From positions 1 to 40,902 of IMG/VR virus record IMGVR_UViG_3300028666_000057: a DNA stretch of 40,902 bases; one strand, given 5' to 3'. A program made the translations under genes and the position numbers. The notes under the pieces are model-generated. The model saw only the letters and a list, made by a program, of their open reading frames with translations, did no database searches and was not told the origin of the DNA. This DNA comes from a virus. Each line of letters starts with the position of its first letter. Position 1 is the first letter of the stretch. Positions 1 to 40,902 of this stretch are shown here, one piece after another.

Positions 1-46
1 CTCGGCTTCTACGGTAGTATTTCTTTCCAGAAAGTAAAGGCACTAA

Positions 47-1432
47 ATGAACATCGAAATATTGCCCATCGATCGCGTTAAAGAGTACACCCGCAACCCA
101 CGGAAGAACGACGCGGCCGTAGACGCTGTCGCCAACAGCATCCGAGAGTTCGGGTTCCGTCAGCCAATCGTGGTTGACGAAGCTGGAATCGTGATCATCT
201 GCCACACCCGACTGAAGGCAGCGCGCCAACTCGGGCTGACGGATATCCCCGTGCATGTCGCCGCCGGATTGTCGCCGGCAAAGGTGAAGGCATTGCGCCT
301 GGCGGACAATCGGCTGCATGAAAACTCCGACTGGGACAATGATCTGCTGCGCTTGGAGATTGACGACCTGCGCGGGATGAGCTTCGACCTTAGCCTGACC
401 GGGTTCGAGGCTGACGAACTGATGGATCCCAGCGCAACAGATCCGCGCGACGTGGTCGTGACAGATGACCGCGCCGAACAACTGCGCCTGAAGTGGGGCA
501 CCGCCCTCGGCCAGGTCTGGACGATGGGACAGCACCGAATCCTGTGCGGTTCATCAACCGACCCGGAGAACTGGATCCGGCTGATGGGCGGGAAGACGGC
601 CTCTCTATGCAACACGGACCCTCCCTACGGCGTCAGTTACACCAGCAGCACTGGACGCGGAAAGAAGTGGGAGGTCATCGAAGGTGATAACAAACGCGAG
701 GATGACCTGCTCGCGACGTTGCTCGTGCCTGCGTTGCGGCTGGCCATCGAACACACTGAGATCGACGCAGCGTTCTACGTTTGGCACGCGTCCTCAACCC
801 GGCGCGACTTTGAGTCGGCCCTCGACGCGGTGGGGCTCGAAGAAAAGCAGTACATCGTGTGGGTGAAAGACGGTTTTGTCCTTGGTCACGCCGACTATCA
901 TTGGCAACAGGAACCGGCGTTTTACTGCCAACGATCCGGAACGTCCTGCAGGTGGACCGGCGATCGTACTCAGGCCACGATCTGGCGCATCCGTCCGCCG
1001 GCGCCCGTCGACATGGCCGTCGGTCTCGCCAACGGTTTGCGCCTGAGCGATGGTGCTGGAAACGGTTTGTATCTGGCAGCACAGGCACCAAAGGCACGCA
1101 AGACGCGCCTGATCCGGCTGACACCAGGAGACAGCGTGTCGATTCACATCGAGGGAACTGGCGACGCATGGCACATCAGCCGGGACCCGGCGGCCGAGCG
1201 CCTACACCCGACACAGAAACCAGTACGGCTGTTCGTAGTTCCGATTCTCAATCACACGCTGCCAGGTGACATTGTGGTCGAACCGTTCTCGGGAAGCGGC
1301 GCGCAGTTTCTGGCAGCGCATGCCACCGGACGTCGCTGTTTCGGCATGGATCTGGATCCCAAGTATGTGGCCGTGGCGCTTGAGCGCATGACGGCCGAAG
1401 GTGTGAAGTGCGAACAGGAGGACGCGCCGTGA
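47..1432 (+). CDS. ParB-like nuclease domain fused to DNA N4/N6 methyltransferase
   Basis: Residues 1-110 look like a ParB/sulfiredoxin-type domain (NPRKND, then a CHTRLKAARQLG segment, then RLADNRLHE). Residues 180-450 are a DNA amino-methyltransferase with the catalytic DPPYG motif at 191-195 and a C-terminal FSGSG SAM-binding motif followed by GMDLDPKY. Such fusions are common in temperate phages near the terminase and probably methylate phage DNA against host restriction. The ParB-type box normally reads GHTR; here Cys52 replaces the Gly, so that domain may bind but not cut DNA. The ATG at 47 has an AAAGG ribosome site and overlaps the next gene by 4 nt. Family call confident; recognition sequence and exact target base unknown. 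Confidence 0.9.
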   Translation: MNIEILPIDRVKEYTRNPRKNDAAVDAVANSIREFGFRQPIVVDEAGIVIICHTRLKAARQLGLTDIPVHVAAGLSPAKVKALRLADNRLHENSDWDNDLLRLEIDDLRGMSFDLSLTGFEADELMDPSATDPRDVVVTDDRAEQLRLKWGTALGQVWTMGQHRILCGSSTDPENWIRLMGGKTASLCNTDPPYGVSYTSSTGRGKKWEVIEGDNKREDDLLATLLVPALRLAIEHTEIDAAFYVWHASSTRRDFESALDAVGLEEKQYIVWVKDGFVLGHADYHWQQEPAFYCQRSGTSCRWTGDRTQATIWRIRPPAPVDMAVGLANGLRLSDGAGNGLYLAAQAPKARKTRLIRLTPGDSVSIHIEGTGDAWHISRDPAAERLHPTQKPVRLFVVPILNHTLPGDIVVEPFSGSGAQFLAAHATGRRCFGMDLDPKYVAVALERMTAEGVKCEQEDAP

Positions 1433-1896
1433 AGCCTGACCTGAACTTCTTCGACCCTGGACACCACTTCCCGATTCCGCCTCCGGTCGGCGCAGTTCCG
1501 ACATGCCACGGGCTGGAGGTAACACGCGAGGCCCTGCTTGCCGACAAGACGCCTCCGACACTTCCCGATTTTAGTAACGATCCCACCGTCGTGGAACGGC
1601 GCGCCAAGCAACTCTCCGACAAGATCGCATCCGAACCCGAGTGGCATCCCAGTACGGCCGCGCTGCGTGACGCCATCCTGCGACGGTTCACGGAACGCTT
1701 GGACGCCGTAGCCGATGCCCATCCTGACAAGCTCAATCAAGCGCTGGCCGTGATCGTGCAGGCAGGACTTGGTCGCACCGTGCTGGTAATAAGCGACCCC
1801 GCCGCGGCTGATCTGGTGACAGAACTGCGCCGACACGTCGATGCCGGAGAATCCAGCCCACTGACAGCGCTGCTGCAATCGAGATTACCGATATGA
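1429..1896 (+). CDS. Hypothetical protein between two methyltransferases
   Basis: I do not recognise this 155-residue protein. The GTG start at 1429 overlaps the upstream TGA (GTGA) and follows AGGAGG at 1416-1421, an ideal ribosome site; an upstream in-frame GTG at 1408 lacks this. The N-terminus is proline-rich (FPIPPPVG). Residues 55-150 look helical and charged, with an ERRAKQLSDKI stretch and a hydrophobic ALAVIVQAGLGRTVLVI segment too polar at its ends for a clear membrane helix. No cysteine pairs or nuclease motifs are visible. It is translationally coupled to both neighbours, so a role with the methyltransferases or in packaging regulation is possible but unproven. Confidence 0.65.
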   Translation: MKPDLNFFDPGHHFPIPPPVGAVPTCHGLEVTREALLADKTPPTLPDFSNDPTVVERRAKQLSDKIASEPEWHPSTAALRDAILRRFTERLDAVADAHPDKLNQALAVIVQAGLGRTVLVISDPAAADLVTELRRHVDAGESSPLTALLQSRLPI

Positions 1897-2693
1897 CCTC
1901 CCTAATGCCATACATCGGAGGAAAACACAGGATGGCGCGCGCGATCGCCACGCGCCTGCGGTCCACCGGAATAGACACGCTGGTTGAGGTATTTGGCGGA
2001 TCTGCAGCAGTTATGTTAAACGCCGGTTTTCAGAAGCGAGTCTATAACGACGCGGACAATTCCATCGTGAACGTGTTCCGGGTTATCGCGGATTCGCAGA
2101 AGTGCGCGGCGCTGGCCAGGCACCTGACAACGATGCCGCCCTCGCGCACGATCTTTGATGCCTGCGATTACCCCCCCAAAGGAGAAGAAATCGAACGCGC
2201 GGCAAAGACGCTGTACCGGCAGGTGTTCTGCTTCGGAGGCAAGGGACGATCAGGTGGATTCTCGGTCAGCATTTCAAACCGTCCAGAAATCAAAGAGATT
2301 TCACGTTACCGCGGCGTGATTGCGCGGCTGGACAGATTCACGGATTTCTTTCACTCCACGATGATCGAATGCCTAGATTACCAGGAGTGCGTGAGGATCT
2401 ACGGCCGCAAGACAAACGCCGTCCTGTTCTGCGACCCGCCATACGTCGGCACAGAGAATTACTACCGCGCCGGCAGCTTTGCGGATTGGGATCACTGGAA
2501 CTTGGCGCAGATGTTGAACAACGTGCCAGCGCACGTCGTGCTGACCTACTACGACGACCCAAAGCTGCGCGAACTCTACCCGGAATCGAAGTGGAAATGG
2601 GAACGGGTTATCGTCACGAAAAATTGCCGGTTCCGCAACACGAACAAGCCAAAGGTGGATGAATTTATTATCTCGAAACGGAGACACTCATGA
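1893..2693 (+). CDS. DNA adenine methylase (Dam/D12 class)
   Basis: The 266-residue protein has the D12-class architecture: N-terminal PYIGGKHRMARAI (SAM-binding YxGGK type), then VEVFGGSAAVML, and the catalytic DPPY at residues 181-184. Family members transfer methyl from S-adenosylmethionine to N6 of adenine. Length is normal for a phage Dam. ATG overlaps the previous stop (ATGA), and its own TGA overlaps the next small gene. Two methyltransferases of different classes in one operon point to protection against several host restriction systems, or to marking DNA for packaging. Target site cannot be read from sequence. Confidence 0.92.
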   Translation: MTSLMPYIGGKHRMARAIATRLRSTGIDTLVEVFGGSAAVMLNAGFQKRVYNDADNSIVNVFRVIADSQKCAALARHLTTMPPSRTIFDACDYPPKGEEIERAAKTLYRQVFCFGGKGRSGGFSVSISNRPEIKEISRYRGVIARLDRFTDFFHSTMIECLDYQECVRIYGRKTNAVLFCDPPYVGTENYYRAGSFADWDHWNLAQMLNNVPAHVVLTYYDDPKLRELYPESKWKWERVIVTKNCRFRNTNKPKVDEFIISKRRHS

Positions 2694-2839
2694 AGCGCAT
2701 TCTCTGCTGGCTAGGATTTCACGAATGGGAACACAACCAAGACGCATTCAGCACCGTATGTGACCAAGGTCCTGTGGTGATTGGGTGGGACCAGTGTATC
2801 CGGTGCGCGCGTAGCCGGTTGATTCACATTCTGCGATAG
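2690..2839 (+). CDS. Small zinc-binding protein (DUF1660-like)
   Basis: A 49-residue ORF translates as a protein beginning MKRILCWLGFHEW, with His at GFHEW, a Cys in STVC and a C-terminal CIRC pair. Short phage proteins with an N-terminal K-x-L-C-x-x-x-G-H-x-W pattern and a later CxxC occur widely as prophage protein DUF1660; the resemblance is by eye. The ATG overlaps the dam stop codon, and only 2 nt separate its stop from the next ATG, so it sits inside the operon. Function unknown; a structural zinc site is likely. Confidence 0.6.
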   Translation: MKRILCWLGFHEWEHNQDAFSTVCDQGPVVIGWDQCIRCARSRLIHILR

Positions 2840-2841
2840 TC

Positions 2842-3717
2842 ATGAAGCAAACCCTCGACATAATTAACCGATCCCTGGCAGAACACGCTCCCGGATACAT
2901 CGCGTTCAGCGGAGGAACCGACAGCACTGTGCTAGTCGATCTCGTTTACCGTCTGACTTCGCACAGACCTACCATGCTATATGTTGACGCCCAGAATGAT
3001 TATCCCGGAACTCTTGAGCATGTCTGTGCAGTTTCCGCCCATTACGGCGCAAATTTGCACACGATCCGCGCGCGCAAAACGATCCTGCAGCAATGGACGC
3101 GCACTGGATGGCCGATGCTGGGAAAGTTGCGCGGCCGGCAGTGGATGCAGAAGCACCGCGGACTCGGCGTGAAGGTGGATTGCTCGTCGTGTTGCGATGC
3201 CATGAAAACATCACCGGCGCGCCAATACGCCAAGGCGCAAGGATGGCAATGCGCGCTGACGGGCGTCCGTGGTGATCAAGACGATTGCCTGCGCCGGATG
3301 CGGACGCTGCTGGACGGCACTGTGACCTGGAACCGGACATCCAGATGTTGGACGGCTGCGCCGCTGACCGGGTGGACCGCCACAATGATAAACCGCTACA
3401 GCCAGGCACACCGGCTGCCGCAGCACCCTGCCCGCGCCCGTGGTGCCGTGACGATCGGCTGCATCTGGTGCGGTGGTGGCGCCCAATACACTGCCTCGTG
3501 CTATCGCGTGCTGCGCCGGACCGCTCCGGATCTGTGGCGCCGATTCATCGTGGACATGCGCGGCGGGGAAATCATCCTTTCCGTGAAGCATGAAGTGACG
3601 ATCGCCACCGTCCGCGCTGCGCTGTCCAAACTCGGAGGACTTGCCGCAGTTGCCGACTCCCGTCCGTGGGTTTTTGACTTCCTCGAAACGCCTCCCCGCC
3701 AGAACTACGACCGATGA
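2842..3717 (+). CDS. PAPS reductase / PP-loop ATPase family protein
   Basis: The PP-loop motif SGGTDS lies at residues 23-28, followed by LVDLVY as in phosphoadenosine phosphosulfate reductase-like ATP pyrophosphatases. Cysteines cluster in CSSCC (about residue 115) and CIWCGGG (about 208), compatible with a metal or Fe-S site. Phage members are common and are relatives of DndC, but their substrate is usually unknown. Here it sits between DNA methyltransferases and the terminase, so a DNA or tRNA sulfur/adenylation modification is a reasonable guess only. The 291-residue length fits the family. No DndB, DndD or DndE genes are visible, so a full phosphorothioation pathway is not encoded here. 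Confidence 0.8.
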   Translation: MKQTLDIINRSLAEHAPGYIAFSGGTDSTVLVDLVYRLTSHRPTMLYVDAQNDYPGTLEHVCAVSAHYGANLHTIRARKTILQQWTRTGWPMLGKLRGRQWMQKHRGLGVKVDCSSCCDAMKTSPARQYAKAQGWQCALTGVRGDQDDCLRRMRTLLDGTVTWNRTSRCWTAAPLTGWTATMINRYSQAHRLPQHPARARGAVTIGCIWCGGGAQYTASCYRVLRRTAPDLWRRFIVDMRGGEIILSVKHEVTIATVRAALSKLGGLAAVADSRPWVFDFLETPPRQNYDR

Positions 3718-4013
3718 AAACGCAGAACACAGAGACTCCGAAACCGCCGTTACGCCGGCCGGTGATTGATGCCGAGACTGCGCGGAAGGTATTGGACCGG
3801 GACATTGTCAACATCGCCAGGCGCGCACAGGAAGGTCAGCCATTGACCCCGCAACAACGTCGGTTGATTGCCCTGTACGCGGGAGTACTCGATAGGGCTG
3901 ACGTGCTGGAAGCACTTTATGCAGTTCACCACGGCGCTTGTGTGCGCTGCGGTCGTCTCGTCTCACAATTGATCGGCAACATCGAAAATGAAGCGACTGA
4001 CAAAAGGGCTTAA
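3714..4013 (+). CDS. Hypothetical protein, possible small terminase subunit
   Basis: A 99-residue, mostly helical protein starts with an ATGA overlap and ends 26 nt inside the large terminase gene. Position directly before the large terminase is where phages usually keep the DNA-recognition small subunit. A central segment RKVLDRDIVNIARRAQEG is followed by LTPQQRRLIALYAGVLDRADV, but I see no clear helix-turn-helix signature. A CVRC pair near residue 80 could bind a metal. The call rests on gene order alone. Confidence 0.45.
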   Translation: MKTQNTETPKPPLRRPVIDAETARKVLDRDIVNIARRAQEGQPLTPQQRRLIALYAGVLDRADVLEALYAVHHGACVRCGRLVSQLIGNIENEATDKRA

Positions 4014-6075
4014 CGTCCAAGGGCATCGCGATGCCATGCGTCAACGCTCGCGTGCGATGACCATTGCTGATCAGGAGCTTGGAAAGATTCCGAAGCCCAA
4101 GGATGCGAAGCGCCGCGCCGCCGCGCTGGCGGACTTCGGAGAATTTCTGACTGTCTATTTCGTCGGACCGAACCGCCGTTTCTATGCGCCATTCAGCGCT
4201 GATCATAAAAAGGTGATCACCAACGTGCAGCATACGGTGAAAACCGGAGATCCAATGGTCGTGGGAATGCCGCGCGGATCCGGAAAGACCACAATTCTTG
4301 AAATGGCTCCTACTTGGGCAATCATCAACGGACTCTGGTTCTTCTGCCCGATCATCGCCGCCAGCAAAACACACGCGCAGAACATCCTCGCCAGCGTAAA
4401 ATCTATATTCACGACCCCCGGACCGTTCACTGACGACTTCCCCGAGTTCTGCGTTCCGATTATGGCGATCGAGGGAGAGCCGCGCCGGTGTCTCGGTCAA
4501 AGGTTCCACGGGGAACGCACAGGCATCGAATGGGCCACTGATCACATCCGATTTGCGGCCCTGCACGACCTCGGGTGGCGTCCAGACGTCAAAGGCGGAA
4601 TATTCTGGACCGCCGGCATCGGTGCATCCCTGCGCGGTCTGCGCTTGACGCTGGCCGATGGCACGCTCTGCCGTCCCGATGCGTGCGTGTTCGATGATCC
4701 ACAGACCGACGATAGCGCCGCCTCGCCTACGCAGACACGCAAGCGCCTGGGAATCCTACGTGGCACGATCCGCTACTGGGCGGGACCAGGTCACCGCGTG
4801 GCCCTGTTCGGAGCTGTCACGCCCATCAAGCCAAACGACATGGCTGAGCAGCTTCTCGACTCAAAAACTTCAGGCTGGCGTAGCGTCAAAAGCAAAAGCC
4901 TCGTTTCCTTCCCGACAAACATGGAACTTTGGCACCAATACCAGGAAAAGAAATACGAAGAGGCATACCTGGACGAAACCGGTCTGGCTTCGAAGTGGCT
5001 GAAAGATCACTGGGATGCCATGCACGCCGGGGCCGTATTGTCGTGGCCGGAGAAACCTGTAGCCACCGGATATGCCAGCGCACTTGAAGAACTGATGGCG
5101 GCCTACCTGGAAGATCCCGACAAGTTCATGGCCGAGCATCAGATGGAACCGCAACCCATTAACGCGGCGCAAAGCCGGTTCGACGCGAAGACTCTGGCAA
5201 AAAAGGTCAATGGACGCGAGCGCGCCGAGATTCCACCGAACTGCGCATACACCGTGACGTACATCGACACGCACGACAAGGCCCTGTTTTGGATTACCTA
5301 CGCATTCGAACAGCAGCGCACGCCGTACTGCATCGACTATGGCACATGGCCAGATCAGACTGTTCGCGATTTCACGCTGGAAAACCTCCGCAATACGCTT
5401 CGGCGCAAGTACCCGAACAGTGCGCCAGACGCCGCGATTTACAGCGGCATTCTGGAATTACTGGCGCATCTATACGCCCTGCGACTGAAAAAAGGTGATT
5501 ACTCTGCCGCGCTGGATCTTGTCATGGCCGACACCGGCTACATGCCCAACCTGTGGCATCAGGCCAAGACAATCCACCCGCAACTGGTGCTGACCAAAGG
5601 CGTCGGCATCAAGGCCGGCAACAAGCCGATGATCGAATGGGATCGCCAACCGGGCGAGGTCATCGGCGATCACTGGGTTCGTGCGCGCCCGAAAAAGCGT
5701 GAGCACCACGTGGTGCAGATTGATACGAACCATTGGAAAACCGTTGTAGCTGACGCATGCTCCGCTTCTCCCGGCCACCCCGCGGCACTCACGCTCTACG
5801 GCGACGCGCGCACCGTTCATCCCCTACTCGCCAACCACCTCGACTCCGAAAGCTTTGTCGAAACCGAAGGCCACGGCCGCAAGGTCATCGAATGGAAGGT
5901 AAAGCCCAACCGCGACAATCACTGGCTGGATGGCACAGTCGGCTGTTTCGTTGGCGCCGCGATTCTCGGTGCCAGACCGCAGGGCATGCCAGAAACACCA
6001 ACAGGACCAAAACGCAAACGATACACGCAGGCAGATCTCATGAAGCGGAGGAACATCAACCATGCAAGTCACTGA
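3988..6075 (+). CDS. Phage terminase large subunit (GpA-like)
   Basis: Packaging ATPase/nuclease of 695 residues. Walker A is GMPRGSGKTT at residues 93-102; Walker B is the acidic ACVFDDPQTDD segment near residue 230. The nuclease half carries TYIDTHDKALFW, consistent with the first acidic nuclease residue, and LVMADTGY further on. The C-terminus HWLDGTVGCFVGAAILGA resembles the end of lambda GpA-type terminases (NHWLD). GpA-type enzymes cut at cos sites, which would give defined genome ends. The start overlaps the previous gene by 26 nt; a later Met at residue 24 is possible but has no better ribosome site. It moves DNA through the portal encoded at 6608. Confidence 0.93.
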   Translation: MKRLTKGLNVQGHRDAMRQRSRAMTIADQELGKIPKPKDAKRRAAALADFGEFLTVYFVGPNRRFYAPFSADHKKVITNVQHTVKTGDPMVVGMPRGSGKTTILEMAPTWAIINGLWFFCPIIAASKTHAQNILASVKSIFTTPGPFTDDFPEFCVPIMAIEGEPRRCLGQRFHGERTGIEWATDHIRFAALHDLGWRPDVKGGIFWTAGIGASLRGLRLTLADGTLCRPDACVFDDPQTDDSAASPTQTRKRLGILRGTIRYWAGPGHRVALFGAVTPIKPNDMAEQLLDSKTSGWRSVKSKSLVSFPTNMELWHQYQEKKYEEAYLDETGLASKWLKDHWDAMHAGAVLSWPEKPVATGYASALEELMAAYLEDPDKFMAEHQMEPQPINAAQSRFDAKTLAKKVNGRERAEIPPNCAYTVTYIDTHDKALFWITYAFEQQRTPYCIDYGTWPDQTVRDFTLENLRNTLRRKYPNSAPDAAIYSGILELLAHLYALRLKKGDYSAALDLVMADTGYMPNLWHQAKTIHPQLVLTKGVGIKAGNKPMIEWDRQPGEVIGDHWVRARPKKREHHVVQIDTNHWKTVVADACSASPGHPAALTLYGDARTVHPLLANHLDSESFVETEGHGRKVIEWKVKPNRDNHWLDGTVGCFVGAAILGARPQGMPETPTGPKRKRYTQADLMKRRNINHASH

Positions 6076-6256
6076 AACCAAGTGGAACGATCAAACGATC
6101 TGCCCGAAATGTGAATGTCCGCGCCTGGACGTGGATTACACGTACAAACGAAATGGCAGGCGCATCCGCGTAAGAATCTGCCAAAATTGCGGAAAACGCG
6201 TGAGAACTGTCGAAATAATCGAACAATTGCTAGGAAATCCGATTCAACGCCCTTAA
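6062..6256 (+). CDS. Small zinc-ribbon protein
   Basis: This 64-residue protein has two cysteine pairs, CPKC near residue 16 and CQNCG near residue 44, separated by a basic segment YKRNGRRIRVR. The spacing fits a zinc ribbon, of the kind seen in Ogr/Delta-like or NrdR-like DNA-binding proteins, though neither family is a clear match. The start lies 14 nt inside the terminase gene with a GGAGG ribosome site. Before the portal such a protein might control late genes or help packaging. Function not established. Confidence 0.7.
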   Translation: MQVTETKWNDQTICPKCECPRLDVDYTYKRNGRRIRVRICQNCGKRVRTVEIIEQLLGNPIQRP

Positions 6257-6268
6257 ATCAGCAAATAA

Positions 6269-6285
6269 TTCTACCGGCAAGACTT
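6269..6285. repeat. 17-nt direct repeat, copy 1
   Basis: TTCTACCGGCAAGACTT occurs here and identically at 15583-15599. Flanking bases show weaker similarity (GCA-A-T upstream of both). Both copies lie in short untranslated gaps, this one upstream of the gene before the portal, so it may be a shared regulatory site or a recombination scar. Confidence 0.75.
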
Positions 6286-6353
6286 CGCCCCGCTATGCGC
6301 TATTGCACCTTGTCTGGCGGCGGTACACATTGGAGGCAACAAGAGGTGTTGCC

Positions 6354-6611
6354 ATGCCAGACGATCAAATTGTTGACGCACTTTCTCAAAACGCAACCGG
6401 TCCGAAATCCATCACTACCCCGGACGGATCCGTAGTCCAGCACGAACCCACAGCGCAAATCGCTGCCGATAAATACCGCCGAGCATGCCTTGCGGCAAGC
6501 AATCCCTTTGCCGCGGTGCATCGCCGACGCATCGTATTCGGTCGCGCCGACGGCAATCCCGGAACGCTCTGCTCAAATCCAGACTACCCTAACGACGTGG
6601 TGCCAAGATGA
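6354..6611 (+). CDS. gpW-like head-tail connector candidate
   Basis: An 85-residue protein sits between the terminase and portal genes, the place of lambda W. The ATG at 6354 follows AGAGG at good spacing; a longer frame from 6303 has no ribosome site. The sequence TTPDGSVVQHEPTAQIAADKY loosely resembles the beta-hairpin and helix of gpW-family proteins (D-G-x-x-V followed by a helix). Its stop overlaps the portal ATG (ATGA). Identification rests on synteny and one short pattern. Confidence 0.5.
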   Translation: MPDDQIVDALSQNATGPKSITTPDGSVVQHEPTAQIAADKYRRACLAASNPFAAVHRRRIVFGRADGNPGTLCSNPDYPNDVVPR

Positions 6612-8062
6612 TAGTTGATCAACACGGACGCGAACTCCCATCATCCCCCACACGTAGCCGCGCACACATTCGCGGAACCTACGATGCTGCGCAGCCAGGT
6701 GGACAACTTCAAAAACACTGGTCTGCGGTCGACTGGTTCTCGCCCAACGTCGGCGCCAATCCCAACGTTCGCCGGCAACTGCGCAGTCGCTCCCGGTACG
6801 AGGTCGCCAACAATGCGTATGCCAGCGGCATTGTGTCGACCATCGCAAACTACGTTGTCGGTACGGGGCCGCGCGTGCGCTTCATCGCGCAACCTGGATC
6901 AGGCGTTCGAGTAGGAAAGCTGCTCAAAGACCTGACCGCACGTTTCAACGACTGGGCATGGGATATCGAGCTACCGCGAAAACTGCATACGATGCAGCGC
7001 AGCAAGAGCACCGACGGCGAAGGCCTCGGCATGATGTTCACGCGGCAAAAAATCAAGCGCAACCAGGTGTCGCTTGGGCTGCGGACGTTCGAAGCCGAAA
7101 TGCTGACGAACCCGCAGGATTTTACGTTCTTCGTCTTGGACAAGCCGGAAGGCATCGACCTTGGTCCGGACGGACTTCCCGAAACATACCATGTGCTCAA
7201 GCATCACCCCGGCGGCGGCCTTTTCGTGGTGTACCCAGTCGACGCGGTCAAAATCCCTGCTGCCATGATCACCCACTGGTACGACGAGCAGCGTCCTGGC
7301 CTGCAGCGCGGCCTTCCCGAGATTCTGCCGGCGCTTCCCATGTTCGCCATGCTGCGCCGCTACACGGCCGCCGTGGTCACCGCGGCGGAAACGGCTGCGG
7401 ATATGGCGGCGGTGATGGAAACCAATCTGCCAATCGAAGGCGGTCCGGCAAGTGTTGCCCCCGGAGATATCATCGAGTGGGAGAAGGGGCATATTACAGC
7501 CCTACCCGAAGGTTTTAAGCTTTCACAGTTGCGAGCCGAACAGCCCGGCGCCCAGCATGAAACATTCATCCGTTGCATGGTGCGCGAAATCGGGCGCTGT
7601 CTCGACATGCCCTATGCCGTCGCGGCCATGGATGCCAGCGGACACAACTACAGCAGCATGCGCGGCGACTGGCAGGCGTTCTTTGCGTCTATCCAGCAAC
7701 GGCGCGGAAACTGTGAGCACCAGGTACTCGACAAGATTGTCGAAGCGTGGATGGAAGAAGCCAAATATCTCTATCCAGGCGTGAAGGATCTGGAAGATTA
7801 CGAGTACGCCTTTGACTGGCCCGACTGGGAGCCGATCGACGGACTCAAAGACGCCGAAGAGGCGCAGATGAAACTTGCAAACCGCCTCACCACCTACGCG
7901 CGGGAATACGGGCGTCGCGGCCTGAACTGGGAAGATGAGTTCCGTCAACAGGCCATCGAACAGGAATTGATCGAAGAACTAGGACTCACCCCTAGCGCGC
8001 TGATGAGTCCGACGGCGCCAGACACCAACGAAGACGCAAAAGCGCCAGAGGAAAAGGCATGA
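6608..8062 (+). CDS. Phage portal protein, lambda family
   Basis: The 484-residue protein contains the lambda-portal hallmark region RYEVANNAYASGIVSTIANY followed by VVGTGPRVRF at residues 60-100, and a later EIGRCLDMPYAVAAMDASGHNYSS segment typical of this family. The portal forms the dodecameric vertex through which DNA enters and to which the neck attaches. Length is normal. The C-terminus is acidic and may serve in assembly. Start and stop both overlap neighbours by 4 nt. In lambda the protease/scaffold gene follows directly; here nearly 8 kb of other genes intervene. Confidence 0.95.
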   Translation: MIVDQHGRELPSSPTRSRAHIRGTYDAAQPGGQLQKHWSAVDWFSPNVGANPNVRRQLRSRSRYEVANNAYASGIVSTIANYVVGTGPRVRFIAQPGSGVRVGKLLKDLTARFNDWAWDIELPRKLHTMQRSKSTDGEGLGMMFTRQKIKRNQVSLGLRTFEAEMLTNPQDFTFFVLDKPEGIDLGPDGLPETYHVLKHHPGGGLFVVYPVDAVKIPAAMITHWYDEQRPGLQRGLPEILPALPMFAMLRRYTAAVVTAAETAADMAAVMETNLPIEGGPASVAPGDIIEWEKGHITALPEGFKLSQLRAEQPGAQHETFIRCMVREIGRCLDMPYAVAAMDASGHNYSSMRGDWQAFFASIQQRRGNCEHQVLDKIVEAWMEEAKYLYPGVKDLEDYEYAFDWPDWEPIDGLKDAEEAQMKLANRLTTYAREYGRRGLNWEDEFRQQAIEQELIEELGLTPSALMSPTAPDTNEDAKAPEEKA

Positions 8063-8577
8063 ACATCACGGTAAATCCGCAACACCGCACCGCAGAATTT
8101 AATAGCCCATCCGTGTTTTCTCTTGAGGCCGCGAATATCACGATGACCGGTATTGCTGCAGCCGATTTATCTACGTTGAAACTGGCCCTTTTCTCGATTG
8201 GCACGCCTGAAACCCCTGACACTCTGGAAGTCACAAGCGTACTTCTTGCGTTATGTGAGTCGTTCACCCCTTCTGGGTCTAACGTGACATGCGTACTCGA
8301 CACTCGCACCACAAACGCACTGGAATTGTTTGTCGGCAAAAGACCAGATCAACGCATCCCGGTTGATGCTGTCCTGGCAGACAACACCAAACTTTGGTTT
8401 TCGCATACCGTTGACCTTATAAACAACCCGTTCTGCATTCCGGTTGGACCTGCGCCCAGCGTAATTTACCTGACCAGCTCCATGTTCGACGGCATATCTC
8501 CGCTATCTACGAACACCACCCCCGATGAAGTTGCCGCGCTTCTATCCGCAATCCTCACGAGGTTACAACAGCCATGA
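8059..8577 (+). CDS. Hypothetical beta-rich protein after portal
   Basis: A 172-residue protein of unknown family. It is rich in Thr, Ser, Asn and short hydrophobic beta-like stretches (AEFNSPSVFSLEAANITM), with no signal peptide, and ends in a helix (TPDEVAALLSAILTRLQQP). The ATG overlaps the portal stop, and its TGA overlaps the LamG gene start, so it is expressed with them. It might be a baseplate, fibre-attachment or fibre-chaperone protein for the next two products; this is inferred only from position. Confidence 0.6.
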   Translation: MNITVNPQHRTAEFNSPSVFSLEAANITMTGIAAADLSTLKLALFSIGTPETPDTLEVTSVLLALCESFTPSGSNVTCVLDTRTTNALELFVGKRPDQRIPVDAVLADNTKLWFSHTVDLINNPFCIPVGPAPSVIYLTSSMFDGISPLSTNTTPDEVAALLSAILTRLQQP

Positions 8578-10445
8578 TGCGCAAAATCATTTATTGTCTT
8601 GTACTTTCCGTTGCCATCGCCCAAGCGCAGACGCATCGCTTTGGAAGCATGCCGTACAATGACCTGGTCGTAACAAACGAGACAGACCCCGCTTTTGTCG
8701 CGTGGACCAATGGTGGTTTTCAGGGCGTCGGAGGAAGCGGCGTCGTTTGGAGCGTCAACGGCCAAACCGGCGCTGTTGCCGTAACTGCAACCAGCATCGG
8801 CGCGGTTCCGACGACTAGAACCATCACCGTCAATGGCTCTGTGGGTACGCTATCGAGCAATCTGTCATTCACGGTGGCGTTAAACACCAACGTCCCCACC
8901 CTCCAGCAGGTCACGACGGCAGGCGCAAGCACGACGAACACCGTCACCTTCGGCGGTGGCATCACCAACCTGATTCCCGGCCTCGCGCTGCACTACAAGA
9001 TGAACGACAACGCGGCAAGCCAGACAGTGGTGGATAACTTTGGCGGCTACAATGGATTTTCCGTGCGCAATACGTCCGCAATGTCCACCGCTGGCAAGAT
9101 CAACAATGCGCTTTATTTCAACGGCAGCGATTACGTCACGAATGCCCATCAGGCAATCTGGACCCGCGCACCACAGACCATGGCGGTTTGGGCGAAGGCA
9201 GAATCAATTTCTGTCGGCGCAGGTGCTTTTAGTATTTTTCAGAACTCCACGGCAGATTCAGACGGCGGCATGACAATCCTGTTGTCAAATGGATTGGCAC
9301 TATTCTCCACCTACACCACTGCTTTGAATACAGGAGTCACGATTGATACGGCTTGGCATCATTACGCCGTGGTAACTATCGATGGCACAAATTGGACGGC
9401 TTACATAGACGGAAAATCTGTCGTTAGCGGACCTGTTCCTCCGCTGGCAGACCATGGCGGCATGATGGAAATCGGCGCGGCAAACAATACCGCGCTTCCG
9501 TTCTATGGCGCCGTTGACGACGTTCGTTTTTACACTAACGCCTTAACCGCCGCGCAGATCAAAAACATCTACAACGGCACAGCGGGAACCGAACAGGACA
9601 TTGTTGCCGTTGTTCCTGAGGCTTACTTTGATGCGAGCGGTAATTTGACATTCCAATTTGGCAGCGTGATTTACGGACTTGATGCCGCCGGTTTTGGTGC
9701 AGACCCTCTCGGTTCTGCGGCTGCGGTTGCGGCGTCCGTGCCGAGCGATGACCATATTTATGGACTTGCATACACTGAGATATATACCTTAGCAGGTGGA
9801 TTGAGCGTTGCATTCGCGAGTAGTGCTTACTATGCGGATAGCTGTGGGTACGCGGGTGATGCTGGATTTGTGGACAATATCTCGGGCCACAACGTTTCCG
9901 AATTGAATAACGATTCGGGTTATGTTTCCAGCCTCTCTGGCCTTGACGGTAGCGGGCTGATAGGCATTACGGCCTCACAGGTGGGCGCAGTGCCCACGAC
10001 GCGCACAATAGCAGTCAACGGGACAATTGGAACGCTCACGAGTAATCTGGCGTTCACGGTGGCGGGCGTTCAAAACGGCCAGAACAATGTGCTATTTGGC
10101 GCAGCGAATTTCACCGGAGATGTTTCGATTGCCGGAAATCTCTACGTGGTCAACGAGATTGTGTCGAACAAATTAACCGTCGCCACCAATATCGCGGCAA
10201 ACAACATCACCGCCTCCGGCACCATCACCGCCACAAACGGCCTGTACTGTGGCGCGAATGCCGTGCTGACCAATGCCGCCGCCTTTGACGCCTCCGGTGC
10301 CGCCGCCGCCGTGACGAACACCCCGGCTTACGCCTACATGCCGACCAACGCCACTGGCAGCTATTACACCAATATGGCCGTTTGGGCTGGTGCGGCTACC
10401 AACCAGCTCAGCACAAACGCAAATACCCTCTACCTCACTTATTAA
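8574..10445 (+). CDS. Secreted LamG-domain protein with tail-fibre repeats
   Basis: Residues 1-19 form a clear Sec signal peptide (basic MMRK, hydrophobic core, AQAQ cleavage). A LamG/concanavalin-like jelly roll spans about 135-340, from GLALHYKMND to DDVRFYTNALTAAQIKNIYN. Two copies of a GAVPTTRTI-x-VNG module lie either side, near residues 78 and 472, each followed by GTL-S-NL-FTV. This module resembles repeats in phage tail fibres. LamG domains bind glycans, so receptor or surface-glycan binding is likely. A signal peptide on a virion protein is unexpected, since tails assemble in the cytoplasm. It could be a true fibre with a retained signal, or a cell-surface protein made during lysogeny or late infection. 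Confidence 0.8.
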   Translation: MMRKIIYCLVLSVAIAQAQTHRFGSMPYNDLVVTNETDPAFVAWTNGGFQGVGGSGVVWSVNGQTGAVAVTATSIGAVPTTRTITVNGSVGTLSSNLSFTVALNTNVPTLQQVTTAGASTTNTVTFGGGITNLIPGLALHYKMNDNAASQTVVDNFGGYNGFSVRNTSAMSTAGKINNALYFNGSDYVTNAHQAIWTRAPQTMAVWAKAESISVGAGAFSIFQNSTADSDGGMTILLSNGLALFSTYTTALNTGVTIDTAWHHYAVVTIDGTNWTAYIDGKSVVSGPVPPLADHGGMMEIGAANNTALPFYGAVDDVRFYTNALTAAQIKNIYNGTAGTEQDIVAVVPEAYFDASGNLTFQFGSVIYGLDAAGFGADPLGSAAAVAASVPSDDHIYGLAYTEIYTLAGGLSVAFASSAYYADSCGYAGDAGFVDNISGHNVSELNNDSGYVSSLSGLDGSGLIGITASQVGAVPTTRTIAVNGTIGTLTSNLAFTVAGVQNGQNNVLFGAANFTGDVSIAGNLYVVNEIVSNKLTVATNIAANNITASGTITATNGLYCGANAVLTNAAAFDASGAAAAVTNTPAYAYMPTNATGSYYTNMAVWAGAATNQLSTNANTLYLTY

Positions 10446-10450
10446 AATCC

Positions 10451-12634
10451 ATGCGCAAACTACTCATCCTAGCACTCTGCGTTTTGACCGGAATCGCGTC
10501 GGCCACGGATTATTTTTATTCGACCGGCAATGGATTCTGGACAAACATTGCGTTGTGGGGAGGAGCGGCATATCCAGGGCAAAACTCCGCAACAGATCGT
10601 GCAATTTTTACGAACAAGTTGGCCTTTAATGTTGCCGAGGGTCAAACCCTAACTTTATCTGATGTTTTATTCAGGAACCCTGTGAGTACAATAACTTTTG
10701 GTGTAACCAACGCCACACTTACACTCACAAATTCTTTATGGGTCGGAGACACCGCAACAGGCACTGTGACACTAGGATCGGCATCTTGGAATGGCACGGT
10801 TGTAATTACAAACTCCGCCATGACGGGTAGTTTGATGATTGGTTCTACCAACGGCCTCGGAACGTTTATTTTGAATGGAGGCATGTTGCTTTGCAACAAA
10901 ATCATTTCCACCAACGTGGGCATTGGATATTCCAATTCGATGTTCGTGACCATTGCTTCCGGGTCGACATTGATTACAACTAATGCACCCGGCGTGACTG
11001 TGGCAGACATTCGGTTACGAACTGGAAGCCCTAATTTTAATTGCTCAGGAACATGGCAAATGCAAGGCGGTAATTACAAATTCACAAACTCTCTCGGGAG
11101 TGCTGGCTATCTGTACGCAGGAACGGGAGGGACAAATATCATCAACGCAGGGACGTTCGTCGATTTAGGGTTAATGGGGTTTTCTTTTTTGGGAAATAAC
11201 GGAAAAAATTTGATCCAAAATGGTGCGATTGTGACAAATGGGTCTTCGATTTCTGGTGGAAGCGTAAATTCTAATCTGCTGCAAATATCAAATGGATCAT
11301 GGCTGAGTGCATCAAACTCCTCCACATCGTTTAGTGCTGGAGGCGTTAGCAACGGAGTCGTTGTGGACAACTCCACTCTGTTAATGGGGGCTTGTTCGTT
11401 TGGCCAGAACAGCGCAGCAAATGGAACTGGAACAGGTGGATCGTGCTGGTTGGTGCTGACCAACGGGGCTTATGTTTCGGCTGGTACATTCGCGTTTGGA
11501 TCACAAATTTCATTTACTCAATACGGTATAAATTATTGCCGTGGTTTTGTTTCTGGATTAGGAAATAATAGCACACCATCCACCCTTAAATTGGGGGGCG
11601 CATTTGGTGTAGGCACTGCACAAAGTTCCTGCTCGAATATTTTTATAGTTGGAGCAGGTGGCGTTGTTACCGGCGAAACTACCGTCGCGGTAGGCACCAC
11701 CGGAACAAACATTGCCAATCAGTTGATTATCAACAACGGGGGGCAGGTGTTTGCATCTGGCGCAATTTCTGTTGGGAATGGAACGGCCCCGTCGTCGAAC
11801 AACATTGTATCTGTGGGACAAGGCAGTGTGCTGGCGGGCGGAAACATGAGCTGCGGCACCGCGTCGGCGATTACTAACGACAGAGGCACATACGAGTATA
11901 TGCTGACCCCCACTCTCACGCCGGGCACTTTCGGGAACATCTCGATAAACAATGGTACAATTAGTTATTGCGGGGGAAACGTCGCAGAGGTGTTGTGTTC
12001 GCAGTCGGGTAAAGTTTTGGATTACACAGCAAAAATGTCATTCGGCGGCACAAACGCGTTTCAGCTCAACAATGCGACAAATGTCAATTCTGGTGAGGCA
12101 TACACGTTTGGCCCAAGCACACCTTTTAACTGGTGGGCGTTGAGATTGATTAGCGGTGGTTACTGGCGTGGCGGAAACGCAATATTTTCTTCGGGCAGCG
12201 CGCTGGTAGTGTCAAACGGCATTAACACCATCGCCACCAACGTGATCATGCAGGCGGGATCATCGCTGGTGATCGACGTGGGAGGTGCGGCGACTAGTCA
12301 GCTCAACATTACCGGGCAGACGGCTAACTTTTCCAACGCCACCCTTGCAGTTTCTTTACGCAACGCACCCACTCCCGGCGCAACCAACATCATCATTACC
12401 AGCCAATACGTGCCAATTAATTTTTATCCTGCAACAGCGTCGGCGGCATACGCAGGCACAACGTACAATTTTACAGTTGGATCAAACGCCACCAACATCT
12501 TTTTGGTCGCACAGTCCACCAGTACCAACATCAAAAATCTAGCCATTGGCACTAACAAAATCACCAATGTCTTTTTAGGTTCTCGGCAAATCAAAACTAT
12601 CCGCATCGGTACAAACACCGTGTGGAGCAACTAG
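10451..12634 (+). CDS. Secreted beta-solenoid-like protein, fibre-type C-terminus
   Basis: ATG at 10451 begins a signal peptide (MRKLLILALCVLTGIASA). The body of about 680 residues consists of irregular Gly/Asn/Thr/Ser-rich beta repeats such as GTFILNGGMLL and NGGQVFASGAISVGNG, as in autotransporter-associated beta-strand or right-handed helix proteins. The C-terminus NVFLGSRQIKTIRIGTNTVW matches the LGS-x-x-I-x-x-I-x-x-G-x-x-x-VW tip of small phage tail proteins. Base composition looks AT-richer than neighbours, suggesting separate acquisition. It follows the LamG gene by 5 nt. An adhesin or tail spike is likely; the signal peptide makes its location uncertain. Confidence 0.75.
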   Translation: MRKLLILALCVLTGIASATDYFYSTGNGFWTNIALWGGAAYPGQNSATDRAIFTNKLAFNVAEGQTLTLSDVLFRNPVSTITFGVTNATLTLTNSLWVGDTATGTVTLGSASWNGTVVITNSAMTGSLMIGSTNGLGTFILNGGMLLCNKIISTNVGIGYSNSMFVTIASGSTLITTNAPGVTVADIRLRTGSPNFNCSGTWQMQGGNYKFTNSLGSAGYLYAGTGGTNIINAGTFVDLGLMGFSFLGNNGKNLIQNGAIVTNGSSISGGSVNSNLLQISNGSWLSASNSSTSFSAGGVSNGVVVDNSTLLMGACSFGQNSAANGTGTGGSCWLVLTNGAYVSAGTFAFGSQISFTQYGINYCRGFVSGLGNNSTPSTLKLGGAFGVGTAQSSCSNIFIVGAGGVVTGETTVAVGTTGTNIANQLIINNGGQVFASGAISVGNGTAPSSNNIVSVGQGSVLAGGNMSCGTASAITNDRGTYEYMLTPTLTPGTFGNISINNGTISYCGGNVAEVLCSQSGKVLDYTAKMSFGGTNAFQLNNATNVNSGEAYTFGPSTPFNWWALRLISGGYWRGGNAIFSSGSALVVSNGINTIATNVIMQAGSSLVIDVGGAATSQLNITGQTANFSNATLAVSLRNAPTPGATNIIITSQYVPINFYPATASAAYAGTTYNFTVGSNATNIFLVAQSTSTNIKNLAIGTNKITNVFLGSRQIKTIRIGTNTVWSN

Positions 12635-12643
12635 GAGCACACC

Positions 12644-12970
12644 ATGACGCTACCACGCATAATCACCATCACATCCATCATTGTTTCCGTCGTGTGCCTG
12701 ATCGCAGCCGTGGGCACAGCAGATGACACCAATATTCCTGTGCAGATCGTCCTTGCTCCGCCTGTAAATCTCCCACCCGCGCAGTCACAGCGCCAGTGGC
12801 TACAGGCCAACATAACACCTAGCCAGGTCACCAACCTTTGGGCAGTTGTAATGCCGCAGCTCGTCATTCCATCCATCGCATCCAGCAACCACATCCAAAG
12901 CCTCAATTTCGTGCTGCTCCCGGATGGATCGGCACGCGTAACGACCATGTGGCAAGCCGACAAACCCTAA
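12644..12970 (+). CDS. Small secreted or membrane-anchored hypothetical protein
   Basis: A 108-residue protein opens with a hydrophobic segment (ITITSIIVSVVCLIAAVGTA), a signal peptide or an anchor, followed by a Pro/Gln-rich region and a hydrophobic LWAVVMPQLVI stretch. A TAGGAG ribosome site lies upstream. No known spanin or endolysin motif is visible. Position between fibre-like and holin-like genes suggests an envelope role, possibly in lysis. Confidence 0.6.
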   Translation: MTLPRIITITSIIVSVVCLIAAVGTADDTNIPVQIVLAPPVNLPPAQSQRQWLQANITPSQVTNLWAVVMPQLVIPSIASSNHIQSLNFVLLPDGSARVTTMWQADKP

Positions 12971-13022
12971 TTGAGTCACCAAGTCATCGAGACCCCCATA
13001 CACCACAACAAGGAGACTCATC

Positions 13023-14111
13023 ATGGACATCAAAGACCTAGCAATCGGAGTCGCCAGCGGAATGATTCGCGGCATCATGACCCTCGTATGGGGGTTTTTC
13101 GTTGACGCGCATCCGGCAATGGCCAACGCGCTGTCTCCGATCAATGATCCTTTGTTTTCGCAAATCATTGCGACGTTCTTGGGGGCGTTTGTAATTGCAC
13201 TTGGCGGTGCGATCTTACGCGTTCTCCGGCACAATAAAGTTTTTTCGGAAGCGTTCGACGCGGGATCAACATCTGCAACGATTGCCATCGCGCAGGACAG
13301 GGCAGCGGCGTCCGCGCTGGGCAAGCCCACGGCTGGCAATATCTCAATCCTTCTTGCGCTGGTCCTGTCCCTAGCGTCCTTTGCATCCATCGCAGCCGAC
13401 ATTGGCGGATCCAGCGACCAGAAAATTATGCGCGCCATCGATCAGGTCCGCGTCCAGGAGACTGCCTTACGCCAGGAGCTAGACAAACCCGGCCATACCA
13501 CAACCGAGCGCGCCGCACTGGAAAAGCAGGCTGACGCGCTATGCAACGAAGATACTCGGCTCCTCATCCTGTCAATGTTGCCGTCCACCAATACGATGCA
13601 CTCGGCTACCAATCACCCCGGCAGCGCCGTGAGCGCCAGCGCAACAAGCGCCTCCACATCATCTGGCCCCCGCCTCTACGCCACGGCAGGCATCGAGCTT
13701 GAGGCCCATCACGGCGCGCTGGCCGGTGCCAGCGATTACGGCAGCATCCTGCACGTCGGGGCAGATTACGGCCTGCTGGGCGTCGAGGGCGTTCTCACCG
13801 GCCCTCTGGACAAATCACAAACACACGTTCGCCGTTCTGCCGGCGTGGATCTAATCGTCTCGCCTTTATCCGGTTACCTTTTGCAGCCCTTCATCAGCGC
13901 TGGCGCCGGGTACTACTATGGCACCACCCGCTACGACACCTACGCCACCTGGGCAGCCGACATCGGCGGCGGTCTACGTCTCCCCATCAGCGATCACGTT
14001 TTTCTACAGGCATGCGGACGCGTCATGCTTCCCTTCGATACCACCAGCAACGTCTTCCAGATCGGCAACCGCTTCCAGATGGTTTCGCTGGAGATGGGAG
14101 CACGCTGGTGA
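13023..14111 (+). CDS. Holin-like membrane segment fused to outer-membrane barrel domain
   Basis: Residues 48-67 form a transmembrane helix followed by basic residues. Residues 106-125 form a second hydrophobic segment (SILLALVLSLASFASIAA) that looks like a signal peptide with a cleavage site. A charged helical region (130-175) and a Ser/Ala-rich linker (190-215) follow. Residues 217-362 show alternating beta strands (RLYATAGIELEAHH, LQPFISAGAGYYYG, AADIGGGLRLPI) and end in MVSLEMGARW, an aromatic-ended terminal strand typical of outer-membrane barrels. AAGGAG-type ribosome site at 13010. I infer a protein that could touch both membranes, such as a lysis protein. Two genes merged by loss of a stop is an alternative explanation. 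Confidence 0.65.
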   Translation: MDIKDLAIGVASGMIRGIMTLVWGFFVDAHPAMANALSPINDPLFSQIIATFLGAFVIALGGAILRVLRHNKVFSEAFDAGSTSATIAIAQDRAAASALGKPTAGNISILLALVLSLASFASIAADIGGSSDQKIMRAIDQVRVQETALRQELDKPGHTTTERAALEKQADALCNEDTRLLILSMLPSTNTMHSATNHPGSAVSASATSASTSSGPRLYATAGIELEAHHGALAGASDYGSILHVGADYGLLGVEGVLTGPLDKSQTHVRRSAGVDLIVSPLSGYLLQPFISAGAGYYYGTTRYDTYATWAADIGGGLRLPISDHVFLQACGRVMLPFDTTSNVFQIGNRFQMVSLEMGARW

Positions 14112-14380
14112 ATACCGAGAGCGTCCAGTGTCGCAAGGTGGCTTTTGGCACGGGCATGGAGAAGCCCGGAGACTTCTGTTTCGATGAATCCCGTACCACG
14201 CTCTATGTCTGGTACCCCGAAACAAGCGCCCCGGATGCAATTGCCATCAGTAGAAGTCCCTCGTGTGATTCACGCGTGTGGCTGTGGGACGGGAACGAGG
14301 ATGCTCCGTCGTTATATCCGAGTCTTGGTTCGTGGACATGGCACGGCTGGCTAAATGCCGGAAAACTAACTTCATGCTGA
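14108..14380 (+). CDS. Small Trp-rich phage protein
   Basis: GTG at 14108 overlaps the upstream TGA. The 90-residue product has the pattern RVWLWDGNEDAPSLYPSLG followed by WHGWLNAGKL, which I recognise as recurring in small phage proteins (W-x-G-N-x-x-x-P-S-L-x-P-S then C/WH-G) of unknown function. Four cysteines are spread along it. Its stop lies 11 nt before the patatin start, so the two are co-expressed. Confidence 0.6.
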   Translation: MNTESVQCRKVAFGTGMEKPGDFCFDESRTTLYVWYPETSAPDAIAISRSPSCDSRVWLWDGNEDAPSLYPSLGSWTWHGWLNAGKLTSC

Positions 14381-14391
14381 AGGATACCCCT

Positions 14392-15243
14392 ATGCGTAAA
14401 ATCCTATCCATCGACGGCGGTGGCTGTTTCGGCGCGGCACCTGCCGAGGTGATCCGGCGCTCCGGCTGCTTCCAATGGGATGCCCTCGCTGGCACCAGCA
14501 TCGGCGCAGCGCTCGCCATGTCTCTTGGCCTCGGCATGCAGCAAAATATATCCGCCGACTGGTTCCAAAAGTGGATGCCCGAGGTCTTCACTCCCCCATC
14601 TATCTGGCGCAAGCTCAATTCGCGTATCTCGCAGTACGATGACACCGGCCTCAATCTCGCCTTGCAGGCAGCCTTCGGCGATCTTCGCTTCGGAGAGTGC
14701 CGCGTCCCCACCTTCATCCTGTCCGTAGACATCGCCAACGCCACGCTCAAAGTCTGGGACTCCACCGACGCCAAGGACGGCGCAGAACCAGCCTGGGAGA
14801 TTGTCCGCCGCGCTGTGGCCGCAGAGACCTACTTTCGCGCATGGTGCGGTCACGCCGACGCCGGGATCATGGCCAACAACCCGTCCATGTGCCTGATCGC
14901 CGCATGCGCCAAGCGCCTCGATTGGCCCCTCAGCCAGCTTTCGCTTGTCAGCCTTGGAACCGGCTCATCAGCCTACGAAAGCGCCTTTGGAACCGGTCCG
15001 CATGGCGAGCTCACCACCGCTGCATGGGCTGTGGACGTGCTACTCCATGGTTGCTCGGACTGCATGCACGAGTATTTCGCCTCATCACTCGCCCCCCGCA
15101 TGGCCGGATACCTACGCGTCCAGTTCTCCCGCGGCGCCAAGGCCGATGGCTGGCGCATGGACAATCCGGACATGGCGACAATTTGCGTCAACAAATGGGA
15201 AACAGAAATCAACGCCGCAGCGGCAGAAGTCGCCAAAGTCTAA
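14392..15243 (+). CDS. Patatin-like phospholipase
   Basis: The 283-residue product has the complete patatin catalytic set: oxyanion loop DGGG at residues 8-11, nucleophile GTSIG with Ser36, and the catalytic Asp156 in HADAGIMANNP (the usual DG[A/G] reads DAG). Patatins hydrolyse acyl chains of membrane phospholipids. The chosen ATG follows AAGGA at ideal distance; an upstream ATG at 14374 would add six residues. No signal peptide, so it acts in the cytosol or at the inner membrane unless released. Neighbours are membrane proteins, suggesting a part in lysis or membrane remodelling. Patatins are also defence effectors (CapV in CBASS), but no nucleotide cyclase is present here. Confidence 0.88.
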   Translation: MRKILSIDGGGCFGAAPAEVIRRSGCFQWDALAGTSIGAALAMSLGLGMQQNISADWFQKWMPEVFTPPSIWRKLNSRISQYDDTGLNLALQAAFGDLRFGECRVPTFILSVDIANATLKVWDSTDAKDGAEPAWEIVRRAVAAETYFRAWCGHADAGIMANNPSMCLIAACAKRLDWPLSQLSLVSLGTGSSAYESAFGTGPHGELTTAAWAVDVLLHGCSDCMHEYFASSLAPRMAGYLRVQFSRGAKADGWRMDNPDMATICVNKWETEINAAAAEVAKV

Positions 15244-15257
15244 CGGAAAGAATAGCC

Positions 15258-15545
15258 ATGTCACCGCAAACCATGGAAGTCAACACGCTTGTCAACCAGC
15301 TAAACGACTGCATTTCAGAAATGAAACGCGAAACAAAACCACACGGAGCGTGTTCTGCCCACTGGCCGATCCACACGGCTCTGCGGCTGCTGTTGGAATG
15401 CCAAAGCGCTATTCTGAAGGAGCGTGCAGAAGAACGTGCGGCACGGGAGAAGGAAAAGAAACAGGCTCGTGCGGAGACAATTTCAATCGCCATTGCTGTC
15501 GCCGGTGTGATGGGTGGCATAATCGAATTGATTTGGAAACGGTAA
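15258..15545 (+). CDS. Small coiled-coil protein with C-terminal membrane anchor
   Basis: This 95-residue protein has a charged helix (LKERAEERAAREKEKKQARAE, read as two runs around residue 55-75) followed by one C-terminal transmembrane helix (ISIAIAVAGVMGGIIELIW) and a basic end. Ribosome site GGAAAG. It lies 14 nt after the phospholipase gene. The layout resembles tail-anchored holin or antiholin-like proteins, and it may bring the phospholipase to the membrane. Function is inferred from topology only. Confidence 0.65.
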   Translation: MSPQTMEVNTLVNQLNDCISEMKRETKPHGACSAHWPIHTALRLLLECQSAILKERAEERAAREKEKKQARAETISIAIAVAGVMGGIIELIWKR

Positions 15546-15582
15546 TACATTCACGCGCGAATTAACCCAAAAACGCAGATTG

Positions 15583-15599
15583 TTCTACCGGCAAGACTT
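15583..15599. repeat. 17-nt direct repeat, copy 2
   Basis: Identical to 6269-6285. It lies in the 146-nt gap upstream of the secreted protein and the protease-capsid gene, a place where a promoter for capsid genes would be expected. No clear sigma-70 hexamers were found at a fixed distance in both copies. Confidence 0.75.
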
Positions 15600-15691
15600 T
15601 ACTGCCTGTTTCACGCTTGCGCCGAACCATCGAGACGCCGACGATGGGAATCAAAGAGGCAAACTATTTCAAAACGCTAAAAGGAGTCGTC

Positions 15692-16135
15692 ATGAATCGC
15701 ATGTTCATCGCCATCGCCGCACTGTTCATCGTCGCAACCGCGCAGGCCCAAAGCTTTCTGGGTTATGGCGTGTGGGAGCGTCCGGACTCCATCAAGGTTG
15801 CCACGAACAACATCGGCACGAACCTGACCACGTCCATCACGAACGGCGATTCCACGGCGATCATGGTTCCCGTCGTTTCGCTGGTTCGCGGAACTCCGTT
15901 CAGCGGCGTCAACCCGACGAACATCATCACCGCGGCATTCACCCCGGCTAGCGGCTCCAAGTTCAACATCGGCACATGGACGTCGCAGGTTGTAAGCAAT
16001 GAAGCGCTGCAACAGTTGACGCTCTACCCTCCGCTGAAAGTTGGCGATTCGCTCACGCTGACAGATTCATGGACCGGCGCGACGAACGGTACTCAGATCC
16101 TGACGTGGTACTTCCTCGTCAAGATTAACTACTGA
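15692..16135 (+). CDS. Small secreted beta-rich protein before capsid gene
   Basis: ATG at 15692 follows AAGGAG and starts a signal peptide (MFIAIAALFIVATAQAQ). The mature part of about 128 residues is Thr/Asn/Ser-rich and beta-like (GTWTSQVVSNEALQQLTLYP, ILTWYFLVKINY). No family recognised. It is the first gene after the 17-nt repeat and sits 46 nt before the capsid fusion, yet is apparently exported, which is odd for a capsid-cluster product. Confidence 0.65.
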   Translation: MNRMFIAIAALFIVATAQAQSFLGYGVWERPDSIKVATNNIGTNLTTSITNGDSTAIMVPVVSLVRGTPFSGVNPTNIITAAFTPASGSKFNIGTWTSQVVSNEALQQLTLYPPLKVGDSLTLTDSWTGATNGTQILTWYFLVKINY

Positions 16136-16181
16136 TCTGCCATCTGCTTCGCCACCGTCAACCAACCGCGAGACCTCAACC

Positions 16182-18251
16182 ATGAAACGCAAGAGTCACC
16201 AGAGCATCCGGGCCTCAATCGACCTTGCGGTTGATTTGCGCCTTGGCAATGATGACCCGTTCAAGGTTGAGGCTGCGGCAGACGGCAAGGGCCCGCCCCG
16301 GCTGATGATCCACGCCTACAGCGGCGTCCCGTTCAGGCAGTGGTGGAGTCAGGACCCCGTCGTCGTCAACCTCGCCGGCATGAAGCTGCCCGCGAAAGCC
16401 GAACGTCTCGTACTGCTGATGGATCACGATCCTTCGCGCCCCATCGGCAACGCTACAGCCGTGAACAAGACCGAGAGCGACCTGTATGTCGAGGGCATCG
16501 CCTCGGTTCCGGGTCCGGACACGGACAAGTTCGTGCAGAGCAGCAAGAACGGCTTCCCCTGGCGCGCGTCGCAGGGCGCAAGCAAGCTGAAGGTCGCCTA
16601 CATCCAGGAGGATGAGGTTCTCGAAGTGAACGGCCAAGAATTTCCGGGACCCCTGACGCACGTCGTCTCGTGCGAACTGCAGGAAGTCTCAGTTGTAACC
16701 ATGGGAGCCGATGACGATACTGATAGCGTCGCGGCATCCGATCAGGAAAGGGATGAAATCATGAAGCGCATCCGTGCCACCGCGACCGGCCAGGAAGCCG
16801 TTGTCGATCCCAAGGCCTCGGGCGTGAAGGCCGGAGCCGAAACCGCGAAGGTAGTCGAAAGCGAACAGCCCAAAGTGGTCGCCAAGGCAACCGAAAAGGG
16901 CGCAGCGCCCGTCGTGGTTGTTGATGAACTGCAAGCTCGGCGCGAAGCCCATGCCGTAGAAGTCGAGCGCACCGCCGCCATCCGCGCCATTGCGGGCATC
17001 GACGCCAAAGTCGAAGCCCAGGCGATCCGCGAAGGCTGGACGGTCGAAAAGACCGAACTGACCGTTCTGCGCTCCAGTCGCCCGACCGGCGTGAATGTGA
17101 TCATCCAAGGCGATCAGAGCGTTGACAACACGGTCCTGCAGGCCGCGTTGTGTCAGACCCTCGGCCTGGAAAACGTTGAAAAGAAATTCCAGCCAAACGT
17201 GCTGGAAGCCGCCGACAAGCAGTTTCGCGGCCATATCGGTCTGCAGCAAATGATCGTTCTCGCTGCTCAGCGCAACGGGTACAACGGCTCGCCGTTCCTT
17301 CGCAGCGACTCGGACATGAAGCAAGCCATCCGCGCGGCGTTTTCGTCTGATGGTCTGGACAGCGTGTTTCTGAACGTCATGAACATGTTCCTAATGACGG
17401 CGTTCAACGCATGCGAAGACACTTGGCGCGAGATCGCCAAGATTGATCCGAGCGTGAATGACTTCCGGCAGTACAACACGTATGCCAACATCTCCGATCT
17501 GATCTTTGAGGATCTCGGAGCAAACGGCAAGATCAAGCATGGCGTGCTGAAAGATCAGGGCTACAGCAACAAGCTCGGCACCAAGGCCAAGATGATCTCG
17601 ATCACCCGCGAGGACATCATCAACGACTCGATCGGCATTCTGCGTGACATGACGCAGAAGCTCGGGCGTGGCGCTGGCCTCAAGCTGAACGTGGACTTCT
17701 GGACCTGTTTCCTGGATGACGCCGCGTTCTTCACCGCCGGCAACAAGAACTTGCTCGCCGGCGCTGGCACGGCTCTTGGTCACCCCGGTCTCAAGGCCGC
17801 GCAAACCGCGTTCCGCAAGCAGACCGGTCCCGATGGCTACCCGCTCGGCGTCGAGGCCAGCATCCTGCTGACGCCTCCGGAGCTGGAAGTCACCAGCGCC
17901 GAACTGATGACCTCCACAATGGTCAACACCGGTGGCGCGGCCACGGACCGTCAGGTGCCAAACCGCAACATCTGGGGCGGAAAGTTCAAGCAGGCCACAT
18001 CGGCGTACCTGTCTGGCAACCTCAAGAACTCATCCGGCACGGCGCTGGGAAGTTCCACCGCCTGGTACCTCGCGGCCAAGCCCGAGGATCTGCCAGTCAT
18101 CACCGTGGGTTTCCTGCGTGGCGCAGTTGCCCCGACGATTCAGCAGGTACAGCCGGATAATGATGATCTCGGGATCGTCATGCGCGGCTTCTTTGACTAC
18201 GGCGTGTCCAAGCAGGTCACGCAGGCAGCCATCAAAAACGCAGGCGTGTAA
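16182..18251 (+). CDS. Prohead protease-major capsid protein fusion
   Basis: Of 689 residues, the first 190 look like a phage prohead (S78-type) protease: LLMDHDPSRPIGNA holds a likely catalytic His, and LQEVSVVTMGAD matches the conserved EVS-V-T strand. Residues 190-310 are charged and Ala-rich, like a scaffold (delta) region. Residues 310-689 read as a Mu gpT-like or HK97-type coat protein (FNACEDTWREIAKI, YANISDLIFEDLG, ISITREDIINDSIG). Self-cleavage would release the coat. Fusion of protease and coat replaces the separate lambda C and E genes. A strong hairpin follows the stop. Confidence 0.85.
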   Translation: MKRKSHQSIRASIDLAVDLRLGNDDPFKVEAAADGKGPPRLMIHAYSGVPFRQWWSQDPVVVNLAGMKLPAKAERLVLLMDHDPSRPIGNATAVNKTESDLYVEGIASVPGPDTDKFVQSSKNGFPWRASQGASKLKVAYIQEDEVLEVNGQEFPGPLTHVVSCELQEVSVVTMGADDDTDSVAASDQERDEIMKRIRATATGQEAVVDPKASGVKAGAETAKVVESEQPKVVAKATEKGAAPVVVVDELQARREAHAVEVERTAAIRAIAGIDAKVEAQAIREGWTVEKTELTVLRSSRPTGVNVIIQGDQSVDNTVLQAALCQTLGLENVEKKFQPNVLEAADKQFRGHIGLQQMIVLAAQRNGYNGSPFLRSDSDMKQAIRAAFSSDGLDSVFLNVMNMFLMTAFNACEDTWREIAKIDPSVNDFRQYNTYANISDLIFEDLGANGKIKHGVLKDQGYSNKLGTKAKMISITREDIINDSIGILRDMTQKLGRGAGLKLNVDFWTCFLDDAAFFTAGNKNLLAGAGTALGHPGLKAAQTAFRKQTGPDGYPLGVEASILLTPPELEVTSAELMTSTMVNTGGAATDRQVPNRNIWGGKFKQATSAYLSGNLKNSSGTALGSSTAWYLAAKPEDLPVITVGFLRGAVAPTIQQVQPDNDDLGIVMRGFFDYGVSKQVTQAAIKNAGV

Positions 18252-18259
18252 CCGACTCT

Positions 18260-18294
18260 GCGTCGCCCCTTGGATTTTAACCTCGGGGCGACGC
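18260..18294 (+). terminator. Hairpin after capsid gene
   Basis: A perfect 10-bp stem pairs GCGTCGCCCC (18260-18269) with GGGGCGACGC (18285-18294) around a 15-nt loop that contains an extra GG/CC pair. No U-run follows, so it may be a partial terminator or protect the 3' end of the capsid mRNA. Confidence 0.75.
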
Positions 18295-18337
18295 GAGCAA
18301 ACCCATTGATTGACAAAGCATAGGAGCAAAGCAGCAC

Positions 18338-18832
18338 ATGACACCCACACCCGCAACCTACCTACAGTCCGATGAAATGATGCCGTATCTCAACTCTACG
18401 GTTAGCGACATCGCGGCTGGCACGGTCGTCGTTCTCAGCACCGGTCGTATCGGCATCGTTGGTCGCAAGATCCAGGCCAATACGCTTGGCGCCCTTTACA
18501 TTGAGGGCCTGTTCCGTATCACCAAAGACGCCAGCGTTGTCGCCATCGGCAACGATCTCTGGTGGGACGCGACCAATCAGGTCGCCACCACGACCAAGAG
18601 CGCCACAGCCAACATCTGGCTTGGCACGGCGGTATCGGTGCAGGTCACCGGCGACACCACGGTTGACTTCATCCTTGGCGAAGATCGCGTTCCGCAGGTT
18701 TCCGCGGCGATCACGGACAACACTGGCGGCGCGACCGTCACCACGTTTGCCGCGATCTCGGATCAGGCGACCAAGGATGCCGTCCATACCATTCTGGTTG
18801 CTCTGCGTGCGGCTGGCATCGTGGCTGCGTAA
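18338..18832 (+). CDS. DUF2190-type capsid decoration protein
   Basis: A 164-residue protein with the DUF2190 pattern: DIAAGTVVVLSTGRIGIVGR, then GALYIEGLFRITK, then VGNDLWWD-like and TVDFILGEDR. Family members are placed after the coat gene and resemble head decoration or fibre proteins such as lambda D. A short C-terminal extension (FAAISDQATKDAVHTILVAL) is helical. Hairpins on both sides of the gene suggest it is expressed at high and separately tuned levels. Confidence 0.8.
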   Translation: MTPTPATYLQSDEMMPYLNSTVSDIAAGTVVVLSTGRIGIVGRKIQANTLGALYIEGLFRITKDASVVAIGNDLWWDATNQVATTTKSATANIWLGTAVSVQVTGDTTVDFILGEDRVPQVSAAITDNTGGATVTTFAAISDQATKDAVHTILVALRAAGIVAA

Positions 18833-18851
18833 GGTTCGTTTCAGATCCAAG

Positions 18852-18883
18852 GGCGCGGCTGGTCATTTTGCGGCCGCCGCGCC
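18852..18883 (+). terminator. GC-rich hairpin after decoration gene
   Basis: GGCGCGGC (18852-18859) pairs perfectly with GCCGCGCC (18876-18883), with an inner GGTC/GGCC pairing, and is followed by TGTTTCATT. It resembles an intrinsic terminator with a poor U-tract and lies between two plus-strand genes. Confidence 0.7.
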
Positions 18884-18898
18884 TGTTTCATTGCAGAC

Positions 18899-19252
18899 AT
18901 GAAAGTCACACCAGAAATGATGTCCCGGCACCTGTCGCAGATAGCGTCATGCTTTCCTGCGACACAGGTAACGTTGTGCTTTCAAGGTTTCCGCGTTCCC
19001 GCCGTCCGCACCCGAAAGCGCCGCACGCAAGGCGTCAGCGATAACGTTGCGCGTGAAGATGTCGACCAGACGCTGGCGTATGTCATGCATAAACTCGGCC
19101 GTCAACCCGAAATCGGCGACATGGTTGAGGTCCTTGAACACGACAGCAAGAAAACCGCGTCCCGCCAGCGCGTCATGACGATTGACTTTGACACCATGTC
19201 CGACTCCATCCGCCGCCTTGGCCTTGTGCGTGAAGAGGCGGTGCATTCATGA
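18899..19252 (+). CDS. Neck/head completion candidate
   Basis: A 117-residue protein of no recognised family follows the decoration gene. A basic segment (VRTRKRRTQG) is followed by a helical region and a short beta part (VEVLEHDSKKTASRQRVMTI). Its place matches lambda head-tail joining genes (FI/FII region). The stop overlaps the next ATG. No strong ribosome site, since the hairpin at 18852 ends 15 nt upstream. Confidence 0.55.
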   Translation: MKVTPEMMSRHLSQIASCFPATQVTLCFQGFRVPAVRTRKRRTQGVSDNVAREDVDQTLAYVMHKLGRQPEIGDMVEVLEHDSKKTASRQRVMTIDFDTMSDSIRRLGLVREEAVHS

Positions 19253-20040
19253 TTGACGCCAGCACCATAATCACGCCAGGTGACATGGCCCGCGTTCAGA
19301 AGGCTATTGAGGACAGGCAAAGGCTTCTGGGAAAGTCCGCTCAGGACAGTGTGGTCTACGGCGCCATCCGCATGCTCACGTCGCTGCGGGCCAGCACGCG
19401 CAAAGGTCAAACCACGCGCAAGGCACTGCCGTACAAACCGGAACATGGTCGACCTGCATCAGATCGCTACCATATGCGCGGTGGCGTACTGCGGCAAATA
19501 TGGGGGCTTGAGGTTTGGGAACAGGGACTTGATCACCCACGAGTTAAGGTTCCGATGATCCAGCACCCCGTTGGACGCCCAAGCAAACGCGAAGGAGAAA
19601 ACGCAAACGCCTACCATAGGCGATTGCGCCTGTCTGGCCTTATGTCCATGCGTCCGGCCTGTTCGCGCGGCGAAGCTGAATCCAGTCGTCTTGCCAAAAT
19701 TGGACGTGTCGGCTTGGCGCAGCGGGCTTGGGTTGTAGCTCAGGCAGAATTACTTGGAAAAGGAAGCAGCGGCGGCGATCGCACAGCAAATATCGCCCGT
19801 GAGAACGTCAGCACTACGCGTTTCACCGGCCTGCATGATTGCATGATCACCATCAACAACCGACTAGGATACGCCGCCATGGCGTTCAAAGAGTCCGGAA
19901 GCCAGGCTGTGTCAACGGCCGCCAAACGCTGCTACGCTGCCATGACAGCCGTCCTGATGAAGCGCTTAACCGGTTCTGCCATTGGTAGCACATCCGATTA
20001 TGAGCGCCTTGGCGTCGATTATCCGGGGGGGGACGAATGA
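19249..20040 (+). CDS. Minor tail protein candidate (gpZ position)
   Basis: A 263-residue protein, start overlapping the upstream stop (ATGA) and stop overlapping the next ATG. It has basic N-terminal helices (DMARVQKAIEDRQRLLGK) and a central polar region; no catalytic motif is visible. In lambda-like order this is the place of the tail-completion protein Z. The call is by synteny only. Confidence 0.5.
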   Translation: MIDASTIITPGDMARVQKAIEDRQRLLGKSAQDSVVYGAIRMLTSLRASTRKGQTTRKALPYKPEHGRPASDRYHMRGGVLRQIWGLEVWEQGLDHPRVKVPMIQHPVGRPSKREGENANAYHRRLRLSGLMSMRPACSRGEAESSRLAKIGRVGLAQRAWVVAQAELLGKGSSGGDRTANIARENVSTTRFTGLHDCMITINNRLGYAAMAFKESGSQAVSTAAKRCYAAMTAVLMKRLTGSAIGSTSDYERLGVDYPGGDE

Positions 20041-20483
20041 GCGACCCAACCCCATTCATCCCCGAGGCCGTTTGCTGTGGTGCTGTTGCGAGCGCCATCA
20101 AGACCGCGCTTGCGACCATATTCCCGAAAGTGCTGGTTTACTCGTACTGGGATCTGGCCCCCGCCGTCAAAGTGAACCTCGAGCAGGTCGCGCCATTCAT
20201 CAGCGTCAACGCGGCTGTGTGTACTCCATCCGGCGTGCGCTCCAAAACACGCACACTGCACATGACGATCTTGATTGCCACGCACCCAAACGAAGACGAA
20301 AAGGGCACGCAACTAATGAAGCTTTACGCTTTGGTGCGCCCGGCGCTCGAAGGTCTGGCGCCGACAGACCAAACGACCTTGCGCACCACTGAATTTCTAA
20401 TCACAGGCGGCTCTCGTGGATTGGATAACCGCGGGGCTTTCATCGTCATCAATGGCACATACGGTGCCGTAATCGAACCATAG
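20037..20483 (+). CDS. Tail terminator candidate (gpU position)
   Basis: The 148-residue protein has alternating helix and strand (AIKTALATIFPKVLVYSYWD, TRTLHMTILIATHPNEDEKG, GAFIVINGTYGAVIEP), the alpha/beta layout of tail-terminator proteins that cap the tube. Position just before the tail-tube candidate agrees. No sequence signature was certain. Confidence 0.5.
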   Translation: MSDPTPFIPEAVCCGAVASAIKTALATIFPKVLVYSYWDLAPAVKVNLEQVAPFISVNAAVCTPSGVRSKTRTLHMTILIATHPNEDEKGTQLMKLYALVRPALEGLAPTDQTTLRTTEFLITGGSRGLDNRGAFIVINGTYGAVIEP

Positions 20484-20493
20484 GAGCACGGCC

Positions 20494-21207
20494 ATGCAAG
20501 GTACACAGATTGATTATTTCGGGCTTGTCGCGATCACGGGAAACAACCTCTTGCTTGAACTAAAATCAAGCAGCCTGAATCCGTCGCAGGACGAAGCCAC
20601 GGCATCCAACCGTCGCGGAGATGTTATCGCGAAAAACGTCTACAACCAGCGCAGCGACCCGCAGTGCGTTTATTCTGTGATCGGTACCTATGTGCTGTCG
20701 GCCCTGTCGCTGGGCAAGATGTATACGTTCAACAGCGTGAATTACATCCTGACGGAGGTATCCGTTGCCACGGCGAATGGGTCTGAGCTTCCGCAGTTGA
20801 CACTAAAAGGCATGCAGGTGCCTTCCACCTATGACGATTCGGTCGCATACGCCAAGCTGCCGCTACCCGCAATCTCCATTGCCGGGAGTTTCGCCGCCCA
20901 AAATCTGGCATTCACGACCGCTCCCATTTCCGAGACAAGCGGTGATATGACCAAGTCCGACTGGTCCGCTACGGCGCAGGTCGCTTACGCCAAGGATCAC
21001 GCCGGCGTCATGCTGGCCGCCAGCATCTATGGTACGAAGTACGAACAGAAGGTTGACTACGTGTTGACCATTATTGCGAACGCCGCACCAACTGTCACGG
21101 CCCCGACTGGATACTTCGTGTCCAGTCTGCCGACCATGGACGAAAGCCAGACGGACTACGCGTCCGGATCGTTCGCCATTACCAGCTTCGGCGTGCGCGC
21201 GGCGTAA
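20494..21207 (+). CDS. Major tail tube protein candidate
   Basis: A 237-residue beta-rich protein with ATG after TAGGAG. Segments such as CVYSVIGTYVLSALSLG and VNYILTEVSVATANGSELPQLTLKG look like tube-protein strands; the C-terminal part (TVTAPTGYFVSSLP) may be a surface domain. Order (terminator, then tube, then assembly protein, then tape measure) supports the call; it has no family signature I can name. Confidence 0.5.
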   Translation: MQGTQIDYFGLVAITGNNLLLELKSSSLNPSQDEATASNRRGDVIAKNVYNQRSDPQCVYSVIGTYVLSALSLGKMYTFNSVNYILTEVSVATANGSELPQLTLKGMQVPSTYDDSVAYAKLPLPAISIAGSFAAQNLAFTTAPISETSGDMTKSDWSATAQVAYAKDHAGVMLAASIYGTKYEQKVDYVLTIIANAAPTVTAPTGYFVSSLPTMDESQTDYASGSFAITSFGVRAA

Positions 21208-21229
21208 GCAACAGGCGCAGGAATCCGTT

Positions 21230-21925
21230 ATGTCCGCGACCGTCAGCAAATACGCGCTTGGCGTGATCGACCGGCTACAGGGCGAAGGAAAGACCCTGAC
21301 GCCGGTCGATATCATCCGCCTCAACGCGCTCGGTTTGCGCGTCGAAAACCCGCGCGCGGAGCTTGGCGCCATCGAGGCCCCGGCGGCAATCTGCGTCTCG
21401 GGCGTCTGGTTTCATGAACCAACGATTCAAAGCCTGACCTGGTTCGAAAACTGCGCCTGTTGCTGGTGGAGGTTCAGCGACGCCGGCCTTTTCCGCGCCA
21501 TGTCCTTTTCCATGCACAAGGCCCGAGAGCCCTACGCGTTCACCGGGGATCTGTTGTACGAGGGCCGAGCCCGCAAAGCTGTGTCTGCCTGGTGGAAAAG
21601 CCTGCCCTGCACCAAGTCCGAGATTGACGGAGTCATGGACCGGCTGTTGCGCGCGTCCGAAGGCGACGCCAAGGTATCGGACGATGTCGACCACGACGGA
21701 TGCGATTACGAATGGTTGCTGACAGATCTTGAGCTCGCCACGCATCAATCCCGCGATCGCTGGCTCACAGAAACACTGAGCTACTGCCTTTCCGTGCAAA
21801 AGAAGTGGTACCGCAATAAGGTGTCCGAAAGTGGCGGGGACACCACGGCCTTGACCAAAACAGCCTACTTGGATGCCAACGCCGCAGTTTTGCGGCTCTG
21901 TCAGGAGATCAGAAACCGTGGGTGA
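21230..21925 (+). CDS. Tail assembly protein candidate
   Basis: ATG at 21230 is preceded by CAGGA. The 231-residue product is helical with clusters of Trp and Cys (CACCWWRFS, SAWWKSLPC) and two acidic stretches. It sits where the tail assembly chaperones (lambda G/GT) lie, between tube and tape measure, but no slippery frameshift site is visible at its end, and it overlaps the next gene by 8 nt instead. Family not recognised. Confidence 0.5.
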   Translation: MSATVSKYALGVIDRLQGEGKTLTPVDIIRLNALGLRVENPRAELGAIEAPAAICVSGVWFHEPTIQSLTWFENCACCWWRFSDAGLFRAMSFSMHKAREPYAFTGDLLYEGRARKAVSAWWKSLPCTKSEIDGVMDRLLRASEGDAKVSDDVDHDGCDYEWLLTDLELATHQSRDRWLTETLSYCLSVQKKWYRNKVSESGGDTTALTKTAYLDANAAVLRLCQEIRNRG

Positions 21926-23159
21926 ATCTGGAACCATTACCCTGATCATTCGTGCGCGAAACCTTGCTAAAGAGGTTTTTCGAGACGCCGCTAACGACGC
22001 CAAGGGGTTTGGCGGTCAGTTGGGGGCCTTGCGCGGTCTCGCCAGCCTCAACGTCTGGCTGGAAATGGCACACCTCATTGAGCACGTCATCCGGCGCATC
22101 AACGAGTGGAAAAAGGAACACATGGCCGCCATGGCCGAAAGCGCCAAGGCAGAAATCGAGTTTCGCAACAAGGTCCGGGAAGCGTCTCAGGTCGACGAAA
22201 AGACCATTTCAGAGACACGCAGCACGTTCGACAAGGGAGAGGGCGCGCGCGGAAGGATGGAAGGCGGCGGGGATGAGCAAGCGCGCCTGCACGCACAAGA
22301 AGAGGCCATTGCGGCGCAGGAAAAAAAGATTAATCTTTTGAAAGAGGAGGCCGAAGCCACGATCAAAGTCCAGGCCGAGCAAGACACTCTTGCTAAGAAA
22401 TACGAGGGCATGGCCGGGACCGCCACTCTTGCCATAGAAAAGGCCAACGCTACGCTGGACAAAATGTCCGGAGGGAGTGGCGGCGCCGCATTTCATAAGC
22501 TGGATCCCGCTGCGCAAAAGATGCTTACCGATGACGCGAATGCTGCGCTTGTTCGGGCAAAAACGGATCAAGCCGAAGCAATTAAGAGTTTTAACGCTAC
22601 CCAGAAACAGCGCAACGAGACGGTTGAGAAGCTGGCCATAAACGAACAAAAGCAAATCACCGAAGGCAAGAATCTTACCAACCTGCACGCCCTGCACGAA
22701 GAACAGAACAGGGCCGTTGACATCAAGAATGAGGGCAAAGGTGCAGCCGCAGAAGCACAGGGGCAACTTGATCAGGCGAGAGGGTTTGCCGCCAAGGCCG
22801 GTATCTTTGACAAACAGCTTCGCGGTGGGAAACTGACCGATGAAGAAGAAATTGCCATCGGGTCTGAAAAGGGCTTGCGGATCCAGAAACAACGCCTGAA
22901 ACAGATCAAGATCGATGAAAAGCAGGTAGACGAACTGCGCAAACGCCAGGCTGCACATGTTGGCATGACACCCCGAGAGCGGCAGATTCTTGCGCGCGCG
23001 AACGAAAAAGCAAACGCTCAGCTTGCCATGGACGCCGCACGCGCGGCACAGGCAAAAGCCGATGGTATACTCGGAGAGCTCGGTAAAAACACCGTTAAGA
23101 TGGTCACCGACCTGGATCAGATTCGCAAGGATTTGGCAGCCAACCTACAGGCAAAGTGA
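21918..23159 (+). CDS. Coiled-coil protein, short tape-measure candidate
   Basis: GTG at 21918 follows AGGAG at 21903-21907. The 413-residue product opens with a LIIRARNLAKEVFRDAANDA segment like the N-terminus of tape-measure proteins, has one hydrophobic stretch near residue 40-50, and is then almost all charged heptad-like coiled coil (Lys/Glu/Ala/Gln) to the end. No muramidase or peptidase domain. Tape measures in lambda-like phages are usually twice this length or more, so a short tail is implied if the call is right. A scaffold role is the alternative. Confidence 0.6.
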   Translation: MGESGTITLIIRARNLAKEVFRDAANDAKGFGGQLGALRGLASLNVWLEMAHLIEHVIRRINEWKKEHMAAMAESAKAEIEFRNKVREASQVDEKTISETRSTFDKGEGARGRMEGGGDEQARLHAQEEAIAAQEKKINLLKEEAEATIKVQAEQDTLAKKYEGMAGTATLAIEKANATLDKMSGGSGGAAFHKLDPAAQKMLTDDANAALVRAKTDQAEAIKSFNATQKQRNETVEKLAINEQKQITEGKNLTNLHALHEEQNRAVDIKNEGKGAAAEAQGQLDQARGFAAKAGIFDKQLRGGKLTDEEEIAIGSEKGLRIQKQRLKQIKIDEKQVDELRKRQAAHVGMTPRERQILARANEKANAQLAMDAARAAQAKADGILGELGKNTVKMVTDLDQIRKDLAANLQAK

Positions 23160-23166
23160 GGAATTC

Positions 23167-23511
23167 ATGGGCTGGATCAACACATGGGACGCTATCCCCT
23201 TCGTTCCGGCAGACGCTGCAGCTTGCCTGATCATCGACGAAGAAACCCAGCTCGTCAACCGCATCACCACGTTTCTAAATTTGAACGGTGCCGGTTCGCC
23301 AAAGGTGCAGCAAAGTCAACTCACCGAATCTCACTATCGGTACGTTGGTTTGACGAAACTCTCTGCCGAAGCCTGCCAGACCTACATGAAGGCCAACATT
23401 CCATCGGGGACGATTCGTGGAGCCACCAACGTCAAGCGCGCCAACGAGGCCGATGGGTATTTTTGCGAAATCTGTGACCGCGTCGAAACGCCGTTTGCGG
23501 TGGTGACATGA
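23167..23511 (+). CDS. Hypothetical tail-tip region protein
   Basis: ATG at 23167 follows TGAGGA. The 114-residue product starts MGWINTWDAIPFVP and holds a CEIC pair near the end. No family recognised. Its stop overlaps the next ATG (ATGA). Position after the tape measure suggests a distal tail or baseplate part. Confidence 0.5.
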   Translation: MGWINTWDAIPFVPADAAACLIIDEETQLVNRITTFLNLNGAGSPKVQQSQLTESHYRYVGLTKLSAEACQTYMKANIPSGTIRGATNVKRANEADGYFCEICDRVETPFAVVT

Positions 23512-24080
23512 TCTTACGTGGCTATCTAAAACGCTTCCAGGCTGGCGATCCTGTGGCGAAGGTGTGCGATCACGTTCACCAGAACCGCATTGCTGCCGCG
23601 CTGGAAGACATCCAGGGCGTGGGCTGCAGGATCGACAAGCCCACAGACGGAACCCCCTGGAAGGTCATTGTCGACGGAACGTCAGACATCACCCCTGCCC
23701 CCGGAACCATGTCACCAGTCGGGTACGGAAGCAGCTACCCATTCGGATCAAACTACACCTTCGGGATATTGGCCAGCGACAACGTGCTCACCGTGTACAA
23801 AGGCAAAGCGCGCAGATTCACCCTTCCCGTTTACAAAGCCGATACTACTGCTGTAACTCTAGCCGATGGGCCAGCCCAGCGTGTTTGCTGGCGATGGTCC
23901 GTAGATTCTGGCTTGGAAATAATGACCACTGCGCAAGTAGACGATCCGCCATCTTGGGACGGAACTTACGCATCCGGAGTGGTGGCAATATTTGATGTTG
24001 CGGGTGGCGTTATCTCGCTAAACGACTACCAGCAATGCGGAATAGTACCTCTTGAAATGTTTGTTCCGGCGACGGCTTGA
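23508..24080 (+). CDS. Hypothetical tail-associated protein
   Basis: A 190-residue protein without signal peptide. The N-terminus is mixed alpha/beta (RGYLKRFQAGDPVAKV); the middle is Gly/Pro/Tyr-rich (VGYGSSYPFGSNYTFG) and the rest beta-like (VWRWSVDS-type, GTYASGVVAIFDV). It probably belongs to the tail tip or fibre base given its place. No recognised domain. Confidence 0.5.
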   Translation: MILRGYLKRFQAGDPVAKVCDHVHQNRIAAALEDIQGVGCRIDKPTDGTPWKVIVDGTSDITPAPGTMSPVGYGSSYPFGSNYTFGILASDNVLTVYKGKARRFTLPVYKADTTAVTLADGPAQRVCWRWSVDSGLEIMTTAQVDDPPSWDGTYASGVVAIFDVAGGVISLNDYQQCGIVPLEMFVPATA

Positions 24081-24082
24081 CC

Positions 24083-25765
24083 ATGTGCGATTACAAAACA
24101 ATCGGAAATACAGTCGCAAAAGTTGTCAGCATCCTGGCGGTGTCTGGTGGCCTGCTTTGGTGGCAACGAGCATCGACGTCTTATCCAGCTCCTCACCCGC
24201 AGGATGAAGCCGTTATCATGCACTCCATCCTTGAGCGGCATTATGCGCAAGGCAGAACCAATACGCAGTTCACGTCCACTTACCCGGCAAACGTCTCGCA
24301 GATCATTTCCGGAAACACATCAAATCTTGTCGTTCCGGCTGGATCTGTTTTGCATGCTGACTACCCATCCGATTCTTACATCGTAGGATCATCGTACAGC
24401 GGGGATTTTTATACTGATGAATGGGATTGGAACTCGGCATACGGATACTGCTCCTACACCCCGTCAATCCCTTCGCCCGGAATTTATTATTGGTATGCCG
24501 ACGGAACGTCTCCATGGACCTTGCTCCCGTATGGTGATTCAGGCGTAACCTCCGGGCCTTCAATACACGCCGAAACCGTTATTTATACGAACGCCGCCGT
24601 TTATTCCTACGTCACGAACGGCCCGGAGCATGTGGACACAAACACAGTCGGCGTATTCCCGAATGCGACGTATCAGTATCCAGCCCAAATTAGGAGCGCA
24701 TTGTCATCCGGGTTTGGTCATTGGGTTCTGCCTCCTGATTCATACATGGCAACCGGATCCGATCCGGGGTTCATAACAAACTTCCCGACAAGGCATCTAG
24801 ACTCTGACCCCGATTGGTGGACAAACTTGGTGACGCGGTCAACGAATACGGTGGACGTGAACGCCGGAAAGCTCTTTGCCTTCGAGCGTGACAACAAGGC
24901 GTTATTATGGTCAATCAACGCCTACAACGACATGGCGCGAGCGCTGTCGTTGATGCAATGGCAGGAATCACAGCAGTCACTTTCAGCGGATTACACTACA
25001 TGGGACGTTACGCTCGTGTCTGTTTTCTCCGGTGACGGGACTCTGCCGACCGATCATGGCGGATGCTCTAATTTTGTGACGGTCGCCAACCTGGGAAAGC
25101 TCTCGCCTGTTTTCATTTTTCAAGGGTATCTTGATTACAGTCTTGCTTATGCCATTAACGCCGGGCATGGCGCTCCGGCGGTTGAAATGAACGGATCTTG
25201 GTTTGCTGATACGTATATTCCCTTTAGCGACCCACGGAGGTATTCTGGGTACGTTCACTGCCACACATGGATTCAAGGGGCATCATCTTTATTCACGAAC
25301 ACAACATGTTTCTCTCTTACAAATATTGCCTTGTGCCTAACCAACAACGGGAGCGCCTGGTCAATATCACAGAAAGACCCTCCGCAACCGTATCTCGACA
25401 TGGCGAAAAACGGGGCAGTGATCGCTACGACAAACGTCGGTGTTCTGCCCGGTGCGGGATTGGCATTTATGGATTTCTCCACGAACACGCTTTTCCCGTC
25501 CGCGATTGCTGCGATGTACAACACCGTTGATGATGTGATCGCAAAAACGCAGCTCGACATAGAGTCTATCGCGTCCACAAACGGGCCGTCTACGCAGTTC
25601 AAATACTACTACCACGGCTATGCTCCGTATTATCCAGACGTAGGCGCATATTCCAACAGCGCGAGAAACCTACCCTATACGCAAGGATCCGCTGTTCCGC
25701 TATTCACTTTTCGTGTCCAGCTTGAATCCCTGACCGACTACACCAAGCACACCCCCGTGAGGTAG
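24083..25765 (+). CDS. Large membrane-anchored or secreted tail-region protein
   Basis: I use ATG 24083; a TTG at 24077 is also in frame. Residues 10-27 are hydrophobic (TVAKVVSILAVSGGLLWW), an N-terminal anchor or signal. The remaining 530 residues are rich in Tyr, Ser, Thr, Asn and Trp, typical of extracellular beta proteins or receptor-binding proteins, with scattered Cys. No enzyme motif recognised. Being last in the tail operon, it could be a fibre, yet the hydrophobic N-terminus again suggests export. Confidence 0.6.
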   Translation: MCDYKTIGNTVAKVVSILAVSGGLLWWQRASTSYPAPHPQDEAVIMHSILERHYAQGRTNTQFTSTYPANVSQIISGNTSNLVVPAGSVLHADYPSDSYIVGSSYSGDFYTDEWDWNSAYGYCSYTPSIPSPGIYYWYADGTSPWTLLPYGDSGVTSGPSIHAETVIYTNAAVYSYVTNGPEHVDTNTVGVFPNATYQYPAQIRSALSSGFGHWVLPPDSYMATGSDPGFITNFPTRHLDSDPDWWTNLVTRSTNTVDVNAGKLFAFERDNKALLWSINAYNDMARALSLMQWQESQQSLSADYTTWDVTLVSVFSGDGTLPTDHGGCSNFVTVANLGKLSPVFIFQGYLDYSLAYAINAGHGAPAVEMNGSWFADTYIPFSDPRRYSGYVHCHTWIQGASSLFTNTTCFSLTNIALCLTNNGSAWSISQKDPPQPYLDMAKNGAVIATTNVGVLPGAGLAFMDFSTNTLFPSAIAAMYNTVDDVIAKTQLDIESIASTNGPSTQFKYYYHGYAPYYPDVGAYSNSARNLPYTQGSAVPLFTFRVQLESLTDYTKHTPVR

Positions 25766-25768
25766 ACC

Positions 25769-26017
25769 ATGAAACGTATCGCCATTCTTGCCCTTCTCGC
25801 CGCCGGGATCGCCGCCGCGCAGCCCACCAACACGCCACCCGTGCGCCTGATGTTCAACCCCAGCACGGTCATAGTCATCACCGGCGCCACCACCAACCGG
25901 GTCGCTTACCAGACCGCCGTTACCAACGGACTGCTGACGCTTTCCATGCCGGCCGCGTCGCTGGGACTGACCAACGCCCCCGCGGGATGCTTGGGCGTTC
26001 TAATCCTTCGCCCGTGA
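25769..26017 (+). CDS. Small secreted protein
   Basis: An 82-residue product opens with a strong signal peptide (MKRIAILALLAAGIAAAQP). The mature part of about 63 residues is beta-like (TVIVITGATTNRVAYQTAV) and ends GVLILRP. GAGG ribosome site in the upstream stop region. It ends 1 nt from the convergent gene at 26019. Unknown function. Confidence 0.65.
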   Translation: MKRIAILALLAAGIAAAQPTNTPPVRLMFNPSTVIVITGATTNRVAYQTAVTNGLLTLSMPAASLGLTNAPAGCLGVLILRP

Positions 26018-26018
26018 T

Positions 26019-26531
26019 TCATTTGACGCGCTTCAAGACTTCAAGCAGCTTTTCCGCGTGCTGCTGTTGAAGGACGAACACGGTTTCTCCAATGGTCAAC
26101 TCACACGTCGCCTTAGGCTTATCGTTGATCAGCTTCAACGCAATCTGGTCAATGCTAAACACTTCGGATTCCTCCCGCGTTTTTGCTGGTGCGGAATTCA
26201 TTGCCTTTCGCACAACCTGAATCGCAGCCGTCAGGTTCGTCAATTGGCATGAAGCCATTTCAACCGACTGCAACTTAACCCCCTGCTCTTGTTCAGACCT
26301 CACCGGCTGCCATGAGAACACAATCAGGCTGTCGTCAGCCTTTTTCACCCTTTCGATTTTAACCGCCAACGTGTCAAGGTAGTCGTGTTGCTTCTGATCC
26401 GTTGTGTTTCCGGTGAGCGTGTTTTCTGTCCACGTTATTTTGGCATACTTGGCGGGCAGCCGGACTGTTTCAGCGGACCATGCCACAGAAGCCAGCCCCA
26501 TGAACAGAACGCAAGAAATGAGGAAGCGCAT
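26019..26531 (-). CDS. Secreted accessory (moron-type) protein
   Basis: Minus-strand gene of 170 residues with a signal peptide (MRFLISCVLFMGLASVAWSA). The mature part is mixed alpha/beta with three Cys. It has an AAGGGG ribosome site and a likely promoter at 26578-26604, so it is transcribed apart from the late operon. Such isolated, reversed genes with their own promoter in prophages often change the lysogen (lysogenic conversion). No family recognised; a periplasmic or surface function is inferred. Confidence 0.7.
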   Translation of the reverse strand: MRFLISCVLFMGLASVAWSAETVRLPAKYAKITWTENTLTGNTTDQKQHDYLDTLAVKIERVKKADDSLIVFSWQPVRSEQEQGVKLQSVEMASCQLTNLTAAIQVVRKAMNSAPAKTREESEVFSIDQIALKLINDKPKATCELTIGETVFVLQQQHAEKLLEVLKRVK

Positions 26532-26577
26532 AATTTTACCCCTTTGTTTTTAGAACCGTTGTCCAAAGACGCTTGAA

Positions 26578-26604
26578 ATTATCAGGATTCAGCCTGAGTG
26601 ACAA
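26578..26604 (-). promoter_or_regulatory. Likely promoter of the minus-strand secreted gene
   Basis: Read on the minus strand: TTGTCA, 15 nt, then GATAAT, each matching five of six sigma-70 consensus bases, with a TG just before the TAAT part. Spacing is 2 nt shorter than ideal. It lies about 47 nt upstream of the start codon. Confidence 0.5.
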
Positions 26605-26675
26605 ATTCAGCCGTAGCCATATTCTTGCAGCCCTCAAGTTCTCCTAATGATTTCTATCCTGAACCTTTCCCCTTG

Positions 26676-26699
26676 ATACGTCAAGCATGCTTGGCGTAT
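26676..26699. promoter_or_regulatory. 24-nt palindrome in divergent intergenic region
   Basis: ATACGTCAAGCATGCTTGGC followed by GTAT pairs with itself at 11 of 12 positions, the exception being a T/G pair. It lies in the 210-nt gap (26532-26741) between the minus-strand secreted gene and the small plus-strand gene at 26742. A plus-strand TTGATA (26673) with TATGTT 18 nt on would place it between -35 and -10 boxes, as expected for an operator. An att half is another option. Confidence 0.55.
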
Positions 26700-26741
26700 G
26701 TTGTCTGCCTGTCGTATCCACCAACCATCAGGAGCCAGCCG

Positions 26742-26933
26742 ATGAAATGCTGCCGCAAGGGAACGCACGCCCGGATCGCCGCACGCCTTCGGGATCACCA
26801 CCGAATCATGGAAGTGTTGATTGCCGCCGGCCTGGATCGAGCTACAGCCAGCGCCAAAGCATATGAGCAGGTCGCCTTCCATCCAAGATTGACCAAACGC
26901 CGCCGCGCTGGCATCATTGCAGCCAACTCATGA
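26742..26933 (+). CDS. Small basic hypothetical protein
   Basis: ATG at 26742 follows CAGGAG at good spacing; the upstream in-frame extension lacks one. The 63-residue product is basic with two helices (IAARLRDHHRIMEVLIAAGL, ATASAKAYEQVAFH) that could form a DNA-binding or regulatory fold. Stop overlaps the next ATG. Not recognised. Confidence 0.6.
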   Translation: MKCCRKGTHARIAARLRDHHRIMEVLIAAGLDRATASAKAYEQVAFHPRLTKRRRAGIIAANS

Positions 26934-27118
26934 AGACACCCACCTGTCCAGATTGCGGCACCCCGCTAACCTGCTACTGCCCCTCCTGTGCCGGCAAGAA
27001 AGGCGGCAAGGCCACCGGACCCACCAAGGCCCGCACTGTCACCTCAGAGTCCGCCCGCGCCGCCGTCAACGCCCGCTGGACCAAGCTTCGCAAGTCCAAG
27101 ACCCTCAACAACCGGTAG
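26930..27118 (+). CDS. Small zinc-ribbon protein with basic tail
   Basis: The 62-residue protein has CPDCG and CYCPSC pairs at its N-terminus (zinc ribbon) followed by a basic GGKATGPTKAR segment and an AAVNARWTKLRKSK helix. Similar short phage proteins exist with a GGK-S-x-x-K tail. The last 75 nt overlap the 3' end of the convergent recombinase gene, which is unusual. Function unknown; nucleic-acid binding likely. Confidence 0.6.
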   Translation: MKTPTCPDCGTPLTCYCPSCAGKKGGKATGPTKARTVTSESARAAVNARWTKLRKSKTLNNR

Positions 27119-28609
27119 CAACAAAACCGGCACTTCGACAAATAGCCGACTGGGGTGCCAGTCATGGGCACTTGTCGAAACGGTTTCAGGCAATACCGGA
27201 TACCGGGCTCGAAACCCGCCGTCTGGCTGACGGTTTACAGACAGCACGAATGCCCGGATAACCCGACGTAACTCCACTCGATCCCCTGCCCCATTCTCAA
27301 CGGCCGTCGCCATCTTTGAAAAATACGATCCCATCTGGTCGACCGCCAGGCGCTCCGCAATCTCACGATCTACGACAGCCCGCAATCCTTCAATTTCTGA
27401 TCGTAGGGTGTCTGCCTTTTGGGCAAGATCTTCGGCCGCATGATTCGCCAGACGAGCCGCCGCGGGAGAAAGCAATCCGGCCGACAGGTTTTTGACGATG
27501 CTGGCCGTCTGCTCCTCGAGTGGCACGAGTTCCGCCTGTTTGGCGGCTAGTTCGGCTACGGCTCCGGGCTGGCCGTCAGCCAGCCGGATCCGCGCGGACT
27601 GTGTGGCGGCTTCAATGACGCCAGGCTGCCGCCAGAGGTCTGCCATCTGGCGCGCAATCGACGCCTCCAATTGGTCGGCGCGGATGTATTCCCTGCGGTC
27701 AGGACACAAAGAGTCCTGGCATCGATAGTACGGCCAAAGGTTTTTGCCTTTGCGCTGACTGCATGGCGACATGGCGCGTCCACAAGTGCAGCGAACCATT
27801 CCCGAGAGCAGATAATCGTAGGCACACGTTGCCGGCCGCGGTGATGACCGTCCGGAAGGCAGACGAGATTGTACGGCTTCCCAAAGATCCGGAGTCACAA
27901 GGCTATCGTGCTTGCCGTCGTAATACTTTCCTTCGAAAGGAACCTTACCAATGTAGACCTGCGCGCGAAGCATCCTCAACATGGTTGCCTTTGGAATGCC
28001 CCACCACTCACGGATACGCGTAATCCCGTCGCCACGGGCGTAGCGCTGGAACAACTCCGTTACGCGCGGCGCTTCTGCGGGGTCAGGTTTTAAGCCGCCA
28101 TTGGGAGTGCGCAAGTACCCGCGTGGTGTCGAACCGACCACGTAGGCGCCATGCTCGGCCATCCACCGCATCTTGTCCTTGGTTTTGTCGGCGTTTTGCT
28201 GACAGAAGTACTCGCTGATATTGACCATGATCCCCATCACCATGCGCCCCATTGGGCTTGCGAGGTCGAGGTTTTGGCGAACGATGACCAACCCTTTACC
28301 GGCGCGGTTCAAGGCTTTGAGGATGTCAACGTATCCCTCTTGACTGCGGGTCAGACGGTCGATATCCCATACGGCAAGTGCGTCCCACTGGGCGCGTCCG
28401 GTATCGAGTTCTGAGATAATAGACCGCAGAACAGGCCGCGCGTTGTTGCGACCGGTCTTAAACTCCTCTGGGGGCGCTGCGTCGAACGTGGCGGCTGGAT
28501 CTCGACGCATTAGGTCCGCACGGCAATTGGCGTCCTGTGATTGGCAGGACGTTTCGCCGGTCCAGTCAGACCCGCGTGGGCTGACGCGTGTGTAAATCAG
28601 ATAGCGCAT
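27044..28609 (-). CDS. Large serine recombinase (integrase)
   Basis: Resolvase-type catalytic domain at residues 1-150 with the nucleophile Ser10 in YTRVSPRG, the WDIDRLTRS segment and a catalytic Arg region. The recombinase domain follows (GVVGSTPRGYL-like, then IREWWGIPKATMLRMLRAQVYIG), then a zinc ribbon (CTCGRAM, YYRCQDSLC) and a coiled-coil. At 521 residues it fits phage-type large serine integrases that join attP to attB without supercoiling. The last 25 residues, encoded opposite the zinc-ribbon gene, are Gly/Leu/Ala-rich and look unconserved. It is third in a minus-strand lysogeny operon after the regulator and membrane protein. Confidence 0.93.
   Translation of the reverse strand: MRYLIYTRVSPRGSDWTGETSCQSQDANCRADLMRRDPAATFDAAPPEEFKTGRNNARPVLRSIISELDTGRAQWDALAVWDIDRLTRSQEGYVDILKALNRAGKGLVIVRQNLDLASPMGRMVMGIMVNISEYFCQQNADKTKDKMRWMAEHGAYVVGSTPRGYLRTPNGGLKPDPAEAPRVTELFQRYARGDGITRIREWWGIPKATMLRMLRAQVYIGKVPFEGKYYDGKHDSLVTPDLWEAVQSRLPSGRSSPRPATCAYDYLLSGMVRCTCGRAMSPCSQRKGKNLWPYYRCQDSLCPDRREYIRADQLEASIARQMADLWRQPGVIEAATQSARIRLADGQPGAVAELAAKQAELVPLEEQTASIVKNLSAGLLSPAAARLANHAAEDLAQKADTLRSEIEGLRAVVDREIAERLAVDQMGSYFSKMATAVENGAGDRVELRRVIRAFVLSVNRQPDGGFRARYPVLPETVSTSAHDWHPSRLFVEVPVLLLPVVEGLGLAKLGPAGVDGGAGGL
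27124..27186. repeat. Nested inverted repeat, candidate attP or bidirectional terminator
   Basis: Three nested arm pairs: AAACCG/CGGTTT, TTCGACAA (27134-27141)/TTGTCGAA (27172-27179), and GACTGG (27148-27153)/CCAGTC (27158-27163) with a GGTG loop. It begins 6 nt after the zinc-ribbon gene stop and lies inside the recombinase coding end. Imperfect palindromes of about 50 nt near the integrase are typical of serine-integrase att sites. Confidence 0.5.
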
Positions 28610-28613
28610 GGAT

Positions 28614-29081
28614 TTAACGACGTGGGGTCTTTTTCGTCGCCTCCGTAATCAGGTCAGACACTTCCCATTTTCCCATCTCGGGCGTGATGCTGATTCCGAG
28701 TCGTCTGGCAAAACTACATTGATCCGGCGTGGGCTCTGACCAGCGATCAAACCCCCAGAACGTGCGACGCTTTTCTTTGGCACTTTCGGGATTGGTCGTT
28801 GCGCGTGGGGTTTCAATTCGGATAACGGGAGGTGGTTTTTTACGAAAAAATCTTATGTATTTGGGTGATCCAGGGGACGCATCCGTTACTTTTGGATAAG
28901 TTTTCTTTTGCCTGCATCCAGTGGCGACAAGAAGCAGCCCAGTCAAAAATAATACGCCTCCGATTAACCTCCCGTCACGTTCCGAAGAAGAAAAAAAGCA
29001 ACAACTACCCAGCATTATGAGCATTGAGGATGCAATGATTCTGAAAAAATGCGGGGCCTTTGTTTTCACATCGGTGGTCAT
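28614..29081 (-). CDS. Membrane protein upstream of integrase
   Basis: A 155-residue protein with two hydrophobic segments (IIASSMLIMLGSCCFF and RLIGGVLFLTGLLLVATGC), then a basic cytoplasmic or periplasmic part and a C-terminal helical motif (PTPDQCSFARRLGISITPEM, then SDLITEATKK). That last motif, with Q-x-x-x-A-x-x-LGI and a final SDLI, is seen in other proteins but its function is unknown to me. It sits 4 nt before the integrase in the same operon. Superinfection exclusion is one possibility; not demonstrated. Confidence 0.65.
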   Translation of the reverse strand: MTTDVKTKAPHFFRIIASSMLIMLGSCCFFSSSERDGRLIGGVLFLTGLLLVATGCRQKKTYPKVTDASPGSPKYIRFFRKKPPPVIRIETPRATTNPESAKEKRRTFWGFDRWSEPTPDQCSFARRLGISITPEMGKWEVSDLITEATKKTPRR

Positions 29082-29199
29082 TTTTTTGCAACCTATCGCT
29101 ACAACGAAAGGATCTGCATTCTTTCCTTATACCCGCAACGTGGCCGATGCTCGCACGCGCAGCATGGGCGGTCGGGGTCGTGCGCGCACAGCGGAAAGG

Positions 29200-29430
29200 T
29201 CAGGATGCGGCCTGCATCCGCTGTGCGCTCCGATGGGTGCGGGTAAGTTGGCGTCCTGTGGAGGTTGAATCTCCGTTTGTAGCCTTGTCGTTTTTCATGG
29301 CGACAACAAGAACCGAGTTGGTGAATGCTGCCAGAGATAATCGCGCTTCCTTCGCAGAAGCAACAAGCCACTCCCTGACATCCTCGTCAACCGTTACGGC
29401 AAGAATCGGTTTTTTTCTCACGGTCTTCAT
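29200..29430 (-). CDS. Ribbon-helix-helix transcriptional regulator
   Basis: Of 76 residues, positions 8-48 fit the Arc/MetJ ribbon-helix-helix: strand KPILAVTVDEDV, helix REWLVASAKEA, loop, helix LSLAAFTNSVLVVAM. The tail is polar and basic. Ribosome site AAGGGGG. It begins a minus-strand operon with the membrane protein and integrase and faces a second ribbon-helix-helix gene. It probably represses one or both divergent promoters, the part of a lysogeny repressor. Confidence 0.75.
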   Translation of the reverse strand: MKTVRKKPILAVTVDEDVREWLVASAKEARLSLAAFTNSVLVVAMKNDKATNGDSTSTGRQLTRTHRSAQRMQAAS

Positions 29431-29447
29431 ATTGCCCCCTTGTTTAT

Positions 29448-29459
29448 GTGTAACAGAGT
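29448..29459. repeat. Operator-like repeat, copy A
   Basis: GTGTAACAGAGT, related to GTGTTCAACAGAGT at 29493-29506. The pair sits in the gap between the divergent regulators and may be binding sites for one of them; no symmetry within each copy. Confidence 0.4.
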
Positions 29460-29492
29460 ATCACAATATTCAACGCCGGTATATGTAAAATC

Positions 29493-29506
29493 GTGTTCAA
29501 CAGAGT
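29493..29506. repeat. Operator-like repeat, copy B
   Basis: GTGTTCAACAGAGT, related to the 12-nt copy at 29448. It also provides GTTCAAC, which is inverted as GTTGAAC at 29519-29525, giving a second symmetric element in the same gap. Confidence 0.4.
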
Positions 29507-29526
29507 TTAACTTTTATTGTTGAACT

Positions 29527-29557
29527 ATGTGCAACGGTGTGCGACACTCTTGCACAT
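29527..29557. promoter_or_regulatory. 31-nt palindromic operator over regulator start
   Basis: ATGTGCAA (29527-29534) pairs with TTGCACAT (29550-29557), and inside it GTGT (29537-29540) pairs with ACAC (29544-29547) around GCG. The right arm covers the first two bases of the ATG at 29556. No ribosome site is present in this stretch, so the palindrome occupies both promoter-proximal DNA and the translation start. Confidence 0.7.
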
Positions 29558-29702
29558 GAAACGAGATGACAGGCTTCACATTCGGACAGAAAAAGAACTT
29601 ATGACCTGGCTTCGAAGGTCGGCGGCAAAACGCCGAACCACGGTGTCAGAACTAGCCCGCCAGCTACTCTACAGTGAGTTTGAAAAGCGCCACGCGAAGT
29701 AA
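29556..29702 (+). CDS. Second ribbon-helix-helix regulator (divergent)
   Basis: A 48-residue protein of Arc type: strand DDRLHIRTEKEL, helix MTWLRRSAAKR, turn, helix TTVSELARQLLYSEFEKR. This is close to the minimal size for the fold, which works as a dimer. In-frame TTG and GTG starts lie upstream (29517, 29529), but ATG 29556 gives the cleanest domain. It lacks a Shine-Dalgarno and may be leaderless. It heads the long rightward early operon, a Cro-like position. Confidence 0.7.
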   Translation: MKRDDRLHIRTEKELMTWLRRSAAKRRTTVSELARQLLYSEFEKRHAK

Positions 29703-29740
29703 CAGATATCGTAAGCGCATCTTCCTCACTTGGACGATCC

Positions 29741-29878
29741 ATGGCTATCAAACTCCACCCCCCTGAGCTTGTCGCGTCAGACTGCGGAAACGCATTGGCG
29801 GCATTGGTCAACTGGGCGGTCAAACGAGACGAAGAACTGAAGCTCAAAAATCGAACCGAAGAAAATCAGGAGAATTGA
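29741..29878 (+). CDS. Small hypothetical protein
   Basis: A 45-residue ORF starting MAIKLHPPELVASDCG, then a helix ALAALVNWAVKRDEELKLKN. Ribosome site is weak (TTGGAC). It ends 1 nt before the next ATG, and its end carries the AGGAG site of that next gene, which supports its reality. Unknown function. Confidence 0.45.
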   Translation: MAIKLHPPELVASDCGNALAALVNWAVKRDEELKLKNRTEENQEN

Positions 29879-29879
29879 A

Positions 29880-30098
29880 ATGAGACGCGTAGGAACGACA
29901 ACCGAGGGCGAAGCAATTGTGGTGATGTCAGAAAGCGAAATTGAACGCTTCTATAAAACTTCAAACGCGCTTCCGAATAATCTGTTTGTTGCGCTGTGCT
30001 ATCCGGCGGCAAGACGCGTGTCTGGTTATTTGTCCAGCAAGAATCAGGACCCGCAGCGTGAACTCGGCGGATATCGCGACTTTCAGAAAGGCGGCTGA
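29880..30098 (+). CDS. Small hypothetical protein
   Basis: A 72-residue product with AGGAG ribosome site. It has the shape RRVGTTTEGEAIVVMSESEI, short strand and turn then helix, with a polar C-terminus. Spacing of 2 nt to the next gene indicates co-transcription. Not recognised. Confidence 0.55.
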   Translation: MRRVGTTTEGEAIVVMSESEIERFYKTSNALPNNLFVALCYPAARRVSGYLSSKNQDPQRELGGYRDFQKGG

Positions 30099-30100
30099 GC

Positions 30101-30496
30101 GTGAATCAGGACCTACGCTACTCGTCTGAACTTTGGCCGTTGATCGTTTCCGGACGCAAGACCAGCACGATCCGCAGAAACACCATGCTTGCTCCTGGCG
30201 ACATCGCCACGCATGTCAACACGAATGGCGATCATATCAACACGCGCGTCACTACCGTCAGCCGAATCAATATCGACAAAACGGAATATGCCTCACCGAT
30301 CAAGATCACCGTTGATGGCATGCGTCTGACCGGACCGCAGATGCGCGAACTGGCGGAAATGGACGGATTCAATGGCGCTGCACTTCTGCTGATTGCGCGT
30401 ATCGAAAAGCTCTATAGCCTGCCGTTCGATGGCGTACTGATCGAATGGGAAGCGCCCGAAAAACAACCGATTTCACAAAAACAAACCAAGGAGTAG
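30101..30496 (+). CDS. ASCH-like (PUA fold) domain protein
   Basis: GTG start at 30101 after an AAAGGCGG site. The N-terminal part LWPLIVSGRKTSTIRRNT followed by LAPGDIATHVN matches the ASCH pattern (F/W-x-x-I-x-x-G-x-KT-x-T-R, then PGD). Residues 70-110 (MRELAEMDGFNGAALLL) fit the following helix. ASCH domains bind RNA or modified nucleotides. A role in RNA processing or modified-base sensing is possible; no partner gene is evident. Confidence 0.6.
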   Translation: MNQDLRYSSELWPLIVSGRKTSTIRRNTMLAPGDIATHVNTNGDHINTRVTTVSRINIDKTEYASPIKITVDGMRLTGPQMRELAEMDGFNGAALLLIARIEKLYSLPFDGVLIEWEAPEKQPISQKQTKE

Positions 30497-30500
30497 TGAG

Positions 30501-31451
30501 ATGGCGAAGAAAACACCGAAGGGCAAGACGCCCGATAAGAATGTGGAGACGTTCCCATGCTGCAAGTGCGGAACGGCGAGTACCAACGAGCCTCAGGATG
30601 GGCGCGTGTTGTGCGAAGCGTGCGTGCTGAAGGCAGCCGAACCGCAGCCTATCCTTCCGCGCATTGTGCGCTACCGTGAAAACCTTCCGTGCAAGCTGAC
30701 TGACCGCGAGTTGCTGGATCTGGGAGACCGCATGGCCGAGGTCGGTCAAAGCTACTCCGAGGAAGAGTCTGCGCTGGATGGCATCAAGAGTGAGTACAAG
30801 GCCCGCCTGACCAAGCTGGAATCAGAGGGTGCCTTGCTGGCTACGAAGATTCGCGCCAAGAACGAAACGCGCGAAATCCAGTGCGAGCGCGTGTTCGATT
30901 ATCAGACTCGGAAGATCGTCGAACGCCGTTGCGACAATGGGGAGATTGTCCGCACCCGCGACATGACGGACAGCGAAGCGCAAATGGAACTGGACCTGCG
31001 CGACAAAGCCGAGCGCCAGGCAGAGGCGGAAGTCCGCGCCGGTATCACCGAGGAAATGGTCATGCAGGCCGTGGCCGTGTTCCGGTCCACCAAGCGCGCG
31101 TCTTTGAGCGCGATGCAGCGCCGCATGAACATCAACGCTACAGTCGCCGTGGCGATCATGGAAATTTTACAGGAGCGCGGCGTTGTCGGACCGACCAAGG
31201 GAGAGGAACCCCGCGAAATCCTGATTGACCTGGACGCGCCGGGAGCCGGGGAAGCGCCCGTGAAACCAAACGAGTCCTCGCAGGGAACGTTGTCCATCGT
31301 TGACAGGGACGAAGACGAGCAACTGATCGAGGACGCCGAATCCGCCAAACCCGGTAACGACTTTATCGCCAGCGTGCGTCTGCAGTATGACGACCGTGGG
31401 ACTATCACGGACGCGCAGCGCGAGGCGCTGCAGGAAATCATCGACGAATAG
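30501..31451 (+). CDS. Protein with zinc site and FtsK-gamma-like winged helix
   Basis: Start after AAGGAG. Residues 20-42 hold CCKC and CEAC pairs (zinc site). A coiled-coil of about 80-140 follows, then a segment (VFDYQTRKIVERR, RDMTDSEAQMEL) seen in other phage proteins. Residues 181-243 match the FtsK gamma domain: MQAVAVFRSTKRASLSAMQR, MNINATVAVAIMEILQERGV and VGPTKGEEPREI line up with its three helices and wing. FtsK gamma reads KOPS octamers and contacts XerD, but no translocase ATPase is present. The C-terminus is acidic. A DNA-binding early protein is likely; link to Xer or chromosome orientation is a guess. Confidence 0.7.
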   Translation: MAKKTPKGKTPDKNVETFPCCKCGTASTNEPQDGRVLCEACVLKAAEPQPILPRIVRYRENLPCKLTDRELLDLGDRMAEVGQSYSEEESALDGIKSEYKARLTKLESEGALLATKIRAKNETREIQCERVFDYQTRKIVERRCDNGEIVRTRDMTDSEAQMELDLRDKAERQAEAEVRAGITEEMVMQAVAVFRSTKRASLSAMQRRMNINATVAVAIMEILQERGVVGPTKGEEPREILIDLDAPGAGEAPVKPNESSQGTLSIVDRDEDEQLIEDAESAKPGNDFIASVRLQYDDRGTITDAQREALQEIIDE

Positions 31452-31516
31452 CACGACGCGAACGCGGGCGATAACAATGCGTGGCCGGCTAGAGAGATAG
31501 CCCCAAGGAAACGAAC

Positions 31517-31768
31517 ATGGGAAACACAATTACAACAAATCCGGACGGATCACAGCACAGCATACCAACCGCATCCACGCGCAAGACGCGCGGACCCACA
31601 ATCTCCCGATGGCAGATCGCAAAGACCGTCTCTGTAGTCTGTGGCGAAGAATACAAAAGCCCTGAGGCGGCTCTTAAGGCCATCGAAAGCATGGACATCG
31701 CGGAGGACCATGTTTACCTGGTCCGCAAGGTCGCGATCAAAACAACGCGCAAGGCGGTACTGGTCTGA
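31517..31768 (+). CDS. Small hypothetical protein
   Basis: An 83-residue product with AAGGAAACGAAC before ATG, the same leader as at 34146. A basic N-terminus (STRKTRGPTISRWQIAKTVS) precedes a YKSPEAALKAIESM helix and a strand VYLVRKVAIKT. No family recognised. It lies between the gamma-domain gene and the SMC-like gene. Confidence 0.5.
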   Translation: MGNTITTNPDGSQHSIPTASTRKTRGPTISRWQIAKTVSVVCGEEYKSPEAALKAIESMDIAEDHVYLVRKVAIKTTRKAVLV

Positions 31769-31808
31769 CCGGACCGCACCCGCGCGAAAGCCATCAAGGG
31801 AAATCACG

Positions 31809-33197
31809 ATGAAGATCACAAAACTAACCATTCACAATGTCGGCATCATCGACCACTTTGACATGCCGATAAACAAGCCACTGTACCTGTTCTATGGAGA
31901 TATCAAGCAGGGCAAGACGACGATCCTGAACGCCATCCGCTGGGCATTCGGCGGCGAGTTCCCGACCGACATCATGCGCCACGGCCAGACCGAGGCGTTC
32001 GTGGAGATCCAGGCCGAGGACGACGGAGTTCCGCTGCTGATCCGGCGCGAGTGGTACGTGAACAAGGACGGCACGACCACCAACAGGCCGCTCGTTTTCC
32101 AGCGCAGCGGAGTCGAGCAGCCGCGCCCGGCAGAGACGCTCAAGCGGTTTCTCAACCCATTCGTGATGGACGACCGATACTTTGTGGACATGTCCGAGCT
32201 GGAGAAGGGGCGCTACCTGTGCCGCCTGTTCGGCGTGGACACCCGCGCAGAGGACGCGCAGATCGGCGCGATGTCAGAAGAGGCCAGCCAGCTCCGCATC
32301 ACGATCAAAACTTACGGAGAGGTGATCCCCGTAGAGGTTAGTCCTGCCGACCCATCCGAGCTGATTTCCGAGCGCAAGCGCATCGTGGATGCCTGCGAGG
32401 CAGACCGATGCATGGCGTTTTCCTCCCTGTGCAGAATCAAAGGCGAGTACGAGGCCCAGTGCCAGATGGTAGAGACGCGCAATGCCGAGGCCCGGAAGCG
32501 CAATGAAGCGCGGTGCATGGTTGGCGAACGCATGGACGCCAAAAAGTTGCGCCGCTCCGAACTACTGGCGGAACTAGACGCAATCGAAACGGACCTAGCC
32601 AAGGGAGATTGCTGGCTGGATGACCATCCCGCAGCGCTCGTCGAGGATCTACCCGCAGAGCCGGACACAGCGGAATTGCAGGGGAGACGCAACGCCATGC
32701 CGGATGTAGCCGCTATTGACCAACGCATCCAGCGGGCCGGTGCGATCAACGAGCAGCACAAGCAGTACCTGCGCGACTGCGCCAAAGCCAAGGAGAAGGC
32801 AGCGGACGAATCCCACCTGATTGATCTGGAGCGCAAACAGGCGCAACTCAAGGACGACAAGGTGGCAAAACTGGCCCGCATCGGCGCGGAGTCTGGAATC
32901 CCAACGCTGGAATTCCTAGATGGTGGTGACTTCCGGTTTGACGGAACAGCCAGCGCGATGCTCTCGGATAGCCAGCAGATGCAGCTTACCGAGTACCTCA
33001 AGGGCAAGTACCCCGATGGATTCAGCATCTCGCTGGTGGACCGAGGGGAATCCCTCGGAAAATCAGTGATGACGCTGGTTGAACGCGCGCGGTCGCGCCG
33101 TTCCACGATCTTCTGTTCTGTGGTTGGCGAGCGGCCGGCAAACATCCCCGCTGACATTGGCGCGTTCGTCGTCGAGAAGGGCCAGGTTAAGGCATGA
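31809..33197 (+). CDS. SMC/Rad50-like ATPase
   Basis: ATG at 31809 opens KITKLTIHNVGIIDHFDMPI, the usual start of RecF/SMC/Rad50 proteins. Walker A is GDIKQGKT at residues 30-37. A coiled-coil lies at about 190-370 with charged repeats and cysteines. A signature-like LSDSQQMQLTEYLKG and a Walker B-like SLVDRGESLG follow in the C-terminal 80 residues. At 462 residues it is a small phage member. It overlaps the exonuclease gene by 4 nt, the arrangement of SbcC-like ATPase and nuclease partners, so it likely helps process DNA ends for recombination. Confidence 0.8.
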   Translation: MKITKLTIHNVGIIDHFDMPINKPLYLFYGDIKQGKTTILNAIRWAFGGEFPTDIMRHGQTEAFVEIQAEDDGVPLLIRREWYVNKDGTTTNRPLVFQRSGVEQPRPAETLKRFLNPFVMDDRYFVDMSELEKGRYLCRLFGVDTRAEDAQIGAMSEEASQLRITIKTYGEVIPVEVSPADPSELISERKRIVDACEADRCMAFSSLCRIKGEYEAQCQMVETRNAEARKRNEARCMVGERMDAKKLRRSELLAELDAIETDLAKGDCWLDDHPAALVEDLPAEPDTAELQGRRNAMPDVAAIDQRIQRAGAINEQHKQYLRDCAKAKEKAADESHLIDLERKQAQLKDDKVAKLARIGAESGIPTLEFLDGGDFRFDGTASAMLSDSQQMQLTEYLKGKYPDGFSISLVDRGESLGKSVMTLVERARSRRSTIFCSVVGERPANIPADIGAFVVEKGQVKA

Positions 33198-34057
33198 CAC
33201 TGACAACCGAAAACTACCACAGCTCCGAATCAAACGCGGCCTACTGGAGCAACAGCCAGTATAAAGAGTTCCTGTCTTGCCCTGCCCGAGCCGTCGCCGG
33301 TCTACAGGGAAAGTATCGCCGAAAACCGTCCGCAGCGCTGGCATTCGGAAACCTGCTGGACCGGGCGTTGACGGCACCGGACAAGCTGGCCGAGTTCATG
33401 CGCGGTCCAGAATCGTTCAATGCTGACGGTGACTCGTTCTTTTTCGACAAGAAGGGCAGTACCCGCGACAACGCCGACATGCGGGCGTATCAGAATGTAC
33501 TGAAGCGCATCCAGTCAGACCCGTTTCTCGCGGATGGGTTGAAGACTTGGAAGACGCAACAGATATTCACCGGGAAGATCGCTGGGCTGCCTTGGAAGGT
33601 CATGCTGGACTTCTGGGTTGATGCGCCAGGCAACGAGACGATCATCGACCTCAAAAACATGTCCGACTTCGACGAAGACTGGGTGATCGACCCGGAAACC
33701 GGCAAGCGTATCAAGGTCCCGTGGTACGACCGCTGGGGATACTTCCGCAGCATGGCCGTATATCGCGAGGTCGTGCGCCAGAACATCAACACAGATCCAC
33801 TGGTTGCCCTGTTTGCATTCACCAAGCAGGATCCGCCTGACGCATGTAGCGTGTCATTCGGTAGCGAGATGGCGTTGTCACGCTTCTATCGCGAGCTGGA
33901 AATCATGGCATCCCGCCTTCCGGGTTTTGATGCCATGAAGCGTGGCGAGATTCCGGCGCCGCAGTGCGACAGCAATGACTGCGTGTGGTGCCGTGGCATT
34001 CATACCTGCGGACGCACGATCAGCGCGGAGATTAACCGGATATACACCGCAGAGTGA
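33194..34057 (+). CDS. PD-(D/E)XK exonuclease (RecE/DUF3799-like)
   Basis: The N-terminus AAYWSNSQYKEFLSCPARAV fits the YxS-x-S-x-YK-x-F-x-x-CPA start of phage RecE-type nucleases. The catalytic core is MLDFWVDAPGNETIIDLKNM near residues 135-155, with the Asp and IDLK of PD-(D/E)XK; a GK-I-x-G strand precedes it. Cysteines near the C-terminus (CDSNDCVWC, TCGR) may form an Fe-S cluster or zinc site as in AddB/RecB-type relatives. It would resect double-strand ends for annealing by the next gene's product. Length 287 residues is normal. Confidence 0.85.
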   Translation: MTLTTENYHSSESNAAYWSNSQYKEFLSCPARAVAGLQGKYRRKPSAALAFGNLLDRALTAPDKLAEFMRGPESFNADGDSFFFDKKGSTRDNADMRAYQNVLKRIQSDPFLADGLKTWKTQQIFTGKIAGLPWKVMLDFWVDAPGNETIIDLKNMSDFDEDWVIDPETGKRIKVPWYDRWGYFRSMAVYREVVRQNINTDPLVALFAFTKQDPPDACSVSFGSEMALSRFYRELEIMASRLPGFDAMKRGEIPAPQCDSNDCVWCRGIHTCGRTISAEINRIYTAE

Positions 34058-34160
34058 TCTGCCCCAGCGCAAGCTCATGGGTTAACGAGTGGCGCGGATG
34101 CAACGCCGCTGACATCCGGGAAAGCACCGGAACACTCACAACTAAAAAGGAAACGAACCA

Positions 34161-35102
34161 ATGAACGATCAAATACAGGTTTTTCGCCCGGAAGCATCGC
34201 AGGAAGTGGCGACGGCAGGCGCTCAGAATGTCGAACTGGCCGCAGCGGTGGGCCGCGCGGTAGCAGAAGTCAAGGCGTCCATGCTTTGCGCCAAGCAGTT
34301 TCCGCGTGACGAGGTGGCGGCGTTCTCGAGGCTAATGAAGTCCTGCAAGCGCCAGGGGCTGGCTGAAGCCAGCATGTATGAGTATGAGCGCGGTGGGCAG
34401 AAGATCTGCGCCCCGTCGATCCGTCTGGCTGAGGCGGCGGCGCAGGCGTGGGGAAACCTGACCTTTGGCATCGTCGAGGTCGAGCAGCGCAAGGGCGCTG
34501 ATGGCGTAGGGGAGAGCGTTGTCGAGTCCTACGCCCACGACCTCGAGACCAACACACGGCAGATCAAACGCTTTCACGTTCGCCACGTCCGGGATACCCG
34601 AAGCGGATCTAAACTGCTGACAGACGGGCGCGACGTATACGAGCTGGTCGCCAACCAGGGAGCACGCCGGCTGCGGGCCTGCATCCTCGGCATTATTCCC
34701 GGTGACGTGATCGACGCCGCGGTGGCCGAGTGCGAAAAAACGCTGGCCGGAAAGAGCACGGAACCGCTGGCTGATCGCATCCGCAAGATGATCTCCATGT
34801 TTGGAGAGGTCGGGGTATCGCAAGTCGCAATCGAGGCAAAGCTCTGTCACAAGGCAGAGGCCTGCAGCGAGCAAGAGGTTTCGCGCCTAGGCAAGACGTG
34901 GCGCGCAATCAAAGACGGAATGACGACCCCGGCGGAACAGTTCCCGGCCCTGGTCGCTGAATCCAAGCAGCAGGGCGACGCCGAAGCGTCGAAAACACTG
35001 CAAGACCGAGTCGGCAAGGGTAAGGCCAAGGCTACTGAAGCGACTGCGTCTGTTGTCGCTCCAACAACGGTAGCGGCCGCTGCCGACGACGTACCGTATT
35101 GA
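34161..35102 (+). CDS. Phage recombination protein, annealing-protein candidate
   Basis: A 313-residue protein with conserved blocks ASMLCAKQFPRDEVAAFSRL, RGGQKICAPSIRLAEAAAQA and LVANQGARRLRACILGIIPG, which recur in phage proteins next to RecE-like nucleases and SSBs. By synteny I infer single-strand annealing or mediator function, though it is not a clear RecT or Erf. The last residues AAADDVPY resemble the DDIPF tip of SSB, which recruits repair partners. Leader AAGGAAACGAAC matches that of 31517. A 103-nt gap before it holds two small hairpins and no ORF. Confidence 0.65.
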   Translation: MNDQIQVFRPEASQEVATAGAQNVELAAAVGRAVAEVKASMLCAKQFPRDEVAAFSRLMKSCKRQGLAEASMYEYERGGQKICAPSIRLAEAAAQAWGNLTFGIVEVEQRKGADGVGESVVESYAHDLETNTRQIKRFHVRHVRDTRSGSKLLTDGRDVYELVANQGARRLRACILGIIPGDVIDAAVAECEKTLAGKSTEPLADRIRKMISMFGEVGVSQVAIEAKLCHKAEACSEQEVSRLGKTWRAIKDGMTTPAEQFPALVAESKQQGDAEASKTLQDRVGKGKAKATEATASVVAPTTVAAAADDVPY

Positions 35103-35195
35103 ACCACCTTCCGGCAACAACGCCGGATACCCGCGCCGTCTGCGTTCAGGTTCGTGATTGAGCGGACGTCGCGGGGAAATTCTCAGGAGCAACCA

Positions 35196-35426
35196 ATGGC
35201 CTTTAACCCAATCCCGAAGGTATCCGCAGCGCGAGACTACGGCCGCAAATTCTGCAAAGACATGGTCATCATCGTCAGCACGGATGGCAGAAGCCCACCT
35301 ACTCTTGAGGTTGTGACCTATGGCGAAACGCGCGAAAAATGTGCAGCTGCGCAAGCGCTTGGCAACGCTGCCTATGAAGCTGTGGAGTTGAAGATATTGG
35401 AGGCTGCAAGCAAAGGAGACTGGTAA
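35196..35426 (+). CDS. Small hypothetical protein
   Basis: ATG at 35196 follows CAGGAG. The 76-residue product has KDMVIIVSTDGRSPPTLEVV, a strand-turn-strand, then an EKCAAAQALGNAAYEAVELK helix. A short hairpin (35111-35126) lies upstream, after the previous gene. The last codon overlaps the next ATG by 1 nt. Not recognised. Confidence 0.55.
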   Translation: MAFNPIPKVSAARDYGRKFCKDMVIIVSTDGRSPPTLEVVTYGETREKCAAAQALGNAAYEAVELKILEAASKGDW

Positions 35427-35659
35427 TGCCCTGGATGAACATCAGTTGTCCGAAATGCGGACAGACGAAAAGTCTGGAATCGTGGACTGAACGCACGATC
35501 ACCGGACCATTGCCAATTGGACAGTACCAATGTCCGAATTGCCAGCATGCGTTTCAACGGCGTTCTACTGGACCAGCAACCATGTGGACCGCACCAAACG
35601 GTAATCAACTGTTCTTCCGAGAAAAGATCGAATTGCGCACATGTTCCGCTGTGATGTGA
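35426..35659 (+). CDS. Zinc-ribbon protein
   Basis: A 77-residue protein with CPKCG near residue 8 and CPNCQ near residue 37, the spacing of a zinc ribbon, plus FREKIELRTC at the end. TAATG stop-start overlap with the previous gene. Possibly nucleic-acid binding; no family assigned. Confidence 0.65.
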   Translation: MPWMNISCPKCGQTKSLESWTERTITGPLPIGQYQCPNCQHAFQRRSTGPATMWTAPNGNQLFFREKIELRTCSAVM

Positions 35660-35663
35660 ACCC

Positions 35664-36032
35664 ATGCACGATCTAGCCGACATCCTGAAAGAAGCCGACG
35701 CTGACGCCCGAGATCGTGTCGAAGGCGAGCGTTTGTGCTCCGAGGTGCTTCCGTGGCTGAAAATGTCAGGAAAATGGATCACGCGCGAAGATCTTGCCAA
35801 GCAATCTGGCTTGTCCGCACGCGAGATACGGCAGGCGGGAGAGTATTCGCGCGGTGCCATCATCTTCGGCCAGGCAGGGATACGGTCCGCAGAATCGGCC
35901 ACCAGAGACGAACTACAGGCATGCGCAGATGCGTTGCAAAGTCAGGCCGACAAAAACAGGCGACGGGCGGCGGATGTGCGGGCGTATTTGCATAGTGGAT
36001 TTATCGGGACTTATGCGGGAAAGGCATCATGA
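35664..36032 (+). CDS. Winged-helix-like replication-region protein
   Basis: The 122-residue protein contains a helix-turn-helix-like KWITREDLAKQSGLSAREIR followed by AGEYSRGAIIFGQAGIRSAE, the wing region, then a charged helical tail (ACADALQSQADKNRRRAADV). Phage genomes often carry this winged-helix type near replication genes. DNA binding is likely. ATGA overlap with the next gene. Confidence 0.6.
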   Translation: MHDLADILKEADADARDRVEGERLCSEVLPWLKMSGKWITREDLAKQSGLSAREIRQAGEYSRGAIIFGQAGIRSAESATRDELQACADALQSQADKNRRRAADVRAYLHSGFIGTYAGKAS

Positions 36033-36430
36033 ATATCACACTTAAAACAGAAAACGACACAGAACGTCGCGTGTTGGCGTACCTACATGAAAATGCAAGC
36101 GACGTGCTGGCCGAGAAGATCAATGCCGGTAAGAAGACTCTGGCCGGAGCGATCGACTTTGCCAAGGGTGAGGCTCGCAAGCTGGCAAACGGTGAGCCGT
36201 GCGTATGCGTTGATGATGCAACGGTGTTTGGTTGGATCGTCCATTTTTTTGAGGAAGACCATATCGCGGAGGTTCCGAAAAAAGCCAAACCTACTGTTGT
36301 TTTGCCGTCTGGAGTGACGAAGAGGTCCGCGCCAAAGAAGGCAGCGACTACAAAGCCGGTTGAACCTACCGCAGAAGCACCTGCCCAGTTGTCGATGATG
36401 GAATCGCTGTTCGGAGGTGCGAACGCATGA
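36029..36430 (+). CDS. PcfK-like protein (AcrIIA9 family)
   Basis: The 133-residue protein has a helical N-terminal half (RRVLAYLHENASDVLAEKIN), then the PcfK-like core CVCVDDATVFGWIVHFFEED HI region near residues 62-85, a Lys/Pro/Ala-rich linker, and a terminal QLSMMESLF box like the LSLF end of PcfK. PcfK family members include AcrIIA9, an inhibitor of Cas9, and plasmid or phage proteins next to PcfJ. The ATGA overlap to a PcfJ-like gene supports the call. Cas9 inhibition here is only a possibility. Confidence 0.7.
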   Translation: MNITLKTENDTERRVLAYLHENASDVLAEKINAGKKTLAGAIDFAKGEARKLANGEPCVCVDDATVFGWIVHFFEEDHIAEVPKKAKPTVVLPSGVTKRSAPKKAATTKPVEPTAEAPAQLSMMESLFGGANA

Positions 36431-37701
36431 ACCTCATGCCAAGTTTCGCGATTGAAGCCGTCCGCACGCACGACTATCAGAAGCACATGCAACATGGATA
36501 CCCGAACCGAAACCGGTTCTATAAGTTCCTGGTTCCAGATGGCGATGATATGGAGATTTTCACCGTCGCCTGCAAAGCAAAGCGAAACGGCGCTGTCTGC
36601 GCAAAAGAGGTTGTTCGTGCCAGCGTTGACGATCCGTTTCTGAGCATCAGGGACGTTGCCTGCTGTTTCATGGGCGGCTACATGGTTGATTGGTCGCGAG
36701 AAGGAGTTGGGCCTGATCGCTCCTGGGGATATAGCGGCCGGTGGGAAACTGAACCATACGCCCCACGCTGCAAGTGGAAGATCAACTGCGAGGTTATTAA
36801 TCCAGATGCACTGCTGTCCCATCCGCGCTTCCGGTATTGCTCATGGACACCAGCCTGCGGCGAAATTATTGACTATTTGAAGGTGTACGCGAAGCACCCG
36901 CGCGCCGAGCTTTTGAGCAAGGCTGGAATCGGCTGGATGGGTACACGTGGCGGTTTTGTGCGTCAGTTGGAGGCAGACAAAGGACTGTCGCGGTTCATGT
37001 TGGACAACCTTGACGAAATCAAACTCTTGCGGTGCGGTGTGGACATTATCCGCATGGCCTATCGGCGCGGGATCAGCATGGCAGAGGCAAACCGCAGTAT
37101 TGGCGACCGCAGGAAGTTTCGCGGATACAAGCTGCCGCGCTCAGTTGACGCAACCAAAGCGATTGAATACGCGAAACGCCACAAGTGCAGCCATTACAGA
37201 TACTGCGAATATCTGCAAAACGTCCAGAAGTTGGGCCTTGACCTTGCCGACACCAAAAACACTTTTCCGCGACGGTTCGTGAATCGCAGCCAGATCGTGT
37301 ACGACCAGGTGCGCGAACTGGATCGCGTCAAGAACATCGAGCAGGCCAAGGAGCAGGACAAACAGATTGCCGAAGTTGCCAAGCGCTTCACAGCGCTAGA
37401 GCGTGGCCTGACGGCCTACAGGGTCACGCTGCCACGCCGAACGGCAGACCTGATCCGAGAGGGAAAGCGACTGCACAACTGCCTTGGCGATGGTCACCAC
37501 GCCGCCAAGATGGCCCGTGGCGAGGTGGTGCTGGCGTTCGTTAGACGGTCAGAACGCCCCGGATCCGCGTTTGTCGCTGTTGAATACTCACCGAAACAGC
37601 GCATGGTTTTGCAGTGCTACGCGGCGAAGAACCAACGTCCCCCCGAACAGGTGATCAAGTTCGTGAATCGATGGTTTTTGAAAAAAGGAAACGCGGCATG
37701 A
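36427..37701 (+). CDS. PcfJ-like protein
   Basis: A 424-residue protein; the C-terminal 90 residues carry the PcfJ motif set: LIREGKRLHNCLGDGHHA, then GEVVLAFVRRSERPGSAFVAVEY and QCYAAKNQRPPEQVIKFVNRW (each given in part). PcfJ was named in conjugative plasmid operons and is common in phages and mobile elements, with no known biochemical role. The N-terminal 300 residues are basic and helical. Its stop overlaps the next gene. Confidence 0.75.
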   Translation: MNLMPSFAIEAVRTHDYQKHMQHGYPNRNRFYKFLVPDGDDMEIFTVACKAKRNGAVCAKEVVRASVDDPFLSIRDVACCFMGGYMVDWSREGVGPDRSWGYSGRWETEPYAPRCKWKINCEVINPDALLSHPRFRYCSWTPACGEIIDYLKVYAKHPRAELLSKAGIGWMGTRGGFVRQLEADKGLSRFMLDNLDEIKLLRCGVDIIRMAYRRGISMAEANRSIGDRRKFRGYKLPRSVDATKAIEYAKRHKCSHYRYCEYLQNVQKLGLDLADTKNTFPRRFVNRSQIVYDQVRELDRVKNIEQAKEQDKQIAEVAKRFTALERGLTAYRVTLPRRTADLIREGKRLHNCLGDGHHAAKMARGEVVLAFVRRSERPGSAFVAVEYSPKQRMVLQCYAAKNQRPPEQVIKFVNRWFLKKGNAA

Positions 37702-38087
37702 TTAACCCACCAAAAGGCATGCGAGTGCCCGAAATGTCCCGTGTCAAAACAGGACCAATGGCTTCATGCCTATTCGACGGAAACAACGGCGCGTTCTTGT
37801 TCCGGTTGAATAACGGACAGCATGTCTGCGTCATCTGTTCTGATGGTATGGGATGGGAACACGTATCCGTTTCCATGCAGAAGCGATGCCCAACATGGGA
37901 TGAAATGTGCGAAGTGCGCGACATTTTCTGGGGCGAGGAAGACTGCGTGGTGCAGTTTCATCCGCCAAAATCTGAGTACGTAAATCAGCATCCGTACTGC
38001 CTGCACCTGTGGAAGCCGATAGGTGTCGAATTGCCGAGACCTCCAATGATCATGGTGGGAACGAAAGCGAAAGGCACGATGCCGTGA
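37698..38087 (+). CDS. DUF7694-like phage protein
   Basis: ATG at 37698 overlaps the upstream TGA. The 129-residue product has GWEHVSVSMQKRCPTWDEMC, EVRDIFWGEEDCVVQFHPPK and YVNQHPYCLHLWKP, a conserved block seen in many phage and plasmid proteins named DUF7694. Function unknown. Confidence 0.7.
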   Translation: MINPPKGMRVPEMSRVKTGPMASCLFDGNNGAFLFRLNNGQHVCVICSDGMGWEHVSVSMQKRCPTWDEMCEVRDIFWGEEDCVVQFHPPKSEYVNQHPYCLHLWKPIGVELPRPPMIMVGTKAKGTMP

Positions 38088-38302
38088 TCAGCGATCCGCA
38101 ATCCGAGTACCTGCCTCCCCCGTGCGCGATACAACAGCATGGAGCACGGACCACGGCGACGCATAAGTCGGTGTACGCGGTGCGCGAACGATGGGCACGG
38201 GTTGCGACATCGGAAGGTAAGACGTTTTGCACGTTTTGCGACTTGGGCGGGGCATCGGGAATCGAGAAGCGGGCGATACTGGACGAGAACTACGAAGGGT
38301 AA
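38084..38302 (+). CDS. Small hypothetical protein with CxxC
   Basis: GTG at 38084 overlaps the previous TGA. The 72-residue product has a Pro-rich start, then SVYAVRERWARVATSEGKTF and a CTFC pair. Possibly metal-binding. It lies 6 nt before the DUF5131-type gene. Confidence 0.55.
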   Translation: MISDPQSEYLPPPCAIQQHGARTTATHKSVYAVRERWARVATSEGKTFCTFCDLGGASGIEKRAILDENYEG

Positions 38303-38308
38303 ACAAAA

Positions 38309-39106
38309 ATGACAAAATTCAATAATTATGATCTTGAGGGAATGCCGTCGGTGCTTTCTTGGAATCCGATAGTGATGCGGTGCCCAGGCTGCGGTCTGGA
38401 CGCAGAACCGTCCTACGCGCCAGGTAGCGCGAACAAGCACTGCTGGCACCTGCGAGCGTGCGACATGGGCGCTGGTAATCCGAAACTTCCCGCATGGATG
38501 CGCTCGATCAAGGCTGGTATGGAGCCGGCTGCTATCCATCCTGAAGAGCGATTCGCTCCTGTTTTGCGCAAGAAACCAGCCGTGATCGCCACGCAGTTTA
38601 TGGGAGATGTTTCGGAATACACCCCCGAAATGTGGACGGCGGTCATATCAGTTATACAAAGTTGCCAGCACCATGTTTTTCTCATGCTAACCAAGTGGCC
38701 GGAACGTATCACCGAGACGCTTCCTGACAACGTTTGGATTGGAACAAGCATCACTGACCAGGAAACGGCGGACGCTAGAATACCGAAGCTGCTATCGATC
38801 AGAGCAAAGCATAAATGGGTGAGCATTGAGCCGATGCTTGGCCCGGTGGACCTGTTTAAATCAGTCAGTAAATGGCTGGTCTCGTATGGGCTTCGTTGTG
38901 ACGATTGCTTTTGTCGAATTGAATTTGTTGCATGCGGTCCAGAGACTGGACCGGGACAGCGTTCCTTTGCTCCGGTTTGGCTTCACTCCGTCGCCCACAA
39001 ATGCGAGCAAGTTGGTGTGACTTTTTATGACAAACAAGATCCTGATCATGACTTGTTTTTTACAAGGCGTGAATGGCCTGAAGAGTGGAAGGCGGTGAAA
39101 CCGTGA
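38309..39106 (+). CDS. Phage Gp37/Gp68 (DUF5131) family protein, divergent
   Basis: The 265-residue protein matches this family in SWNPIVM, HVFLMLTKWPERI, NVWIGTSITDQETADARIPK, HKWVSIEPMLGPVDL and the GPETGPGQRSF block. Family members resemble radical-SAM proteins with three Cys near the start (W-N-P-x-x-G-C-x-x-x-S-x-G-C-x-x-C-Y-A). Here the Cys are in RCPGCG and CWHLRAC, spaced by an insertion, so the cluster may be altered. Biochemistry unknown; DNA or nucleotide modification is suspected. Its stop overlaps the DUF4326 start. Confidence 0.8.
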   Translation: MTKFNNYDLEGMPSVLSWNPIVMRCPGCGLDAEPSYAPGSANKHCWHLRACDMGAGNPKLPAWMRSIKAGMEPAAIHPEERFAPVLRKKPAVIATQFMGDVSEYTPEMWTAVISVIQSCQHHVFLMLTKWPERITETLPDNVWIGTSITDQETADARIPKLLSIRAKHKWVSIEPMLGPVDLFKSVSKWLVSYGLRCDDCFCRIEFVACGPETGPGQRSFAPVWLHSVAHKCEQVGVTFYDKQDPDHDLFFTRREWPEEWKAVKP

Positions 39107-39528
39107 TCCCATCCAGAATCCAACTACGACGCGCCAAGGGATGGCGCATGCCACCAAACACAGTCAGCGTGGCCAGACCCGGACCATGGGGTAATCCGTT
39201 CATCGTCGGCAAGCACGGAACTACCGAGCGTTGCGTTGAGTTGTTCCAGCGCCTCTGCTACGGAGCACTGACAATTTCAATTGACCATGAATGCGTTGAC
39301 GCACAGTTCGCTTTCTTGAAGCACGCCGAAAAACACATCGGTTATCTGCGCGGGAAGAATCTCGCGTGCTGGTGCCGGATGGGTAATCCGTGCCACGCCG
39401 ATGTGCTGCTGAGAATTGTGAACGCGAACCCTTTTTTTGACAAACACGAATCAGGAAAATCAGAAAATTGCCGGATAAAAACCGGAGAGTTCGCACCGAA
39501 TCGTAGTCCTGATTGTTCAGATTTATAG
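39103..39528 (+). CDS. DUF4326 domain protein
   Basis: GTG at 39103 overlaps the upstream TGA. Conserved blocks IPSRIQLRRAKGWRMPPNTV, GPWGNPFIVG and LRGKNLACWCRMGNPCHADV identify the family; the CWC and PCHAD segments may form a metal or catalytic site. A polar C-terminal tail of about 35 residues is unlike the rest. Co-transcription with the DUF5131-type gene suggests a common pathway; function unknown. Confidence 0.85.
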   Translation: MIPSRIQLRRAKGWRMPPNTVSVARPGPWGNPFIVGKHGTTERCVELFQRLCYGALTISIDHECVDAQFAFLKHAEKHIGYLRGKNLACWCRMGNPCHADVLLRIVNANPFFDKHESGKSENCRIKTGEFAPNRSPDCSDL

Positions 39529-39546
39529 CATGGAAGGCACTGAGAA

Positions 39547-40362
39547 ATGACACCACCGATCGCATATCGCATCCGAGACTGGTCGCGCCATTTTGAGAAC
39601 AACCGCACGCGTCAGATGGATGATCTGCGTTGGGTGCCAGTTCCAAATAAACACGACGGAGAAGGCTTCAGAACCATCATGGCCGAAAAAGACGGCATCG
39701 TGATCTATGGTTGCTGGCATTTAATCCTGCAAGTGGCGTCCAAATGTCACCCGCGTGGCACTCTAGTGCGATCAGACGGAACACCACACACCCCAGCGTC
39801 TCTGTCTCTCAAGACAGGATGGATGCGTTCAAAAGACTTCGAGCGAGCACTGTCTTTTTGCTCTTCTGCGCAAGTTGGTTGGATTGAGCAACTTACAGAA
39901 TCGAAACCGCAAGACTGTCTTCCGGGTGCTACCAGAACGTCACCCGAGCGTCACCCGACTAGCGACGAAGGGAAGGAAGGAAGGAAGGAAGAGAATAGAA
40001 ATGAACCGAAGGGAAGAGCTAAACCCAACAACCCTGTTAATAACTTAGAGGCCACGTCAGCGCGTCGTCCTGCATCGGATTCGGCTTCGGTTGATTTGAA
40101 TCTTGGATCATCGGAAGAAGTTAAACGACAGTTTGGAGACCCAAGGGTGAACCCCGTGAATCTGGCACTGGCAATGACGGGAGAATCGAGCAACGACCGA
40201 GCAAGGGGGTTTCTCGCCAAGGTCAGGAAGACAGCCGGGGAAGTAGCGTTCAGGCAGGAACTCGTTGCGTTCGCATCAGAGATTGCATCCGGAGAAGAAC
40301 CGGCAAACCGAGGGTCAGCGCTGACCGCGAGAATGAGCAAGTTGTTGGAGGCGTCAAAGTGA
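39547..40362 (+). CDS. Phage replication protein / helicase loader candidate
   Basis: The N-terminal 120 residues contain IRDWSRHFENNRTRQMDDLR, WVPVPNKHDGEGFRTIM and a TPASLSLKTGW segment, a conserved N-terminal domain in phage replication-region proteins. A low-complexity linker at about 140-160 includes a GGAA repeat. The C-terminal part (ERARGFLAKVRKTAG-like) may be a DnaT/helicase-loader tail. It overlaps rusA by 4 nt. Initiator or helicase-loading role inferred from position. Confidence 0.65.
   Translation: MTPPIAYRIRDWSRHFENNRTRQMDDLRWVPVPNKHDGEGFRTIMAEKDGIVIYGCWHLILQVASKCHPRGTLVRSDGTPHTPASLSLKTGWMRSKDFERALSFCSSAQVGWIEQLTESKPQDCLPGATRTSPERHPTSDEGKEGRKEENRNEPKGRAKPNNPVNNLEATSARRPASDSASVDLNLGSSEEVKRQFGDPRVNPVNLALAMTGESSNDRARGFLAKVRKTAGEVAFRQELVAFASEIASGEEPANRGSALTARMSKLLEASK
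39971..39990. repeat. Five tandem GGAA units inside replication gene
   Basis: GGAA occurs five times in tandem within the linker of the replication gene. A 4-nt unit can cause frameshifts by slippage. Confidence 0.85.
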
Positions 40363-40902
40363 AAATCATCATCGAAGTTTCAGGCGATCCAAAAGCACAG
40401 CCACGACCACGCGCATTCGCACGCAAAATGGGAAACACGTTCTGCGCCCGCGTGTACGACGCCGGCACAGCAGAGGGATGGAAGTCCTGCATTGCCATGG
40501 CCGCAAGGTCAGGCATCCCATCACAACCACTGGATGGACCGCTGCGTGTTGACGTTGCCATCCGGTTTGCCAGACCAAAGTCGCACTACCGCACAGGCAG
40601 GCATGCGCATGAGTTGCGCCCTGACGCACCAACAATGCACACCGTCAAACCAGATAGAGACAACCTGGACAAGGCCGTCATGGATTGCCTGACACAGATC
40701 GGAGTATGGCGCGATGACTGCCAGGCTTGCAGAGGCGAGGTGACAAAGGACTGGGCCACTGTTGGCGGTGCAACCATTACGATCACCACGCTTGGAGCTA
40801 TCAGACCAACTGCAGGGATTGATCGTTCTTTCCACGTCCAAAAGGGGTCTAGTAACCACAGCCAGGCTCTAGGGTCCTTCCTGGAGGGTAACCCTCCGGT
40901 CC
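40359..40902 (+). CDS. rusA: RusA Holliday junction resolvase, runs off window
   Basis: GTG at 40359 overlaps the upstream TGA. The product has SGDPKAQPRPRAFARK at the start and the RusA signature VKPDRDNLDKAVMD: Asp99, Asp101, Asn102, Lys105 and Asp109, then IGVWRDD (114-120). RusA cuts Holliday junctions. The normal domain ends near residue 140 (TITTLGAI); about 40 further residues are not like the family and no stop appears before the window edge. If the ends join, the frame stops at 15-17. Confidence 0.88.
   Translation, partial: MKIIIEVSGDPKAQPRPRAFARKMGNTFCARVYDAGTAEGWKSCIAMAARSGIPSQPLDGPLRVDVAIRFARPKSHYRTGRHAHELRPDAPTMHTVKPDRDNLDKAVMDCLTQIGVWRDDCQACRGEVTKDWATVGGATITITTLGAIRPTAGIDRSFHVQKGSSNHSQALGSFLEGNPPV
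40883..40897. other. 15-nt palindrome at right end
   Basis: GGAGGGT-A-ACCCTCC is a perfect palindrome around a central base, 5 nt from the window edge. It could belong to a cos region or be chance; the window end prevents judging the rest. Confidence 0.45.

Follow-up and report, generated by a model that had tools for sequence, protein, structure and literature searches.

One gene of a virus record, IMGVR_UViG_3300028666_000057, joins membrane helices, an internal signal-like segment and a probable outer-membrane barrel in one protein, and we tentatively propose that this protein spans the envelope and acts in lysis as part of a patatin-type cassette. The window, which is the whole stretch of DNA analyzed (40,902 bases), carries this fused gene at 13,023..14,111 on the positive strand, which is also the strand of the other features given below in the x..y form. 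The gene is a single coding frame with several hydrophobic segments, and it stands in a tight row of four genes that includes a patatin phospholipase. We infer the barrel, the topology, the uncleaved state of the protein and its role in lysis. The record also encodes a ParB-methylase, terminase, portal, protease-capsid fusion and cement proteins, a serine integrase and replication genes. A check found no end repeats, so the record is possibly incomplete.

One reading frame from the membrane helices to the spacer

The preliminary description of this DNA had read both halves of the protein as joined in one frame, and the reading was borne out. The 362-aa open reading frame (ORF) is uninterrupted and has a good ribosome site, AAGGAG, upstream of its ATG. 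A codon-usage score trained on the other genes of the same phage was positive in this frame over the entire ORF, including the junction at 13,203–13,383. The frame ranked best of the six throughout, with one reverse frame nearly equal at approximately 13,068–13,113. On this scoring we rejected a frameshift or two-gene reading of the region, as no second frame takes over at the junction. A scan for start codons found zero ATG, GTG or TTG codons from aa 53 to aa 136. Thus, the signal-like segment lacks a start codon for separate translation, and production of the second half by itself would not be easy.

Hydropathy placed a weak transmembrane helix at aa 6–27 (13,038..13,103; KD 19-residue mean up to 1.49) and a strong one at aa 44–66 (13,152..13,220; KD mean up to 2.16), the latter followed by a positive loop, as expected from the inner-membrane helix described earlier. 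The highest peak (KD mean up to 2.38) marks the internal segment at aa 106–126 (13,338..13,400), which resembles a signal anchor or a signal peptide, again in agreement with the preliminary description. This segment has a possible cleavage site, SIA/ADIGG, and contains neither a cysteine nor a lipobox. The loop at aa 28–43 has no lysines or arginines and the loop at aa 67–105 has four, a distribution that fits a topology in which the N terminus is inside, the chain passes out and in again, and the C-terminal part lies outside. The N-terminal part had been called holin-like. Hydropathy predicts membrane helices in it, but the whole protein had no hit of any kind in PHROGs at an E value of 1, the N-terminal 126 aa matched no holin family in Pfam at an E value of 10, and the label "holin" is one drawn purely from hydropathy.

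The helical spacer of the earlier reading was recovered by AlphaFold as a hairpin at aa 131–173 (13,413..13,541), with arms at aa 131–153 and 160–173 and a pLDDT of 81 to 88 in the core blocks. This run used no alignment, and the hairpin was predicted fairly confidently within a protein whose overall pLDDT was 41. A Ser/Thr/Ala linker connects the hairpin to the C-terminal domain. The only cysteines are at positions 174 and 331, and Cys174 sits in the spacer.

Whole-protein searches of phages, plasmids, viral_contigs, genome_contigs and 392 planctomycete genomes returned no credible relatives of the fused protein. Weak matches in two loci (L188 and L189) fell within unrelated proteins, were not reproduced by local tblastn and were rejected. 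A look at relatives for the two halves as separate genes had been suggested as a check; the searched collections yielded no relative to compare. Conservation of the fusion is therefore without support.

A probable barrel at the C terminus

The C-terminal 148 aa (aa 215–362; 13,665..14,108) are rich in glycine (21 residues) and tyrosine (9 residues) and likely form an outer-membrane beta-barrel, judging from a Pfam profile, strand alternation and the terminal motif. The domain ends in VSLEMGARW, in which V354, L356, M358, A360 and W362 make up the outer-membrane C-terminal motif of alternating hydrophobic residues with an aromatic residue in last position. When the 2,646 other ORFs with 180 aa or more from all fetched loci were screened, a single one had this motif; it was defined post hoc from the sequence, its aromatic end having already been named in the preliminary description. 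Amphipathic strand alternation in the domain exceeded that of shuffled sequences (p = 0.0185).

The Pfam family OMP_b-brl (PF13505) matched the fused protein with E values of 5e-4 to 8e-4 from five different query starts and matched none of five shuffles. The scores of 20.1 to 20.8 bits remained below the curated cutoff of 28.7. The match vanished when the query started at aa 210 or 217, which indicates that the score comes partly from the Ala/Ser linker. Ail/Lom-type Pfam families gave no match to the fused protein.

Structure prediction, named earlier as a check, produced the helical hairpin but, in runs without an alignment, left the C-terminal domain at low confidence: pLDDT was mostly below 35 in the whole-protein run and 31 for the domain alone. 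Such values, obtained without an alignment, neither support nor refute a barrel. Of the claim of a barrel ending in an aromatic residue, the final tryptophan is confirmed. The barrel is likely, with indirect support from the C-terminal motif, the strand alternation and the OMP_b-brl match, the last of these subthreshold and in part due to the linker.

A patatin row within an insert between portal and capsid genes

The fused ORF is the first gene of a tight row that continues with a DUF6527 protein, a patatin phospholipase and a small membrane protein. Its stop codon overlaps the start of the DUF6527 gene (GTGA; 14,108..14,380; PF20137, E = 7.1e-7), and 11 bases separate the end of the latter from the patatin-like phospholipase gene (14,392..15,243; PF01734, E = 9.8e-14). 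After a further gap of 14 bases, the row closes with a gene for a highly charged protein of 95 aa with one C-terminal transmembrane helix (15,258..15,545; KD 2.12). By alignment, the patatin has both the serine (GTSIG) and the aspartate (DAG) motifs. Among 50,697 phage records searched, it matched only the patatins of Wolbachia phage WO, to which it is approximately 29% identical. It also resembles models of CBASS lipases and anti-phage phospholipases, with scores below their cutoffs, a resemblance that may possibly reflect a link between defense effectors and lysis enzymes.

The gene right after the patatin likewise encodes a small membrane protein in three further viral loci (L280, L281 and L282). 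More broadly, a patatin with an adjoining small ORF that has a predicted helix recurs in viral contigs L280, L281, L282, L286 and L288. No endolysin was detected among the window proteins scanned, and no lipobox ORF or lipoprotein spanin, embedded or separate, was found on either strand at 6,000–27,000. Since the record is possibly incomplete, an endolysin or a spanin may lie outside it.

The row belongs to an insert of 8.1 kb (8,063..16,181) that separates the portal and capsid genes. In 157 related phage loci, mostly planctomycete, the portal and capsid ORFs are no more than 164 bases apart, as opposed to 8.1 kb in the window. The insert is well integrated, its first gene overlapping the portal stop codon, and the 157 loci contain no credible relatives of the proteins it encodes. 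The related phages, G001 among them, lack the entire insert and are thus uninformative on the fused protein. Besides the target operon, the insert encodes a LamG protein with a signal peptide and fibre-like repeats, and signal-peptide proteins of 727 and 108 aa. In the first of these, at 8,574–10,445, the LamG domain and the tail-fibre-like repeats (VNGQTGAV..GAVPTTRTITVNG, located at 8,799 and 9,984) follow an apparent Sec signal peptide, which is odd for a virion protein. The signal-peptide protein at 15,695–16,135 ends in ILTWYFLVKINY, which likewise fits the outer-membrane C-terminal motif.

Unlike the fused protein, the structural genes are members of a clear family. A planctomycete label was carried by 74 of the best 80 portal matches in genomes; the window portal is approximately 40% identical to all these relatives, an identity at which the host phylum is not settled. 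The secreted proteins are of a style that led us to suspect Verrucomicrobiota as hosts. The terminase-portal-capsid-cement module is present in several copies in certain planctomycete genomes (e.g., MHXZ01 and JAJVII01; L108–L187).

An envelope-bridging role and its alternatives

If the fused protein acts in lysis, the N-terminal helices would anchor it in the inner membrane, with the N terminus inside, a hairpin, and the signal anchor exporting the remainder. The helical hairpin and the Ser/Thr/Ala linker would span the periplasm, and the C-terminal domain would insert in the outer membrane as a small barrel. Its partners would be two products of the same gene row, the patatin phospholipase and the membrane protein of 95 aa, and the phage would be released by membrane damage together with a physical link or collapse between both membranes. 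This reading gains support from the absence of an internal start in the frame, from the helices and their flanking charges, and from the hairpin, the outer-membrane motif and the subthreshold OMP_b-brl match. It is further supported by the operon spacing, by the WO-like patatin, by the patatin and membrane-protein pairs of L280, L281 and L282, and by the fact that neither an endolysin (among the window proteins scanned) nor a lipobox ORF (at 6,000–27,000) was detected. The reading is weakened by the lack of relatives, by structure prediction that left the barrel unconfirmed, by the share of the OMP_b-brl score that the linker contributes, by the possible incompleteness of the record and by the status of the phage-patatin lysis role, which is itself a proposal. 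The anatomy given in the preliminary description largely holds. The earlier claim that the protein bridges both membranes thus stands in part: the layout fits and the context adds the patatin row, but the barrel is only likely and the internal segment might be cleaved.

Such cleavage is the main and a serious rival to bridging, although we consider it somewhat improbable. Signal peptidase would cut at the internal segment, and one gene would yield two products, a two-helix holin-like protein of the inner membrane and a separate outer-membrane barrel. The segment, LLALVLSLASFASIAADI, resembles the cassette's own signal peptides at 8,574, 10,451 and 15,695, and SIA/A is a plausible cleavage site. 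The hydrophobic run of approximately 20 residues is, however, long enough to remain as an anchor.

Small barrels of the Lom/OmpX type are known from phages; they start with an ordinary signal peptide and lack inner-membrane helices. The fused protein resembles them as a small, phage-encoded barrel (predicted here). It could serve in lysogenic conversion or superinfection exclusion, in the manner of lambda Lom, with an odd N-terminal extension and no part in lysis, and other secreted proteins do occur in the cassette. We regard this as unlikely, because it leaves the inner-membrane helices and the tight coupling to the patatin unexplained, and the protein matched no Ail/Lom-type family. Slightly less likely still is that two genes were joined by an error in sequencing or assembly, or that the C-terminal domain is a soluble beta domain: the record is metagenomic and this is a single instance with no relative found, but the frame is coding throughout with no other frame taking over at the junction, and the C-terminal motif is rare. 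Least likely is a component of the virion surface or of an entry module, given that the transmembrane helices and the signal-type segment better suit the host envelope, even though fibre-like, LamG and signal-peptide proteins share the insert beside the head genes.

As an envelope-bridging lysis protein, the fused protein would differ from the systems described so far. Unimolecular spanins (u-spanins) begin with a lipobox signal, end in a transmembrane helix and lack cysteines in the periplasm (PMC6139136). Like the u-spanin gp11 of phage T1, the fused protein would link both membranes in one phage protein with a beta-rich part. Unlike it, the fused protein has its anchor at the N terminus and Cys174 in the spacer, and a barrel would form its outer-membrane part. 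The protein starts with a membrane helix that has no cysteine, there is no lipobox, and its beta-rich end (...ARW) replaces a C-terminal transmembrane helix, all hydrophobic helices falling within aa 6–126. The likeness to a one-piece spanin drawn in the preliminary description is therefore one of layout, which fits a bridge, and lacks the two features that define the described class; the protein may resemble a spanin in function only. With Rz it shares a helix in the inner membrane at the N terminus and, after it, a helical region in the periplasm, but in contrast to Rz/Rz1, no outer-membrane lipoprotein partner was found at 6,000–27,000, and the part in the outer membrane would belong to the same chain.

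For phage WO, the proposed lytic cassette consists of a patatin and a small holin-like protein, which replace the endolysin (PMC9203015). The window has the same combination, in that its patatin adjoins the small, charged, single-helix protein of 95 aa and no endolysin was found in the record. The order and the membrane protein differ, the helix of the latter being C-terminal here and N-terminal in WO, and neither a barrel fusion nor DUF6527 is described for the WO cassette (PMC9203015). We also raise, with considerable reserve, the idea that one-piece lysis proteins bridging the envelope in this way form a class of their own, with a phospholipase taking the place of both the endolysin and the lipoprotein spanin.

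In a survey of spanins, none was recognized in 91 of 677 phages, or approximately 13% (PMC6139136), which raises the question of how such phages breach the outer membrane. If the proposal is correct, a bridge held by a barrel rather than by lipid, and paired with a patatin, would be a testable answer, and it would suggest that lysis by patatin extends beyond Wolbachia phage WO, for which it has been proposed.
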